Assembly (NCBI GenBank): GCA_017848795.1
Contig: JAFIHG010000019.1
Coordinates: 1 to 64,000 of the forward strand
Source of the DNA: Candidatus Nanopelagicales bacterium
GTDB taxonomy: Bacteria > Actinomycetota > Actinomycetes > S36-B12 > CAIYMF01
DNA length: 64,000 nt
Direction: 5' to 3'
Below the pieces are notes generated by a model. The model saw nothing but the letters and a program-made list of their open reading frames with translations. It ran no database searches and was not told the origin of the DNA. The translations under genes were made by a program, and so were the position numbers. This document shows, in pieces, positions 1-64,000 of the stretch; position 1 is the first letter of the stretch, and each line of letters opens with the position of its first letter.

Positions 1-285
1 CGTCGCGGCCACGATCACCGAGTCGTCGACCACCTTCGGGCGGCCGCTGCGCTGCTCATCGTCCAGGCCGGCGATCCCGTGCGCAGCGAACCGGTCACGC
101 CACTTGATCACTGTCGGACGCGAAACCCCCAGCAGTCGCGCCGCGTCCGTGGTGCCAGCGCCATCGGCCACGGCCAGCACGATCCGCGCCCGTTCCACAT
201 GCCCAGCCGGTACCGATCGCGACCGGGTCCACGACTCCAACACCGCCCGATCCTGGGCGCTGACTACCAAGGCAGTTGATGGCAT
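1..285 (-). CDS. IS630-family transposase, N-terminal part (cut by the left edge)
   Basis: Ninety-five codons read from an ATG at 285 to the window edge. The product has the helix-turn-helix layout of IS630/Tc1-type transposases: an arginine-rich first helix with RARIVLA, then the recognition helix region LLGVSRPTVIKWRDRF, then the GLDDEQRSGRPK linker that precedes the catalytic domain in this family. The DDE catalytic domain would lie to the left of the window, so I cannot say whether the gene is intact. The rest of the left end is a mosaic of toxin-antitoxin genes, which fits an insertion-prone locus. The family call is firm; activity is unknown. Confidence 0.85.
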   Translation of the reverse strand, partial: MPSTALVVSAQDRAVLESWTRSRSVPAGHVERARIVLAVADGAGTTDAARLLGVSRPTVIKWRDRFAAHGIAGLDDEQRSGRPKVVDDSVIVAAT

Positions 286-345
286 GCGCCATCATCCCGC
301 GCCGTCGACTGTAAATCAACTAATGACGCGCAATACTAGCTGCCG
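1..345. mobile_element. End of an IS630-like insertion sequence (right boundary approximate)
   Basis: The transposase gene start and about 50 bp of upstream DNA should form one end of the element. The AT-richer stretch at about 310-340 (TAAATCAACTAATGACGCG and following bases) stands out from the GC-rich surroundings and is a plausible terminal inverted repeat ending at a TA target dinucleotide, as IS630 elements use. The other end lies outside the window, so the repeat cannot be matched and the boundary is an estimate. Confidence 0.4.
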
Positions 346-505
346 TTCACGCGTCGTTCCTGGTGTTGAGATACGTGGCGGGGCATGCGGACCGCCGGCC
401 TACTGATACTGCGGCCAGCATCGGGCAAACCGATCGACCACAGCCGCGTCTACCGAGCCGTTGCCTCACGTCGAGATACCCGCCGGGGGAGCTTGTGAGC
501 TCGAG

Positions 506-527
506 GCGATAACGCTAGCATTATCGC
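506..527. promoter_or_regulatory. 22-bp palindromic operator abutting the start of the HigB-like gene
   Basis: GCGATAA and TTATCGC arms surround a central GCTAGC, with one mismatched base pair in the 22 bp. The palindrome ends at 527 and the GTG start follows at 528, leaving no room for a ribosome-binding site. That suggests a leaderless transcript whose promoter is covered by this site. XRE antitoxins of this class commonly bind such palindromes to repress their own operon, so the downstream XRE protein is the likely ligand. Binding is inferred. Confidence 0.6.
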
Positions 528-914
528 GTGCCGTGGACGGCCGAGTTCCATCCAGCCTGCGGCGAGTGGGCTGATCGACTCGACCAGGCGGACAGCGAAG
601 CGCTCCTGGCGGCCATACGAGTGCTGCGCGACCAGGGGCCGTCGCTGGGCCGTCCGTTGGTGGACACAGTAGTAGGCAGTCGCCACGCGAACATGAAGGA
701 GTTGCGACCGGGCTCGACCGGACGCACTGAGATGCGGGTGTTATTCGCGTTCGATCGTCGGCGCCAGGCGATCCTTCTGGTGGGCGGCGACAAGAGCGGC
801 GATTGGCGTGGCTGGTACGGAGAGAACCTGCCAGTGGCTGACGACCGATTTGACGAACATCAAGCAAGCATCACTGGACCGACCCGCACAGGCAGGAAGA
901 AGAGGCGACCATGA
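528..914 (+). CDS. HigB/RelE-like toxin (phage Gp49-like, DUF891)
   Basis: The 128-residue product begins at a GTG directly after a palindrome. It matches the Gp49/HigB family of the RelE superfamily: an N-terminal helix region (EWADRLDQADSEALLAAIRVL), a basic central strand (LGRPLVDTVVGSRHANMKELRPG), then MRVLFAFDRRRQAILLVGGDK, the hallmark core strand. Family members cleave mRNA on the ribosome. The last 25 residues are a basic extension ending GRKKRRP, longer than usual. The stop overlaps the start of the next gene (ATGA), giving the toxin-first order typical of higBA. Toxicity is inferred from family and layout. Confidence 0.8.
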   Translation: MPWTAEFHPACGEWADRLDQADSEALLAAIRVLRDQGPSLGRPLVDTVVGSRHANMKELRPGSTGRTEMRVLFAFDRRRQAILLVGGDKSGDWRGWYGENLPVADDRFDEHQASITGPTRTGRKKRRP

Positions 915-1378
915 CAACCATGAAGGACTGGGAGAGGAAGGTGCTCTCCACTCTCGGCGCTGCCGATCGCGTCGAGAGCATCGAGGAGGAGTTGCGCCTA
1001 GCTGCAGGACTGACCGCGTTGCGTGAACGCACGGGTCTGTCACAACGAGAACTGGCCAAGCGGGTCGGAGTTCGACAACCGCGCATTGCTGCGATCGAAC
1101 GATCCCACAACGTGACAGTCGACGTGCTCGAGCGCTATGTCAGTGCCCTGGGCGGTCGACTAGAAGTGTCGGTGGTCCAGAACGGCAAGAGAATTGCCCT
1201 GCTCAGCGGGCGGCGAGACCCATCCGCCTCGAACGCGAAAGAGGCAACCAGAGCGCCACGGAAGGCTGCCGCCACCAAGAAGGCTGCCGCCACCAAGAAG
1301 GCTGCCGCCACCAAGAAGGCTGCCGCGCCGAGAAAGCCAGCGACCAAGACGGCGACCACGCGCAAGAAGAGCGCATAG
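911..1378 (+). CDS. XRE-family antitoxin with Lys/Ala-rich C-terminal tail (HigA-like)
   Basis: The 155-residue product overlaps the toxin gene by ATGA. Residues about 30-90 form a canonical XRE helix-turn-helix (TGLSQRELAKRVGVRQPRIAAIERS), followed by a short strand region (LGGRLEVSVVQNGKRIAL). From about residue 112 the protein turns into a low-complexity basic tail of KAAAT-type repeats ending in ATTRKKSA, reminiscent of the C-terminal tails of mycobacterial HU or of H1-like proteins. Such tails bind DNA non-specifically. It probably neutralises the upstream toxin and represses the operon at the 506-527 palindrome. The tail is unusual for an antitoxin and is encoded by a tandem repeat. Confidence 0.8.
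   Translation: MTTMKDWERKVLSTLGAADRVESIEEELRLAAGLTALRERTGLSQRELAKRVGVRQPRIAAIERSHNVTVDVLERYVSALGGRLEVSVVQNGKRIALLSGRRDPSASNAKEATRAPRKAAATKKAAATKKAAATKKAAAPRKPATKTATTRKKSA
1262..1327 (+). repeat. 18-bp tandem repeat encoding the KAAATK tail
   Basis: Three perfect 18-bp units (AAGGCTGCCGCCACCAAG) at 1262-1279, 1280-1297 and 1298-1315, plus a partial fourth unit to 1327, lie inside the XRE antitoxin gene. Each unit is six codons, so copy-number change would lengthen or shorten the basic tail without changing frame. Confidence 0.95.
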
Positions 1379-1478
1379 CCGCCTGCGTCCCCCGGGACGA
1401 CCCGGCTCTTGTTCGGAACTCCAAGGACGGCCTGCCTCCTGGATCATTCCGCCGCGTCAGGTGCGGAGACAGGGGCAA

Positions 1479-1898
1479 TCAGTCGAGCCGCCGCGTGAGG
1501 GTTTCCACCGGCTGCCCTGTGATCCTCGCGATCAGATCGAAGTCCTTGTCGACGGCGAGCACCGTCAAACCGGCCTTCTCGGCGGTTGCCGCTATCAGGA
1601 GATCCGGGATGGAAGGGGCGCGATGGTGTCCCTGATCGGCCAACATCAGCTGAACCTGGACCGCACGGTCCTCGATCGCCGGGGTCAGGTACTCCACCGG
1701 CAGCAGCGACAACGGCGGCGCTGCGAACTCCCGGCGCGCGTCACGTCCGGATCGGAACGAGAAGCCGATCTCCAGCCGTGTCAGGGTGCTGATTCGCACA
1801 GTCGCGCGTTGGATCCGGAGCAGCCACTGCTCCACGTCGGGAGAGTCGGCGAGTCGCGCGTACGCTGACTTGTCGATCAACCACCCTGAGGGCGCCAC
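1479..1898 (-). CDS. vapC: PIN-domain toxin (VapC family)
   Basis: The 139-residue product reads from a GTG at 1898, three bases after the VapB stop. The PIN-domain acidic residues are in place: D9 (WLIDKSA), E43 (TRLEIGFS), D99 ([10 protein letters not shown]) and D117 ([11 protein letters not shown]). These coordinate metal in VapC ribonucleases, which cleave tRNA or rRNA. The length is standard for the family. Gene order antitoxin-toxin and tight spacing indicate one autoregulated operon driven from the site at 2149-2164. The target RNA cannot be predicted. Confidence 0.88.
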
Positions 1899-1901
1899 CG
1901 G

Positions 1902-2126
1902 TCACCCCCACGCATCCCGCATCACGTCCTCGTCAAGCAGATCGTGTGCCGCATCGGACGCCCGCCTGAGATCCTCCAGCGTCACGACCCGCTCGCGGTC
2001 AGCCGGCACGTCGCGGTCGAGAGCTCGACGCAGGTACTCGTTGCGGGAAAGCCCCTGTGCCGCAGCCTCCTTGTCGATGCGCGCCACGGCCTGGGCGGAC
2101 AGTCCGCGGATCAGAACATCAGCCAT
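1902..2126 (-). CDS. vapB: Ribbon-helix-helix antitoxin (VapB family)
   Basis: I start the 74-residue product at the ATG at 2126 (MADVLIRGLS) because GGAGGT lies seven bases upstream. A GTG at 2144 is in frame, but starting there would place the ribosome-binding site inside the gene. The N-terminal half is a FitA/VapB-like ribbon-helix-helix (VLIRGLSAQAVARIDKEAAAQGLSRNEYLRRAL). The C-terminal half should wrap around the PIN toxin encoded next to it. It likely represses its own promoter at the inverted repeat just upstream. Confidence 0.88.
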   Translation of the reverse strand: MADVLIRGLSAQAVARIDKEAAAQGLSRNEYLRRALDRDVPADRERVVTLEDLRRASDAAHDLLDEDVMRDAWG

Positions 2127-2148
2127 CGGCGCCACCTCCAGCACAACC

Positions 2149-2164
2149 TGATATCAGGATATCA
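2149..2164. promoter_or_regulatory. Inverted-repeat operator upstream of vapBC
   Basis: TGATATC-AG-GATATCA is a perfect 7-bp inverted repeat with a 2-bp spacer, overlapping a second perfect palindrome CCTGATATCAGG at 2147-2158. It is AT-rich against a GC-rich background and lies about 20 bp upstream of the vapB start, where a ribbon-helix-helix dimer pair would bind to autorepress. Confidence 0.6.
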
Positions 2165-2251
2165 TAGTGCGCCGCATCGGGAGATGCCCGCACGAGGCCA
2201 CCGAGCCTTGCCTGGCCCGCGTCATTCGCCGCGTAGCGCAGTGACGAGACG

Positions 2252-2527
2252 CTATGCGACCTTCGAGGAGTAGCGCTGTCGTGCGGCCTCGCCCGATGTA
2301 CCTACGAAGCTGCCGATCGCACTCCACGAAAGACCTGCTTCGCGTGCATGACGCACTGCGTCGACCATGTGACGCTCGGCGTCGGAGCGCTCGGCCACCG
2401 CCGCACGTAGCAGCGCCACGGCTTCGGCGTCCAGCTCATCGCCCGCGCGGGGCTCGTAGTCCTCGAACCGGGCCGCCAGCTCGTCGGCGTGCTGGAGGAT
2501 CTCGTCCACTGTGCGCGGCATCGTCAT
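2252..2527 (-). CDS. Small helix-turn-helix protein, probable antitoxin partner
   Basis: The 91-residue product starts at the ATG at 2527, whose A is the last base of the upstream stop codon (TGATG), so it is translationally coupled; an in-frame GTG at 2530 is an alternative. The N-terminal two thirds are acidic and helical (HADELAARFEDYEPRAGDELDAEAV). The C-terminus is a clear helix-turn-helix, GLSWSAIGSFVGTSGEAARQRY, resembling the short HTH found in actinobacterial proteins encoded behind small toxin-like genes. It pairs with the frameshifted gene at 2527-2756. Function as antitoxin or repressor is inferred from context only. Confidence 0.6.
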   Translation of the reverse strand: MTMPRTVDEILQHADELAARFEDYEPRAGDELDAEAVALLRAAVAERSDAERHMVDAVRHAREAGLSWSAIGSFVGTSGEAARQRYSSKVA

Positions 2528-2756
2528 CACCTCAGGAACTTCTCTCTGGCACGCATCGCATGGACGATCACGTGCGCATGCTCGCCCTCGACGTATCCGA
2601 GTTCGATGAGATCGCCGTGCCAGTGGGGCCGACCATCATCGTGAACCCGTCGCCGAGGTCCCAGATGCGCACCGGGTTGCGGTAGGCGTGAAGCATGTCC
2701 CGCTCATCGATACCGTTCTTGAGGCCCGATGGCGCGATGATCGGCTCGCCCAACAC
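2527..2756 (-). pseudogene. Small toxin-like protein gene with a -1 frameshift
   Basis: From the GTG at 2756 the frame encodes APSGLKNGIDERDMLHAYRN and WDLGDGFTMMVGP, which I recognise as the core of a small actinobacterial family of unknown function usually found next to a regulator and possibly toxin-like. The matching end of the domain (HGDLIELGYVEGEHAHVIVH, AREKFL) is in another frame ending at 2527. The two parts join if one base is added at the G-run 2625-2628 (C-run on the coding strand). The restored protein would be about 76 residues and its stop would overlap the next start. Decay and sequencing error are both possible. Confidence 0.6.
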
Positions 2757-2849
2757 AACTCCAAGTTAACTTGTGGCGCGCTCGCTGGCAACCGTCGGCC
2801 CTCCCGCGTGAGCGCCCGTAGCTCAATCCGCCGCGAGGGAGACCGCGTC
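2726..2849. repeat. Direct repeat A (about 124 bp) left of the GIY-YIG gene
   Basis: This segment matches 3854-3977 in the same orientation with roughly 80% identity by eye, including the shared perfect palindrome AAGTTAACTT (2763-2772), the block GCTCGCTGGCAACCGTCGGC and CGCCCGTAG. Read on the minus strand it contains the upstream region and first codons of the toxin-like gene, so it is probably a promoter and 5' region that has been duplicated. Confidence 0.85.
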
Positions 2850-3018
2850 TCTCGCCGATATCGACTGGTCAACTGGACGGCGCGAGCCGGTACCTCGCCC
2901 GCCGCACTTGGTCAGAAGCGGTCGCGGGGAGGACACGGCTACGACGGCGCGCGGCGCTCCAAGACAATCCACTGCATCGTCCCGCGGCGTGGCAGGTCTG
3001 CCCGTCTAGGCTCGGTTC

Positions 3019-3846
3019 ATGGAAGCCATCCCGCTCACCGCCGTGCTCCCGGAGGCCCTCGATCCGAAGGTCTTCAAGGTCCACTTCGCTGTCTGGAACG
3101 GGGAGCAGCACCCGATTGATGTGCTTGCGACCGACCAGGAGGAGTGGCGGGGGTGGAACTCCTGGCGCAGCGTGAAGGACGACTTCAATCGAGCGTTCAT
3201 CTTCTCGCTCGCTCAGACCAAGGACGACGCCACGCTCTGGCTCTTCGGCGGGATCTGGGAGGTCCTGGAGCGGAGACCCGTACCCCAGGCAGACTCGTAC
3301 ACGGTCAAGTTGCGCGAAGACCTGATGGGGCCGTTCGTTCGCCGTCTCTATGTCCGTCACAGGCGCTCGGGTAGGAACATCCGGCGCACCATGGAGTCGG
3401 TCCTGCCGACGATGACTGTCTCTTCGGTTCTTGAGGAACCGTTCGTAGGTCACCCGTTCCCCGGTCACGATCGGATAAACCACAGCCTCGCCGACCTTCA
3501 AGTGGTTGTCGCTCAGTCTCGGGCGGACTGGCGTATCGCCCTGGAGAGTATGAAGGGCGTCTATGTCATTCATGACAGAGAAACTGGGCAGCGCTATGTC
3601 GGCTCAGCGTACGGTGACACCGGCATCTGGCAACGCTGGACGACATACGCCAGGACGTTGCACGGCGAGAACGTCGGTCTGAAAGAGCTTGTCGAGGCGA
3701 AGGGTGAGGAGTACTACCGCAGCAATATGCGGTTCGCGCTTCTGGAGTACTGGTCGATGCGAACAGATGATGATCATGTGCTCAAGCGTGAGTCGTACTG
3801 GAAGGACGTGCTTCACGCTCGTTCACTAGGCCACAACAGGAACTGA
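3019..3846 (+). CDS. GIY-YIG nuclease family protein
   Basis: The 275-residue product has a C-terminal GIY-YIG domain. KGVYVIHD (G180-V-Y182) and RYVGSAYG (Y193-V-G195) are the two namesake strands, R206 (GIWQRWTTY) and E258 (LKRESYWKDVL) are the expected catalytic Arg and metal-binding Glu, and it ends in HNRN. The N-terminal half (HFAVWNGEQHPIDVL, NSWRSVKDDFNRAFIFSLAQ, TLWLFGGIWEVLER) is an associated domain of unknown role, found in stand-alone bacterial members of this type. The gene sits alone between two direct repeats in a toxin-antitoxin region, which suggests a mobile or defence-related gene. Nuclease activity is likely; target is unknown. Confidence 0.85.
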   Translation: MEAIPLTAVLPEALDPKVFKVHFAVWNGEQHPIDVLATDQEEWRGWNSWRSVKDDFNRAFIFSLAQTKDDATLWLFGGIWEVLERRPVPQADSYTVKLREDLMGPFVRRLYVRHRRSGRNIRRTMESVLPTMTVSSVLEEPFVGHPFPGHDRINHSLADLQVVVAQSRADWRIALESMKGVYVIHDRETGQRYVGSAYGDTGIWQRWTTYARTLHGENVGLKELVEAKGEEYYRSNMRFALLEYWSMRTDDDHVLKRESYWKDVLHARSLGHNRN

Positions 3847-3853
3847 CCGACCG

Positions 3854-3977
3854 CCGATGGTGCGATGATACGGTCCCCCAGCGCAACCGCAAGTTAACTT
3901 GTGAGACGCTCGCTGGCAACCGTCGGCCTCCCGCGCGGGGCGCCCGTAGCCCATTCCGCCGCGAGACGGACAGCGTC
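3854..3977. repeat. Direct repeat B (about 124 bp) right of the GIY-YIG gene
   Basis: Partner of repeat A at 2726-2849, with the same AAGTTAACTT palindrome (3891-3900). Read on the minus strand, its left end still encodes a start-like LGDRIIAPSAV stretch matching the first codons of the toxin-like gene in repeat A (LGEPIIAPSGL). The match ends eight bases from the GIY-YIG stop. So this looks like the 5' stub of a second copy of that gene. Confidence 0.85.
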
Positions 3978-3999
3978 CTTTCCTCGTCTGCCGTCCTGT

Positions 4000-4329
4000 T
4001 CAATCAGCGAGGCCCAGGAACACGATGAGTGCGCGGTCGAGCCGAATTAGATCGGCATCAGACAGGTGGCCGATGCGCTCGCGTACGTTGCTTCGTGGGA
4101 CGGTGGTGAGCTTGTCAACCATGATCTGGCTGGGTTGCGCTATGCCTGTGCTGCCGGCGGGCTCCAGGTCGATTCGTACCAGGGGTGCATCGACCGGTGT
4201 GATCGTCAGCGGGCACACCGCCACTGAGGCGGTGGAGTCGAAGCGATCGTCTTGGACGATCACAACGGGTCGAGGCGTGCCGGGGTAAGAGCCACGTGCG
4301 GCGGCGATGTGCAGGTCGCCTCGCCTCAC
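4000..4329 (-). CDS. mazF: MazF/PemK-family endoribonuclease toxin
   Basis: I start the 109-residue protein at the GTG at 4329 because it overlaps the mazE stop as GTGA; a longer frame to 4356 would run back into mazE. The sequence has the MazF fold signatures: a start of VRRGDLHIAAARGSYPGTPRPVVIVQ, which contains the family's P-R-P-V-V-I-V-Q strand, then PLTITPVDAPLVRIDLEP, IMVDKLTTVPRSNV and a final helix. MazF enzymes cut mRNA or rRNA at short motifs. The toxin gene appears intact while the adjacent antitoxin gene is not, which is unexpected for a functional pair. Confidence 0.88.
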   Translation of the reverse strand: MRRGDLHIAAARGSYPGTPRPVVIVQDDRFDSTASVAVCPLTITPVDAPLVRIDLEPAGSTGIAQPSQIMVDKLTTVPRSNVRERIGHLSDADLIRLDRALIVFLGLAD

Positions 4330-4550
4330 TGGTCGTGTTCCGACTCGTTCTCCCAATCGACCGAGATCGCGTCCACGAACGCCTGGTCCTCGGCGTCATG
4401 TTCGCTCGCTGCGATGGCGGCCGATTGGCGGTGCGCTTCGGCTGCGAAGCCAGGACACGGACATCAGGTACCCATATCTGGATGGGTCGCAGTCCTTGTG
4501 CGCGCAACCGCTGGCGATGCTCGCGTACTCAGCTGTCGGGTGCTGACCAT
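4326..4550 (-). pseudogene. mazE: MazE-like antitoxin gene with frameshifts
   Basis: Three blocks of an actinobacterial MazE antitoxin are spread over different frames. From the ATG at 4550 comes MVSTRQLS. A second frame gives VREHRQRLRAQGLRP and IQIWVPDVRV. A third frame, after about 4455, gives PGFAAEAHRQSAAIAASEHD and AEDQAFVDAISVDWE, ending at a TGA (4328-4326) that overlaps the mazF start. The middle-to-last junction needs one added base; the first junction also needs a shift. The frame that encodes the C-terminus has no start of its own because a TGA lies just upstream. Either the antitoxin is dead or the assembly has base errors here. Confidence 0.65.
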
Positions 4551-4922
4551 ACGGCAACGTGACATGTAACGGATCTGGGGACGCGAGCGCCTTTCCGGTG
4601 GCGGCCAGCCGTTAGGCGTCGGCGCCGTCGACGGCGTCGAACTGGGGCGACCAGCAGCAACCAGCGGCAGGTGGCCGAGGCGATCCGCCCGGTCAGTGCG
4701 ATGATCGCCGAGCTGGAGCTCTTTCGGCACCTGGACCGGTGCCTGACCACTGGCTGGGTCGGTGGTCGAAGCGCTTGGAGGGGAAGGGAAATCAAGGCCC
4801 GTAATGCCCCGAACCTAGAGCCCACCACCGACATCCGAACCATGATCGAAGTGGCTCACGTAAGCGGCCCCCGAAGCGGGGTGCGAGGGGCTGAGTCGAA
4901 GGAGCGGACGCAACCAGCTGTC

Positions 4923-4976
4923 GGTCGAGCGTAGTCGAGACCATGATCACCGAAGTGGTCTCGACTGCGCTCGACC
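4923..4976. repeat. 20-bp inverted repeat with 14-nt loop (one mismatch)
   Basis: Arms 4923-4942 and 4957-4976 are complementary except for one pair and would form a long hairpin. It is a sister copy of the perfect inverted repeat at 5139-5192, and both are preceded by the same ACCAGCTGTC sequence. Confidence 0.85.
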
Positions 4977-5106
4977 ACCGAGTACTCGCCCGGTCTTTCA
5001 CGCGTCGACGGGCGCGCCACCAGGCCCAAAGTGTCTCGACTGCGCTCGACCACCGAGTACGCGCCCGGCCTTTCACGCGCCGACGGGCGCCACCGCGCTC
5101 AAAGTG
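4959..5106 (+). repeat. Tandem direct repeat, two units of about 75 bp
   Basis: Units 4959-5033 and 5034-5106 share TCTCGACTGCGCTCGACC, CACCGAGTAC, CTTTCACGCG and CAAAGTG in the same order and spacing. A third, more diverged unit runs from 5175 to about 5254. Confidence 0.85.
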
Positions 5107-5138
5107 ACTGAGTCGAAAGTGCGGAGGCACCAGCTGTC

Positions 5139-5192
5139 GGTCGAGCGTGGTCGAGACCGTGATCACCGGCGTGGTCTCGACCACGCTCGACC
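5139..5192. repeat. Perfect 20-bp inverted repeat with 14-nt loop
   Basis: Arms 5139-5158 and 5173-5192 are exact reverse complements, with a 14-nt loop containing GTGATCACC. It could act as a bidirectional terminator or as the core of a small palindromic mobile repeat. It lies downstream of the peptide transporter operon. Confidence 0.9.
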
Positions 5193-5393
5193 GACGAGGG
5201 GTAGGCCGGTCCGTTTCAGTGCCCGACGGCGTGCGCAACCACGCCCGAAGTGACTTGCTCGATCAGCGAGCGGGCAGGGGCTCGACTACCAAGATCGAAG
5301 TGGCTCACGTGAGCCGCACCTCGTGCCCTGGGAGGGCCCGCTCGCGCGACAGCCTGACTCGGCCGTTGTCGAGCGGTTGCCTGACTGGCGACG

Positions 5394-6419
5394 TCAGTCC
5401 GCGGGGTGGGTCGCGGCGGCGAGGTGGCAGGCGACCGCATGCGGCCCGCTGCCGGGCAGGATCGCGAGCGGGGTGCCGCGGCAGTCGCCGTCGACACCAG
5501 CGGCCGCCGCGGCGCCGGAGGCGAGCGCCGGGCAGCGTGGATGGAAGCGGCAGCCCGTCGGTACCCGGCTCGGGTCCGGCGGCTCGCCGCTGAGCACGAC
5601 CGGCTCGACCCGGCTGATCTCGGGCACGACCGAGAGCAGCGCCTGCGCGTACGGGTGCAGCGGTTCGGCGAGCAGTGCCTCCGTGGGGCCGATCTCCACG
5701 ACCCGACCGAGGTACATCACGGCGACCCGGTCGGCGATGTTCCACGCCAGTCCCAGGTCGTGCGTGACGACGAGCAAGGACAGCCCGAGCTCGTCGCGCA
5801 ACTTCAACAGCAGCGCGAGGATCTCCCCACGCACGGAGGCGTCGAGGCTGGAGACCGGCTCGTCGGCGACGATCACGTCCGGCTCGAGCACGAGCGCCCC
5901 GGCGATCACGACCCGCTGGCGTTGCCCGCCCGACAACTCGTGGGGATAGCGCAGGAAGAACCGCTCGGGCGGGCGCAACCCGGCCTGCGCGAGGGCCGCC
6001 GAGACCCGCTCCTCCTCGCGGTCGGAAATCCCGTGGATTCGCAAACCTTCGGCGACTGCCTCGTACACGGTGTGCCGCGGGTTCAGCGCGCCGGTCGGGT
6101 CCTGCAGCACCAGTTGCACGCGCCTGCGGTACGCCTTGAGCTCCCGCCCTCGATAGCCGAGCGGTTCCCCGTCCACGAGCACCTCGCCGGCGGTCGGGCG
6201 CTCGAGCCCGAGCAGCGTACGGGCGAGCGTGGTCTTGCCGCACCCGCTCTCGCCGACGAGCGCGAGGATCTCACCGCGCCCGAGCGCCAGGTCCACGCCG
6301 TCCACCGCGTGCGCCGCCGCGCCCCTGCCCCGCCCGCGGAACACGACCTGCACGCCGCGCGCCTCGACGACAGGCACCGCGGTCGCGGTGTGCTCCTCGA
6401 CGGGCACCGACGCCGTCAT
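5394..6419 (-). CDS. Oligopeptide ABC transporter ATP-binding protein (OppF type)
   Basis: The 341-residue product starts at the ATG at 6419, overlapping the previous stop (ATGA). It contains a Walker A (GESGCGKTT), Q-loop region (LVLQDPTGALNPR), ABC signature (LSGGQRQR) and Walker B (VIVADEPVSSLDASV), then the oligopeptide-transporter C-terminal extension with HPYAQALLSVVPE and the cysteine motif TGCRFHPRCP. DppD/F and OppD/F proteins share that extension and can bind an iron-sulfur cluster there. It is the last gene of a five-gene operon and pairs with the next ATPase to drive peptide import. Confidence 0.93.
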   Translation of the reverse strand: MTASVPVEEHTATAVPVVEARGVQVVFRGRGRGAAAHAVDGVDLALGRGEILALVGESGCGKTTLARTLLGLERPTAGEVLVDGEPLGYRGRELKAYRRRVQLVLQDPTGALNPRHTVYEAVAEGLRIHGISDREEERVSAALAQAGLRPPERFFLRYPHELSGGQRQRVVIAGALVLEPDVIVADEPVSSLDASVRGEILALLLKLRDELGLSLLVVTHDLGLAWNIADRVAVMYLGRVVEIGPTEALLAEPLHPYAQALLSVVPEISRVEPVVLSGEPPDPSRVPTGCRFHPRCPALASGAAAAAGVDGDCRGTPLAILPGSGPHAVACHLAAATHPAD

Positions 6420-7399
6420 GCGACGTCCTCGGCACCGGTGACGCGCAGGCAGGCCGCGCTGCGGGCGCCGACCCGCACCGTGGGCGGGTCGACGACCCGG
6501 CACTCGTCCATCACGACCGGGCAGCGTGGATGGAACGAGCACCCGGTCGGCAGGTCGGACGGGAAGGGCGGGTCGCCCGCCAGGCCCGCCGGGGCGTACC
6601 GGAACCGGGGATCCCCGATGCGGGGGAACGCGCTGGCGAGCGCCGCGGAGTACGGGTGCAGCGGGGTGTCGAACACGTCGGCGGCGGGGCCCTGCTCGAC
6701 GATGCGTCCGGCGTACATGACAGCGATCCGGTCGCAGGTGGTCGAGAGGACCGACAGGTCGTGGCTGATGAACACCATCGCCAGGCCGAGTTCCCGTACG
6801 AGCTCGGAGAGCACGTCGAGCACCTGCGCCTGCACCATCACGTCGAGCGCGGTCGTCGGCTCGTCGGCGACGAGGAGCTTGGGCCGGCAGGCGAGCGCCA
6901 TCGCGATCATGATGCGCTGCTTCTGACCGCCGGAGAGCTGGTGCGGGTAGGTGCGGGCGCGCGAGGCGGGCAGCCCGACCTGCTCGAGCAGCTCACCGAC
7001 CCGGTTGTTCGCGGTGCGTTCGGAGACCTGCTTCTCGTGCAGCAGGATCGGCTCGGCGAGCTGCTGGCCGATGCGCTGTACGGGGTTCAGCGCGTGCATC
7101 GCGCCCTGGAAGATGACCGCGGCCTTGCCCCAGCGCACGGCGCGCAGCCGGCCGAAGGACATCTTCATGACGTCCTCGCCATCCAGCAGCACCTGCCCGG
7201 TCACCTTGGCGGTCGGCGGGAGCAGCCGCAGGACCGAGCTGGTGACGGTCGTCTTGCCGCAGCCGGACTCGCCGGCGATCCCGACCGACTCGCCCGCCTC
7301 GACCGCGAGCGAGACGCCGCGTACGGCGGGTACGTCGCCCTCCCGCGAGCGGTACGTGACGTGCACGTCGTCGAACTCGAGCAGTGGCACCGGTCTCAC
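6416..7399 (-). CDS. Oligopeptide ABC transporter ATP-binding protein (OppD type)
   Basis: The 327-residue product starts at a GTG at 7399 that overlaps the permease stop (GTGA); a second GTG four codons on is possible. It shows Walker A (GESGCGKTT), Q-loop (FQGAMHALNPV), signature (LSGGQKQR), Walker B (LLVADEPTTALDV), H-loop (VFISHD) and the C-terminal HPYSAALASAFPRI and TGCSFHPRCP motifs of peptide-type ATPases. It forms the heterodimeric motor with the downstream ATPase. Confidence 0.93.
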   Translation of the reverse strand: MRPVPLLEFDDVHVTYRSREGDVPAVRGVSLAVEAGESVGIAGESGCGKTTVTSSVLRLLPPTAKVTGQVLLDGEDVMKMSFGRLRAVRWGKAAVIFQGAMHALNPVQRIGQQLAEPILLHEKQVSERTANNRVGELLEQVGLPASRARTYPHQLSGGQKQRIMIAMALACRPKLLVADEPTTALDVMVQAQVLDVLSELVRELGLAMVFISHDLSVLSTTCDRIAVMYAGRIVEQGPAADVFDTPLHPYSAALASAFPRIGDPRFRYAPAGLAGDPPFPSDLPTGCSFHPRCPVVMDECRVVDPPTVRVGARSAACLRVTGAEDVA

Positions 7400-8319
7400 G
7401 CCCCCTGTCCGTGCGGGTCGAGGATGTCCTCCAGCGCTCGTCCCACGAGGTTGAACGCGAGCACGACGAGAACGACGCAGATGCCGGGGGGTGCCAGGTA
7501 CCACCACGCGCCCTGCGAGATCGCCCCCGCGGAGAACGCGTCGTCGAGGATCGATCCCCACGAGACCGCGGTCGGGTCGCCGAGGCCGAGGAACGAGAGC
7601 GTCGTCTCCGAGAGGATCGAGATCGACACTGCGAGCGTGGTGTTGGCGAGCACGAGCGGCATCACGTTGGGCAGCACGTGCCGGGTCATCTGGTGGGTGT
7701 TCCCCGCGCCGAGCGCACGCGCCCGCTCCAGGTACGGGCGGCCCTCCACCGAGAGGGTCTGCGCCCGGATCAACCGGGCGGTTCCCGGCCAGGAGGTGAC
7801 GCCGATGACGATGATGATGTTGAGCAGGCTGCGGCCGAGCACGGTGGCGAGCACGATCGCGAGCGGCAGGAACGGGATCACGAGGAACCAGTCGGTGAAC
7901 CGGTCCAGCAGCCCGCCGAACACTCCCCGGTAGTGGCCGGCCATGATCCCGACCGCGGTCCCGATCACCATCGAGATCACCGTGGCGCACAGCCCGACCA
8001 GCAGCGAGATCCGCGAACCCCAGGCGACGAGAGCGAGCACGTTGCGACCGGAGTCGTCGGTGCCGAGCCAGTACTGCGCGGACGGGGGGTCGTACACCCC
8101 GCCGGTCGCTTGCGTGACGTCGAGCTCGGAGCTGCTGAACAGCAGCGGTGTGAGCAGCGCGAGCAGGACGAACAACCCCATGAGCACCAGGCCGGCCATC
8201 CCCGCGCGGTTGCGGCGGAACTGCCCGGCCAGCCGTCCCCAGGCGCGACGCCGGCGGGCCCACACGATGGCCCGCGGCGACAGCGTCCGCGGGTCGACCG
8301 CCGTCGTCTGTCCTGTCAT
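7396..8319 (-). CDS. Oligopeptide ABC transporter permease (OppC/DppC type)
   Basis: The 307-residue product has an N-terminal cytoplasmic stretch, a first membrane helix (GLVLMGLFVLLALLTPLLF), a periplasm-facing loop with YWLGTDDSGRNVL, the marker of DppC-type permeases, and further helices with the EAA coupling loop (ERARALGAGNTHQMTRHVLPN). Its ATG at 8319 overlaps the stop of a micro-ORF rather than the stop of the other permease gene, an unusual junction described separately. It pairs with the permease encoded at 8470-9513. Confidence 0.93.
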   Translation of the reverse strand: MTGQTTAVDPRTLSPRAIVWARRRRAWGRLAGQFRRNRAGMAGLVLMGLFVLLALLTPLLFSSSELDVTQATGGVYDPPSAQYWLGTDDSGRNVLALVAWGSRISLLVGLCATVISMVIGTAVGIMAGHYRGVFGGLLDRFTDWFLVIPFLPLAIVLATVLGRSLLNIIIVIGVTSWPGTARLIRAQTLSVEGRPYLERARALGAGNTHQMTRHVLPNVMPLVLANTTLAVSISILSETTLSFLGLGDPTAVSWGSILDDAFSAGAISQGAWWYLAPPGICVVLVVLAFNLVGRALEDILDPHGQGA

Positions 8320-8466
8320 TCGGGGCCCCCGCGGCGTTGTCTGGCGGAGGAGCGTAGCGGGGGAGCCGGAGAACGTCGTGGGGCTGTCATTCGGGGCCCC
8401 CGCGGCGTTGTCTGGCGGAGGAGCCCGGCGGGAGGTGCTGCGGGGGAGCTGGAGAACGTCGTGGGG
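8314..8466. repeat. Tandem duplication in the permease gene junction
   Basis: Two copies, 8314-8383 (70 bp) and 8384-8466 (83 bp), share the blocks CATTCGGGGCCCCCGCGGCG, TTGTCTGGCGGAGGAGC and GGAGAACGTCGTGGGG. The second copy has about 13 extra bases in the middle. Each copy contains a translation start, so the duplication produced two chained micro-ORFs. Confidence 0.95.
8316..8390 (-). CDS. Micro-ORF 2 (24 residues) coupled to the OppC-type permease
   Basis: An ATG at 8390 overlaps the stop of micro-ORF 1 (ATGA), and its own TGA (8318-8316) overlaps the ATG of the OppC-type permease in the same way. The product starts MTAPRRSPAPP and ends ARQRRGGPE, basic and proline-rich, with no known domain. 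It is a shorter copy of micro-ORF 1. Whether the peptide matters is unknown; the chain could simply carry ribosomes to the permease start. Confidence 0.4.
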   Translation of the reverse strand: MTAPRRSPAPPLRSSARQRRGGPE

Positions 8467-8473
8467 TTGTCAT
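8387..8473 (-). CDS. Micro-ORF 1 (28 residues) coupled to the OppB-type permease
   Basis: The ATG at 8473 overlaps the TGA that ends the OppB-type permease gene, and its stop overlaps the start of micro-ORF 2. The product begins MTTPRRSPAPPQ and ends ARQRRGGPE. Nine N-terminal and nine C-terminal residues are nearly identical to micro-ORF 2, and in-frame indels separate them, so both reading frames survived the duplication. There is no similarity I recognise. Confidence 0.4.
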   Translation of the reverse strand: MTTPRRSPAPPQHLPPGSSARQRRGGPE

Positions 8474-9513
8474 GATCTGACCCGGGGGTCGAGCTTGGCG
8501 TAGAGCAGATCCGCGACGAGGTTGGCCAGGATCACGGCGCCGGAGAACAGCAGGAACAGCGACTGCAGCACCGGTACGTCCGGTCCGTCGAGGGCGTCGA
8601 CGGTGAGCGAGCCGAGCCCCTGGATGGAGAAGACGTACTCGATCGTGATCGCACCGCCGACGACGAAGCCGAGGTTCAGGAAGATGAGCGTGGTGGTGGG
8701 CAGCAGCGCGTTCGGCACGGCGTGCCGGCGGCGTACCAGCGCGTCGCGCAGGCCCTTGGCGCGAGCGGTCTGCAGGTAGTCCTGGCCCATCTCGTCGATC
8801 AGGGATGCGCGCATGACAAGTGAGTACTCGGCGAGGTAGATGACGGCGAGCGTCGTGACCGGCAGCGTGAGATGCCAGGCGACGTCGAGCCAGCCGGCCG
8901 GGGTGCTCGTGTCGACGCCGGGGGTGGAGAGCCCACCGATCGGGAAGATGCCCGGCAGCCCGAACACACCGACCGCGAAGACGATCAGCAGGATCATGCC
9001 GAACCAGAACTCCGGCATGGAGTACAGCACGAGCGTCGTGGTCGTCGAGACCTTGTCGAAGCGCTGCCCGCGCCGCCAGCCGGAGCGGATCCCGAGCCAG
9101 ACTCCGAGGATGGTGGCGAGGATCGTGGCGGTGCCGACGAGCAGCAGCGTCGGCCAGATCCGCGGCAGGATCACGTCCCACGGCGGGATGCCGTACTTCA
9201 CCGAGTCCAGCGTCTGGGCGAACGGGTTCTTGATGTAGTCGAGGAACTGCGCGCCCAGCGGCTGGTCGAGCTGGGTGCGCAACGCGCGCATCATTGCCTG
9301 GTCCACGTCGCGGCCGCGGGTATAGAGCGAGATCGGGTCGCCGGGCAGCATCCGGAACAGGAAGAAGTTGAAGACGACGACGAAGACGAACGTTCCGGCG
9401 GATCCGAGCACGCGGCTCAGGACGTAACGCCCACCGGGGCCCAGCCCCCACCGGCCGCGGGCGGGGGAGGGCGCCGGGGTGGGCGCGGCGGCGGGTTCTG
9501 CGACGAGGGCCAC
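8470..9513 (-). CDS. Oligopeptide ABC transporter permease (OppB/DppB type)
   Basis: The 347-residue product starts at a GTG at 9513. After a proline/alanine-rich leader it has the OppB-type N-terminus (YVLSRVLGSAGTFVFVVVFN then FRMLPGDPI), a large extracytoplasmic loop, and helices ending in the EAA loop region (YLQTARAKGLRDALVRRRHAVPNAL). It lies 43 bp after the binding-protein gene and leads by ATGA overlap into micro-ORF 1. It forms the membrane channel with the OppC-type permease. Confidence 0.93.
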   Translation of the reverse strand: MALVAEPAAAPTPAPSPARGRWGLGPGGRYVLSRVLGSAGTFVFVVVFNFFLFRMLPGDPISLYTRGRDVDQAMMRALRTQLDQPLGAQFLDYIKNPFAQTLDSVKYGIPPWDVILPRIWPTLLLVGTATILATILGVWLGIRSGWRRGQRFDKVSTTTTLVLYSMPEFWFGMILLIVFAVGVFGLPGIFPIGGLSTPGVDTSTPAGWLDVAWHLTLPVTTLAVIYLAEYSLVMRASLIDEMGQDYLQTARAKGLRDALVRRRHAVPNALLPTTTLIFLNLGFVVGGAITIEYVFSIQGLGSLTVDALDGPDVPVLQSLFLLFSGAVILANLVADLLYAKLDPRVRS

Positions 9514-9556
9514 GTCTGCCTCGACTACCCGCGGGCGCGGCTGGTCACGGCGCCCG

Positions 9557-11464
9557 CTACTCCCGGTCGTCCTGGTCGGTGGCCTTGCGGCGGGCCAGGC
9601 CGAACCCGGCGCCGCCCGCGATCAGGACGAGCACGATGATGCCCACGATCAGGCCCCAGCTGGTGCCGCTGCCGCTCGTGGCGCCGGCGGCTGCGGTGCC
9701 GTCGGTGCTCCCACCCGTATCGGCGCTCACCGGCTTGATGTTGTCGTACGACCAGGTGCCCCACTGGAACAGCAGCACGCCGTCCGGGCTCGGCTGCGGC
9801 ACGAAACCGGTGAACCGGTCGGAGCGGTACGCCTGCGGGTCGGTGTAGTAGTACGTCACGACGTACGGCGTCTGGTCGTACAGGATCTGCTGCATCTGCT
9901 TGACGATCTCGGCCCGCTTGGCCGGGTCCGTCTCGGTCGACTGCTGCTCGTACAGCTTGTCGTACGCCGGGTCGCAGAAGAACGAGTCGGACAGGTCGGG
10001 GTAGATGGTCCCGCCGTCCTTGTACGAGCGCTTGCCGCAGGTGAAGGTCGAGAGCTGGTAGTCGGGGTCCGGGTCGACGACCCAGCCCCACTCGAACATG
10101 TCGTAGTTGCCCTGGCCGATCTTCTCGGTCAGCGGGCTGTCGCCGAGGTTGGTGACGGTGACCTGGATGCCGACCGCCGCGAGGTAACCCTTGATGAACT
10201 CCACGGACTTCTTGGAGGTGGTGGAGTTGGACCGGCCGAAGAGCCGGAAGGAGAGCGGCTGCCCGTCGGCCGAGACGCGCACGTTGTCCGGGCCCATCTT
10301 GTAGCCGGCGGCGTCGAGCAGCTGGCCGGCCTTGTCCGGGTCGTAGCCCACCGGGTCCGCCGGGTCGAGGTGCAGCAGCGGGTAGTTCGGCGGGATGACG
10401 GTCGAGCCGGGCGAGCCGAGCCCGCCGAGCACCTTGTCGACCAGCGCCTGGCGGTCGATCGCCCAGGCCATCGCCTGGCGCAGCTTGGGATCCTTGAGCA
10501 GCGGGTTCCCGTCACCGATCGGGGTGCCGTCCGCGAGTGCGGCGCCGGTGTTGAAGGCGAGCTCGTTGAACCCGGGGTACGCCGCGGAGACCGTCCCGAT
10601 TCCCGCGACGTCCTTGAGCGAGTTGAAGACGTTCGGGGTCAGGCTGTCCGCGAAGTCGATCTCACCCTTCTTCAGCGCCTGCGCCTCGGAGTCCTCGTTC
10701 CCGTAGACGCGGAACACGACCTCGTCGATCGCCGGCTTGCCTGCCCAGTAGTTCGGGTTCGCCTCCATCCGGATGAACTGGCCGACCTGCCGCTCGACGA
10801 AGACGAACGGGCCGCCGGAGACGATGGGGTTGCCGGGGGTGGGCTCGTTCTTGAACTTCTTGACGTCGGCCTCGGAGATGTCCTTCCAGACGTGCTCGGG
10901 CAGGATGTAGATCGCGAGGTGCAGCATGACCGGGGTCGGCTTCTTGAGCTTGACGACGAGGGTCGTGTCGTCGGGTGCCTCGGCCTTGATGATGTTGGTG
11001 ACGTAGCTGCCGTAGTTGATCCGCTCGTACCGGCCGTTCTTGACCCGGTTGATGCTGTACGCGGCGTCGGCGGCCGTCATCGGCTGCCCGTCGCTCCACT
11101 TCATCCCGGGCCGGATCTTGTAGGTCCAGGTGAGCTTGTCGGCCGACTCCTCCCAGCTCTCGGCCATCCCGGGGACGGTGCTGAAGTCCTCGGCCGAGTA
11201 GTCGGTGAGCGTCGGGTACATCATCTGGAAGATCTCGTACGCCTCCGCGACGATCCCGGTGAACGGGTTCGCGGAGTCGATGTCGGTCGTCATCCCGATC
11301 GTGAAGGTGACCTTGCCGCCCGCCGCCCCGCCGGTCGGGGCCGGCGTCGCGGATTCCGCGATCGCGCTCGGCGCCGCGACGGCGGCCAGGCCGAGCACCA
11401 GCGCGCCGGCGCCGGCGGCGGCGAGCAGTCGGGTACGGAGCGATCGTCGTGCCGTCAGGGACAT
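9557..11464 (-). CDS. Peptide ABC transporter substrate-binding protein with C-terminal membrane anchor
   Basis: The 635-residue family 5 (OppA/DppA-like) binding protein starts at an ATG with GAGGAA upstream. A signal peptide (residues 1 to about 36) lacks a lipobox cysteine. The mature part has SBP family 5 landmarks: MAESWEESADKLTWTYKIRPG, then KWSDGQPMTAADAAYSINRV, and KLRQAMAWAIDRQALVDKV. The C-terminus is a Gly/Thr/Ser linker, a hydrophobic helix (WGLIVGIIVLVLIAGGAGFG) and a basic ARRK stop-transfer, so the protein is held in the membrane from its C-terminal end instead of by lipid. It is the first gene of the operon. Confidence 0.9.
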   Translation of the reverse strand: MSLTARRSLRTRLLAAAGAGALVLGLAAVAAPSAIAESATPAPTGGAAGGKVTFTIGMTTDIDSANPFTGIVAEAYEIFQMMYPTLTDYSAEDFSTVPGMAESWEESADKLTWTYKIRPGMKWSDGQPMTAADAAYSINRVKNGRYERINYGSYVTNIIKAEAPDDTTLVVKLKKPTPVMLHLAIYILPEHVWKDISEADVKKFKNEPTPGNPIVSGGPFVFVERQVGQFIRMEANPNYWAGKPAIDEVVFRVYGNEDSEAQALKKGEIDFADSLTPNVFNSLKDVAGIGTVSAAYPGFNELAFNTGAALADGTPIGDGNPLLKDPKLRQAMAWAIDRQALVDKVLGGLGSPGSTVIPPNYPLLHLDPADPVGYDPDKAGQLLDAAGYKMGPDNVRVSADGQPLSFRLFGRSNSTTSKKSVEFIKGYLAAVGIQVTVTNLGDSPLTEKIGQGNYDMFEWGWVVDPDPDYQLSTFTCGKRSYKDGGTIYPDLSDSFFCDPAYDKLYEQQSTETDPAKRAEIVKQMQQILYDQTPYVVTYYYTDPQAYRSDRFTGFVPQPSPDGVLLFQWGTWSYDNIKPVSADTGGSTDGTAAAGATSGSGTSWGLIVGIIVLVLIAGGAGFGLARRKATDQDDRE

Positions 11465-11659
11465 CTGCGTTCCTCTACGAAGTCGCCAGCGAGCCCGGCT
11501 CGATCCCAGCCCCTGAACGGTCGGTCAACTGCTGCTGCATTTCATACACCAACGGGCGCGGTTTCGGGAGTGTCCTGCCGATACCTGAGACGCTTTTGTG
11601 TCCGAACCGCGATTCGCCCGGAAGATCTCCGGTCCGCCGCTCGTGCGGCTCGCTAGCGT

Positions 11660-13804
11660 GTGCCCGTGGTCATCAAGGACAACGCCCCGGAGCGAGCGGT
11701 GGTTCCCCCCCTGGCACCCCGCCGCGAGCGCCCGACGTCGAACTCGGGACGGGTCGACCCGTACGGCTGGATGACCGACCCGGCCGATCCACCGCTCGCC
11801 GCCTATCTGCAGGCCGAGCGCGACTACTACGACGCGCGGACCGCCGGCCTGCGCCCGCTGGTCGACGAGCTGGCCGCCGAGATGGTCGCCCGGGTCCCGG
11901 ACCAGGAGCCCAGCGCGCCGTGGGAGCAGGGCGGGTACCGCTACCAGTACGTCTACCCGGCGGGCGCCGACCACCCGCGCCTGGTGCGCAGCGCTGCCGG
12001 CGGCGCAGCGCGGACGCTGCTCGATCTGCAGCGCGTGGCGGACGCGGGCGGCACCGGGTACTGCGAGACCGGCCTGGTGCAGGTCAGCCCGGACGGGCAG
12101 CTGCTCGCCTGGTCGGTCGACCTGTCCGGCGACGAGGTGTACGAGCTGCGCTTCCGCGACCTGCGCACCGGGCGCGACCTGGTCGACGTGGTGCCGCGCA
12201 GCTACTACGGCGGCGCCTGGTCCGCCGACAGCAGCGCCTTCCTCTACACGGTGCACGACGACGCGTACCGGCCGTACCAGGTGCGCCGCCACGTCCTCGG
12301 CACCGACCCCGCCGACGACCCTGTCGTGCTCGAAGAGGACGACGAGCGCTTCGAGGTGGAGGTCGACGCGTCCCGTACGGGGGCGTGGGTCGTGATCCGG
12401 CTTGTCGCGCGCGGCACCACCGAGGAGTGGTTGCTCGCGAGCGCCGACCTCGCCGCCGCGCCGGAGGTGGTGCGGTCCCGGCAGACCGGTGTCGAGTACG
12501 CCCTCGAGCACGCGCCCGGCCACGGCCCGGACGGTGAGGACGGCTTCCTGGTGGTGACCAACCTCGGTGCGCCGGAGTTCCGCCTGGCATGGGCCCCGGT
12601 GACCGACCCCGCGCGGTGGACGGAGGTGCTCGCCGAGGACCCGGCGGTGCGGCTGCACGGTGTCGACGCGTTCGCCGGCGGCTACCTGCTCAGCGTGCGG
12701 CAGGACGGTGCGGCGGCGCTGCGGGTGCACCCCTCGGGTGCCGCGCCGTACCCCATCCGCTGTGAGGTCGCGGGCGGCATGGCGCGGATGGGTCGCAACG
12801 AGGAGTACGACAGCGACACCGCGACGGTGGTGCTCGAGTCGTTCCTCGACCCGGCCGTGCACCTGGACGTGACGCTCGCGACCGGCGCCCGGGCCGAGCG
12901 GCACCGCAGCGTCGCCGTCGGGGTCGAGGGTGGGGCGTACCGCAGCGAGCGGCTGCTGGTGCCGCGGCCCGACGGCGCGCAGGTGCCGGTCGTCGTGATG
13001 CGGCACCGCGACACCGACCTCAATGGCACCGCACCGTGTCTGCTGTACGGGTACGGCTCGTACGAGGCCAGCTGCGACCCGGACTGGGGCATCGACTGGT
13101 GGCGCACGCTGCCCTCCCTGCTGGACCGCGGCGTCGTGTTCGCCGTCGGTCACCCGCGCGGCGGTGGCGAGCAGGGCCGCAGGTGGTGGCTCGACGGGCA
13201 CCTCGGCGCCAAGCCGAACACCTTCGACGATCAGGCGGCCGTCGCCGACTTCCTGGCCGACGGCCCGGTCGACGGCGCCCGGATCGTGACCCGCGGGCTG
13301 TCGGCGGGCGGGTTGCTGCAGGGCGCGCTCTACGGACGGCGCCCGGACCGGTTCGCCGGCGTGCTGGCCGAGGTGCCCTTCGTGGACGTGATCACCACGA
13401 TGCTCGACCCGTCCCTCCCGCTCACGGTCACCGAGTGGGAGGAGTGGGGCGACCCGCGCGAGCCGGACGCCTACGAGGTGATGGCGTCGTACTCGCCGAT
13501 CGACAATCGGCCCCCGGTCGCGGCGCGCCCGCCGCTGCTGGCGACCGGTGCGGTGCATGACCCGCGCGTACTCGTGCGCGAGCCGGCCAAGTGGGTCGCC
13601 GCGCTGCGCCACGACGACCCCGACGCCGGGCGCGGCACGTATCCCGGCTCGCCGGTCTCGCCGCGTACCGTGCTGTTCCGCTGCGAGACCGGCGCGGGCG
13701 CCCACGCCGGCCCGCCCGGGCGGTACGGGCAGCTGCACTACGAGGCCGAGGTGCTCGCCTGGTGCCTCGCGGCGATGGGCGCCGCCGTACCACCCGCTCG
13801 CTAG
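11660..13804 (+). CDS. Prolyl oligopeptidase family serine peptidase (S9A, PtrB-like)
   Basis: The 714-residue product starts at a GTG at 11660. The N-terminal part is a beta-propeller (DPYGWMTDPADPPLAAYLQA, then repeated blades). The C-terminal alpha/beta-hydrolase carries the triad S548 (GLSAGG), D634 (AVHDPRV) and H682 (GAGAHAGPPGRY). CLLYGYGSYEASCDPDW is the oxyanion-region motif of oligopeptidase B. There is no signal peptide, so it acts in the cytoplasm on short imported peptides. It is transcribed divergently from the peptide transporter, and the 195-bp gap between them must hold both promoters. Confidence 0.92.
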   Translation: MPVVIKDNAPERAVVPPLAPRRERPTSNSGRVDPYGWMTDPADPPLAAYLQAERDYYDARTAGLRPLVDELAAEMVARVPDQEPSAPWEQGGYRYQYVYPAGADHPRLVRSAAGGAARTLLDLQRVADAGGTGYCETGLVQVSPDGQLLAWSVDLSGDEVYELRFRDLRTGRDLVDVVPRSYYGGAWSADSSAFLYTVHDDAYRPYQVRRHVLGTDPADDPVVLEEDDERFEVEVDASRTGAWVVIRLVARGTTEEWLLASADLAAAPEVVRSRQTGVEYALEHAPGHGPDGEDGFLVVTNLGAPEFRLAWAPVTDPARWTEVLAEDPAVRLHGVDAFAGGYLLSVRQDGAAALRVHPSGAAPYPIRCEVAGGMARMGRNEEYDSDTATVVLESFLDPAVHLDVTLATGARAERHRSVAVGVEGGAYRSERLLVPRPDGAQVPVVVMRHRDTDLNGTAPCLLYGYGSYEASCDPDWGIDWWRTLPSLLDRGVVFAVGHPRGGGEQGRRWWLDGHLGAKPNTFDDQAAVADFLADGPVDGARIVTRGLSAGGLLQGALYGRRPDRFAGVLAEVPFVDVITTMLDPSLPLTVTEWEEWGDPREPDAYEVMASYSPIDNRPPVAARPPLLATGAVHDPRVLVREPAKWVAALRHDDPDAGRGTYPGSPVSPRTVLFRCETGAGAHAGPPGRYGQLHYEAEVLAWCLAAMGAAVPPAR

Positions 13805-13838
13805 GCTGCCGGGAATCGTGGGCGACGGTAGGGGCGGC

Positions 13839-15077
13839 ATGGGCGAGCGGTGGGCCGCGGTCGAGCCGACCGCACCGGACGCGGTATTGCTGCACATCGG
13901 ACCGTTCAAGACCGGCACCACCGCGATCCAGGAGGCGCTCGCCGCCTCCCGGTCGATCCTCGCCGAGCACGACATCCGCTACCCCGGACCGCAGGGCCAC
14001 CACGCGCGCGGGGCGATGTCGGCGATGGGACGTACCTTCGGCTGGGCAGGACAGGGTGGCGCCAAGGCGCCCAAGGGCGACTGGCGCCGGCTCACCGCGC
14101 TCGCCCGGGAGACGACCGGCCGGATGGTGCTCAGCAGCGAGTACTTCTGCCTGGCGCGGCCGGGTCGCATCCGGCGGATCTGCGCCGACCTCGACCCGCA
14201 GCGGGTGCAGGTCCTGATCACGCTGCGCCCGCTGGGGCTGCTGCTGCCCTCGAGCTGGCAGCAGTACGTCAAGAGCGGGCGGGCCGTGCGGTACGAGCCG
14301 TGGTTGCGGGCCGTGCTCGCCGACCCGCCCGACAAGGCGATGACGCCTTCCTTCTGGGTGCGCAACGACCACCCGGCGCTCGTACGGCGGTGGGCCGAGG
14401 TCGTCGGCCCGGACCGGGTGACGGTCCTGGTGCTCGACGACGCCGACCGGCCGATGCTCTACGAGGTGTTCGAGCGGCTGCTCGGGCTCGCCCCGGACAC
14501 GCTGCACCGCGCCACCACGATGCGCGGCAACCGTTCGCTGTCGGCGGCGGAGGCCGAGCTGCTGTGCCTGGTCAACGAGGAGGTCGCCCGCCACGAGGTG
14601 CCCTGGCCCGACTTCCAGGCGGTCGTACGCGACGGCGCGGTACGCCGGCTGGTGGATTCCCGCGATCCGGCGCCTGCCGAGGGGCGCATCCGTACGCCGG
14701 ACTGGGCGCTCGAGCGGGCCGAGCAGCTCGGCAAGGCCGCGGCCGCCGACATCGCGGCCAGCGGGGTCCGCGTCATCGGCGACCTCGACCTGCTCGCCCG
14801 CCGCCCGGCGCTCCCGCCCGAGGTGGCGCCCAGCCAGACGCTGCCGCTCGAGGTGCCGGTGGAGCTGTTGCTCGGGGCGCTGTCGGGCGCGATGCGCCGC
14901 GGGCCGCGGTTCGGGCACGTCGCCACGCCCTGGCCGCCGGTGAAGCAGCAACGCCAGCGCCCCAAGGGCGTCGAGGCAGCGACGGCCGGCGAGCTGGTGG
15001 GGGCGCTGCGCTCGCGGGCCCGCGCGCGTGCCGCACGGCTCGTGCGGCGCGCCACCCGGCCGGTGCGCCGGCGGTGA
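13839..15077 (+). CDS. Sulfotransferase-like protein, copy 1
   Basis: The 412-residue product starts at an ATG at 13839 (a GTG at 13818 is in frame). Residues 19-35 (HIGPFKTGTTAIQEALA, K24) form the phosphate-binding loop seen in PAPS-dependent sulfotransferases and related nucleotide-binding proteins. Other blocks are VLSSEYFCLARP, LLPSSWQQYVKSG and RVTVLVLDD. The last 80 residues end in an arginine-rich tail (RSRARARAARLVRRATRPVRRR). Its stop overlaps the start of a second copy (GTGA). An acceptor substrate is not evident; cell-surface glycan or lipid is possible but unproven. Confidence 0.7.
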   Translation: MGERWAAVEPTAPDAVLLHIGPFKTGTTAIQEALAASRSILAEHDIRYPGPQGHHARGAMSAMGRTFGWAGQGGAKAPKGDWRRLTALARETTGRMVLSSEYFCLARPGRIRRICADLDPQRVQVLITLRPLGLLLPSSWQQYVKSGRAVRYEPWLRAVLADPPDKAMTPSFWVRNDHPALVRRWAEVVGPDRVTVLVLDDADRPMLYEVFERLLGLAPDTLHRATTMRGNRSLSAAEAELLCLVNEEVARHEVPWPDFQAVVRDGAVRRLVDSRDPAPAEGRIRTPDWALERAEQLGKAAAADIAASGVRVIGDLDLLARRPALPPEVAPSQTLPLEVPVELLLGALSGAMRRGPRFGHVATPWPPVKQQRQRPKGVEAATAGELVGALRSRARARAARLVRRATRPVRRR

Positions 15078-16339
15078 CCCCGGACGGGTCCACGCGCTGG
15101 GCGGGGGTGGCGCCGGTCCCGGCGGACGGCGTGCTGCTGCACATCGGGCCGTTCAAGACCGGGACGACGGCGATCCAGGAGGCGCTCGCCGCCTCGCGTC
15201 GCAGGCTGGCCCGCCGCGGCGTCAGCTACCCCGGCACCGCCCGCCAGCACTCGCACGCGGCGATGGCCGCGCTCGGCACGACGTACGGCTGGGCCGACAA
15301 GGGCGGGGTCCGGGTGCCGCCCGGCGACTGGCGCGAGCTCGTCGCCGAGCTGCCGGACCGCGGCTCGCGCGTCGTGCTCAGCAGCGAGTACTTCTGCCTC
15401 GCCCGGCCGCGACAGATCCGGTCGATCTGCAAGGACCTCGGCCGCGACCGCGTCCACGTACTGATCACCCTGCGCTCGCTCGCACGGCTGCTGCCCTCGA
15501 GCTGGCAGCAGTACGTGAAGAGCGGCCAGTCCTTCCGGTACGAGCAGTGGCTGCGCGGGGTGCTCGCCGAGCCGCCCGACCCCGGGCTGGCCCGCTCGTT
15601 CTGGGTGCGCAACGACCACGCCGCGCTGGTACGGCGCTGGGCGGACGCGGTCGGCCCGGACCGGGTGACGGTGCTGGTGCTCGACGACGAGGACCGCGCG
15701 ATGCTCTACGAGGTGTTCGAGCGCCTGCTCGCCCTCCCGCCCGACACGCTGCGGCGGCGGCAGCGGCTGCGCGGCAACCGATCCTTGTCGGCGGCCGAGG
15801 CGGAGGTCCTGCGCGCCGTGAACGAGCAGGTGGCCCAGCAGGACGTGGGCTGGCCGACGTACCTGGACGTGGTGCGCGGGGGAGCGGTACGCCGGCTGCT
15901 CGATGCGCGCGAACCCGCTCCCGGGGAAGCGCGCATCGCGACGCCGCCGTGGGCCCTGGAGCGGGCGGCCCGGCTCGGACGCGGGCACGCCGCGGCGATC
16001 GCCGCGAGCGGGGTGCGGGTGATCGGTGAGCTGGACCGGCTCGCCGAGCGGCTGCCCGACCCGCTACCGGGACCCGCCGCGGGGCAGCTGCCGGTCGGCG
16101 TGTCCGCGGAGCTGCTGCTGGGCGCGTTGTCCGGGGCGATGCGCCGCGGTCCGCGGTTCGGCGAGGTCGCCGCGGTGTGGCCGGCGCTGGAGGCGGGGTC
16201 GCAGGACCTGGCCGCCGTGCCGACCCGCCGGCTCCTGCGCGGGCTCGGCGCCCGAGCGCGCCGGCGTACCCGCGGCGCGGCCGGCCGGATCTATCACACC
16301 GTTCGCGGAGGCGGCAGGCCTGCCGGGCGTGATCTGTAA
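15074..16339 (+). CDS. Sulfotransferase-like protein, copy 2
   Basis: The 421-residue product is a close paralogue of copy 1 in tandem, starting at the GTG that overlaps its stop. It keeps the same HIGPFKTGTTAIQEALA loop, VLSSEYFCLARP, SSWQQYVKSG, SFWVRNDH, MLYEVFERLL and LLLGALSGAMRRGPRFG. It also ends in an arginine-rich tail (LRGLGARARRRTRGAAGRI). Conservation is strongest in the nucleotide-binding and central blocks and weakest in the linker before the tail. The pair could act as a heterodimer or on related substrates; both are inference. Confidence 0.7.
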   Translation: MTPDGSTRWAGVAPVPADGVLLHIGPFKTGTTAIQEALAASRRRLARRGVSYPGTARQHSHAAMAALGTTYGWADKGGVRVPPGDWRELVAELPDRGSRVVLSSEYFCLARPRQIRSICKDLGRDRVHVLITLRSLARLLPSSWQQYVKSGQSFRYEQWLRGVLAEPPDPGLARSFWVRNDHAALVRRWADAVGPDRVTVLVLDDEDRAMLYEVFERLLALPPDTLRRRQRLRGNRSLSAAEAEVLRAVNEQVAQQDVGWPTYLDVVRGGAVRRLLDAREPAPGEARIATPPWALERAARLGRGHAAAIAASGVRVIGELDRLAERLPDPLPGPAAGQLPVGVSAELLLGALSGAMRRGPRFGEVAAVWPALEAGSQDLAAVPTRRLLRGLGARARRRTRGAAGRIYHTVRGGGRPAGRDL

Positions 16340-16376
16340 CGCGTTCCACTCAGGAGTGGGTGGCCGCCGTGCGCAC

Positions 16377-16396
16377 GGTAAGGGATCATTGTTACC
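16377..16396. promoter_or_regulatory. Possible operator upstream of pckG
   Basis: GGTAA and TTACC form an inverted repeat with a 10-bp spacer, in a locally AT-rich stretch about 35 bp before the pckG start. The position suits a repressor site, but the arms are short and no regulator can be named. Confidence 0.25.
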
Positions 16397-16429
16397 AAAT
16401 CCGAGAGCGAGCGCGAGGACGGCGACGAC

Positions 16430-18247
16430 ATGACCACGGCGATCCCAGGACTGGACAACCCCCGCACGCGCAACAAGAAGCTCGTGGAGTGGGTGGAGGA
16501 GATCGCCGCCCTGACCCAGCCCGACCGGGTCGAATGGTGCGACGGCTCGCAGCAGGAGTGGGACCGCCTGACGAACCTGCTGTGCGAGACCGGCACGTTC
16601 GTGCGGCTCAACGAGGCCAAACGGCCCAACTCCTTCCTGGCCCGCTCGAACCCGGCCGACGTCGCCCGGGTCGAGGACCGTACGTTCATCTGCTCGCTGA
16701 CCGAGGCGGACGCCGGCCCGACGAACAACTGGGCCGACCCGGTCGAGATGCGGGTCACCCTCAAGGGTCTGTTCGACGGTGCGATGCGCGGCCGCACCAT
16801 GTACGTCGTCCCGTTCTCCATGGGACCGCTGGGTTCGCGGATCTCCCAGCTTGGCGTCGAGATCACCGACTCGCCCTACGTCGTCGTCAACATGCGGATC
16901 ATGACGCGGATGGGCACGGCCGCGCTCGAGCAGATCGGCGAGGACGGCGACTTCGTCCCCGCGCTGCACTCGGTCGGCGCCCCGCTCGCGGCCGGTGAGA
17001 CGGACGTCGCCTGGCCGTGCAACGACACCAAGTACATCGTGCACTTCCCGGAGACCCGCGAGATCTGGTCGTACGGCTCGGGCTACGGCGGCAACGCGCT
17101 GCTCGGCAAGAAGTGCTTCGCGCTGCGGATCGCGTCGGTGATGGCGCGCGACGAGGGCTGGCTCGCCGAGCACATGCTGATCCTCAAGCTGACCTCGCCG
17201 AGCGGGGAGGTGCGCTACCTGACCGCGGCGTTCCCGTCCGCGTGCGGCAAGACCAACCTCGCCATGCTCGAGCCGACCGTGCCGGGCTGGAAGGTGGAGA
17301 CGGTCGGGGACGACATCTGCTGGCTGCGGTACGGCGACGACGGCCGGCTCTATGCGATCAACCCGGAGGCCGGGTTCTTCGGCGTCGCGCCGGGCACCGG
17401 CCTCGACACCAACCGCAACGCGATCGAGACCCTCGACGCCAACTGCATCTACACCAACGTCGCCCTCACCGACGACGGCGACGTGTGGTGGGAGGGCCTG
17501 ACCCCCGAACCGCCGGCGCACCTGATCGACTGGCTCGGCAACGACTGGACGCCCGAGTCGTCGACCAAGGCCGCCCACCCGAACGCGCGGTTCACCGCGC
17601 CCGCCGCGCAGTGCCCGTCGATCGCGCCCAACTGGGAGGACCCCGCCGGCGTACCGATCTCGGCGATCCTGTTCGGTGGTCGGCGCGCCACGAACGTGCC
17701 ACTGGTGACCGAGGCGTACGACTGGGAGCACGGCGTCTTCATCGGAGCCACGACGGCCTCGGAGAAGACGGCCGCCGCGGAGGGCAAGGTCGGCGAGCTG
17801 CGCCGGGACCCGTTCGCGATGCTGCCGTTCTGCGGGTACAACATGGCCGACTACTGGGGCCACTGGCTGTCGGTCGGCAAGGCGACCGAGCCGGAGAAGC
17901 TGCCGCGGATCTACCAGGTGAACTGGTTCCGCAAGGACGCGGACGGCCGGTACATGTGGCCCGGCTTCGGGGACAACAGCCGTGTGCTCGCGTGGATCAT
18001 CGACCGGGTGATCGGTTCCGGGGAGGCGGTCGAGACCCCGATCGGGCGCGCGCCGGCCCCCGGAGCGCTCGACCTGGACGGGCTCGACCTGCGCGACGAG
18101 ATGCTCGCCGAGCTGTTCCGCGTCGACGCCGGCTCGTGGCTGGCCGAGGCGGACCTCACCGAGGAGTACTTCGCCCAGTTCGGCGACCGCCTGCCGGCAG
18201 CGATGCGCGACCAGCTCACCGCGCTGCGCACCCGCCTCCGTTCCTGA
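16430..18247 (+). CDS. pckG: Phosphoenolpyruvate carboxykinase, GTP-dependent
   Basis: The 605-residue product is full length for GTP-type PEPCK (EC 4.1.1.32), which converts oxaloacetate and GTP to phosphoenolpyruvate, CO2 and GDP at the entry to gluconeogenesis. Visible motifs are the N-terminal [15 protein letters not shown], the phosphate-binding kinase loop [10 protein letters not shown] (K274, with the reactive-loop Cys272), the metal-site region [17 protein letters not shown] and the guanine-binding FGGRRAT with PFCGYNM and WFRKD. It appears monocistronic. The 40-bp element at 18248-18287 follows its stop directly. Confidence 0.97.
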
Positions 18248-18287
18248 CCTTCTTCCCAAAGGGGCGATCTGGGCAGCCCGACTGCAC
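18248..18287 (+). terminator. 40-bp 3' element after pckG (copy 1)
   Basis: The sequence carries CCCAAAGGGGCGAT followed by GCAG-N5-CTGC, two small hairpin-forming parts. The same 40 bp, with 7 differences, lies in inverse orientation at 19406-19445, directly after arcB. Its place after two unrelated stops suggests a terminator-like element, although it lacks a T-tract. Confidence 0.45.
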
Positions 18288-18405
18288 GGCCTGACCCGAA
18301 GCAGCGATCTTGAATGCGCCGGCAGGTTGCTGCGGCGTAGCGTGCGGGATCACCCCTGTGGATGACGTGCCCGGCCTGCATGGGTGATGGTCCAGGCTGC
18401 TCGTC

Positions 18406-19305
18406 ATGCGCGGACAGATGACAGCACCGCCGTCCGCTGCACGACACGGCGGGCTCTTCACCAGGAGCGAGGCATCGGCGGTCGGGTACAGCAACTACCG
18501 GATCCGGCGACTGCTGCGCAGCGGGCTGTGGATCGTTGTGTTGGGAAGCGTCATGACCACCCTCGGTACGCCTCTCACTCCGGTCACCCTGGCCTGGGCG
18601 GCGGTCCTCGCGACCGGCGTCGGAGGCGTGGCAAGCCACGGAACGGCTGGTCGACTCTGGGGGCTGCGCGTACCCGATGATCCAGAGGTCCACGTGATCG
18701 TCGCACGGGACTGCCGAGTACGACGAGCCGGGCTGCGTACCCATCGGGTGCCGCTGCCCGATGACGACATCGCAACGCTTGACGGGCTCCAGGTGACGAC
18801 GCTGGTGCGCACGATCGTCGACCTGCTGCTCTGGCTACCGGTCGAGGCGGGACAGGCGATGCTGGTCGATGCCCAGCGGCGCGGGCTGGTCCGCAACTCC
18901 GACGTCCGGCACCATCTGATCACCGGGCCGCAGCGCCACGGGATGCACCGGGCGTGGACGGTGGTGAACGAGGCGGGGAACGCGTACTCCGTGGCCGAAG
19001 TCCGCTTGCGCCGGGTGCTGCGGCGCGCCGGCCTGTCCGGCTGGCGCGAGAACATCGCCCTGTACGACGCGGACGGGCTGGTCGGCTGGGCCGACGTCAT
19101 ATTCGATGCTGCGCGGGTGATCGTCGAGCTCGACGGACGCGCGTACCACAGCGGGGCCGAGGCGTTCCAGGCCGACCGCACCAAGCAGAACCGCTTGGTG
19201 GCTATGGGGTATGTGGTCCTGCGCTTCACCTGGGACGACGTCGTGAAGCGCCCCGACTACGTCGTGCAGACCGTACAGCAGGCGCTGGCCCGCGCCGCTG
19301 CGTGA
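18406..19305 (+). CDS. AbiEi-like N-terminal domain plus DUF559 endonuclease-like domain protein
   Basis: The 299-residue product has an N-terminal winged-helix-like region (LFTRSEASAVGYSNYRIRRL) resembling the antitoxin domain of type IV AbiEi proteins, a middle region that often accompanies it (ASHGTAGRLWGL, then HVIVARDCR), and a C-terminal DUF559/Vsr-like fold (VIVELDGRAYHSGAEAFQAD, RTKQNRLVAMGYVVLRFTWD) with the acidic and basic residues of a PD-(D/E)XK-type nuclease. Such proteins are numerous in actinobacteria and their role is not established. No toxin partner is adjacent. It stands alone between two inverted 40-bp elements. Confidence 0.75.
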   Translation: MRGQMTAPPSAARHGGLFTRSEASAVGYSNYRIRRLLRSGLWIVVLGSVMTTLGTPLTPVTLAWAAVLATGVGGVASHGTAGRLWGLRVPDDPEVHVIVARDCRVRRAGLRTHRVPLPDDDIATLDGLQVTTLVRTIVDLLLWLPVEAGQAMLVDAQRRGLVRNSDVRHHLITGPQRHGMHRAWTVVNEAGNAYSVAEVRLRRVLRRAGLSGWRENIALYDADGLVGWADVIFDAARVIVELDGRAYHSGAEAFQADRTKQNRLVAMGYVVLRFTWDDVVKRPDYVVQTVQQALARAAA

Positions 19306-19405
19306 TCCTTCCGTCGCTCCATGGCCGCCGTCGGCGTCGATGGCCATGCGCACCTGCGCTACCGACCGGCCCGTACCGGCGAAGATCACTGATACGGGTC
19401 GGATG

Positions 19406-19445
19406 GTGCAGTTGAACTGCGTTGATCGCCCCTTTGGGGAGAAGG
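19406..19445 (-). terminator. 40-bp 3' element after arcB (copy 2, inverted)
   Basis: Read from arcB, it begins nine bases past the stop and carries CCCCAAAGGGGCGAT and the perfect short hairpin GCAGTT-C-AACTGC. Thirty-three of 40 positions match the element after pckG. It probably ends arcB transcription. Confidence 0.45.
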
Positions 19446-19453
19446 GGGAGAGG

Positions 19454-20458
19454 TCAGGCGAGGGTGGCGACCATGAGGGCCTTGATCGTGTGCAAGCGGT
19501 TCTCGGCCTGGTCGAAGGCGACGTTCGCCGGGGAGGCGAACACCTCGTCACTCACCTCGAGGCCGTCCTCGAGCCCGGTCGCCGCCGCGATCTCGGCGCC
19601 GACGGTCGTACGGGCGTCGTGGAACGCGGGCAGGCAGTGCATGAACCTGACGTCCGGGTTGCCCGTCGCGGCCATCGCCGGCGCGTCCACGCGGTAGGGC
19701 TGCAGCAGCTCGACCCGCTCGGCCCACACCTCCTTCGGCTCACCCATCGAGACCCATACGTCGGTGTGCACGAAGTCGGCGCCGCGCAGCCCTTGCGCCG
19801 GGTCCTCGGTCAGCAGCAGCCGGGCGCCGGACTGCTCGGCGCGTTCGCGCGCCGCGGCGACCACCTCGTCCGCGGGCCACAGCGCACGCGGTGCCGCGAT
19901 GCGCACGTCGGCGCCGAGGATCGCGCCGGTCACCAGCAGCGAGCGCCCCATGTTGTACTGCGCGTCGCCGAGGTAGCAGTAGGCGATCTCGTTCACCGGC
20001 TTGCCGTGTCCGTGCTCGCGCATCGTCAGGAAGTCGGCGAGCATCTGGGTCGGGTGCCACTCGGCGGTGAGCCCGTTGTACACCGGTACGTCCGCGCCGT
20101 CGGCGAGCTCCTCGACGGTGGCCTGCGCGGCGCCCCGGAACTCGATCGCGTCGTACATCCGCGACAGCACCCGCGCCGTGTCGGTCGCCGACTCCTTGTG
20201 ACCGAGCTGCGACGAGGACGGGTCGAGGTAGGTGACGTGCGCCCCCTGGTCGTACGCCCCCACCTCGAACGCGCAGCGGGTGCGGGTCGAGGTCTTCTCG
20301 AAGATCAACGCGATGTTGCGCCCGGACAGCAGCGGGACCTCGGTACGGGCGCGCTTGGCCGCCTTGAGCTCCGCGGCGAGGTCGATCAGGTGGGTCAGCT
20401 CGGCCGCGGTGTGGTCGAGCTCCTTGAGGAAGTCCCTGCCGTACAGGTCGACGCTCAT
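19454..20458 (-). CDS. arcB: Ornithine carbamoyltransferase (probably catabolic)
   Basis: The 334-residue product has the carbamoyl-phosphate loop STRTR (S57-R61), the HxTQ region ([14 protein letters not shown]), the MGEP motif and the HCLP motif ([10 protein letters not shown]), so it is an ornithine transcarbamylase (EC 2.1.3.3). It is encoded 34 bp after arginine deiminase on the same strand, which argues for the catabolic direction: citrulline plus phosphate to ornithine and carbamoyl phosphate. Sequence alone cannot exclude a biosynthetic ArgF role. No carbamate kinase or arginine/ornithine antiporter is nearby. Confidence 0.93.
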
Positions 20459-20492
20459 CTGCCACTCCTCCGTGTCGTCGGTACGTGCGCCA

Positions 20493-21716
20493 TCACGCGT
20501 CGCGCTCGATGGGACAGGTCATGCAGCGGGGGCCGCCGCGGCCGCGCCCGAGCTCGTTGCCGGCGATGGTGACGATCTCGATGCCGTTCTTGCGCAGGTA
20601 GGTGTTGGTGACGGTGTTGCGCTCGTACCCGAAGATCACCCCGGGCGCGACGGCCAGGAAGTTGTTGCCGTCGTCCCACTGCTCGCGCGCCGCGCCGAGC
20701 TGGTCGATCTGGGTCTGCAGCACGCGTACCTGTGGGATCTCCAGCGCGTCGGCGACGGCGGGGAAGAGTTCCTCGTTCTCGTGCACCGCGTAGTTGCCGC
20801 CGTCGTCGGTCTTGGTGAGGGTGTACGAACGCAGCGCGGGTGGCCAGTACGGGTAGACGCTGAACGCGTCCCGGTCGACCATCGTCATCGCCGTGTCGAG
20901 GTGCATGAAGGCGCGGACACGCGGCAGCTCGACGACGATCACCTTGCGCACCTGGTCGGCGGGGTCGGAGAAGTAGCTGCGCACGAGATGCTCGATGCCC
21001 TGGGCGGTGGTGCGCTCGCCCATGCCGATCATCACCGTACGGTTGCCCAGCACCAGGATGTCGCCGCCCTCGCAGGTGGCCGGCTGGTGGTGCTCGTCGT
21101 CGTTCCCGTACCAGAAGCGCAGGCCGGCGCCCTTGAACATCGGGTGGTACGTCCAGATCGCCCGCGAGTGGACGATCTCGCGCTGGCGGGCCGGCTTGGC
21201 CATCGGGTGCACCGACAACCCGTCGTACACGAAGGCGCTGTTGTCCCGCTGGAACAGGTGGTTGGGCAGCGGTGCCAGGACGAAGTCGTAGTCGTCGAGG
21301 TAGTGCCAGAGCAGCGAGTTGCCGCGCGGCAGCTGCAGGTCGCGCTTGACGATCCCGCCGATGAGCACCTCGGCGAGCGCCCGTCCCTCCATGCCGTTCG
21401 CCAGCTCGCGCAGCGGCTCGACGAGGGTCGGTCCGACGCTCTGGGCGGTGACCACCCGCTCGAGGACGAACTCGCGGCCGTCGTCGGTGTCGAGGACCTC
21501 GCCGAGCAGGTCGGCGAAGTAGTGCACCTGCACGCCCTTGTCGCGGAGCTTGCTGACGAACGCGTCGTGCTCCTCGCGGGCGCGCGTTGCCCACATGACG
21601 TCGTCGAACAGCAGGGTGTCCACGTTCTGCGGGGTCAGCCGTGCCAGCTCGAGTCCCGGCCGGTGCACGATCACCTGTCGCAGCGGCCCGACCTCGGAGT
21701 CCACGTGGAAGTGCAT
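20493..21716 (-). CDS. arcA: Arginine deiminase
   Basis: The 407-residue product starts at the ATG at 21716 with GGAGGA upstream; an in-frame extension to 21791 lacks a site. It hydrolyses arginine to citrulline and ammonia (EC 3.5.3.6). Family motifs are [32 protein letters not shown], the CEGGDILV substrate loop, the catalytic His in [22 protein letters not shown], and the nucleophile C398 in [12 protein letters not shown]. It forms an operon with arcB and would give energy or acid resistance from arginine. Confidence 0.96.
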
Positions 21717-21860
21717 GCTCTCCTCCGCATCTACCGGCGCCGGTGCGGCACCGCTCACCCGATCATCCCGGGTGACCCGCCCCCGGCGCACCGGTCCTTG
21801 GTCCTGATCTCACCGGTCCGGGTACGCGCGCGGCGTGGGCCGACAGGGCATGCTGGTCCC

Positions 21861-22448
21861 GTGACGATCCAACCGCTCGAGCTGCCGCGGATGATGCCGC
21901 AGGCCGGCCGGCTGCTCGTCGCCTCGCCGGTGCTGCTCGACCCCAACTTCCGGCGCGCGGTCGTGCTGCTGCTCGACCACGACGAGGAAGGCACCCTCGG
22001 GCTGGTGCTCAACCGGCCCTCCGAGATCGCCATCGAGGCGGTGCTGCCGGCGTGGAGCGGTCGCGCGACCGGCTCCGCGGTGCTTTTCCAGGGCGGTCCG
22101 GTGGGTGACGACAGCGCGCTCGGCCTCGGGATGCTCCCGGGCGCGTACGACGGTCCGGAGCCACTCGGCTTCCGGCGCCTGGTCGGCCCGCTCGGGCTTG
22201 TCGATCTCGACGTCGATGCGTCGGTGGCCGCCGAGCTCACCGCGGTACGACTGTTCGCCGGGTACGCCGGGTGGGGCCCGGAGCAGCTGCACGCGGAGCT
22301 CGCCGAGGGTGCCTGGTACGTCGTGGACGGGCATCCGACCGACGCGTTCACCGCGGAGCCCGACACCCTCTGGCGCGCGGTGATGCGGCGCCAGCGCACC
22401 GCGCTCGCGTTGCTCAGCAACGCCTCCGACGACCCCGAACTGAACTGA
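21861..22448 (+). CDS. YqgE/AlgH family protein (UPF0301)
   Basis: The 195-residue product starts at a GTG at 21861. It has the family signatures GRLLVASPVLLDPNFRRAVV with LLLDHDEEGTLGLVLNRPS, FQGGPV, RLFAGYAGWGPEQLHAEL and GAWYVVDGHP. The fold is known but the molecular function is not. It precedes the DUF3039 gene by 56 bp, an arrangement that fits a shared transcript. Confidence 0.93.
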   Translation: MTIQPLELPRMMPQAGRLLVASPVLLDPNFRRAVVLLLDHDEEGTLGLVLNRPSEIAIEAVLPAWSGRATGSAVLFQGGPVGDDSALGLGMLPGAYDGPEPLGFRRLVGPLGLVDLDVDASVAAELTAVRLFAGYAGWGPEQLHAELAEGAWYVVDGHPTDAFTAEPDTLWRAVMRRQRTALALLSNASDDPELN

Positions 22449-22504
22449 CCGGGCGGGTCCGCGGGTGGATCGCGCACTGCGCAGGTCCCCGTAGGATGAC
22501 GGAC

Positions 22505-22837
22505 ATGCCCGCGTACCCGACGGCGCCGCTCGGCGCGCAGCACCCCCCCGCTCTCGACCCGGTGACCCCGGAGACCGATGGCGGGCTGCTCGTCGAGGAG
22601 CGGCCGGCACCCCAGGCGGGCGGTGGGGACCACGAGCGCTTCGCGCACTACGTGCGCAAGGAGAAGATCGTCGAGTCGGCGGTGACCGGCACTCCCGTCG
22701 TGGCGCTGTGCGGCAAGAAGTGGGTGCCGGGACGCGATCCGAGCAGGTTCCCGGTGTGCCCCGACTGCAAACGGATCTACGAGGGCCTGCCTGCGGGCGA
22801 CGAGGGCTCCGGCGGTGACGCCGGGGCCGGGCGTTGA
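22505..22837 (+). CDS. DUF3039 domain protein (small putative zinc protein)
   Basis: I start the 110-residue product at the ATG at 22505, with AGGA eight bases upstream; an ATG at 22496 is also in frame. The first half is disordered and proline-rich. The second half is the DUF3039 domain: DHERFAHYVRKEKIVESAVT, then VALCGKKWVPGRDPSRFPVC and PDCKRIYEG. The three cysteines, with a histidine, look metal-binding. The family is confined to actinobacteria and unstudied. Its stop overlaps the MFS start (TTGA), and a helicase follows. Confidence 0.9.
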   Translation: MPAYPTAPLGAQHPPALDPVTPETDGGLLVEERPAPQAGGGDHERFAHYVRKEKIVESAVTGTPVVALCGKKWVPGRDPSRFPVCPDCKRIYEGLPAGDEGSGGDAGAGR

Positions 22838-24285
22838 CCACCCGGACGCCCGCGGCCACTCCCGTTCGTCGACACCAGACGCTGTTCGACCGCGAGCACC
22901 GCGCGGTCACGGTCGGCATCGTGGCCGTGATGACGCTGTTCGCGTTCGAGGGCATCGGGGTGGCGACGGCGATGCCGGTGGTCGCGGCCGCGCTGGACGG
23001 GTTGGGCGCGTACGCCTGGGCGTTCAGCGGCTACGTCGTCGCGAGCCTGGTGGGCATGGTCATCGCGGGCGGCTGGAGCGACGAGCGCGGCCCGCGTGAC
23101 CCGTTGCTCGCCGGAGTCGTGCTCTTCGGGACCGGCGCGGCGATCTGCGCCTTCGCGTGGTCGATGCCGGTGCTGATCGCCGGCCGGCTCGTCGCGGGCC
23201 TCGGCGGTGGTCTGGGGATCGTGGCGATCTATGTCGTGCTCGGCCGGGCGTACGACGAGGCGCTGCGTCCGCGCGCGTTCGCGCTGCTGTCCAGCGCCTG
23301 GGTGCTGCCCAGCATCATCGGGCCGTTCCTCGCGGGCGCCCTCACCCAGCACCTGTCGTGGCGGGCGGTGTTCTGGCTTGTCGTACCGCTCGTCGCGCCT
23401 CCGATGGTGCTCCTCGCGCACCGGCTGCGCGGGCTCGGCGCCGCGCCCGCCGGCGGACCTGACGGCCCGGGACCGGACGGCGACGGTACGGGCGGGGCCG
23501 CTGCTCCCGACCGGCACCGCGCCTGGCAGCGGACCCGGCTGTCGGTCGTCGCCGCCGCCGGCCTCGGGTTGCTGCAGGAGGCGGGCACCCGCCTCGGGAT
23601 CGTCGGGCTGGTGCTCGCCGTCGCGGGCCTCGCGCTGCTAATGCCGGCGCTGCACCGGCTGCTGCCGGCGGGCTCGATCCGGATGGTCCGCGGCCTGCCG
23701 ACCGTCGTCGTGCTGCGAGGGATCATGGCCGGCGGGTTCTTCGCGGGCGAGGCGTACCTGCCGCTCGCGCTGCAGACCGAACGCGGTCTGGACCCCGCGC
23801 ACGCCGGTCTGATCCTGACGGCCGGCGCCCTCGGGTGGTCGGCCGGTGCGTGGATCCAGGGCCGGGTCTACCTGCGCCTGGGCCCGGTGCGGCTGATGCG
23901 CCTCGGGGCGATCTGCACCACGGTCGGGCTCGCGACCCTCCCGCTCTGCCTGCACCCCGCGCTGCCGCCGTACACCGCCGTCGCGTCCTGGGTGGTCGGC
24001 GCGTTCGGCATGGGGGTGGCGTACGCGACCCTCGGGAACCAGACGCTGTCGCTGTCCAGCCCGCAGGACCAGGGCGAGAACTCCGCCGCCCTGCAGATCT
24101 GCGACTCGGTCGGTTCGGTGCTGCTGATCGGCGTGGCCGCCGCGGTCTACGCAGCGGCGCTGAGCGCCGGCACCGTGACCCGCGGGACGTTCGACGTGAT
24201 CTGGCTCTCGATGGCAGTGATCGTGCTTGTCGCTGTCGCCACCGCCGGGCGCGTCGTGCCCGGCCGCCGCGCCGCCCTGTCGTAG
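22834..24285 (+). CDS. MFS transporter, drug/proton antiporter-like
   Basis: The 483-residue product starts at a TTG that overlaps the DUF3039 stop. It has about 12-14 hydrophobic helices. The first helix is VGIVAVMTLFAFEGIGVATA. The loop after helix 2 has the MFS motif-A-like GGWSDERGPRDPLL, and GGGLGIVAIYVVLGRAYDEALRPRAF marks the next. The order of motifs resembles EmrB/QacA-type exporters. The substrate cannot be deduced. It is translationally coupled to DUF3039, which is itself worth noting. Confidence 0.85.
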   Translation: MTTRTPAATPVRRHQTLFDREHRAVTVGIVAVMTLFAFEGIGVATAMPVVAAALDGLGAYAWAFSGYVVASLVGMVIAGGWSDERGPRDPLLAGVVLFGTGAAICAFAWSMPVLIAGRLVAGLGGGLGIVAIYVVLGRAYDEALRPRAFALLSSAWVLPSIIGPFLAGALTQHLSWRAVFWLVVPLVAPPMVLLAHRLRGLGAAPAGGPDGPGPDGDGTGGAAAPDRHRAWQRTRLSVVAAAGLGLLQEAGTRLGIVGLVLAVAGLALLMPALHRLLPAGSIRMVRGLPTVVVLRGIMAGGFFAGEAYLPLALQTERGLDPAHAGLILTAGALGWSAGAWIQGRVYLRLGPVRLMRLGAICTTVGLATLPLCLHPALPPYTAVASWVVGAFGMGVAYATLGNQTLSLSSPQDQGENSAALQICDSVGSVLLIGVAAAVYAAALSAGTVTRGTFDVIWLSMAVIVLVAVATAGRVVPGRRAALS

Positions 24286-24299
24286 GGTCGCGCACGCCC

Positions 24300-26039
24300 A
24301 TGACGACCTCCCCTGCCGCCGCCTCGCGCTCACCCGCCGGTCCGGCGGCGCCGCTGCGCGCCTGGCAGCAGGCCGCACTGGCCGAGTACCACCGGCGCGG
24401 CGCCCGCGACTTCCTCGCCGTCGCGACGCCGGGCGCCGGGAAGACGACGTACGCCCTGCGCATCGCGACCGACCTGCTCTCGCGGGGCGTGGTGCAGCGC
24501 GTCACGGTCGTCACACCCACCGACCACCTGACGACCCAGTGGGCGGCCGCCGCAGCTGCGGTCGGCCTGGCGCTGGACAGCGGCTTCAGCGGCTCGCGCG
24601 GGGCCACCAGCAGCGACTACGACGGGGTGGTCGTCACGTACGCCGGGGTCGCGGCCGCGACGCTGCGGTTCCGCCGGCGCACCGAGGAACGCCGCACGCT
24701 GGTGATCCTTGACGAGGTGCACCACGCCGGTGACTCGCTCGCCTGGGGCGAGTCGATCCGCGAGGCGTTCGAGCCGGCCACCCGCCGGCTCTCGCTGACC
24801 GGCACGCCGTTTCGCACCGACGTCAACCCGATCCCCTTCGTGTCGTACGCCCCCGGCGCCGACGGCATCCCGCGCAGCGCGGCCGACTACTCCTACGGGT
24901 ACGGCGACGCGCTCACCGACGGCGTCGTCCGCCCGGTGCTGTTCCTGGCCTACTCCGGGCGGATGCGCTGGCGCACCCGGGCCGGCGACGAGGTCAGCGC
25001 GACGCTCGGAGCCGACCAGGCCAAGGACGTCACCGCCCAGGCCTGGCGCACGGCTCTCGACCCGGCCGGCGAGTGGGTCCCGCAGGTGCTGCGCGCCGCC
25101 GACCGCCGCCTGACCGAGGTGCGCCGGCACGTGCCCGACGCCGGCGGGCTGGTCATCGCCACCGACAAGACCAAGGCCCGCGCCTACGCGCGGCTGCTCG
25201 CCACGATCTGCGGGGAGCGGCCCGCGGTGGTGCTCTCCGACGACCCGGGTGCCGGTGCGCGGATCAGCCGGTTCGCGGCGGGCAGCGAGCGGTGGCTGGT
25301 CGCGGTGCGGATGGTCAGTGAGGGCGTGGACGTGCCGCGCCTGATGGTCGGGGTGTACGCGACCTCCGCCGCGACGCCGCTGTTCTTCGCCCAGGCGGTG
25401 GGGCGCCTGGTACGGGCCCGGCGCCGCGGGGAGACGGCCAGCGTGTTCCTGCCGACCGTGCCGGTGCTGCTGCGCCACGCCGCCGAGCTGGAGCAGGAGC
25501 GCGACCACGTCCTCGGCCGCCCGCGCAGCGGGAACGACGTCTGGGCCGAGGAGGAGGCGCTGCTCGCCGAGGCGGGCCGCGCCCGTACCGGCTCCGACCT
25601 GCTGGAGGACCAGCTCGCCTTCGAGGCGCTGGAGAGCGAGGCGACCTTCGACCGTGTGCTCTTCGACGGCGGCGAGTTCGGCACCGGGCACGCCCCGGGA
25701 AGCGCGGAGGAGGAGGACTTCCTCGGCATCCCGGGACTGCTGGACCCGGGGCAGGTCACCGACCTGCTGCGCTCGCGGCGGGCCCGCGAGAGCGCGCGCC
25801 GCCCGGCCCGCCCGGAGCCCGCGCCCGCCGCGCAGCACGACCTGCCGGCGCTGCGCCGGGAGTTGGCGTCCTGCGTGAGCGCGTACGCCCGCGCGAGCGG
25901 GGCCAGCCAGGCGTCGGTCCACGCGCAGCTGCGCCAGGCGTGCGGCGGGCCGGAGACCGCCCGGGCCTCGGCGGCCGAGCTCGGCGCGCGGCTGGAGCTG
26001 GTACGGCGGTGGGCGACCACCCCGTCCCGGCGTCGCTGA
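24300..26039 (+). CDS. SF2 DEAD/DEAH-box helicase
   Basis: The 579-residue product starts at an ATG at 24300. Helicase motifs in order: Q-like WQQAALAEYH, Walker A ATPGAGKTT, motif Ia TPTDHLTTQW, DEVH (VILDEVHHAG), motif III LTGTPFR, and motifs V-VI AVRMVSEGVDVPRLMVGVYA then QAVGRLVRAR. The arrangement resembles UvrB/restriction-type SF2 helicases (ResIII/helicase-C). The C-terminal 150 residues are a helical extension without a known domain. The same DUF3039-MFS-helicase neighbourhood suggests one transcription unit. Substrate (DNA or RNA) is uncertain. Confidence 0.9.
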   Translation: MTTSPAAASRSPAGPAAPLRAWQQAALAEYHRRGARDFLAVATPGAGKTTYALRIATDLLSRGVVQRVTVVTPTDHLTTQWAAAAAAVGLALDSGFSGSRGATSSDYDGVVVTYAGVAAATLRFRRRTEERRTLVILDEVHHAGDSLAWGESIREAFEPATRRLSLTGTPFRTDVNPIPFVSYAPGADGIPRSAADYSYGYGDALTDGVVRPVLFLAYSGRMRWRTRAGDEVSATLGADQAKDVTAQAWRTALDPAGEWVPQVLRAADRRLTEVRRHVPDAGGLVIATDKTKARAYARLLATICGERPAVVLSDDPGAGARISRFAAGSERWLVAVRMVSEGVDVPRLMVGVYATSAATPLFFAQAVGRLVRARRRGETASVFLPTVPVLLRHAAELEQERDHVLGRPRSGNDVWAEEEALLAEAGRARTGSDLLEDQLAFEALESEATFDRVLFDGGEFGTGHAPGSAEEEDFLGIPGLLDPGQVTDLLRSRRARESARRPARPEPAPAAQHDLPALRRELASCVSAYARASGASQASVHAQLRQACGGPETARASAAELGARLELVRRWATTPSRRR

Positions 26040-26087
26040 CCCGTGGGAGCATGAACCCCGCTCCGTCCCCCCGACCCGGAGGTCCCC

Positions 26088-26999
26088 GTGCCCCGTACCC
26101 TGCTGCGCCCGCTGCTGCTCGCGTCGTGCGCGGGGTTGCTGCTCGCCGCGTGTGCCGCCCCCGCCTCCACGCCGAACACCCCCGCCGACTCCGCGCAGCC
26201 GGGCGGGTCGGCGACGCCGACGGCCACGAGCAGCGCGCTGGACTGCACCCCCGCCAACCTGCCGCTGATCACGCCCGGGACGCTGACGGTGAGCACCTCC
26301 AAGCCCGCCTACCCGCCCTACGTCATCGACGACGACCCCAGCAACGGCAAGGGATTCGAGTCGGCCGTGGCGTACGCGGTCGCGGACAAGCTGGGATTCA
26401 GCGCGGACCAGGTCGACTGGACGTTCGTGACCTTCGAGCAGACGTACGCCCCGGGTGCCAAGACCTACGTCTTCGGCCTGCAGCAGGTGTCGATCACGGC
26501 GAAGCGCGCGCGGGCGATCAGCTTCTCCGACCCGTACTACTCGGCCAACCAGGCGGTCGTGGCGCTGAAGAAGAACACCGCTGCCACCTCCGCGACCTCG
26601 GTGGCCGACCTGGCCGCCCTCAAGCTCGGGGTGCAGGTCGGCACGACGAGCCTCGACTACGTCACCGACGTCATCAAGGCCGAGCAGCAGCCGGCGGTGT
26701 TCAACGACACCGAGGGCGCCAAGCAGGCCCTGAAGAACGGCACCATCGACGCGCTCGTCGTGGACCTGCCCACAGCGTTCTACATCACGGCCGCCGAGAT
26801 CCCGGGCTCGACGGTCGTCGGGCAGTTCCACGACGTGGCCGCCGACGGCGACCAGTGGGGACTAGTGCTCAAGAAGGACAGCCCGCTGCTGCCCTGCGTC
26901 AACCAGGCGCTGGGCGAGCTGAAGTCCTCCGGCGAGCTGGCGCAGATCCAGGACAAGTGGCTGTCGTCGACCGTCAAGGTCCCGTACTTCACCTCCTAG
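26088..26999 (+). CDS. Amino-acid ABC transporter substrate-binding lipoprotein
   Basis: The 303-residue product starts at a GTG at 26088. A lipobox (LLLAAC) at about residue 22 predicts lipid anchoring. The mature domain is a family 3 binding protein: TPGTLTVSTSKPAYPPYVID, DLAALKLGVQVGTTS, a hinge region and ELAQIQDKW near the end. Family 3 members bind polar amino acids or related small solutes. It is first in a three-gene importer operon with the permease and ATPase that follow. Confidence 0.92.
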   Translation: MPRTLLRPLLLASCAGLLLAACAAPASTPNTPADSAQPGGSATPTATSSALDCTPANLPLITPGTLTVSTSKPAYPPYVIDDDPSNGKGFESAVAYAVADKLGFSADQVDWTFVTFEQTYAPGAKTYVFGLQQVSITAKRARAISFSDPYYSANQAVVALKKNTAATSATSVADLAALKLGVQVGTTSLDYVTDVIKAEQQPAVFNDTEGAKQALKNGTIDALVVDLPTAFYITAAEIPGSTVVGQFHDVAADGDQWGLVLKKDSPLLPCVNQALGELKSSGELAQIQDKWLSSTVKVPYFTS

Positions 27000-27029
27000 C
27001 CCGGCGCGCCAGCACGAGCCGGTGAGGCC

Positions 27030-27908
27030 ATGAGCGTCCCGCAGGGAGGTACGACCGCCGTCGCGGCACCGCTGCCGTACGTCGACCCGGTCCGCCGTGC
27101 CGCGGCCCGGCGGCGCACGGTGCGCGACGCGCTCATCGCCACCGCCAGCCTGGCGGTGTTCGTGGGCGCCGTCGCGCTGTGGGCGTCCCGGCTGCCCGGA
27201 TGGCCGGCGGTGCAGGCGTCGTTCTTCGACGGCGAGATCCTGCGCTCCTCGTTCCTGCCGACGCTGCAGGCGCTCGTGCTGAACATCAAGATGTTCCTCG
27301 TCGCCGAGCTGCTGATCCTCCCGCTCGGCCTGGTCGTGGCGCTGTGCCGCCGCTCCCGTGCGCCGGTGCTGTTCCCGCTGCGCGCCGTCGCCACCGTCTA
27401 CACCGACGTGTTCCGCGGCACCCCGACCCTGCTCGTGGTGTTCCTGCTCGGCTTCGGGGTGCCCGCGCTCGACATCCCGGGGCTGACCCCGGAGCCGGTC
27501 GTCTGGGGCACCGTCGCGCTGGTGCTCTCGTACGGCGCGTACGTGGGCGAGGTGTTCCGCGCCGGGATCGCCTCGGTGCACCCGAGCCAGGGCATGGCGG
27601 CGCGCTCGCTCGGGCTCTCGCAGTGGCAGACCAGCAGGTTCGTCGTGCTGCCGCAGGCGGTGCGCCGGGTCGTGCCGCCGTTGCTCAACGACTTCGTGTC
27701 GTTGCAGAAGGACACCGCGCTCGTCGGTGTGCTCGGTCCGATCGAGGCGCTGCGCCAGGCGCAGATCATCAGCTACGACGAGGCGAACTTCACGCCGTAC
27801 GTCGCGGCCGCGGTGCTGTTCATCGCGCTCACGATCCCGCTCGCGCGCTTCACCGACTGGCTGCAGGCGCGCCAGGAGCGCCGTACCTCGATCGCCGGTG
27901 CCCGATGA
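27030..27908 (+). CDS. Amino-acid ABC transporter permease
   Basis: The 292-residue HisM/GlnP-type permease starts at an ATG at 27030. The core shows TLQALVLNIKMFLVAELLIL, VYTDVFRGTPTLLVVFLLGF, the EAA-like loop GMAARSLGLSQWQTSRFVVL and PPLLNDFVSLQKDTALVGVL, all typical of polar amino-acid uptake permeases. A single such gene would form a homodimer. Its stop overlaps the ATPase start (ATGA). Confidence 0.92.
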   Translation: MSVPQGGTTAVAAPLPYVDPVRRAAARRRTVRDALIATASLAVFVGAVALWASRLPGWPAVQASFFDGEILRSSFLPTLQALVLNIKMFLVAELLILPLGLVVALCRRSRAPVLFPLRAVATVYTDVFRGTPTLLVVFLLGFGVPALDIPGLTPEPVVWGTVALVLSYGAYVGEVFRAGIASVHPSQGMAARSLGLSQWQTSRFVVLPQAVRRVVPPLLNDFVSLQKDTALVGVLGPIEALRQAQIISYDEANFTPYVAAAVLFIALTIPLARFTDWLQARQERRTSIAGAR

Positions 27909-28684
27909 CCGGGCCGCTGCTGGAGATGACCGGCGTCCACAAGGCGTTCGGTCCCAACGCGGTGCTGCGCGGCATCGACCTGCAGGTCGCCGAGCACGAG
28001 GTCGTCGTGCTCATCGGCGCCTCGGGCTCGGGCAAGTCGACGCTGCTGCGCTGCGTGAACGGGCTCGAGGCGGTCGACGCCGGGGAGGTTGTGCTGCGCA
28101 CGCCGGGCAGCACGCTCACCGTCTCGGACGCGCGGGTGGACCTCGATGCCGTACGCCGGCGGGTGGGCATCGTGTTCCAGCAGTACAACCTCTTCCCGCA
28201 CCTGTCGGCCGTGCAGAACGTCGCGCTCGCCCCCCGCCGCGTGCTGCGCCGGTCGCGGGGGCAGGCGGAGCGGGCGGCCCGCGAGCTGCTCGCGCGCTTC
28301 GGCCTGGCCGACCGCGCCGACGCCTACCCCGACCAGCTCTCCGGCGGGCAGCAGCAGCGGGTGGCGATCGTACGGGCGCTCGCCATGGACCCCGAGATCG
28401 TGCTCTTCGACGAGATCACCTCGGCGCTCGACCCGCAGCTGGTCGGCGAGGTGCTCGACGTCGTACGCGAGCTCACCACCGCCGGCATGACCATCGTGAT
28501 GGCGACGCACGAGATGGGCTTCGCGCGCGACGTCGCGCACCGGGTGCTGTTCCTCGACGCCGGTACCGTCGTGGAGGAGGGCACGCCCGCACAGATCTTC
28601 GGCGCGCCGACCCACCCGCGCACCCGGCAGTTCCTGGCGCGGGTGAGCACCGGCACGGCGACGCGCGGCGGTATCGACGCCTGA
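27905..28684 (+). CDS. Amino-acid ABC transporter ATP-binding protein
   Basis: The 259-residue GlnQ-type ATPase has Walker A (GASGSGKST), Q-loop (VFQQYNLFPHL), signature (LSGGQQQR), Walker B (IVLFDEITSALDP), and H-loop (VMATHEMGFARDV). The residue after the Walker B Glu is Ile where Pro is usual (DEITSALDP); this variant exists in related transporters and should not abolish activity. It completes the importer operon. Confidence 0.93.
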   Translation: MTGPLLEMTGVHKAFGPNAVLRGIDLQVAEHEVVVLIGASGSGKSTLLRCVNGLEAVDAGEVVLRTPGSTLTVSDARVDLDAVRRRVGIVFQQYNLFPHLSAVQNVALAPRRVLRRSRGQAERAARELLARFGLADRADAYPDQLSGGQQQRVAIVRALAMDPEIVLFDEITSALDPQLVGEVLDVVRELTTAGMTIVMATHEMGFARDVAHRVLFLDAGTVVEEGTPAQIFGAPTHPRTRQFLARVSTGTATRGGIDA

Positions 28685-28751
28685 TCCGCCCGGCTCGCAC
28701 TACGATCTTGGCGGCCGGTCCAGCGGGACCACCGGAGGTACGGGAGGCATC

Positions 28752-29348
28752 GTGTCCACTGCATCCATCCACGACGGAGATCCGGACACCGCGCTCGGTG
28801 CGGCGCTCGCCTCGGCGGGGCGGCACTGGGGGCTGCTGCTGCTGTTCGGGCTGGTCTCGGTGGTCGTCGGCATCATCATGCTGGTCTGGCCGGGCAAGAC
28901 GCTCGTCGTGTTCGCGGTGTTCTTCGGCGCCTGGCTGCTGGTCTCCGGGATCTTCCAGGTGATCGAGGCGTTCGCGCACGGCCTGGACGGGGGGTCGCGG
29001 GCGATGCTGGCGATCTCCGGGGTCTGCGGGATCATCCTGGGGCTGATGTGCTTCCGCGGGGTGCTGCAGAGCCTCGAGATCCTCGCGCTGCTGCTGGGCC
29101 TGGCCTGGATCATCCGCGGCGTGCTCACGTTCGTCACCGGCCTGAGCGCCAAGGGCGCACAGGGCCGCGGGTGGGTGATCTTCGGCGGCGTGGTGCTCTT
29201 CCTCGGCGGGGTGGTGATCCTCGTCTGGCCGGGCATCTCGCTGCTGACGCTCACGATCGTCGCGGGCGCCTGGGTCCTGGTCTTCGGGCTGGTCGAGGTC
29301 TTCGCCGCCTTCCAGGTCCGCAAGCTGGGCCGCGCAGCGACCGGCTGA
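28752..29348 (+). CDS. HdeD family membrane protein (DUF308)
   Basis: The 198-residue product starts at a GTG at 28752 with GGAGG in its leader. It has six predicted membrane helices in three repeats of the DUF308 type (GLLLLFGLVSVVVGIIMLVW, LAISGVCGIILGLMCFRGVL, GVVLFLGGVVILVWPG). HdeD of enteric bacteria is linked to acid resistance; in actinobacteria the role is unknown. It is monocistronic as far as spacing shows. Confidence 0.85.
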   Translation: MSTASIHDGDPDTALGAALASAGRHWGLLLLFGLVSVVVGIIMLVWPGKTLVVFAVFFGAWLLVSGIFQVIEAFAHGLDGGSRAMLAISGVCGIILGLMCFRGVLQSLEILALLLGLAWIIRGVLTFVTGLSAKGAQGRGWVIFGGVVLFLGGVVILVWPGISLLTLTIVAGAWVLVFGLVEVFAAFQVRKLGRAATG

Positions 29349-29431
29349 GATCGCGCAGGGCGGCCGCCCGCCGCCTGCAAAGAGAGGGTCAAGAAGCCGC
29401 ACCCGCGCAGTGACGCGCCTATCGTCGAGGC

Positions 29432-30079
29432 ATGGCGGCGGAGACCTCACAGACGCTCGACCGGGGACTGCGGGTGCTGGAGCTGCTCGCGGACGCCCCC
29501 GAGGGCCTGACCGTCACCGAGATCGCCGCCAAGCTCGCCATCGCGCGCACCGTCGTCTACCGGCTGGTCGTCACCCTCGAGCAGCACGCGATGCTGCGCC
29601 GCGGCAGCGACGGGCGCTGCCGGCTGGGGATGGCGATCCTCTCGCTGGGACGGCAGGTGCAGCCGGTGCTGCGCGACGCCGCCGTGCCCGCGCTGCGCCG
29701 GCTAGCCGACACCGTCGGTGCGACCGCGTACCTGTCGGTGGCCGACGGCAACGACGCGGTGAGCGTCGCGGTCGTCGAGCCGAACCGGCCCGAGCCCACC
29801 GTCCCGTACCGGGTCGGCGTACGGGCCCCGCTCGACCGGGGCGCTGCCGGTCGCTCGCTGCTCGCCGCCCGCGCCTCGGGCGGTCAGCCGTTCGAGCCGG
29901 GCTGGATCATCGCACCGTCCGACGCCGCACCCGGCGCGTACGGCATCGCCGCGCCACTGCTCGGCGTACCGGGCATCGAGGCGGCGCTCGGGGTGATCAC
30001 CGCGTCCGAGGTCGCCGCCGACGAGGTGGGCCAGCGGGTGCTGCGGACGGCGGGCGAGGTGTCCCGCGCGCTGCGCTGA
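29432..30079 (+). CDS. IclR-family transcriptional regulator
   Basis: The 215-residue product has an N-terminal winged helix (SQTLDRGLRVLELLADAPEG, LTVTEIAAKLAIARTVVYRL) and a ligand-binding IclR domain that looks shorter than usual (AYLSVADGNDAVSVAVVEPN, VGVRAPLDRGAAGRSLLAA). A typical IclR protein has about 250 residues. The target genes are not evident: the neighbours are a HdeD-like gene on the same strand and dacB on the other, ending four bases from its stop. Confidence 0.88.
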   Translation: MAAETSQTLDRGLRVLELLADAPEGLTVTEIAAKLAIARTVVYRLVVTLEQHAMLRRGSDGRCRLGMAILSLGRQVQPVLRDAAVPALRRLADTVGATAYLSVADGNDAVSVAVVEPNRPEPTVPYRVGVRAPLDRGAAGRSLLAARASGGQPFEPGWIIAPSDAAPGAYGIAAPLLGVPGIEAALGVITASEVAADEVGQRVLRTAGEVSRALR

Positions 30080-30082
30080 GCG

Positions 30083-31534
30083 CTAGGCGCAGCCGGTGAC
30101 CGTCGCCGCGATCGTGTCGACGGCGCGCCGCGTGGCCAGCGGGGTGTAGGCGCGCTCGGGCCGGTTGTTCACCAGCACCGAGAAGATCTTGTCCCGGCCG
30201 TCCGCGCCGACCGTGTAGCCGGAGAGCGCGACGGTGTCGTGCAGGGTGCCGGTCTTGGCGAAGATCTTCCCGCGCGCGCAGCTGCTCGGCGGTGTCGTGT
30301 AGCGGCCGTTGGACGCCTTCAGCGTTCCGGAGACCCCGCTGACCGGCAGCATCGAGCGCAGCGCGTTGAGCTGCGGGTTGCGGGGCGCCGCCGCGCGCCG
30401 CAGCAGCTGGATCAACGACGCGGACGTGAGGCGGTCGGCGCGCGACACGCCACTGCCGTCGGCGAGCACCAGCCCCTTGGTCTTCACCCCGAGGCGCGTC
30501 AGGACGTCCTTGGCGGCCTGCGCCCCGCCGGCCCAGCTGCCCGGCCGGCCGGCGGCGACGGCGACGTTGCGGTACAGCATCTCGGCGATGTCGTTGTCGC
30601 TCACCAGCAGCATCCAGGAGACCGCGGCGCGCAGGCTGTTGCCCTTGAAGCTCGCCAGCGGGCTGGCGCTCGGTGCCACGGTGGTCCGCCCGCGGAACTT
30701 GACGGTGACCGCGAGGTCGGACCGCGTGGTGAGGTGCTTGGCGAGCTTCGCGCGTACCTGGTCGGCGAAGTAGCGCCCGGCGTCGGTGCTGGTGTCCCAC
30801 AGGTCCCGGCCGTCGCGCACGAACGCGCGCACCGGGCGCACCACGTACGGCTGGTACGACGCGGGCCAGCCCGGCGCCAGCGTCGGGGCCGCGAAGCGGG
30901 AGTCGTCGAAGAACACCTTGAACTTGACCTGCTTGACCTTCTTGACCGCCTTGGCCGCCTTCGCGGTCTTGGTGGCCTGCGCCGCGTCCGGCGCCGCCGG
31001 CGGGTCGGCGGGCGGCTCGACCGGCGTCGGGTCGGCCGAGGGGAGCGCTGCGAGCGCGCCCTTGGCCGTGCGGTTCGCCAGCTTGCCGAGCTGGGTGCTG
31101 GTCAGCACCGGGTCGCCGCCGGCCACCACGACGAGCTTGCGCTTGGCGGCGCCCTGGGCGACCACCTCCGTCGGGAAGCGGTGGTCGAGCCCGAACTGGT
31201 CCATCGCCGTCACGGCGGTGACGAGCTTCATGTTCGAGGCCGGCAGCCGTGGTTTGGCCGCGCGCTTGGAGAAGATCTGCCGGCCTCCCGAGAGGTCCGC
31301 GACCCGCACCGAGACCTGCTTGCCGAGCGGCTTGGCCGTGAGCCGGGTCGGGATCATCCGGGCGATGCGGGCGTTCGCGGCGGCGGTGGTGACGGGCAGC
31401 GCGGCGGCGGCCGTTCGCCCCGGCGTCCGGGGCTCGGCCCCGGCCGGGCCGGCGAGGGCGGGGACCAGCGCGACGACCATGAGCGCCGCGCCGGTTCCGG
31501 CGACAGCGCGCGTGCGTACGGGGACGTGGTGCAT
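30083..31534 (-). CDS. dacB: D-alanyl-D-alanine carboxypeptidase/endopeptidase (PBP4 family, S13)
   Basis: The 483-residue product has a signal peptide (residues 1 to about 33), the SxxK active site S100-N-M-K103 (LPASNMKLVTA), the SxN motif SDND (LLVSDNDIAEMLYRN) and the KTG box (IFAKTGTLHDTVALSGY). These define class C low-molecular-weight penicillin-binding proteins that trim or open peptidoglycan peptides outside the membrane. Between SxxK and SxN lie the usual inserted domains; a Lys/Ala-rich run around 190-200 (TKTAKAAKAVKKVKQVKFKV) is a species-specific feature. It is convergent with the IclR gene and follows lrp on the same strand at 115 bp. Confidence 0.93.
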   Translation of the reverse strand: MHHVPVRTRAVAGTGAALMVVALVPALAGPAGAEPRTPGRTAAAALPVTTAAANARIARMIPTRLTAKPLGKQVSVRVADLSGGRQIFSKRAAKPRLPASNMKLVTAVTAMDQFGLDHRFPTEVVAQGAAKRKLVVVAGGDPVLTSTQLGKLANRTAKGALAALPSADPTPVEPPADPPAAPDAAQATKTAKAAKAVKKVKQVKFKVFFDDSRFAAPTLAPGWPASYQPYVVRPVRAFVRDGRDLWDTSTDAGRYFADQVRAKLAKHLTTRSDLAVTVKFRGRTTVAPSASPLASFKGNSLRAAVSWMLLVSDNDIAEMLYRNVAVAAGRPGSWAGGAQAAKDVLTRLGVKTKGLVLADGSGVSRADRLTSASLIQLLRRAAAPRNPQLNALRSMLPVSGVSGTLKASNGRYTTPPSSCARGKIFAKTGTLHDTVALSGYTVGADGRDKIFSVLVNNRPERAYTPLATRRAVDTIAATVTGCA

Positions 31535-31607
31535 GCCGTGACCTCCGCGGGCCGGTCGAGTGCTCCTGGCCCCCCGGGACGGTGACCCTAGCGGATCGTG
31601 CGCGGCA

Positions 31608-31649
31608 TGACGGCGGCAGAAGTCCCTTCGGCGCGAACTTCTTCCGCCG

Positions 31650-31652
<3 letters not shown>
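31608..31652 (-). terminator. Hairpin at the 3' end of the Lrp-like gene
   Basis: Arms 31608-31623 and 31637-31652 are 16 bp with one mismatch, enclosing a 13-nt loop. The right arm includes the stop codon of the Lrp-like gene. There is no T-tract, as is usual for GC-rich actinobacterial terminators. It separates that gene from dacB. Confidence 0.55.
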
Positions 31653-33448
<1,796 letters not shown>

Positions 33449-33461
33449 CCCACCCTCTTCT

Positions 33462-33526
33462 CCCGCGTCCCTGCTCGAAACGTCGTCAACTCCCGAAGTT
33501 GACGACGTTTCGAGCAGGGACGCGGG
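33462..33526. terminator. Perfect 30-bp palindromic hairpin downstream of hpd
   Basis: Arms 33462-33491 and 33497-33526 are exact reverse complements with a 5-nt loop (CCCGA). It begins 13 bp after the hpd stop. It can end transcription from either side, but it has no T-tract, and its length and perfection are beyond what a terminator needs. Confidence 0.65.
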
Positions 33527-33557
33527 TCAGGTGGGGGCACCTGACAGACTCGGCGCC

Positions 33558-34259
33558 GTGTCGATGCAGCCGGGCTGGTACCAGGACCCGTTCTCCGCGG
33601 CCGGCTTCCTGCGCTGGTGGGACGGCGCCCGGTGGACCACGCAGACCCGGCTCGCCGAGCCGTCCTCGACACTGCCTCCCGGTGCTCCGGTGCCCGCGCC
33701 CCCTCCCGGGACCGTCCCTCCCGCCGGCGTACCGTCCTGGCCGGTGGCGGGCCCGCCGCAGCCGGCGTTCCCCGTGGCGTCCTGGGGGCTGCGGGTGGCC
33801 GGCTACCTCGTCGACGCGCTGATCATGGGTGCCGTCACCGCACCGGTGTACGTGCTCGCGCTGTGGCCGGCCCTGCGGGACCTGTTCGAGGCGATCCCGA
33901 CCGACGGCTCCCAGGTGCCGCTCACGGCGATCACCGCGTTCCAGGAGCGGGTGGTCGGCATGAGCCTGCTGCTGACCGTCGTGTCGCTGGTCGTCTCCTT
34001 CGCGTACGTGGTGCCGCAGCACGTGCGCTGGGGACGCACCGTCGGCAAGCGCGTCGTCGGGGTCCGGGTACGGATGCTCGCCGAGGACCGGCCCCCGCGG
34101 TGGGGGGAGGCGACGGTGCGCTGGCTGGTGCTGTTCGGCGGTTCGGCGATCGGCGGGGTGCTGTTCCTCGCGCTCGACGGGCTCTGGCCGCTGTGGGACC
34201 GGCCCTGGCTGCAGGCGCTGCACGACAAGGCCGCGCGTACGGTCGTGGTGCCCCGCTGA
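33558..34259 (+). CDS. DUF2510 and RDD domain membrane protein
   Basis: The 233-residue product starts at a GTG at 33558 (an ATG two codons on is possible). It has an N-terminal DUF2510 tryptophan motif (MQPGWYQDPFSAAGFLRWWD, GARWTTQTR), a proline-rich linker (residues about 40-75), and a three-helix RDD domain with the R and D residues of the family (SWGLRVAGYLVDALIMGAVT, TVGKRVVGVRVRMLAEDRPP, DRPWLQALHDKAARTVVV). RDD proteins are poorly understood membrane proteins; some are ion exchangers. Confidence 0.88.
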   Translation: MSMQPGWYQDPFSAAGFLRWWDGARWTTQTRLAEPSSTLPPGAPVPAPPPGTVPPAGVPSWPVAGPPQPAFPVASWGLRVAGYLVDALIMGAVTAPVYVLALWPALRDLFEAIPTDGSQVPLTAITAFQERVVGMSLLLTVVSLVVSFAYVVPQHVRWGRTVGKRVVGVRVRMLAEDRPPRWGEATVRWLVLFGGSAIGGVLFLALDGLWPLWDRPWLQALHDKAARTVVVPR

Positions 34260-34421
34260 CCGGGCACCGGAACCGCCCGAAAGTCGGACGAAAACGGACG
34301 AAACGCCCTGCCCGAGGTCGACCTGCGCTCAGGAGCAGGCCAGGATCTGCCGACGTATGCCCCGGGTGCCGGCAGTTGCCGCGTCCCACGGACCGACGAT
34401 CGATCTCCAGGAGCTGAGCCC

Positions 34422-36260
34422 GTGAGTCTGCCGCCGAGCCGCCTGCCCGCCGCTGCGAACGCGAAGGAGACCGGGCGATCCGGGCGACAGGACGGGCCGC
34501 GGCGCCGGCGGCTGCGGGCCGCGGTGGCGCTGCTGCCGGTGGCCGCGCTGGGGTTCTCGCTGCTGCCCGCCGCGCCGGCGGTGGCCAAGAAGAAGACCGA
34601 GACCCGCCCGATCGTGTCGGGCTGGCTGCCGTACTGGACCACCCAGCGCTCGATCGCCTCCCTGGAGGCGAACAAGGACCTGCTCACCGAGGTGTCACCG
34701 TTCTGGTACACGGTGAAGGGCACGCGGACCGAGCCGGTGATCGGCACGCAGGTCACCCTGGCGGGCAAGCTGGCCGTCAAGAACGCCGCTGCGGGCGCCA
34801 AGGTGGACCTGTGGCCCTCGTTCACCGACAGCACCCCCGCGCGCACGCTGGCCGCGGTGATGGCCAAGAAGAAGACCCGCAAGGCGCTCGTCGCCAAGAT
34901 GGTGGACCTCGCGGTACGCGAGGGGTACGCGGGGCTCGATCTCGACTTCGAGAAGTTCGCCTTCAGCGACGGCTCCTCGACCTGGGCGACCACGCGGCCG
35001 GCGTGGGTGAAGTTCGTCAAGCGGCTCGGCAACAAGCTGCACGAGCAGGGCAAGAAACTCGCCGCCACCACCCCGCCGCTGTGCAGCATGAGCGGCGTGT
35101 GCGGCGGCCGTAACGGGTACTGGGTCTACGACTGGTCGGGCATCGCGCCGTACATCGACCGGCTGCGGATCATGGCGTACGACTACTCGTTCTCGGCGCC
35201 CGGCCCCATCGGGCCCTACCCGTGGGCGGAGGCGATCGTCAAGGGCGCCATCGAGGTGTTCGGCGTCCCGCCGCAGAAGGTGCAGATCGGGGTCCCGACC
35301 TACGGGCGGGAGTGGGTACGGCGCAACCCGAACGGCTCCTACATGGTGACCGGCACCTGCCCGGCGAGCCGGCCGTCGGACTACCTGGCCCGCCGCACCT
35401 TCGACTCGTACTCGGTGCCGAGCCTGCTGCGCAGCCGGGGCAATCCCGAGGTGAAGTGGAACGACACCTACAAGGAGAGCTACTACCGCACCAAGGTGAC
35501 GTACACGAACGGCAAGAAGAAGACCTGCACGGTCCACCGCGAGGGCTGGTTCGGCGACGCCCGGGCGGTCGCCGCGCGGGCCGAGCTGGTCGGCAAGTAC
35601 GGCATCGCCGGCATCGCGGCCTGGACGATCGGTGGTGAGGACCCGGGTCAGTGGGCCGCGCTGCGCAACGTCGTGAAGGGTAACCGGCTCCCGGCGACCA
35701 AGGTCGACGTGACCGCTCCGGACGTGGTGCGCTACGGCCGCGACGCGCAGGTGCGCGCGGCGGTCACCGCGCAGGGCACCCCGGTCGCCGAGGTGAACGC
35801 GAAGCTGCAGTGGCGTGCGGCCGGAAGCGCGAGCTGGCAGGACGTCGAGATCGCCACCACCGATGCTGCCGGCGTCGTGGCGTGGACCCGGCCGATCACC
35901 GCGTCCGGCACCTTCCGCGTCATGGTCGACGGCACCGGCGAGCGGGCCGACGGCTCCGGTACGGCCGACACCGCGGTGCGCCCGATCCTGACGCCCAAGG
36001 GGGACGCGCTGACCGTCGCGCGCGGCGGCAAGGCCAAGCTGCGGGCCCGCCTCGTACCCAAGACCCGTCCGCAGGTCGTGGTGCAGCGCCAGACCGGCGC
36101 GCGGTGGGTCAAGGTCGCCGCAGCGAAGTACGGCAAGGCCGGCAACCCGCGCCTGGGCGTACGGGTGACGGCGGCCAAGACGGTGTTCCGGTTCAAGGCC
36201 AAGCCGTCCGCGACCTCGGGCAAGGCGCTCAGCGCGCCGATCACCGTCCGCACCCGCTGA
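34422..36260 (+). CDS. Secreted GH18-family protein with C-terminal Ig-like region
   Basis: The 612-residue product starts at a GTG at 34422. A long arginine-rich signal region ends in AAPAVAKKK. The catalytic barrel has the GH18 motif YAGLDLDFEKF (D173-x-D175-x-E177; E177 is the expected acid), plus PYIDRLRIMAYDYSFSAPGP and YGREWVRR, ending near GIAAWTIGGEDPGQW. Substrate may be chitin, peptidoglycan or spore-coat-like glycan; members of this YaaH/SleL-like type vary. Residues about 425-612 form two beta-sandwich-like domains with Lys/Arg-rich strands. Confidence 0.85.
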   Translation: MSLPPSRLPAAANAKETGRSGRQDGPRRRRLRAAVALLPVAALGFSLLPAAPAVAKKKTETRPIVSGWLPYWTTQRSIASLEANKDLLTEVSPFWYTVKGTRTEPVIGTQVTLAGKLAVKNAAAGAKVDLWPSFTDSTPARTLAAVMAKKKTRKALVAKMVDLAVREGYAGLDLDFEKFAFSDGSSTWATTRPAWVKFVKRLGNKLHEQGKKLAATTPPLCSMSGVCGGRNGYWVYDWSGIAPYIDRLRIMAYDYSFSAPGPIGPYPWAEAIVKGAIEVFGVPPQKVQIGVPTYGREWVRRNPNGSYMVTGTCPASRPSDYLARRTFDSYSVPSLLRSRGNPEVKWNDTYKESYYRTKVTYTNGKKKTCTVHREGWFGDARAVAARAELVGKYGIAGIAAWTIGGEDPGQWAALRNVVKGNRLPATKVDVTAPDVVRYGRDAQVRAAVTAQGTPVAEVNAKLQWRAAGSASWQDVEIATTDAAGVVAWTRPITASGTFRVMVDGTGERADGSGTADTAVRPILTPKGDALTVARGGKAKLRARLVPKTRPQVVVQRQTGARWVKVAAAKYGKAGNPRLGVRVTAAKTVFRFKAKPSATSGKALSAPITVRTR

Positions 36261-36281
36261 CAGTGACGTCGGACCGTGGGG

Positions 36282-38027
36282 TCAGGTGAGGCAGGCGGCC
36301 GGCAGGTCGAACCAGCGCAGCGCCTCGAAGTCCGCGCTGACCGGGTCGCTCGGATCCAGGTCGCTGGGCTCGGGCAGGCCGGCGAACAGCTCGCGGGCCG
36401 CCTGCAGGTAACCGGCGAGCGCCGACTCCGGAGCGGTGTCACGGGTCCGCGGGTAACGGAGCTCGCCGTCGGCGTCGTACGAGAGCTGTGCCAGCCGCAG
36501 TGGCGGCTCGACCGGCCCCGCCCGGTGGTGCCACAGGCCGGTCGCGGGGTCGAAGCGGTACTGCGGGGCGAGCTTGACGCCGTGGTCAGCGACCATCGCG
36601 ACCGCGCGTACGACGTAGTCGAAGACCGTCTCGCTGATGAAGTAGTTGAAGTTCACCCGCACCCAGCCGGGCTTGATCCCCTCGCAGCCGCCGGCGATCT
36701 CCCGCTCGAACTCGTGCGAGCGGTCCAGGTCGATGCCGAGCAGCCGGTGGCCGTACGGCCCGGCGCACGAGCAGCCGCCGCGGCTCTGGATGCCGAACAG
36801 GTCGTTGAGGATCGAGACCACCAGGTTGTGGTGCAGGTAGCGCCCGTTCGGGCGGCGCACGACGAACGAGACGATCGAGAGCCGCTCGGCGTCCGGGTTG
36901 CCGAGCACCTCGATCGCCGGGTGCTCGTGCCAGGCCGCCACCGCCCGGCGCAGGAAGTCGGCCTCGTGCGCGCGGATCGTCTCGACGCCGACCGCGTCCT
37001 TGAGCGCGAACACCAGCCCGGCGCGGATCGACTCCACGATCGCCGGCGTCCCGCCTTCCTCGCGGTGCGCCGGGTCGGCGAGGTAGACGTGGTCCTCGGG
37101 GTTCACGTACGCAACGGTGCCCCCGCCCACCACGTCGGGGACGGTGTTGGTCAGCAGCCGGCGGCTCACCACGAGCACCCCGGGCGTGCCCGGACCGCCG
37201 ATGAACTTGTGCGGCGAGAGGAAGATCGCGTCCTTGCGCGCGGCCGGGTCGCCGTCGCGCGGGTTCATCTCGACGTCGACGTACGGCGCCGCGGCCGCGA
37301 AGTCCCAGAACGCCAGCGCGCCGTGGGCGTGCAGCAGGCGGGTGATGCGATGGGTGTCGGTCACGATGCCGGTGACGTTGCTCGCCGCGCTGAACGAGCC
37401 GATCCGCAGCGGCCGGTGGGCGTACCGCTCCAGCTCCGCGGCGAGCTGCTCGACGTCGACGTGGCCGTCGGAGTCCTCGTGGATCGTCACGACGTCCGCG
37501 ATCGACTCCCGCCAGGGCAGCTCGTTGCTGTGATGCTCGTACGGGCCGATGAACACCACCGGGCGTTCGTCGGCGGGGATCCGCGCCGACAGGTCGTACC
37601 GTCGGTCGAGGTCGGCGGGCAGCCGGATCCCCAGGATTCCCACCAGTTTGTCGATGGCCCCGGTGGAGCCGCTGCCGCAGAAGATCACGACCGTGTCGTC
37701 GTCGCCGTTCACCGAGCGGTGGATCTGCGCGCGGGCGTCCTCGCGCAGCCGGGTGGTCTGCAGGCCGGTGCCGCTGCTCTCGGTGTGGGTGTTGGCGTAC
37801 CGCGGCAGCACCTCCGCGCGGATGAAGTCCTCGAGGAAGGCGAGCGCCCGGCCGCTCGCGGTGTAGTCGGCGTACGTGACGCGCCGCGGCCCGTACGGCC
37901 CGTGCATCAGCTGGTCGTCGCCGATCACGGCCTCGCGGATGCGGCGCAGCAGCGGCGGGTCGGGCAGCGCCGGGTCGCGTGGCGGAACGGCCGCCTCAGC
38001 GGCGGCTGCCGAGGTCGCACTCGTCAT
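36282..38027 (-). CDS. Class V aminotransferase (cysteine desulfurase-like)
   Basis: The 581-residue product is longer than usual for the family (about 400). The PLP lysine is K274 (FLSPHKFIGG), with CGSGSTGAIDKLVGILGI near the phosphate site, HHSNELPWRE and the Cys-bearing loop SRGGCSCAGPYG. The C-terminal 150 residues (after about 430) are an additional region (GIKPGWVRVNFNYF, LWHHRAGPVEPPLRLAQL). It resembles a widespread uncharacterised group close to SufS/NifS. No Fe-S scaffold gene is next to it, so cysteine desulfuration is only one option. Confidence 0.85.
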   Translation of the reverse strand: MTSATSAAAAEAAVPPRDPALPDPPLLRRIREAVIGDDQLMHGPYGPRRVTYADYTASGRALAFLEDFIRAEVLPRYANTHTESSGTGLQTTRLREDARAQIHRSVNGDDDTVVIFCGSGSTGAIDKLVGILGIRLPADLDRRYDLSARIPADERPVVFIGPYEHHSNELPWRESIADVVTIHEDSDGHVDVEQLAAELERYAHRPLRIGSFSAASNVTGIVTDTHRITRLLHAHGALAFWDFAAAAPYVDVEMNPRDGDPAARKDAIFLSPHKFIGGPGTPGVLVVSRRLLTNTVPDVVGGGTVAYVNPEDHVYLADPAHREEGGTPAIVESIRAGLVFALKDAVGVETIRAHEADFLRRAVAAWHEHPAIEVLGNPDAERLSIVSFVVRRPNGRYLHHNLVVSILNDLFGIQSRGGCSCAGPYGHRLLGIDLDRSHEFEREIAGGCEGIKPGWVRVNFNYFISETVFDYVVRAVAMVADHGVKLAPQYRFDPATGLWHHRAGPVEPPLRLAQLSYDADGELRYPRTRDTAPESALAGYLQAARELFAGLPEPSDLDPSDPVSADFEALRWFDLPAACLT

Positions 38028-38096
38028 ACGGCGAGCCTAATCCGGCGCACGTCGGCCACCGGCCCGCTCGCCGGGGCCGTCACTCCAGCAGGGCCG

Positions 38097-39437
38097 TCAC
38101 GGCAGCAGGCGCGTCGGCAGCACCGGGGGCCCGGCGGAGAGGTCACGAGCGGCGGCCGGCAGCTCGGCCAGCGCCTGCTGGTGGTGGACGCGCGCGGCGG
38201 CGAGGCCGAGGACACCCGCGGTCGGCGGGTCGGCTTCGACGGCGACGCCTGCGCGTACGAGCGGGCGCAGCAGCCGGCGGGTGCCGGGCGGGGCCGCGCA
38301 CGCGTCGCGCGCGAGGTCCGGTGGCAGCGTCTGCAGCAGCTCGGCCGTGGCCACGCCGTCCGAGAGCTCGCGGTAGCCCGCAGCGCGACCGCCGTGGCCG
38401 GCCTTGCCCACGCTGCGCTTGGCGACCGGCAGCAGCGGACCGCCGGGCTGCACCTGGCGCGCCACGAGCTTGTAGACCAGCCCGGCCGTCGGCGCGCCGG
38501 ACCCGGTGACCAGTGAGGTGCCGACGCCGTACACGTCGACCGGGACGTCCGCCAGCGCGGCGATCGAGTACTCGTCCAGGTCCCCGCTGACGACGATCCG
38601 GGTGCCCGGCGCGCCCAGCGAGTCGAGCAACGCACGTACCCGGCGCGCCTCGTCGGGCAGGTGCCCGGAGTCGATGCGCACCGCGCCGAGCCGCCCGCCG
38701 GAGAGCTCGACCCCGAGCCGTACCGCCGCGTCGACGTCGTACGTGTCGACGAGCAGCGTGGTGCCCTCGCCGAGCGCGGCGAGCTGACCGGCGAACGCCG
38801 CGCGCTCGTCGTCGTGCAACAGCGTGTAGGCGTGCGCGCTGGTGCCGCTGCTTGGGACGGCGTACTGCCGGGCGGCCTGCAGGTTGGAGGTCGCGTCGAA
38901 GCCCACGAGGTACGCGGCGCGCGCCGCGGCGACGGCGGCCTGCTCGTGGGTACGGCGCGAGCCCATCTCCAGCAGCGGGCGCCCGCCAGCCGCTGTTACC
39001 ATCCGCGACGCGGCCGCGGCGATCGCGCAGTCGTGGTTGAGCACCGAGAGCGCGAGCGTCTCCAGCAGCACGCAGTCGGCGAAGCTGCCCTCGACGGCGA
39101 GGATCGGGGAGCCGGGGAAGAACGCTTCGCCCTCCGGATAGCCCCAGACGTCGCCGCCGAAGCGCCACCCGGCGAGGTGCTCGCAGGTGCGCGTATCGAC
39201 GACGCGACCGCGTTCGAGGGCCGCGATCTCCTCGGGCCCGAACCGGAACCGGGCGAGGTGCTCGAGCAGCCGGCCGGTGCCGGCGACGACGCCGTACCGC
39301 CGCCCGGCAGGCAGCCCGCGGGCGAAGACCTCGAAGGCGCAGCGCCGGTGCGCGGTCCCGTCCGCGAGCGCGGCGGCGAGCATCGTGAGCTCGTAGTGGT
39401 CGGTGAGCAGGGCACTCGACGGCGGGGTGGTGCTCAC
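38097..39437 (-). CDS. pncB: Nicotinate phosphoribosyltransferase
   Basis: The 446-residue product starts at the GTG at 39437 ([20 protein letters not shown]). It makes nicotinate mononucleotide from nicotinate and PRPP (EC 6.3.4.21) in NAD salvage. Typical motifs are [17 protein letters not shown], the His-bearing [46 protein letters not shown] and the PRPP-binding [10 protein letters not shown] with GVGTSLV. Its start lies 55 bp from that of clpS on the other strand, so they share a divergent promoter region, the usual actinobacterial arrangement. Confidence 0.96.
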
Positions 39438-39492
39438 GCACCGCACCTTACGGACCCCCCGCACTGTCACCGGCGCGTGCCACGATGGACCG

Positions 39493-39783
39493 GTGAGCAT
39501 CGCCCCCGTGGAGGCCGAGCGGCCGGCGTCCGGCGCCGACGTCGCTCCCGACCTGCCGTGGGTCACCATCGTGTGGAACGACCCGGTGAACCTGATGACG
39601 TACGTGACGTACGTGTTCACCACGTATTTCGGCTACTCGCGCGAGAAGGCCGAGGCGTTGATGCTCGACGTCCACCACAAGGGCCGGGCCGCGGTCAGCA
39701 ACGGCACCCGCGAGGAGATGGAGCGCGACGTCGCTGCCATGCACTCGTACGGGCTGTGGGCGACGATGCAGAAGGACGACTGA
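39493..39783 (+). CDS. clpS: ATP-dependent Clp protease adaptor ClpS
   Basis: The 96-residue product starts at a GTG at 39493. The ClpS core is clear: [20 protein letters not shown], then [40 protein letters not shown] and [10 protein letters not shown]. ClpS hands N-degron substrates to ClpC/ClpA. The motif [10 protein letters not shown] is the binding pocket for destabilising N-terminal residues. The DUF2017 gene follows by one base, as in other actinobacteria. Confidence 0.96.
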
Positions 39784-39784
39784 C

Positions 39785-40429
39785 GTGGGACTGCTCGGCT
39801 TCCGGCGTACCCGCGCGGGCCGGATCGTCGCCCGGCTGCAGGAGCGGGAGCGCACCGCGTTGCGGGGACTGCTGAACGACCTGATCGAGCTGGTGGCCCC
39901 GCCCGACGGCGAGGCGGACGCCGACCCGCTCGCCCGGCTGGTGGGCATCGACCCGCACGCCCGTACGCCCGACGACCCGGCACTCGCCCGCCTGCTCCCG
40001 GACGGATACGGCGAGGAGGAGCCGGAGGCCGCCGCCGATTTCCGGCGCTTCACCGAGCGCGCGCTCCGCGAGGGCAAGGTCGCGGGCGCCCGCACCGTCC
40101 TCGAGTCGCTGGAGCGTTCGGGGGCGAAGGTCGTGCTCTCGGCGGGCGAGGCGCAGGCCTGGCTGGGCACGCTCAACGACCTGCGGCTCACGCTTGGAAT
40201 CCGGCTGGAGGTCGACGAGGACCCGCACGTGATGGACGAGCGGATCTCCTTGCTCGGGCGGCTCGTCGTGGACTGGGACCCCGCCGCGACCGACTCCGAC
40301 GAGGCGGCGCAACGGGCCCGTGCGGCGATGGAGACGCTCGCGGCGTACCAGCTCTACGACTGGCTCACCTTCCTGCAGGGCACCCTCATCGAGGCCATCA
40401 CCGGGACTGCCGACCCCACCGAGGACTGA
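39785..40429 (+). CDS. DUF2017 family protein, ClpS-associated
   Basis: The 214-residue product starts at a GTG one base after the clpS stop, so the two are coupled. It shows the DUF2017 layout: ERERTALRGLLNDLIELVAP, DPALARLLPDGYGEEEPEAA, DFRRFTERALREGKVAGART, WLGTLNDLRLTLGIRLEVDE and YDWLTFLQGTLIEAI. The family occurs next to clpS in actinobacteria but has no known biochemical role; participation in Clp proteolysis is inferred from linkage. Confidence 0.93.
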   Translation: MGLLGFRRTRAGRIVARLQERERTALRGLLNDLIELVAPPDGEADADPLARLVGIDPHARTPDDPALARLLPDGYGEEEPEAAADFRRFTERALREGKVAGARTVLESLERSGAKVVLSAGEAQAWLGTLNDLRLTLGIRLEVDEDPHVMDERISLLGRLVVDWDPAATDSDEAAQRARAAMETLAAYQLYDWLTFLQGTLIEAITGTADPTED

Positions 40430-40513
40430 CCCGCGCTCCACTTCTCGGGATCGCCGCGGGGCCCGGCGTGGTTGCATGACCCCGCGGGGTCGGAGCGGCG
40501 GAGAGGTCCGGCG

Positions 40514-41734
40514 GTGACCAGCGAGACGCGGCCGTACCCGCACCGCCGCACGGTGGGGCACGGGCTGCGCGCGTGGTACGGCCGAGGCCCGCGCCGGCAC
40601 GGCGAACCGATCGCGGGCCGCACCGTCAGCTACGTCGAGCTGTTCTACGACCTGGTGTTCGTCGTGCTGGTCGGTCAGGCGGCGGGCGCGCTCGCGGCCC
40701 AGCCCGGATGGCGCGGTGCCGCCGAGTTCGCCACCGTCTTCGGCCTGGTGTGGATCGCCTGGATCAACGGCACGCTGTACCACGAGCTGCACGGCCGGGA
40801 GGACGGGCGCAGCCGCACCTACATCTTCGCCCAGATGTGCGTGCTCGCCGTTCTCGCGGTCTTCACCGGGCACGCAGGAAACGCGGACGGCCGGCAGTTC
40901 GCGCTCACCTACGCCGTGCTGCTCGTCCTGCTGTGGTGGCAGTGGTACGAGGTGCGGCGCCGCGACCACGTGCAGAACCGCAGCCTCTCGACCCCGTACT
41001 TGGCCGGGCTGCTCGTCACCATCGTCGTCATGCTCGCCACGAGCGGTTTGCCCGAAGCGCCGCGGCTCGCCGCCTGGGCGGCGGTCGTGCTCGGCTGGGT
41101 GGTGCTCGGCTCGGCCAGCGTGCTGTCGCGTGCGCCGGGGCGTTCGTACTTCCAGGCGACCGGTTCGCTGGTCGAGCGGCTCGCGCTGTTCGTGATCATC
41201 GTGCTCGGCGAGACGGTCGTCGGCGTCGTCGGCGGGGTCACCGAGACGGCCGCCGACCCGCTCACGCTGCTGACCGCAGTGCTCGGCCTCGGTGTCGGGT
41301 TCGGGCTGTGGTGGACCCTGTTCGACGTCGTGGGCGTACGCGAGCCGCGGCCCGCGCGGACCCGGCTCATGGCGTGGTTGTTCTGCCACCTGCCGCTCAG
41401 TGGCACGCTCGCCGCCGCGGGAGCGGCGATGGTCGGGCTCGTCGCCCATGCCCATGCGCCGCGTACGCCGCCGCCGGTGGCCTGGACCCTCGGTGGCGCG
41501 GTCGCGCTCGGACTGGTGCTCGTCGCCGCCCTGTCCGCGACCGTCGTACGCGACCCGGAGGAGCTGCCCAGCAGCCGGCTCGCGCTCGTCCTCGGGACCG
41601 GCGCGTGCGCCGTCCTCGCGGTCGCGGCGTTCACCCCACCGGCCTGGCTGCTCGCGCTCGTCGTGCTCGCGGTGCTGAGCGGTACCTGGCTCACGACGTT
41701 CGTGCCGCGCCCCCTCCCGCCGGACGCCGCCTGA
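40514..41734 (+). CDS. Low temperature requirement protein A (LtrA) family membrane protein
   Basis: The 406-residue product starts at the GTG at 40514 with GAGAGG upstream. It is a multi-pass membrane protein with the LtrA motif VSYVELFYDLVFVVLVGQAA and later LVERLALFVIIVLGETVVGV, with at least ten hydrophobic segments. LtrA was found in Listeria as needed for growth in the cold; its activity is unknown. It has no obvious operon partner. Confidence 0.9.
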   Translation: MTSETRPYPHRRTVGHGLRAWYGRGPRRHGEPIAGRTVSYVELFYDLVFVVLVGQAAGALAAQPGWRGAAEFATVFGLVWIAWINGTLYHELHGREDGRSRTYIFAQMCVLAVLAVFTGHAGNADGRQFALTYAVLLVLLWWQWYEVRRRDHVQNRSLSTPYLAGLLVTIVVMLATSGLPEAPRLAAWAAVVLGWVVLGSASVLSRAPGRSYFQATGSLVERLALFVIIVLGETVVGVVGGVTETAADPLTLLTAVLGLGVGFGLWWTLFDVVGVREPRPARTRLMAWLFCHLPLSGTLAAAGAAMVGLVAHAHAPRTPPPVAWTLGGAVALGLVLVAALSATVVRDPEELPSSRLALVLGTGACAVLAVAAFTPPAWLLALVVLAVLSGTWLTTFVPRPLPPDAA

Positions 41735-41831
41735 GCGCTCGCCGACCCGGTCGCGCGCGGCCCGCTGTGCTGCCGGAGCGGCGTCAGGGGTAGCGGGCAC
41801 AGTTGGCGCGCGACGAGCGACGGGAGACTCC

Positions 41832-44670
41832 ATGGATACTCGGGCGGTGCCTTCGAGCGTCGTCCCTGCGCAGGTCGAGCAGGAGCCGAGCGCGGGGTCG
41901 GCGCCGTACGCGGAGCTGGTGCGCCACCCGGTCGTGTTCGAGCCGGGCGATCCGCCGCGCGCCGGCCGGATGCGGTTCTGGGCGCTCGACGCGGGGACGC
42001 TCCCGGACGGCGGTCGCGGCAGCGCGATCGTCGCCGTGGCGCACGGCCGCGGCGCGCGTGGCCGTCCGGCGACGACCGTCGACCTGCCGGTGGGCGCGGC
42101 CCTGCCCCACCTGGTGCGTGCGCGCCACAACCCGGCAGCGCACCCCGCGGCGCGCTTCTGGGGCGCAGCCGCCTGGACCGCCCTCACCCTGGTCGCCGGC
42201 GGCCGGCTGGCGCCGTCCGTGTCGGGCGAGGGCTACGCCGCCTGGCGGGCGGGCCCGCTCGCCCTGCGTGACCTCGACCGGTTGCGTGAGCTCGCCGCCG
42301 CCATGCCACCGCAGGCCCGGGCGTTGCCAGTGGCGGGGAGTGCGCCGCTGCTGCTCCCGGACGCCGACGTGCTGCTCCGGGCCTTCCTCGACGCGGTCGC
42401 CGACGAGCTGCCCCGCAGCGCGCGCACCGCGGACCTCGGAGCCGATGCGGGTTACCTGCAACGCGAAGCCGCGCCCGGTCACCGACCTGCGGGCGTGAGC
42501 ACAGGAGACGACCGCCGCCTCCGACGGCGCCCTGCAGATCTCGCTGCGGCTGGAGGTGGGCGTCTCGGAGGAGGACCGCGCCGAGCCGGTGTTCGCCGGG
42601 GTGCTGCAGGTCGCCTCCACGACCGACCCGACGCTGCTCGTCGACGCCGGCGAGCTCTGGACCGGTGGCGGGCGGCAGCTCGGCCCGCGTGCGCGGATCC
42701 ACACGATGATCGCCGCGCGCCACGCCGCCCGGGTGTGGGCGCCGCTGACGCGGCTGCTGGACGGGGCCGCTCCCGACCGCGTCCTGCTCACCGACCCCGA
42801 GGTCGAGGAGCTGCTCGAGTCCGGGATGTCGCGCCTCGCCGCCGCGGGCGTCGCCGTGCACTGGCCCAAGGACCTGGCGAACGCGCTGACCGCCCGCGCG
42901 GTCGTGCGTGCCACCACTGCCCGGCCGCCCTCGGACCTGCGTTCGCGACTGGACACCGATGGGCTGCTGAGCTTCGAGTGGCAGGTCGCGGTAGGCGACG
43001 AGGCGTTGACGGAGGAGGAGCTCGAAGAGCTCGTCGCGGCGCGGCGCCCGGTCGTACGGCTGCGCGACAAGTGGCTGCTCGTCGACCCGGAGGTCGTACG
43101 CCGTGCCCGCACCCGGCGCATCGCGCCGCTCACCCCGGTGGCGGCGCTGGCGCTCGCCCTGACCGGCAGCGCCGAGGTCGACGACGAGCCGGTCGAGGTG
43201 GCGCCGCTGGGCTGGCTCGCCGAGCTGCGGGAGCGGATCCGCTCACCCGACGACGGCGCGGAGGCGGTCGGCGCGCCGCCGGGGCTGGCCGCGACCTTGC
43301 GCCCGTACCAGCTGCGGGGGCTGCGCTGGCTGCACCGGATGACCTCGCTCGGGCTCGGCGCGTGCCTCGCCGACGACATGGGGCTGGGCAAGACCGTCAC
43401 GCTGATCGCGTTGCACCTGCACCGCCAGCGCGACCCGGCCACCGCCGGACCGGCCCTGGTGGTGTGCCCTGCGTCGCTGCTCGGGAACTGGGAGCGCGAG
43501 ATCACCCGGTTCGCTCCCGGCGTGCCGGTACGGCGCTATCACGGCACGCGCCGCGAGCTCGACCTCACCGAAGGCTTCCTGCTCACCACGTACGGCACGA
43601 TGCGTCGCGACGCGTCGCGCCTCGGCGCGCTCCCGTGGTCCCTGGTCGTCGCCGACGAGGCGCAACACGTCAAGAACCCATTGTCGGGTACCGCGAAAGC
43701 CTTGCGGCGCATCGGTTCCGCCGCGCGCGTCGCGCTGACCGGGACGCCGGTGGAGAACAACCTCTCCGAGCTCTGGGCGATCCTCGACTGGACCACACCG
43801 GGGCTGCTCGGCACGCTGCCGGCGTTCCGGGCGCGCTTCGGGCGCGCGGCCGAGAGCGGCGACACCGACGCCGCGCGCCGGCTCGCGGCGCTCGTCGGGC
43901 CGTTCCTGCTGCGCCGGCGCAAGTCCGATCCGGGGATCGCGCCCGAGCTGCCCGCCAAGACCGAGACCGACCAGGTGGCCGCGCTGACCACGGAGCAGGC
44001 GGCGATCTACGAGGCGGTGGTGCGCGAGATCATGACGGCGATCCGGGCGTCCGACGGCATCGACCGGCGCGGGCTGGTGCTCAAGCTGCTGACCGCGCTG
44101 CGCCAGGTGTGCAACCACCCCGCGCAGTACCTGCGGGAGCCGGGCACCCGGCTGGCGGGACGATCGGGGAAGCTCGAGCTGCTCGCGACGATCCTCGCCG
44201 AGGACGGTTCCGCGCTCGTCTTCACCCAGTACGTCGCCATGGCGCGGCTGCTCGAGCGCCACCTCGCGATGCGCGGCGTGCCCACGCTGCTGCTGCACGG
44301 CGGCACCCCGGTCGCCCGGCGCGAGCAGCTCGTCGCTGCGTTCCAGGCCGGGCAGGCACCGGTGTTCCTGCTGTCGCTGAAGGCGGCCGGCACCGGACTG
44401 AACCTCACCCGGGCCGACCATGTGATCCACTACGACCGCTGGTGGAACCCCGCGGTCGAGGACCAGGCGACCGACCGGGCGTACCGCATCGGGCAGACCC
44501 GGCCGGTGCAGGTCCACCGGCTCGTCACGGAGGGCACCGTGGAGGAGAAGGTGGCCGCGCTGCTCGCCGACAAGCGTGCGCTCGCCGAGGCGGTCCTGGG
44601 CAGCGGTGAGGCGGCGTTCACCGAGCTCGACGACCGTGCGCTGAGCGAGCTCGTCGCGCTGCGCCGCTGA
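41832..44670 (+). pseudogene. SNF2-family helicase gene broken by a frameshift and an in-frame TGA
   Basis: From the ATG at 41832 the frame encodes a normal actinobacterial SNF2 N-terminus (AELVRHPVVFEPGDPPRAGR, MRFWALDAGTLPD). The rest lies in the +1 frame: LQISLRLEVGVSEEDRAEPV, then the ATPase with ATLRPYQLRGLRWLHRMTSL, GLGACLADDMGLGKT, VADEAQHVKN, LTGTPVENN, FTQYVAMARLLERHL and QATDRAYRIGQTRPVQVHRL. The shift falls before about 42470. The second frame also meets a TGA at 42496-42498, where an Ala-x-Ala-Gln context suggests a former Trp. A second start at the GTG 42556 could give a stand-alone helicase core of 704 residues. Confidence 0.75.
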
Positions 44671-44673
44671 CCG

Positions 44674-45951
44674 ATGAGCGCCGCTCGCGACGAGGCCGCC
44701 GGCTTCCCGCCGTTCCCGCCCGGCCGCCGCACCCGCAAGGGCCTGTCCTGGTGGACGCTCGCCTGGATCGACGCGATGGAGCATGCCGCGCTCGAGCCGA
44801 ACCGGCTGGCGCGCGGCCGTACGTACGCGAACACCGGCCGGGTGGGGCCGATCGCCGTCGCGCCCGGGCTGGTCAGCGCGCCCGTGCAGGGCACCCGGGC
44901 CAGCCCGTACCGCACCCGGCTGCACCTGCAGACGCTGACCGACGGGCCGTGGGACGCGTTCCTTGACGCGGCCGCCTCGAGCGCCGCGCGGCTCGCCGCC
45001 CTGCTCGACGGCGAGATGCCCCACGACCTGGTGACGGCAGCCGCGGACGCGGGCGTACCGCTGCTGCCCGGCCCCGGCGACCTCGACCCCGAGTGCAGCT
45101 GTCCGGACTGGGGTCATCCGTGCAAGCACGCCGCCGCGCTCAGCTACCAGGCCGGATGGCTGTTGGACGCGGAGCCGTTCGTGCTGCTGCTGATGCGCGG
45201 GCGGGGCGAGTCGCGGCTGCGCTCCGAGCTCGCCGCCCGCAATGCCGCTCACGCCGGTGCCGCCCATGCCGGTGCCGCGCCTGCCGTGGGTCCGGGGACC
45301 GGTGTGCCGGCGCGCGAGGCGTTCCGCGCACGGGTCGGTGAACTGCCCGCGGACCCCGACCTGCCGCGGGAGCCGGTACGGCTGGCGCTGCCACCGGCAG
45401 CGGGGGTGGACGTCGAGCTGCTGGCCGCCGCGGCGGGCGACGCCGCCGCCGTGGCACGTGACCTGCTGTCCGGCAGGGCCCTGGACGACCGGGCCGCCCT
45501 GGTCCGGTTCGCCGCCGGCCTGCCGCCCGGCCTGCGGCGTCGGCTGGCCGCCCGGCACCCGGCCGCGGACCTGCCGCGCGCGATCGCCGCCTGGGAGTGG
45601 GGCGGGCCCGGCGCGCTGCAGGTCCTCGACCAGCCGTGGACCCCGCCCGGCGCGGACCTGGCGCGCGCCCGCATCGCCGTCGAGCAGGCGTGGGCCGGTG
45701 ACGAGCTGCCCGCCATCACCCGGTGGCGCAACCGCTGGACACTGACCACCGGCACGTCCCGGCTCCAGCTGCGGTACGGCCGCGACGCCCGCTGGTACCC
45801 GTACCGGGACATGGCCGGCACCTGGTGGCCGGCCGGATTCCCGGACGCCGACCCGGTCACCGTCCTGATCGCCCTGCTCACCGACCCGCCAGCTGCTGAC
45901 CCACCGCCCGCCGGCCCGCCGGGCACACCTTCAGCGGAACACCCCCTCTAG
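44674..45951 (+). CDS. SWIM zinc-finger domain protein
   Basis: The 425-residue product starts three bases after the helicase stop. The SWIM motif CxCx6CxH is present: C141 and C143 in ECSCPDWGHPCKH, C150, H152. The N-terminus (WTLAWIDAMEHAALEPNRLARG, RTYANTGRVGPI) is typical of the actinobacterial SWIM protein encoded with an SNF2 helicase. The C-terminal half is alanine-rich and repetitive. The pair is thought to act together on nucleic acid, but no function is established. Its partner gene appears damaged here. Confidence 0.92.
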   Translation: MSAARDEAAGFPPFPPGRRTRKGLSWWTLAWIDAMEHAALEPNRLARGRTYANTGRVGPIAVAPGLVSAPVQGTRASPYRTRLHLQTLTDGPWDAFLDAAASSAARLAALLDGEMPHDLVTAAADAGVPLLPGPGDLDPECSCPDWGHPCKHAAALSYQAGWLLDAEPFVLLLMRGRGESRLRSELAARNAAHAGAAHAGAAPAVGPGTGVPAREAFRARVGELPADPDLPREPVRLALPPAAGVDVELLAAAAGDAAAVARDLLSGRALDDRAALVRFAAGLPPGLRRRLAARHPAADLPRAIAAWEWGGPGALQVLDQPWTPPGADLARARIAVEQAWAGDELPAITRWRNRWTLTTGTSRLQLRYGRDARWYPYRDMAGTWWPAGFPDADPVTVLIALLTDPPAADPPPAGPPGTPSAEHPL

Positions 45952-45960
45952 GGTCGAGAC

Positions 45961-46389
45961 GTGCTGACGATCACCCAGGAACTCGTCGACGCGATGGTCG
46001 CCCACGCGCGGGCGGACCACCCGGACGAGGCGTGCGGCATCATCGCCGGGCCCGAGGGCAGCGACCGGCCGACCCGGTTCGTGCCGATGGTCAACGCGGC
46101 GCGGTCCCCGACGTTCTACGAGTTCGACTCGATGGACCTGCTGCGGCTCTACCGCGAGCTCGACGAACGCGGTGAAGTGCCCGTCGTCGTGTACCACTCC
46201 CACACCGCCACCGAGGCGTACCCCTCGCGCACCGACGTCGACCTCGCCTCCGAGCCGGGCGCCCACTACGTGCTGATCTCGACCCGGCAGACGGGCCCCG
46301 CGGACGGACCGTACGAGCTGCGCTCCTACCGGATCGTCGAGGGCGAGGTCACCGAGGAACCGGTCCAGATCGTGGAGTCGTACGCCTGA
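45961..46389 (+). CDS. mec: Mec-type JAMM metallopeptidase for CysO-cysteine
   Basis: The 142-residue product starts at a GTG at 45961. It is a Mov34/MPN (JAMM) metallopeptidase: E23 (HPDEACGIIAGPEGSDRP), then H79-x-H81 and D92 (VYHSHTATEAYPSRTDVD), the zinc ligands. In mycobacteria Mec cleaves cysteine from the C-terminus of the sulfur carrier CysO. The sequence is close to that group. cysO and cysM follow downstream, with a CPBP protease gene between. It completes the CysO-dependent cysteine pathway. Confidence 0.92.
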   Translation: MLTITQELVDAMVAHARADHPDEACGIIAGPEGSDRPTRFVPMVNAARSPTFYEFDSMDLLRLYRELDERGEVPVVVYHSHTATEAYPSRTDVDLASEPGAHYVLISTRQTGPADGPYELRSYRIVEGEVTEEPVQIVESYA

Positions 46390-46504
46390 CCGTCCGGCAC
46401 CGGGCGAATCGTCACCGGCGGGTGGCATCCGGTCGTATCCTGTGGGCCGGCGTACCGGACCGGACCCACGGGACACGGTGCAGCCGCTCTGCGAAGGAGA
46501 CCCC

Positions 46505-47269
46505 GTGGACCGACTCCGTGGCTATGTTGCCGCCCACCCGCGCGCCACCGCGATCTGGGTGCTGGTCACCGACGCGCTGATCACCGTGCTCGGCGCGCTC
46601 GTGACCGGTGCGCTGTGGCCGGACTGGTCGGGGCTGGCCCGTTCGCTCGTCGTCGCCGCGGTGCTCGCGGCGCTCACCGTGGGCTTCACCGTCGCCCTCG
46701 GCGGGTTCCGGTACGTCGGGCTGGGACCAGCGGCGACGTGGCGACGGCGCGCCCTGCTGTGGGTGCCGCTGCTGCTCGCGCTGCTCCCGCTCGCGGCGGG
46801 CGTACGCCCCCTCGAGACCGGGACCGTCGTGCTCCTGCTCGTGGGCTACCTGCTCACCGGCTTCTACGAGGAGCTGCTCTGGCGGGGGGCGGTGCTGACG
46901 GTGCTGCGCCCCACGGGCCTGCTCACCGCGGCGGTGCTCAGCTCCGTACTGTTCGGTGCCGCGCACCTGACGAACGTGCTGTTCCGCGAGAGCGTCGCGC
47001 TGGTGGCGGCGCAGGCGTTCGGCGCGGCCTGCTTCGGGTTCGGGTACGCGGCGATCCGGTTGCGCACCGGTGCCTCGCTGCTGCCGCTCATGGTCGCCCA
47101 CTTCGCCACCGACCTCGTCGCGAAGCTCACCGCGCTGCCGGCCATCCCGGTCCTCGTCGCGCAGGACGTGATCCTGCTCGTGGTCGGCGTCCTGGTACTG
47201 CGCGCCGCGGCGACCGGACGCGACCGGGCCGGTACGCCGGCGGTGGACCGCGCAGTCGCGCGGGAATAG
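46505..47269 (+). CDS. CPBP family intramembrane metalloprotease
   Basis: The 254-residue product starts at the GTG at 46505 preceded by GAAGGAG. Several membrane helices carry the CPBP (Abi, Rce1-like) motifs: GFYEELLWRGAVLTVLR (Glu-Glu-x3-Arg), FGAAHLTNVL (Phe-x3-His) and MVAHFATDLVAKL (His). These residues bind the catalytic metal or act in peptide cleavage. Substrate is unknown; related proteins process prenylated or bacteriocin-like peptides. It is inserted between mec and cysO, which normally are close neighbours. Confidence 0.88.
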   Translation: MDRLRGYVAAHPRATAIWVLVTDALITVLGALVTGALWPDWSGLARSLVVAAVLAALTVGFTVALGGFRYVGLGPAATWRRRALLWVPLLLALLPLAAGVRPLETGTVVLLLVGYLLTGFYEELLWRGAVLTVLRPTGLLTAAVLSSVLFGAAHLTNVLFRESVALVAAQAFGAACFGFGYAAIRLRTGASLLPLMVAHFATDLVAKLTALPAIPVLVAQDVILLVVGVLVLRAAATGRDRAGTPAVDRAVARE

Positions 47270-47340
47270 CGGCCCGTACCCTGCGGGTTCGAACAACCGG
47301 CACTGCGCCTCGCGGCGTACGCCGACGTCCTCACCCGTGA

Positions 47341-48576
<1,236 letters not shown>

Positions 48577-48639
48577 CCCTCACGCCACGGGGCACGTCAC
48601 CCGGCCTCCGGGCCCGGCACGTCACCCCGTTGCGTGACA

Positions 48640-49449
48640 ATGGCTGGCGTGGATGCGCCGATCGGGATCTTCGACTCCGGGGTCGGCGGGCTGACGGTGG
48701 CGCGCGCGGTGCTCGACCAGCTGCCGGGCGAGCCGGTGCTCTACCTCGGTGACACCGCCCGCGCCCCGTACGGGCCACGGCCCATCGGGCAGGTGCGGGC
48801 GTACGCCCTGGAGATGCTCGACCGGCTCGTCGAGCAGGGCGTCAAGGCCCTGGTGATCGCGTGCAACTCGGCCAGCTCGGCGATGCTGCGCGACGCCCGC
48901 GAGCGATACGACGTGCCGGTCGTCGAGGTGATCCACCCGGCGGTACGCCGCGCCGCGCGGGCCACCCGCAACGGGCGCATCGCCGTCATCGGCACCCGCG
49001 CCACCGTCACGAGCGAGGCGTACCTGGACGCGTTCGCCGCCGCCCCGGACCTGGTCGTCGTGCAGCAGGCCTGCCCGCAGTTCGTCGACTTCGTCGAGGA
49101 CGGGGTGACCAGCGGGCCGGCACTGCTCGCCGCCGCTCACGAGTACCTCGACCCGCTGCTCGCGCAGGACGTCGACACCATCGTCCTGGGGTGCACCCAC
49201 TACCCGCTGCTGACCGGGGTGATCTCGTACGTCACCGGCGACGGGGTCACCCTGGTCTCGAGCGCGGAGGAGACCGCCAAGGACGTGTACCGCACGCTGC
49301 TCGCCCGCGACCTGCTGCGCGACCCCGCCGCGCCGGCGCCCGTCCACCGGTTCGTCACGACCGGCGACCCTGCGGCCTTCCACCACCTCGCGCGCCGGTT
49401 CCTCGGCCCGGAGGTCGACGCCATCTCCCCGGAGGTCGTACCCGCATGA
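48640..49449 (+). CDS. murI: Glutamate racemase
   Basis: The 269-residue product starts at ATG 48640 ([20 protein letters not shown]); a GTG at 48634 is possible. It interconverts L- and D-glutamate (EC 5.1.1.3) for peptidoglycan. The two catalytic cysteines are in IACNSAS and GCTHYPLL, with [11 protein letters not shown] near the substrate site. Its stop overlaps the next start (ATGA). The order murI, MBL hydrolase, rph, rdgB is the usual actinobacterial one. Confidence 0.96.
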
Positions 49450-50189
49450 GGCTCACCGTGCTCGGCTGCGCCGGGTCGTTCCCGTCGGCGCACTCGCCGG
49501 CGTCCTCGTACCTGCTCGAGCACGACGACCACCGGATCGTCCTCGACCTGGGCTCCGGCGCGTTCGGCGCGCTGCAGCGCCACGCCGACCCGTACCGGCT
49601 CGACGCCGTCGTGCTCTCCCACCTGCACCCCGACCACTGCGCCGACCTGTGCGGGTACTACGTCGCCCAGGCCTACCATCCCGACGGGCCGCGGCCACCG
49701 GTCGCCGTACGCGGTCCGGTCGGCACGGCGGACCGCGCGGCCGCGATGTTCGGGATGCGTGCGGAGCCCGGGATGCGCGGCGCGTTCGCCTTCGCCGACC
49801 ACGGCCCGGCGTACGAGATCGGCCCGTTCCGGATCGAGACCACCCCGGTCGTGCACCCCGTACCGGCGTACGCGCTGCGCGTCAGCGCCGGCGGGCGCAC
49901 CCTCGTGTACAGCGGCGACACCGCCGCCACCCCCGCGCTCGTCGAGGCGGCGCGCCGCGCCGACCTCGCCCTGTTCGAGGCGTCGTTCCTGCAGAGCGGG
50001 CAGAACGCGCCGGGTGTGCACCTGACCGCCCGGGAAGCGGGCGAGCATGCGCGGGCCGCCGGCGTGCCGCGGCTCGTGCTGACCCACCTCGTCGCGTGGA
50101 ACGATCCGGCGCACTCCCGCGCCGAGGCCGCCGCGGCGTACGACGGCGAGCTGCACCTGGCCGAGCCGGGCGCCACCTACGCGGTGTGA
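49446..50189 (+). CDS. MBL-fold metallohydrolase
   Basis: The 247-residue product overlaps murI by ATGA. It has the metal motif H59-L-H61-P-D63-H64 (LSHLHPDHC), plus an Asp in [20 protein letters not shown] and a final His in LVLTHLVAW. It is close to the MBL-type enzymes encoded between murI and rph in mycobacteria, sometimes called RNase Z-like or cyclic nucleotide phosphodiesterase-like. The exact substrate is undetermined. Confidence 0.9.
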
Positions 50190-50194
50190 CGGTT

Positions 50195-50244
50195 GACTGA
50201 ATGTGGCAAGAGTTCGTTCGGAACGAACTTTTCCACATTCAGTC
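50195..50244. terminator. Long hairpin between the MBL hydrolase gene and rph
   Basis: Arms 50195-50219 and 50221-50244 pair over about 24 bp (GACTGAATGTGG with CCACATTCAGTC, then GTTCGTTC with GAACGAAC) with one small bulge. It begins six bases past the hydrolase stop. It probably ends that transcript before rph. Confidence 0.6.
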
Positions 50245-50283
50245 GGTGCGAGTCCGCGTGGTCCTCGGCGCTAGGGTCGCCGG

Positions 50284-51009
50284 GTGACACGGAGCGACGG
50301 CCGAGCGGCCGACCAGTTGCGGCCCGTCGGCTTCCAGCGCGGCTGGCTCGACCACGCCGAGGGCTCCTGCCTCGTCGAGTTCGGCCGTACGCGGGTGCTG
50401 TGCGCCGCCTCGTTCACTGCCGGGGTGCCGCGATGGCGGAAGGGCTCCGGACTGGGCTGGGTGACCGCCGAGTACGCGATGCTGCCGCGCGCCACCGACA
50501 CCCGCTCGGACCGGGAGTCGGTCAAGGGCCGGGTCGGCGGGCGTACGCACGAGATCTCCCGGCTGGTCGGCCGTTCGCTGCGCGCTGTCATCGACACCAA
50601 GGCGCTGGGGGAGAACACGCTCGTCGTCGACTGCGACGTGCTGCAGGCCGACGGCGGTACGCGCACCGCGGCGATCACCGGCGCGTACGTCGCGCTGTCC
50701 GACGCGATCGGGTGGGCGCGCCGCGAGGGTCTCGTCGCGTCCGGCGCCGAGCCGCTGCTCGGCTCGGTCGCGGCCGTCAGCGTGGGGATCGTGGATGGTG
50801 AGGCCCGCCTCGACCTGCACTACGACGACGACGCGCGTGCCGGCACCGACATGAATGTCGTGATGACCGGCGACGGACGCTACATCGAGGTGCAGGGCAC
50901 CGCGGAGGGCGAGCCGTTCGACCGCGCGTTGCTGGACCGGCTGCTCGAGCTCGCCGCGGCCGGGTGCACCGAGCTGACCCGGTTGCAGCGCCAAGCGCTC
51001 GCCGGGTGA
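50284..51009 (+). CDS. rph: Ribonuclease PH
   Basis: The 241-residue product starts at a GTG at 50284. It is a phosphorolytic 3'-5' exoribonuclease that trims tRNA 3' ends. Signature blocks are [78 protein letters not shown], and the catalytic [20 protein letters not shown]. It stands next to rdgB, as in most actinobacteria. Confidence 0.97.
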
Positions 51010-51076
51010 ACCGCCCGCTTCGTACGCCGCGGAAGGCCGGCGGGCGGACGGCGTCGACACCGTGAGGGAGACAGGC

Positions 51077-51682
51077 ATGCGCCTGGTGCTGGCGAGCCGC
51101 AACGCGCGCAAGGTCGCCGAGCTGCGCCGCATCCTCGCGGTGGCGGGGTTGCCGGTCGAGGTGCTCGGCATCGCCGACCTGCCCGACCCGAGCGCCGTCC
51201 CGGAGGTACGCGAGACCGGCGCGACCTTCGAGGAGAACGCGCTGCTCAAGGCCGCGGCCGTCGCGAAGGCTACCGGCCTGCCGGCGGTGGCCGACGACTC
51301 CGGCCTCGCGGTCGACGCCCTGTCCGGCATGCCCGGCATCCTCTCCGCCCGGTGGTCGGGGCGTGGCGCGACCGATGTGCGCAACCTGGAACTGGTCCTG
51401 GACCAGCTCGCCGATGTGCCCGACGAGCGCCGCGGCGCCCGGTTCGTGTGTGCCGCCGCCCTCGTCCTGCCGGGTGGTGCGCAGCACGTCGTACGCGGGG
51501 AGATGCCCGGATCGATCGTCCGCGAACCCAGGGGCCAGGGCGGGTTCGGGTACGACCCGATCTTCCGCCCGGACGGTCTCGGGGTGACCGCGGCCGAACT
51601 TGCTCCCGAGGCCAAGGACGCGATAAGCCACCGCGGCAAGGCGCTCGCTGCGCTGGTCGAGCTGCTGCGCGACGCGGGCTGA
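51077..51682 (+). CDS. rdgB: XTP/dITP pyrophosphatase (RdgB/HAM1)
   Basis: The 201-residue product starts at the ATG at 51077 with GAGGGAG upstream; the GTG at 51062 would put that site inside the gene. It removes non-canonical purine triphosphates. Motifs are RLVLASRNARKVAELRRIL, the acidic FEENALLKAAAVAKATGLP, AVADDSGLAVDALSGMPGIL, SARWSG, GFGYDPIFRP and ISHRGKAL. It lies 67 bp after rph on the same strand. Confidence 0.97.
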   Translation: MRLVLASRNARKVAELRRILAVAGLPVEVLGIADLPDPSAVPEVRETGATFEENALLKAAAVAKATGLPAVADDSGLAVDALSGMPGILSARWSGRGATDVRNLELVLDQLADVPDERRGARFVCAAALVLPGGAQHVVRGEMPGSIVREPRGQGGFGYDPIFRPDGLGVTAAELAPEAKDAISHRGKALAALVELLRDAG

Positions 51683-51721
51683 TCCGGCCCGATCATGGGA
51701 TCGTGCGGGCGAACCCCCGTC

Positions 51722-51774
51722 GATCATGGCCTGGTGGGTCGGAAACCGCGCTTGGGACCCACCAGGTCATGATC
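51722..51774. terminator. Imperfect palindrome with GATCATG/CATGATC ends after rdgB
   Basis: Arms 51722-51740 and 51756-51774 are 19 bp with one mismatch and a 15-nt loop. It lies between convergent rdgB and the GNAT gene, so a bidirectional terminator is the simplest view. Its ends match those of the hairpin at 54903-54960. Confidence 0.6.
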
Positions 51775-51843
51775 ACGGAGCGGCACCGGTCGCCCCAGGC
51801 GTCCGCGTGCAGCAGGGAACCCGCGCGTCAGGGAGCCCGCGTG

Positions 51844-52143
51844 TCAGGGAGCCCGCACCACCAGGTCGGCGTAGTCGTCGTGCGAGGCGATCCACTTCTG
51901 CACGTACTCGCAGATCGGGACTACCTGCATCTGCTGGGCACGGATGTCGTCGAGCGCATGCCGTACGAGCGAACTCGCGACCCCCTTGCCCTGATAGGCC
52001 TGATCCACTTCGGTGTGGATCAGCTCGACCACGCCGGCGCGGGCGAACATGTCGATGTGTCCGGCTTCCTGACCGTCCACGAGTGCGACATAGCGCGAGG
52101 CGTCGGCATCCCTGCGTACCTCGACATGGCTCATGGTCGCCAT
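51844..52143 (-). CDS. GNAT-family N-acetyltransferase (small, YidJ-like)
   Basis: The 99-residue product starts at the ATG at 52143 (an ATG at 52134 is also possible). It is a minimal GNAT protein: YVALVDGQEAGHIDMF, VVELIHTEVDQAYQGKGVAS then SLVRHALDDIRAQQMQVVPI, including the acetyl-CoA loop QGKGVAS, and CEYVQKWIASHDDYADLVV at the end. Members of this class acetylate small molecules or protect against toxic compounds. The substrate is unknown. It converges with rdgB. Confidence 0.9.
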   Translation of the reverse strand: MATMSHVEVRRDADASRYVALVDGQEAGHIDMFARAGVVELIHTEVDQAYQGKGVASSLVRHALDDIRAQQMQVVPICEYVQKWIASHDDYADLVVRAP

Positions 52144-52256
52144 TGTGCCCTGCGGGCCGCTCCTCGGGTACGGCCGGATTGCGGTGCGCCGCTCCTCGGG
52201 TGAGTCTCGAAGGAGTCGGCCGGCACCCGCCGCCGCAACGACCGGGAGGACCAGCC

Positions 52257-52340
52257 ATGGCTTCGTCGCAGAGCCGCACCACCTCCGACCGCAAGACCAG
52301 TGGCGAGGACCGCACGTTCTTCGAGCTGGTGAACCGCTGA
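52257..52340 (+). CDS. Micro-ORF of 27 residues with a strong ribosome-binding site
   Basis: An ATG at 52257 follows GGGAGGA with eight-base spacing, an excellent site. The product begins MASSQSRTTSDRK and ends RTFFELVNR, hydrophilic with a short aromatic C-terminus. It stops 28 bp before the DUF1622 gene on the same strand, so the two may form one transcript. It is too short for standard gene calling. I do not recognise a family. Confidence 0.5.
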   Translation: MASSQSRTTSDRKTSGEDRTFFELVNR

Positions 52341-52368
52341 CCGCTACCGGCCTGGGCGGAGGGACATC

Positions 52369-52716
52369 GTGGACTTCGACGACGTGGTGACCGGGATCGG
52401 CCGGGTGATCGATGCGGCCGGGGTCGTAGCGATCGTGATCGGCATCGTCGTCGCGCTCGTCGTCGCCGCACGCTCGTTGCGCCGCGGCGAACCCGATGTC
52501 TACAGCCGCTTCCGCCGGCTGCTCGGGCGCTCGATCCTGCTCGGCCTCGAGCTGCTGGTCGCCGGCGACATCGTGCGTACAGTTGCGGCCCAACCGACCT
52601 TGCTCAGCGTGGGCGTCCTGGCGTTCATCGTCGTGATCCGTACGTTCCTGAGCTTCTCGCTCGAGCTCGAGATCACCGGGCGGTGGCCGTGGAGCAAGCG
52701 GACGGACGCGGCCTGA
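52369..52716 (+). CDS. DUF1622 family membrane protein
   Basis: The 115-residue product starts at a GTG at 52369 preceded by GGAGGG. It has three hydrophobic segments (AAGVVAIVIGIVVALVVAAR, GRSILLGLELLVAGDIVRTV, LLSVGVLAFIVVIRTFLSFS), the last followed by LELEITGRWPW, the family signature. Function is unknown. It follows the micro-ORF. Confidence 0.88.
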   Translation: MDFDDVVTGIGRVIDAAGVVAIVIGIVVALVVAARSLRRGEPDVYSRFRRLLGRSILLGLELLVAGDIVRTVAAQPTLLSVGVLAFIVVIRTFLSFSLELEITGRWPWSKRTDAA

Positions 52717-53064
52717 CCGCCTGCGACACGACCTGCGTCCGGTGGCGAGCGTCCCGGATCGATCGTGCCCGGCGGCGCAGGAACGCGTGGGGTGCTCACC
52801 CGAACGGGTCTGTTGATCGGTCGCGGGACCGCACTCCGGAACTGAGCAAAACTTCGCTCGGAAGAGCAGCTTTTGGGCGCCTGCCCGGCAGGGCAGGAGG
52901 CCATGATCGGCATCATTCGCCCGCCGCTAGGATGACGCTGCGCCGTCACCGGAGCATTCCACCGCCGCACGTACCGCGGATGAGCACCTCCGGTAGCGCA
53001 GTCAAGCCCCGCAGACGAAGGCGCACTCGGTCGCCGTCGCGCGGGTGTATCCAACGGAGGAACA
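52717..53064. other. Intergenic region upstream of the TolB-like gene
   Basis: About 350 bp without a convincing gene. It contains a 7-bp perfect hairpin (CCTGCCC-GGCA-GGGCAGG, 52880-52897). The GGAGG at about 53055 serves the TolB-like gene. A promoter for that gene is expected here but cannot be placed. Confidence 0.5.
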
Positions 53065-54712
53065 GTGGTTGTGCGTCGTACCCCTTCCGGGTCTGCCGGC
53101 GTGCTGGTCGCGGGAACGTCGATGGTCATGATGGTGGGGTTGCTCGCAGCCCCGCCCGCGACAGCGGCACCAGCGAAGAAGGCGTTGACCGATCGCGTCA
53201 GTGTGCGGACCGGTGGGTTCGAAGGGCATGCGGTGGTGAACAGCGGCGGACAATCCGGGAACGAGCGCCGTCTGCTCAGTGCCAACGGCCGCTTCTCGGT
53301 GTTCGAGTCAGCCTCGGAACTGATCGGGAAGAACAACCTCACCTCGTGGGGCGTCTACGTCCGGGACCGCAAACTCGGCACGACGACGCGAGTGAGCGTC
53401 TCCAGTTCGGGGAAGGCCGCTAACGCGAACAGTGGCAGCCCGTCCATCAGCGCCAACGGTCGGTACATCTCGTTCTCGTCTGCGGCGAGCAACCTGGTTC
53501 CCGGTGACACCAATGGCACCTCGGACGTCTTCGTGCACGACCGCAAGACGCGGACGACGAGCCGGGTGAGCGTGGACAGCGCTGGGAAACAGCACGGCGC
53601 CGCCTACCGCAGTGGCACCGCATCGCTCAGCCCGAACGGACGGTTCGTGACCTTCCAGAGCGACGCACCCGGTCTGGCGCCCGGGACCGGGAAGGCTTGC
53701 AGGCGTATCTTCACGACCGGAACACCGGCACGACAGAACTGGTGAGCCTGGACAACGCCGGAGTCGGTGCGTCGGTGGTGGTCGGCGAGACCGTCTCGAC
53801 CGACGATGCGGGACGGTACGTCGTCTTCACCTCGCTGGATTCCGGTATCGCCCCGGGGACGAACAACCTCAACCCCGACACGTCGTGGTGCGCGACCGTG
53901 TGAACAGGACGACGACTCAGGTCAGCCGGATGCACTATCGCGCCTACAACCCGACGATCAGCGCCAACGGCCAGTTCATTGCCTTCAGCTACAACAACAA
54001 GTGGGATGGGCTGAACTCCCCTAACCCGGTACTCGCCGGCGAAACGGTTCTCGCCGAGGATGTGTATCTCTACGAGACCGCGACCGGGAAGATCACACGC
54101 GTCAGCGTCGGCAACGGTCGCGTTGCCGGGAACAGCGACAGCTACCACCCATCTCTGAGCGCCGATGGTCGCTACGTGGTCTTCAGCTCAGCAGCCACCA
54201 ACTTGGTGAGTGGTGACACCAACAACAAGGTCGACGTGTTCCGCCACGACCGCCTCACCGGCCAGACGATCCGGGTCAGCGTGACGTCCTCTGGTGCGCA
54301 GATTCCCGAAGGGGCCCGGTCCGGATCGATCAGCGGCGACGGCAATCACGTCCAGTTCGACAGCTACGGCAGCACCATCACCAGCCATTCCGTGGGTGCT
54401 GGCACGCGCAACACCTTCGTACGGGACCTGGCAGGCACGTACCAGCCGATGCGCGCCAAGGTCGTGAAGCTTGCGAAGAAGGCGAAGGCGAAGCGCTCGT
54501 ACACGATCAAGACCGCGGGAATCGGCGCCAAGGAGAGCCTGACCGTTCGCTGGAAGCCGGTCGGGAAGACCAAGGGCAAGGTCATCAAGCGCAGTCTGCC
54601 GGTCAAGGCGAACAAGGTACGGATGAAGGCGCCGGTCCGGCTCGGCAAGTACCGCGTCACCGTCACGTACGCAGGGGTGGCCCAGCGGGCCGCTGGCGTG
54701 CGCGTCCGGTGA
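53065..54712 (+). pseudogene. Secreted TolB-like beta-propeller protein gene with two frameshifts
   Basis: A GTG at 53065 with GGAGGAAC upstream starts a signal peptide ending in PATAAPAKK, then repeated WD40/TolB-like strands (SPSISANGRYISFSSAASNL, VPGDTNGTSDVFVHDRKTRT). At about 53690 the repeat continues one base back (LQAYLHDRNTGTTELVSLDN, DAGRYVVFTSLDSGIAPGTN). At about 53880 it shifts again (VVRDRVNRTTTQVS, NPTISANGQFIAFSYNN) and reads through to 54712. Both shifts are -1. The end is a Lys-rich beta domain (AKVVKLAKKAKAKRSYTIKT). The rejoined protein would have about 549 residues. Decay or sequence error would look the same. Confidence 0.75.
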
Positions 54713-54791
54713 CGGCGTCACGTCGGCCCCGCCCTCCGGGTGGGGCCGACGTGAGATGCGGTCGCCCCGCTCCGAACAGCCGCGGTACGGG

Positions 54792-54874
54792 TGCGGGAGG
54801 GGGGACTTGAACCCCCACGTCCTTGCGGACACCAGATCCTAAGTCTGGCGCGTCTGCCATTCCGCCACTCCCGC
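54792..54874 (-). tRNA. tRNA-Leu (anticodon UAG)
   Basis: The 83-nt minus-strand sequence folds as a class II tRNA. The acceptor stem GCGGGAG pairs with CTCCCGC, the anticodon loop CTTAGGA sits on a CCAGA/TCTGG stem giving anticodon TAG, a variable arm (TGTCCGCAAGGACG) is present, and the T arm has GGGGGTTCAAGTCCCCC. The length and long variable arm identify leucine. CCA is not encoded. Confidence 0.97.
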
Positions 54875-54902
54875 GAGCCCTCAAGGGTAGGTGCTCGACC
54901 GA

Positions 54903-54960
54903 TCGATCATGGGGTTGGTGGGCCGTAGCACGGCGTACGGCCCAGCAACGTCATGATCGA
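54903..54960. terminator. 25-bp hairpin with GATCATG/CATGATC ends between tRNA-Leu and bcp
   Basis: Arms 54903-54927 and 54936-54960 pair over 25 bp with two mismatches and an 8-nt loop. It stands between the bcp 3' end and the upstream side of the tRNA gene, both on the minus strand. It probably ends bcp transcription. Its outer sequence resembles the palindrome at 51722-51774. Confidence 0.6.
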
Positions 54961-54999
54961 CGGAACGAGCGACGCGGCACACCATGATCGAACGGACCG

Positions 55000-55482
55000 T
55001 CAGAGGCCGAGCTCGCCGCGCAGCTTCGCGACGTGGCCCTTGGCCCGCACGTTGTACATCGCCCGCTCGATCGTGCCCTTGCCCTTCGCGTCCACATCGA
55101 TCACGAACGTCGAGCGGATGACACCGGTGACCGTCTTGCCGTACATCTTCTTCTCGCCGTAGGCGCCGTACGCCTCGAGCACCGCGCGGTCCGGGTCGGA
55201 GACGAGCGGGAACGTGAGCGCGTCGCGCTCGCGGAACTTCGCGAGCTTCTCCGGCTTGTCGGGCGAGATGCCGATCACGTTCACGCCCGCCGCCCGGAGA
55301 GCGTCGAGGGAGTCGCGGAAGTCGCACGCCTGCGTCGTGCAGCCCGGGGTCATGGCGGCCGGGTACGCGTACAGCACGACGCGCTCGCCGGCGAAGTCCT
55401 TCAGCGAGACCGTCTTCCCGCTGTCGTCGGAAAGCGAGAAGGCGGGGGCGGTGTCACCGGGTTCGAGGCGGACTGCGCTCAC
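55000..55482 (-). CDS. bcp: Thioredoxin-dependent peroxiredoxin (Bcp/PrxQ type)
   Basis: The 160-residue product starts at a GTG at 55482. The peroxidatic Cys is in the TPGCTTQACDFRD motif, with the resolving Cys five residues on. LYAYPAAMTPGCT replaces the common YFYPKDNTPGCT, while RSTFVIDVDAKG is typical. It reduces hydrogen and organic peroxides in the cytoplasm. The adjacent hairpin and tRNA suggest a single-gene transcript. Confidence 0.94.
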   Translation of the reverse strand: MSAVRLEPGDTAPAFSLSDDSGKTVSLKDFAGERVVLYAYPAAMTPGCTTQACDFRDSLDALRAAGVNVIGISPDKPEKLAKFRERDALTFPLVSDPDRAVLEAYGAYGEKKMYGKTVTGVIRSTFVIDVDAKGKGTIERAMYNVRAKGHVAKLRGELGL

Positions 55483-55559
55483 TGCTGGCTCCTGCGGGTC
55501 GTGGGTCGCTGTGCGCCCATCCTGGCAGGCCTCCCGGCCGCGTCGGTGTCCCGTCTTGT

Positions 55560-55574
55560 TGCGAAGGGTTCGCA
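55560..55574. promoter_or_regulatory. Palindrome TGCGAA-N3-TTCGCA upstream of the cbi operon
   Basis: A perfect 6-bp inverted repeat with a GGG spacer lies 50 bp before cbiM. With the flanking T it partly fits the TTGC-N(about 9)-GCAA layout of nickel-responsive Fur-type (Nur) sites in actinobacteria. It is in the promoter zone of a nickel/cobalt importer, so metal-dependent repression is plausible; the regulator is not in the window. Confidence 0.4.
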
Positions 55575-55624
55575 CCTGCGACACTCTGCAAAGAGCACAT
55601 CGTCGCGCAGCACGGGAGACACGT

Positions 55625-56353
55625 ATGCACATGCCCGACGGCTTCATGAACGCCCCCGTGTCGCTCGCGGCCGGTGCCGTCGCCGCTGCGGGCATCGCCG
55701 TGTGCCTGAAGGGGGCGCGCCGGGAGCTGGACGAACGTGCGGCCCCGCTCGCCGGGCTCTGCGCGGCGTTCATCTTCGCCGCTCAGATGCTCAACTTCCC
55801 GGTGGCCGGCGGTACGAGCGGGCATCTGCTCGGTGGTGCGCTCGCGGCGATCCTGCTCGGGCCGTACACGGGCGTGCTCGCGGTCAGCACCGTGCTGCTC
55901 GTACAGGCGCTGCTGTTCGCCGACGGCGGGTTGACCGCGCTCGGCTTCAACATCATCAACATGGCGCTGGTGACGGTCGTCGTCGGTTGGTTCGCGTTCC
56001 GTGCGCTGGCCCGGCTGCGGCCCGGCTCCCGGGGCTGGCTCACCGTGTGCGCCGGCGTCGCTGCGTTCCTCTCGGTGCCGGCCGCCGCTGTCGCGTTCAC
56101 CCTCGAGTACGTCGTCGGCGGTACGGCGACCTTCTCCGTCGGGCAGGTGTTCGCGTCCATGGTCGGCATCCACGCGCTGATCGGGATCGGGGAGGGTGTG
56201 ATCACCGCGCTCACCGTCGGGGCCGTGCTCGCGACCCGGCCGGACCTGGTACGCGGCGTCCACGACCTGCGCCCGTCGCTGCAGTTGACGACCGTGGGCG
56301 CAGCGCCGGCCACCGGCGCGTACGGCTCCGCCCGGCACGGGGAGACCCGGTGA
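55625..56353 (+). CDS. cbiM: Nickel/cobalt ECF transporter substrate-binding membrane protein
   Basis: The 242-residue product starts MHMPDGF; the N-terminal Met-His is the metal ligand in CbiM/NikM proteins, and the start is fixed by it. Further features are AAFIFAAQMLNFPVAGGTSG HLLGG and NIINMALVTVVVGWFAFR, with multiple helices. It is the specificity (S) unit of an energy-coupling-factor importer for Co2+ or Ni2+. Its stop overlaps the next start (GTGA). Which metal is carried cannot be decided from sequence. Confidence 0.93.
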   Translation: MHMPDGFMNAPVSLAAGAVAAAGIAVCLKGARRELDERAAPLAGLCAAFIFAAQMLNFPVAGGTSGHLLGGALAAILLGPYTGVLAVSTVLLVQALLFADGGLTALGFNIINMALVTVVVGWFAFRALARLRPGSRGWLTVCAGVAAFLSVPAAAVAFTLEYVVGGTATFSVGQVFASMVGIHALIGIGEGVITALTVGAVLATRPDLVRGVHDLRPSLQLTTVGAAPATGAYGSARHGETR

Positions 56354-56688
56354 GCACCACGACCGCGCACCGACCGGTTCGCCGGCGCAACACGGTGTTC
56401 CTGCTCGCCGGACTCGCGGTCGCGCTGCTGCTGGCAGGCATCGTGAGCTTCTACGCCTCCAGCGAGCCGGACGGGCTGGAGAAGGTGGCCGCCGACCACA
56501 GCCTCGACGCCAACGTGACCGACAGTCACACCGCCGGCAGCCCGCTCGCCGAGTACGGCGTGCAGGGCGTCGAGAACGAGCGGGTCTCGGTCGGCCTGGC
56601 AGGGGTCATCGGGGTCGGGGTGACCTTCCTCGTCGCGGGCGGCCTGGTGCTGCTGGTGCGGACCCGCCGCCGTACCGACGCCGACTGA
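56350..56688 (+). CDS. cbiN: CbiN-like auxiliary subunit of the metal ECF transporter
   Basis: The 112-residue product has two membrane helices (TVFLLAGLAVALLLAGIVSF, LAGVIGVGVTFLVAGGLVLL) flanking an exposed loop with the PDGLEKVAADH motif that marks CbiN/NikN-type PDGLE domains. It is translationally coupled to cbiM and helps metal loading onto the S unit. Confidence 0.9.
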   Translation: MSTTTAHRPVRRRNTVFLLAGLAVALLLAGIVSFYASSEPDGLEKVAADHSLDANVTDSHTAGSPLAEYGVQGVENERVSVGLAGVIGVGVTFLVAGGLVLLVRTRRRTDAD

Positions 56689-56707
56689 CCCGACGGGCGA
56701 GGCGGAC

Positions 56708-57487
56708 ATGGGAGGCGCGCACCGGCACGGCGCGAGCGGCGCGCTCTACCTGCACGGCCACAGCCCGGTCCACCGGATGCCGGCGCACGTGAAGATCGTG
56801 GCCCTGGTGCTGTTCCTGCTGCTGGTGGTCACCACGCCCCGGGAGCAGTGGTGGGCGTACGGCGCCTACCTCGCGCTGCTCGCCTTCGTCGCGGCCCTCG
56901 CGCGGGTCCCGCCGCGCACCGTCGTCGTACGGCTGGCGATCGAGATCCCCTTCGTCCTCTTCGCCGTCCTGATGCCGTTCGTGTCGGCCGGTCCGTACGT
57001 GACGGTCGCCGGCCTGACGCTCTCCCAGCCCGGCCTGGTCGCGGCCGGGGCGATCCTCGCCAAAGCCACCCTGGGAGTCATCGCGAGCATCCTGCTCGCC
57101 GCGACGACCACCGCGCAGGAACTCCTGCTGGGACTGCAGCGGCTGCGGCTGCCCGACCCGCTCGTGACGATCGCCTCGTTCATGCTGCGCTACGCCGAGG
57201 TCGTCTCCGACGAGCTGCACCGCATGGCGATCGCGCGCGAGTCCCGCTGCTTCCAGGCCCGCGGGCCGAGGTCGTGGCGGGTGCTGGCGCAGTCCGCAGG
57301 CGCCTTGTTCATCCGGTCGTTCGAACGCGGCGAACGCGTGCACCTGGCGATGTGCGCGCGCGGCTTCACCGGCCGGATGCCCCTCGTCGCGGCGCCCGCA
57401 GCCACGCCCCGGCAGTGGGCGCCCGCGCTGGCGCTGCCCGCAGCCGCAGCACTCGTGCTCGCCGGCGCGTTCGTGGCGGCCGCGTGA
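56708..57487 (+). CDS. cbiQ: ECF transporter transmembrane protein (CbiQ)
   Basis: The 259-residue EcfT-type protein starts at an ATG at 56708. It has several helices and two ARG-type coupling motifs, IARESRCFQARGPRSW and MCARGFTG, which contact the ATPase. It links the ATPase to the S unit. Its stop overlaps cbiO (GTGA). Confidence 0.92.
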   Translation: MGGAHRHGASGALYLHGHSPVHRMPAHVKIVALVLFLLLVVTTPREQWWAYGAYLALLAFVAALARVPPRTVVVRLAIEIPFVLFAVLMPFVSAGPYVTVAGLTLSQPGLVAAGAILAKATLGVIASILLAATTTAQELLLGLQRLRLPDPLVTIASFMLRYAEVVSDELHRMAIARESRCFQARGPRSWRVLAQSAGALFIRSFERGERVHLAMCARGFTGRMPLVAAPAATPRQWAPALALPAAAALVLAGAFVAAA

Positions 57488-58251
57488 GCCCCGCGGCGCT
57501 GTCGGTCCGCGGGCTCGCGTACGCCTACCCCGACGGGCGGCAGGCGCTGTTCGGCGTGGACCTCGACGTCGCAGCGGGGGAGCGGCTCGCAGTCCTCGGG
57601 CCCAACGGTGCCGGCAAGACGACCCTGGTGCTGCACCTCAACGGCATCCTCGGCGCCGGTAGCGGCACCGGCACCAGTCAGGGCGAGGTACGTGTCGGCG
57701 AGCTGCCGGTCACCAAGGAGAACCTGCGCGAGGTGCGTCGCCGGGTCGGGTTGGTGTTCCAGGACCCGGACGACCAGCTCTTCATGCCGACCGTCGGGCA
57801 GGACGTCGCGTTCGGGCCGGCGAACCTCGGGGTGCAGGGCGCCGAGCTGGAGCTGCGGGTGCGGCGGGCGCTCGCGCAGGTGGACCTGGCAGGCTTCGAG
57901 GACCGGGCCCCGCACCACCTGTCGTACGGCCAGCGGCGCCGGGTCGCCGTGGCGACCGTGCTGGCGATGGAGCCGGACGTGGTGGTGCTCGACGAGCCGA
58001 GCAGCAACCTCGATCCGGCGGCGCGCCGCGAGCTGGCGCAGGTGCTGACCGGGCTGGACGTCACCGTCGTGATGGTCACCCACGATCTGCCGTACGCGCT
58101 CGAGCTGTGCCCCCGGTCGGTGATCCTCTCCGGTGGCGTGATCGCGGCGGACGGTCCGACAGCACAGCTGCTGGCCGATGAGGAACTGATGGCCGCGCAC
58201 CGCCTCGAGCTGCCGTACCGGCTGGACCCACGGGCGCTCGGCACGCCGTGA
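57484..58251 (+). CDS. cbiO: ECF transporter ATP-binding protein (CbiO)
   Basis: The 255-residue product has Walker A (GPNGAGKTT), Q-loop (VFQDPDDQLFMPTVGQDVAF, typical of CbiO/EcfA), signature LSYGQRRR (instead of LSGGQ; Y-for-G occurs in ECF ATPases), Walker B (VVVLDEPSSNLDP) and H-loop (VMVTHDLPYAL). As the only ATPase of the set it would form a homodimer. It closes the cbiMNQO operon. Confidence 0.93.
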   Translation: MSPAALSVRGLAYAYPDGRQALFGVDLDVAAGERLAVLGPNGAGKTTLVLHLNGILGAGSGTGTSQGEVRVGELPVTKENLREVRRRVGLVFQDPDDQLFMPTVGQDVAFGPANLGVQGAELELRVRRALAQVDLAGFEDRAPHHLSYGQRRRVAVATVLAMEPDVVVLDEPSSNLDPAARRELAQVLTGLDVTVVMVTHDLPYALELCPRSVILSGGVIAADGPTAQLLADEELMAAHRLELPYRLDPRALGTP

Positions 58252-58277
58252 GGGCCGGAGATCGCTAGGCTCGCGGG

Positions 58278-58589
58278 GTGAGCGATACGCAGACGCCCGC
58301 CGAAGCCGGTACCAAGGCCGCGAAGCGCGAGCTCGCTGCCGCGGACGAGCGCTCCCCGGCCCAGATCGAGGCCGAGATCGTCGCCACGCGGGAGCGGTTG
58401 GCCGGCCGGATCGACGAGCTCACCGCGTACGTGGCGCCGCCTGCCGTGGCGCGCCGGCAGCGCGAGCGGATCCGCGCGTTCTACGTCGACGAGTTCGGTG
58501 GCATCCGCCCGGAGCGGGTCGCGGCGACCGCCGCGGTCGGGCTCGCGCTGCTCGCGCTCTGGCGCCGGCGGCGCCGGGCCCGGCGGTGA
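58278..58589 (+). CDS. DUF3618 family membrane protein
   Basis: The 103-residue product starts at a GTG at 58278. The DUF3618 motif RSPAQIEAEIVATRERLAGR and IDELTAYV is clear, followed by a basic stretch and one C-terminal helix (RVAATAAVGLALLALW) ending RRRRRARR. It is common in actinobacteria, often near bcp or groES-like genes, with unknown function. Confidence 0.9.
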   Translation: MSDTQTPAEAGTKAAKRELAAADERSPAQIEAEIVATRERLAGRIDELTAYVAPPAVARRQRERIRAFYVDEFGGIRPERVAATAAVGLALLALWRRRRRARR

Positions 58590-58709
58590 GCGGCGGGCCG
58601 ACCCCGTACCCTCTGCTCCCGTGAGCGCGCGAGGAGTGAGCCGCCCCCGGCCAAAAGACTCGCTGCGTTGTGGGGCGGGGAGCCCCGCAGCGGGCGAACC
58701 GGAGATGCC

Positions 58710-59057
58710 GTGAGCGCGCCCGACACGTCGCCCCGGCCGGACGGGTCGGTGCCGGTCAAGCTGCTGCACGACCGGCTGCTCGTCAAGGTCGACACGGCCG
58801 AAGGGGAGCGGCGCTCGGGTGGCGGGATCCTGATCCCGGCGACTGCTCAGGTCGGCAAGAAGCTGGCCTGGGCCAAGGTCGTCGCGCTGGGGCCGAACGT
58901 GCGTACCGTGCAGGTCGGCGACCAGGTGCTGTTCGAGCCGGAGGACCGCGGCGAGGTCGAGTTGCACGGCGTCGCGTACATCCTGCTGCGCGAGCGCGAC
59001 GTGCACGCCGTCGCGTCCTCGCGGGTGCCCGACACCGCGGCCGGCCTCTACCTCTGA
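58710..59057 (+). CDS. GroES-like co-chaperone (stand-alone, divergent)
   Basis: The 115-residue product starts at a GTG at 58710 with GGAG five bases upstream. The Cpn10 fold is visible: KLLHDRLLVKVDTAEGERRS, GGGILIPATAQVGKKLAWAK, VVALGPNVRTVQVGDQVLFE and YILLRERDVHAV. The mobile loop that binds GroEL differs from canonical GroES, and no groEL is adjacent. It may serve a different partner. Confidence 0.85.
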   Translation: MSAPDTSPRPDGSVPVKLLHDRLLVKVDTAEGERRSGGGILIPATAQVGKKLAWAKVVALGPNVRTVQVGDQVLFEPEDRGEVELHGVAYILLRERDVHAVASSRVPDTAAGLYL

Positions 59058-59096
59058 CTCCGCGACCCCGCGCCAGCTACCCGCGGGCGCCCGAGG

Positions 59097-59927
59097 TCAC
59101 CGGGTCGAGGCAGCCCCGGCGGACGGGCTGCGCTGATCGCCGCCCTGGGCCGGGAAGTGGTGCTCGAAGGTCTTGAGCAGGTCGTCGCCCCAGCCCTTGC
59201 CGAGCTTGCGCTCGAGCAGCTTGCCCAAGCCGCCGAGCCGGGATCCCAGGTTGCCGAGCTGCGGATCGAACCGGCCGAAGTGGTGTCGGAACTGCCCGAA
59301 CTCCCGCTCGAGTGCGTTCAGGTCGAAGACCCGCACCGCGGTCGAGGTGTCTCCGTCGACGGTCGCCACCACGGCGACGTCCGCGCCGTCCTTGATGTCG
59401 GCGATCGTGCCCTCGGAGTTGCCGAGGGGCGCCGCACCGATCCGGGTGTCGCCGTTCACGACGTACGTCGCGGTGTAGCCGTCGGTGCTGCGGACGGTGA
59501 GGGACGTGGCGCTCACGTCGCTCGCCGTGCCGCGCTGCGCCGCCAGGGTCTGGTACCCGCCGTCGCGCTTCTCCACGACGACGGTGCCGTGCAGCGGCTG
59601 GCTGCCCGGGCCGATCCCGAGCTGGCCGAGCTCGCCGGCGAGCGCACCCATGCCGAACCGGCCGCCTGGCATCCCCAATCCGCCGGGCGGGGACATCCGT
59701 GGCGCCGGTGCGCTCCCGGACGGGGCCGCTGCGGGTGGTGAGGTGGTGTCGGCGCTCGCGGCCCCCGAGATCAGCACCGCACCGGTGCCGACCAGGATCA
59801 CGGCCAGCCCGCCGCCGACAGCGGCGAGCGCGAGCCGAGCGCGGTCCGAGCCGCGCCGGTGCGGCGGGGTGAGGTCCTGCTCCACGGTCGTCCTCCTCGT
59901 CCGGAAACGATCGGACTCGATTGTCAC
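59097..59927 (-). CDS. Membrane-anchored extracellular protein with DUF5666-like region
   Basis: The 276-residue product starts at a GTG at 59927. One N-terminal membrane helix (RARLALAAVGGGLAVILVGT) is followed by a Pro/Gly/Met-rich linker and a small beta domain (GTVVVEKRDGGYQTLAAQRG, SLTVRSTDGYTATYVVNGDT, then GADVAVVATVDGDTSTAVRV) resembling DUF5666-type repeats. The C-terminus is Leu/Phe-rich (QFRHHFGRFDPQLGNLGSRL). It is divergent from the oxidase gene. Function unknown. Confidence 0.7.
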   Translation of the reverse strand: MTIESDRFRTRRTTVEQDLTPPHRRGSDRARLALAAVGGGLAVILVGTGAVLISGAASADTTSPPAAAPSGSAPAPRMSPPGGLGMPGGRFGMGALAGELGQLGIGPGSQPLHGTVVVEKRDGGYQTLAAQRGTASDVSATSLTVRSTDGYTATYVVNGDTRIGAAPLGNSEGTIADIKDGADVAVVATVDGDTSTAVRVFDLNALEREFGQFRHHFGRFDPQLGNLGSRLGGLGKLLERKLGKGWGDDLLKTFEHHFPAQGGDQRSPSAGAASTR

Positions 59928-60032
59928 CCACGTTCACCGGGGAACGGCACCTGGTGGATATGAAGCAGATGTGAGAGCGCGGCCTAGCATGCTGTGCGTC
60001 ACCCGTACGGCCCAGATGTGGAGCGCGCAGCT

Positions 60033-61415
60033 ATGGACGTCGTCGAAGCCCTGACCGCGGCTCTGCCACCGGGAGCGGTCGTCACGGACCCCGACCGGCT
60101 CGCGTCGTACCGGAACGACCAGGCTCCCGGGGTGAGCGCCGGTACGCCGCTGGCCGTGGTGTTCGCGCAGTCCACCGCCGACGTGGCCGCGGCGTTGCAG
60201 GTCGCGTACGCGCACCGCACACCGGTCGTCCCGCGCGGGTCCGGGTCCGGACTTTCCGGCGGCGCGAACGCGATCGACGGCGGGATCGTGCTCACCCTCG
60301 AGCGGATGAAGCGGATCCTCGAGATCGACGCTGCCGACGGGGTCGCCGTCGTGCAGCCAGGCGTCGTCAACGATGTGCTGCGCGCCGCCGCCCGCGAGCA
60401 CGGGCTCTTCTACGCGCCCGACCCGTCCTCGCGTGACTGGTGCAGCATCGGGGGGAACGTCGCCACGAACGCGGGTGGGCTGTGCTGCGTGAAGTACGGC
60501 GTGACCCGTGACTCGGTGCTCGCGCTCGAGGTGGTGCTCGCGGACGGGCGCGTGCTGCGGGTGGGGCACCGCAGCATCAAGGGCGTCGCGGGGTACGACC
60601 TGGTGGGGCTGTTCGTCGGCAGCGAGGGGACGCTCGGGGTGGTCACCGAGGTCACGGTCAAGCTCCGGCCGCTGCCCGCACCGGCGATCACCGTCGTCGC
60701 GGTGGCCCCGGACCTCGACGTCGCCAGCCGCGCCATCGCGGGGGTGCTCGACGCCGGAACGCCGAGCCTGCTCGAGCTCATGGACCGTACGACCGTCCGC
60801 GCCGTCGAAGCGTGGAAGCCGATGGGGCTCGACACCGCTGCCGCGGCCCTGCTGCTGGCGCAGACCGACCTGCCGGGCGCCGCGGGGGAGGAGCAGGCCC
60901 GGGCGTTCGAAGCGGCGTGCGTGGCGGCCGGTGCCATCGACACGTACCGCTCCGAGACCGCGGAGGAGGCCGACGCCCTGCTCACCGCTCGCCGGCTCGC
61001 CCTTCCCGCGCTCGAGCAGCTCGGGGACATCCTGATCGACGACGTCGCGGTACCGCGCGGCCAGGTCGGGGCGCTCGTGGCGCGCATCACCGAGATCGCC
61101 GAGCGCAACCAGGTCACGGTCGCCACGCTCGGGCACGCCGGGGACGGCAACCTGCATCCCACGTTCGTCATGCCGCGCGGCGACGAACCGGCGATGGCGC
61201 GTGCCCGCCGCGCGTTCGACGAGGTGCTGGAGGCGGGCTTGGCGCTCGGCGGCACCGTCACCGGGGAGCACGGCGTCGGCGCGATCAAGGGCCGGTTGCT
61301 GCACGCCGAGCTGCACCCGGTGGCTCGCGAGCTGCACCGCACCATCAAGAACGCGCTCGATCCGACCGGAATCCTCAACCCCGGAAAGGCGCTGCCCTTT
61401 GAGTCCGGCGCCTGA
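60033..61415 (+). CDS. FAD-linked oxidase (GlcD/D-lactate dehydrogenase-like)
   Basis: The 460-residue product starts at the ATG at 60033. The FAD-binding domain shows PVVPRGSGSGLSGGANAI, CSIGGNVATNAGGLCCVKYG and GSEGTLGVVTEVTVKLRP. The C-terminal cap ends in TLGHAGDGNLHPTFV, GTVTGEHGVGAIKGRL and LDPTGILNPGKALP, the signature of glycolate oxidase GlcD and related D-lactate or 2-hydroxyacid dehydrogenases. No GlcE/GlcF partners are adjacent, so a single-subunit enzyme on D-2-hydroxy acids is likely. Its end overlaps the next gene. Confidence 0.9.
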   Translation: MDVVEALTAALPPGAVVTDPDRLASYRNDQAPGVSAGTPLAVVFAQSTADVAAALQVAYAHRTPVVPRGSGSGLSGGANAIDGGIVLTLERMKRILEIDAADGVAVVQPGVVNDVLRAAAREHGLFYAPDPSSRDWCSIGGNVATNAGGLCCVKYGVTRDSVLALEVVLADGRVLRVGHRSIKGVAGYDLVGLFVGSEGTLGVVTEVTVKLRPLPAPAITVVAVAPDLDVASRAIAGVLDAGTPSLLELMDRTTVRAVEAWKPMGLDTAAAALLLAQTDLPGAAGEEQARAFEAACVAAGAIDTYRSETAEEADALLTARRLALPALEQLGDILIDDVAVPRGQVGALVARITEIAERNQVTVATLGHAGDGNLHPTFVMPRGDEPAMARARRAFDEVLEAGLALGGTVTGEHGVGAIKGRLLHAELHPVARELHRTIKNALDPTGILNPGKALPFESGA

Positions 61416-61959
61416 GCCACGCCCCACGGCCGCGCTCGGCCGGATCTGGCTGATCGGCAGCATGGGCGCGGGCAAGTCGGCCGTGGGTCGGGCGCTCGGC
61501 GCCCTGCTCGGTGTCCCGGTGCTCGACAACGACCGCGAGCTCGCCGACCGCACCGGCGAGACGAGCGCCGAGCTGGCGCACGCGGTCGGCGACGTGCTGC
61601 ACGAGCAGGAGTCGGCGCAGCTGCGGGCGGCGGCCGCCGCGGCCCCGCCCTTCGTGGCGGGCATCGCGGCGAGCGTGGCCGACCGGCCGGCCGACCTCGC
61701 GCTCCTGCAGCGCACCGGCACGGTGATCCATCTGCGTGCGCCGGCGCAGGTGCTCGCTGCCCGCGTCGCGGCCGACCTGCGCGCCGGGGCACCGCGGCCC
61801 TGGCTCGACGACCAGCCGTACGCATGGCTGACCGCAGCGTTGCAGCACCGCGAACGCGCCTACACCGACAGCGCCGATCTGGTGGTCGACACCTCTCACG
61901 CGACTCCCGAGCAACTCGCCGTGCAGATCGCGGAGTGGCTCGCGCAGCGGGCGACCTGA
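61399..61959 (+). CDS. Shikimate-kinase-like P-loop protein
   Basis: The 186-residue product starts at a TTG at 61399 inside the end of the oxidase gene, with GGAAAGG 10 bases upstream; no other start precedes the P-loop. It has the Walker A GSMGAGKSAVGRAL and the topology of shikimate kinase (VPVLDNDRELADRTGETSAE, TVIHLRAPAQVLAARVAADL, RERAYTDSADLVVDTSHATP). The shikimate-site DTD is changed to DND and the usual Arg after it is absent, so shikimate may not be the substrate. The overlap suggests co-translation with the oxidase. Confidence 0.75.
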   Translation: MSPAPEPRPTAALGRIWLIGSMGAGKSAVGRALGALLGVPVLDNDRELADRTGETSAELAHAVGDVLHEQESAQLRAAAAAAPPFVAGIAASVADRPADLALLQRTGTVIHLRAPAQVLAARVAADLRAGAPRPWLDDQPYAWLTAALQHRERAYTDSADLVVDTSHATPEQLAVQIAEWLAQRAT

Positions 61960-62017
61960 ACCGCCGGCACCCGGCTGCCGGCTCAGGTCACCCGGCCGCC
62001 CTGCCGAAGAGTCCGCC

Positions 62018-62905
62018 ATGGGTCGCCCGCGTCATGCCGCCACGCCGGTACGGCGCCGGCCCGGCATCCGCCTCGACCGGCTGCCCCGTACCGCCGTCCC
62101 GGCCGCGGCCGTTGTCGCGCTCGCAGCCGCGCTCGCACTGGTGGTCCCGGCACTGGCCCGGGCCGGTCAGCCGGCGCCGGTGGCGCTGTCCGCCGTACCG
62201 CTGAGCGTCCCGGCGGACCCGGCCGGTGACCCGGCGCCCGACCCGCTCGCAGAACCGCCCGGAGAGGACTGGGCCGCCGACGCGGCGATCCGCGCTGCGG
62301 TCGTCGTGCAGCAGGCCGAGCGGCGCGCCGCGGTACGCGCGGCTGCTCGCTCCGAGCGGGCAGCCGGGCGCCGCGCCGCAGTGGCCGACACGCCTCCGGC
62401 GGTCCGCACCCGCCCGGTCGGCGCACCGGACGCGCCGGTCTGGATCGTCGGCGACTCGATCGGCTCCGGGTTGGGCGCCGCGTGGGGCGGGCCGGCCCGC
62501 GTCGTCGCAGACCCCGGTGCCCGCACCGCCGTCATCGTGCCGCAGTTGCTCTCGGCGCTGCGGGGCACCGCCACGACGCCGGCGCTCGTCGTCGCAGCCG
62601 GCACCAACGACGACCCGCGTGACCCGGCGGCGTTCGCCGCCGCGGTGCGGCAGGTGCTGCGCGCGACCCCCGGATGCGTCGTGTGGGTCACGATCCACCG
62701 CCCGGGAGAGCGCTGGGAACCCTTGAACGCCGCGCTGCGCGTCGAGCAGGCCCGGGCGAGCGGGCGGTTGCAGCTCGCCGACTGGGACGCCCTGGCGACC
62801 GCGAACCCGTCGATGCTGCAACCCGACGGCATCCATCCCCGTACCGGCACGGTGTACGCCTCGATCGCCTCCCTCGCGCGTACCGCGTTGGGACGGTGCG
62901 CCTGA
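62018..62905 (+). CDS. SGNH/GDSL-hydrolase-like membrane-anchored protein
   Basis: The 295-residue product starts at an ATG at 62018. An N-terminal membrane helix (AVPAAAVVALAAALALVVPA) is followed by a disordered Ala/Arg-rich linker. The C-terminal domain has SGNH blocks: VWIVGDSIGSG (Ser), VVAAGTNDDP (Asn) and QPDGIHPRTGTVYASIA (Asp, His). It likely acts outside the cell, perhaps removing acetyl or acyl groups from wall polymers. The substrate is not evident. Confidence 0.85.
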   Translation: MGRPRHAATPVRRRPGIRLDRLPRTAVPAAAVVALAAALALVVPALARAGQPAPVALSAVPLSVPADPAGDPAPDPLAEPPGEDWAADAAIRAAVVVQQAERRAAVRAAARSERAAGRRAAVADTPPAVRTRPVGAPDAPVWIVGDSIGSGLGAAWGGPARVVADPGARTAVIVPQLLSALRGTATTPALVVAAGTNDDPRDPAAFAAAVRQVLRATPGCVVWVTIHRPGERWEPLNAALRVEQARASGRLQLADWDALATANPSMLQPDGIHPRTGTVYASIASLARTALGRCA

Positions 62906-62967
62906 CGCGGGCTCTTCGGTCGCGGGGCGTTCCGGAGTAGGTTCGGAGCCGGACACGGGGAGGTCGC

Positions 62968-63474
62968 ATGGCTGGTACGGCCGACATGGCAGGAACGGCT
63001 GCCAAGGAGCAGCAGACGCTCGCGCAGGCGCTGGAGGCGGAGCACCGCACCATCGACGAGGGGATCGCGGCGTTCGTGGCCGGGGAACGCGCCGGCGACG
63101 CGTCGGACGACACGATCGACGCGGCTCTGGAGTGCCTGCGCCGGCACATCTTCCTGGAGGAGGAGATGCTCTTCCCACCGCTGCGCTCGTCCGGGCTGAT
63201 GGCGCCCGTGCTGGTGATGCTGCGCGAGCACGGCCAGCTCTGGCAGACGATGGACGCGCTCGACACGGCGCGCCGCGACGGCACCGCGGGCGAGGTGCGT
63301 GACCGGTGCACCGAGCTGGCGGGGCTGCTCGACGCGCACAACAGCAAGGAGGAGCCGATCATCTACCCGCAGGCGGATACGGTCCTCGACGAGGGCGCCC
63401 GCAACCGGCTCTGGTCGTTCCTGCGCTCGGGGGAGATGCCGGAGGGCTGGACCGCCCAGATGGCGCCCGCCTGA
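62968..63474 (+). CDS. Hemerythrin-domain protein
   Basis: The 168-residue product starts at an ATG with GGGGAGG upstream. It is a four-helix HHE-type protein with metal-ligand candidates in ALEAEHRTIDEGI, CLRRHIFLEEEMLFPPL, LREHGQLWQ and LLDAHNSKEEPIIYP. Such proteins bind a di-iron centre and sense or handle O2 or NO. The neighbouring genes give no pathway clue. Confidence 0.92.
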   Translation: MAGTADMAGTAAKEQQTLAQALEAEHRTIDEGIAAFVAGERAGDASDDTIDAALECLRRHIFLEEEMLFPPLRSSGLMAPVLVMLREHGQLWQTMDALDTARRDGTAGEVRDRCTELAGLLDAHNSKEEPIIYPQADTVLDEGARNRLWSFLRSGEMPEGWTAQMAPA

Positions 63475-63510
63475 GCGCTGACGACACCGGGAGCGTCGGT
63501 CCGGCCGTGC

Positions 63511-63846
63511 TCAGAGCCGCCCGCGGTTGGCGCGCAGCCAGCGCAGCCCGCCGAGGAAGGCGACGATGCCGCCTGCACCGCCGACGACCAGCCCGCCGAA
63601 GAGCCAGACGGCGAGCGGATCGATCCGGTGGGCCTGCGAGTCGCCCACGATCGAGCCGGCGAGGAAGCCGGCGAGCGGCGCGAGGACCATCACCAGAGCG
63701 CCGAGCACCAGCATCCGTAGCCCGCTGCCGCTCAGCTGCTCCAGGTCGTCCTCATCGCTCGGCATCACGGCCCGCTCGTCGTCGAGGGATGCGGTGCCCG
63801 GGGGCGGGTCGGCCTGCGAGGTGGATGGACGCCCTTCCTCGGTCAT
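63511..63846 (-). CDS. Small two-helix membrane protein
   Basis: The 111-residue product starts at an ATG at 63846 that overlaps the stop of the upstream gene (ATGA). An acidic N-terminus (residues 1-40) is followed by two helices (LRMLVLGALVMVLAPLAGFL and PLAVWLFGGLVVGGAGGIVA) and ends in a basic LRWLRANRGRL. I do not recognise a family. It is co-translated with the gene cut by the window edge. Confidence 0.75.
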   Translation of the reverse strand: MTEEGRPSTSQADPPPGTASLDDERAVMPSDEDDLEQLSGSGLRMLVLGALVMVLAPLAGFLAGSIVGDSQAHRIDPLAVWLFGGLVVGGAGGIVAFLGGLRWLRANRGRL

Positions 63847-64000
63847 CGCGTCTCCTTGAGCGTGGGGACGGCGCCGCCGCCCGGGTACGGGTGAGCCTCC
63901 CGACCGAGCGTCGGGAACCCGCGGCTCGACCCGTCGGCCCGGGTGCTGCGGGTGTCGGTGGTGGGCACGGCGGACAGGTCGGGCTCGGACGGGCGGCGCA
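63843..64000 (-). CDS. C-terminal part of an unidentified protein (cut by the right edge)
   Basis: On the minus strand an open frame runs from the edge to a TGA (63845-63843) overlapping the next ATG. It encodes 51 codons ending AHPYPGGGAVPTLKETR, hydrophilic and apparently disordered. The coupled overlap supports a real gene, but too little is present to name it. Confidence 0.55.
   Translation of the reverse strand, partial: RRPSEPDLSAVPTTDTRSTRADGSSRGFPTLGREAHPYPGGGAVPTLKETR

Follow-up and report, generated by a model that had tools for sequence, protein, structure and literature searches.

A probably inactivated SNF2 ATPase gene beside an open SWIM zinc-finger gene in a Candidatus Nanopelagicales genome

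We analyzed a 64,000-nucleotide stretch of DNA from a Candidatus Nanopelagicales bacterium (hereafter the window; contig C49, one of 57 in a draft genome of 3.45 Mb that is 98% complete), and found on its + strand, at positions 41832-44670, a gene with three sequence defects that are absent from the relatives measured. This locus is probably a recently inactivated SNF2 ATPase gene of the SCO1167/SCO6262 family; we infer the loss of function and the presence of the defects in the organism itself, not just in its assembly. A previous sequence-only reading had left the choice between a dying gene and one that has become two proteins. The first option fits best because of the three defects in one gene, the failure to find a further, intact family member in this genome, and the one-frame homologues found nearly everywhere examined, whereas the second fared poorly in the comparisons described below.

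Two reading frames in the SNF2 gene

Frame 0, which begins at the ATG at 41832, is open as far as a stop at 44607-44609 (925 aa), and frame 1, read over 41803-44670, contains exactly two stops, at 42496 and 44668. The N-terminal part of the gene lies in frame 0 (41832-42471, + strand; coding signal at 41857-42471) and matches positions 3-186 of the curated model NF058637 ("SCO1167/SCO6262 family helicase"), whereas the DUF3670 and SNF2 helicase core lies in frame 1 (42499-44670, + strand; PF12419, PF00176 and PF00271) and matches positions 223-932. As the two halves match adjacent segments of one curated model, the split is more than a chance arrangement, and the earlier statement that N-terminal domain and core are in different frames is borne out. 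The domain order of the model (N-terminal part, DUF3670, SNF2, Helicase_C) is thus present, but over two frames, and neither piece alone reaches the cut-off of 1200 bits (1173.5 for the core, 165.4 for the N-terminal part).

To place the change of frame we used the homologue comparison across the junction that had been proposed with that reading. In alignments with the homologues, N-terminal similarity usually stops around residue 196 of frame 0 (about 42420), and the similarity of frame 1 resumes just before the TGA at 42496; codon statistics point to frame 0 as far as 42471 and to frame 1 beginning at 42500. Taken together, these results place the change from frame 0 to frame 1 on the + strand within 42421-42475; judged by homology the change is real, and it is assigned to this interval, not to a single base within it. 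The TGA itself (42496-42498, frame 1, + strand), correctly described before as lying just ahead of the core, falls in a column that is Trp in 80/80 homologues, as had been anticipated. Past the junction, the N-terminal frame continues for about 700 out-of-register codons, to 44609.

Both frames are open and in the right order, and programmed frameshifting could join them: ribosomes that changed to frame 1 beyond 42498 would bypass the TGA, since frame 0 is open there. We consider this explanation highly improbable, given that the relatives use a single frame, that homology puts the frame change before the TGA, and that no recoding signal was noticed on a by-eye reading of the sequence.

Gene order and comparison with relatives

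Genes for a DUF2017 protein (39785-40429) and an LtrA protein (40472-41734) precede the broken locus on the + strand, and a SWIM zinc-finger gene (44674-45951) and a JAB protein gene (45961-46389) follow it, also on the + strand, so that the helicase-SWIM pair has the SNF2 gene first and the SWIM gene second. The SWIM gene is open, matches PF04434 with 26.1 bits against a cut-off of 19.6, and shows no unusual deviation from its homologues in a comparison with 80 loci, in agreement with the earlier description of this partner as intact. Blastp found a SWIM homologue at 80/80 named helicase loci, with the projected start at most 200 bases away in 73 of them; a strict pattern detected it at only 45 of the 80.

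A contaminant origin of the contig was rejected, as the cysteine synthase encoded on it is 81-89% identical in 9 of 12 other genomes of the organism's family, making the contig look native; of the other three, G006 has a 41% match, and G001 and G003 have none at the threshold used. The distance from the DUF2017 gene to the cysteine synthase gene is 7.2 kb here, compared with about 0.9-1.2 kb in seven g2 genomes and about 2 kb in two g4 genomes, so that genus g1 has the helicase pair in addition at this site. In G001, the only genome of the same genus compared, the helicase gene directly follows the same DUF2017 gene, without the LtrA gene that stands between them in the window. That helicase gene, within which the G001 contig ends at base 5021, runs in a single frame across the junction and has Trp at the TGA column. 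Its DNA is about 61% identical to that of the window, and the junction alignment is one base shorter in G001.

The 80 homologues, the best of a larger number of core matches, come from named genomes, mostly Streptomyces, and are 61-69% identical to the core found here. The gene in the window shares with the SCO1167/SCO6262 family the domain order, the catalytic motifs and the adjoining SWIM gene, and differs from it in its two frames with a TGA and in a core that is four residues short. In 79 of these homologues, N-terminal part and core are read in a single open frame. The exception, L039 from Streptomyces sp. or43, is likewise interrupted upstream of the core, but at another place and by an in-frame stop, within an apparent short inserted stretch (3301-3800 of that locus).

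Broader searches gave a similar picture. At the level of the order, 7 of 166 genomes had a match with E <= 1e-100, the window's own among them, and the other six matches were 42-47% identical. In the class-wide search, 87 of 394 genomes gave 111 matches, counting the window itself; of the other 110, 107 fall in open frames 875 aa or longer, a measure of frame length and not of individual N-terminal parts. A split common to the relatives was rejected, since the short frames in this search (G179, G465 and G357) all run into contig ends. In a phylum-wide draw, 16 of 396 genomes had matches, 24 in all. Within the organism's own genome, the next-best match to the helicase was only 36% identical over 131 residues, and the genome search for another intact family member found none.

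To judge from its family, the SNF2 motor of the relatives uses ATP to move along double-stranded DNA. The closest solved motor by sequence is the Sulfolobus SNF2/Rad54 helicase (PDB 1z63; E 6.7e-118), whose match covers only the motor (query 241-701). Membership in a defense system was rejected, as PADLOC matches to Zorya and Dpd span just the shared motor, and the curated NCBIfam scores were 265.6 against 1500 for ZorD and 48.5 against 500 for DpdE. In Streptomyces coelicolor, sco6262-6263 (putative helicase; hypothetical protein) are listed as sigma-E targets (PMC6767563). No functional study of the SNF2-SWIM helicase pair was found in the literature searched.

A deletion in the helicase core

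Alignments with the homologues and with 1z63 point to a third defect beyond the frame change and TGA noticed before, an in-frame loss of 4 residues (12 nt) between SGKL and LVFTQ (44164-44208, + strand), which is new in this analysis. The spacer between these motifs has 13 residues here and 17 in 80/80 homologues, 79 of them counted by pattern and one, L041, in which SGKI replaces SGKL, by eye; 1z63 retains the four residues, and all 8 of 8 distant loci have four more residues than the window at or beside this spacer. In five homologues inspected, the DNA of the spacer encodes an ELLDEL-type repeat, making slippage a natural cause of the 12-nt loss.

The motifs DDMGLGKT, DEAQ, TGTP and RIGQT, which we take to be the catalytic motifs of the helicase, are all intact, and the core deviates from its homologues at 13 of 288 near-invariant columns, through 10 substitutions and 3 positions of the 4-residue gap. 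As the Marinitenerispora homologue L065 deviates at 12 such columns, these counts do not demonstrate a general decay of the core. The 4-residue loss could be tolerated. Translation from the GTG at 42556 would give a core of 704 aa; the earlier claim that this second start yields a complete core therefore holds as to its openness but not as to its integrity, with four residues missing.

Retention of this core as a separate 704-residue protein from GTG 42556, alone or alongside a second product made from the N-terminal part, would agree with a frame that is open over 2.1 kb, with the intact motifs and with the open SWIM partner. A further point in its favor comes from G835 (L202), a genome of another class of the phylum, whose 59%-identical core lies in an 852-aa open frame, and in which a profile built from the 80 homologues did not detect the N-terminal domain in the 7.5 kb examined. 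The same profile found the domain in 6 of 10 other loci (L162, L158, L163, the window's own L006, L189 and L190) and was silent in L188, L007, L008 and L116, so its silence in G835 is weak evidence (L187 repeats the G835 locus in shorter form). Another gene sits immediately upstream of the G835 core in a different frame, and the open frame ahead of the core overlaps a reading frame that resembles a membrane protein. The G835 core starts near the same domain border as the core in the window, with no detectable N-terminal domain; G835 is a possible natural core-only member, indicating that a core without this domain can exist.

On the other hand, G835 keeps the 17-residue spacer and has an SDR-like gene downstream of the core, where no SWIM gene was seen. 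In the window, frame 0 is open to 44609, so that no termination takes place beside the GTG start, a GGAG directly abuts this codon without Shine-Dalgarno spacing, and the core is short by four near-universal residues, which every relative measured retains. Two working proteins were therefore rejected as the likeliest reading, and a separately retained core is, in our estimate, improbable. Its specific form, in which the helicase, minus its N-terminal domain and with its second lobe shortened, survives as a 704-residue motor, is started inside an overlapping out-of-frame frame and works with the SWIM protein, is somewhat more doubtful still.

Possible assembly error and probable inactivation of the gene

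The main rival to a dead gene is a consensus or assembly error, according to which the organism carries an undamaged gene and sequencing or assembly brought in the shift and the TGA. The genome is a draft in many contigs, and spurious pseudogenes arising from such errors have been documented (PMC11017572). We scanned 446,986 bases of the genome for frame jumps and then read those flagged by eye; a version of the scan without a gap between segments missed the SNF2 break. Three other frame-broken loci emerged, and the remaining flagged jumps are taken as ordinary gene boundaries, by-eye judgements that were not all retranslated. A beta-propeller (PD40) gene in the window (53173-54703) has two frame jumps, near 53690-53710 and near 53878. 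On contig C2, the type I restriction methylase gene hsdM (L157, 6154-7859) falls into two frames, with the break at its conserved NPPF motif, and an alpha/beta hydrolase gene beside it (L157, 4955-6137, minus strand) has an in-frame TAA and a frame that differs from the upstream coding signal.

These three loci, among them hsdM with 1 nt missing from a conserved motif, leave room for an assembly-wide source of error. However, decay accounts more easily than any single type of sequencing error for a gene that combines a length change, a substitution and a 12-nt in-frame loss, no homopolymer longer than 3 occurs in 42421-42500, and all four broken loci appear non-essential, which suits real pseudogenes, though four is few. 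We thus regard an error of sequencing or assembly as possible but unlikely, and inactivation of the gene as the probable explanation, while recognizing that the intact motifs, the unexceptional other deviations, the core-only homologue in G835 and the three other broken loci weigh against it.

If the gene is inactivated, the damage may be outlined as follows. Working relatives carry the N-terminal domain, DUF3670 and the SNF2 motor in one protein, with which, to judge from gene adjacency, the SWIM protein probably acts. A small length change at 42421-42475 would have put translation out of register, such that ribosomes starting at 41832 would produce about 200 normal residues and then run on through about 700 wrong ones, ending at 44609, and the TGA at 42496 and the slippage-type loss of 12 nt in the core would represent further damage. 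As the out-of-register product would end 64 bases before the SWIM start, translation of the SWIM gene need not suffer.

In itself, a disrupted accessory gene from a draft genome has little significance. The locus nevertheless calls for caution on two counts, as G+C-rich DNA can let a frame-shifted remnant stay open for 900 codons, and a seemingly complete core may hide an in-frame loss that is visible by alignment alone.
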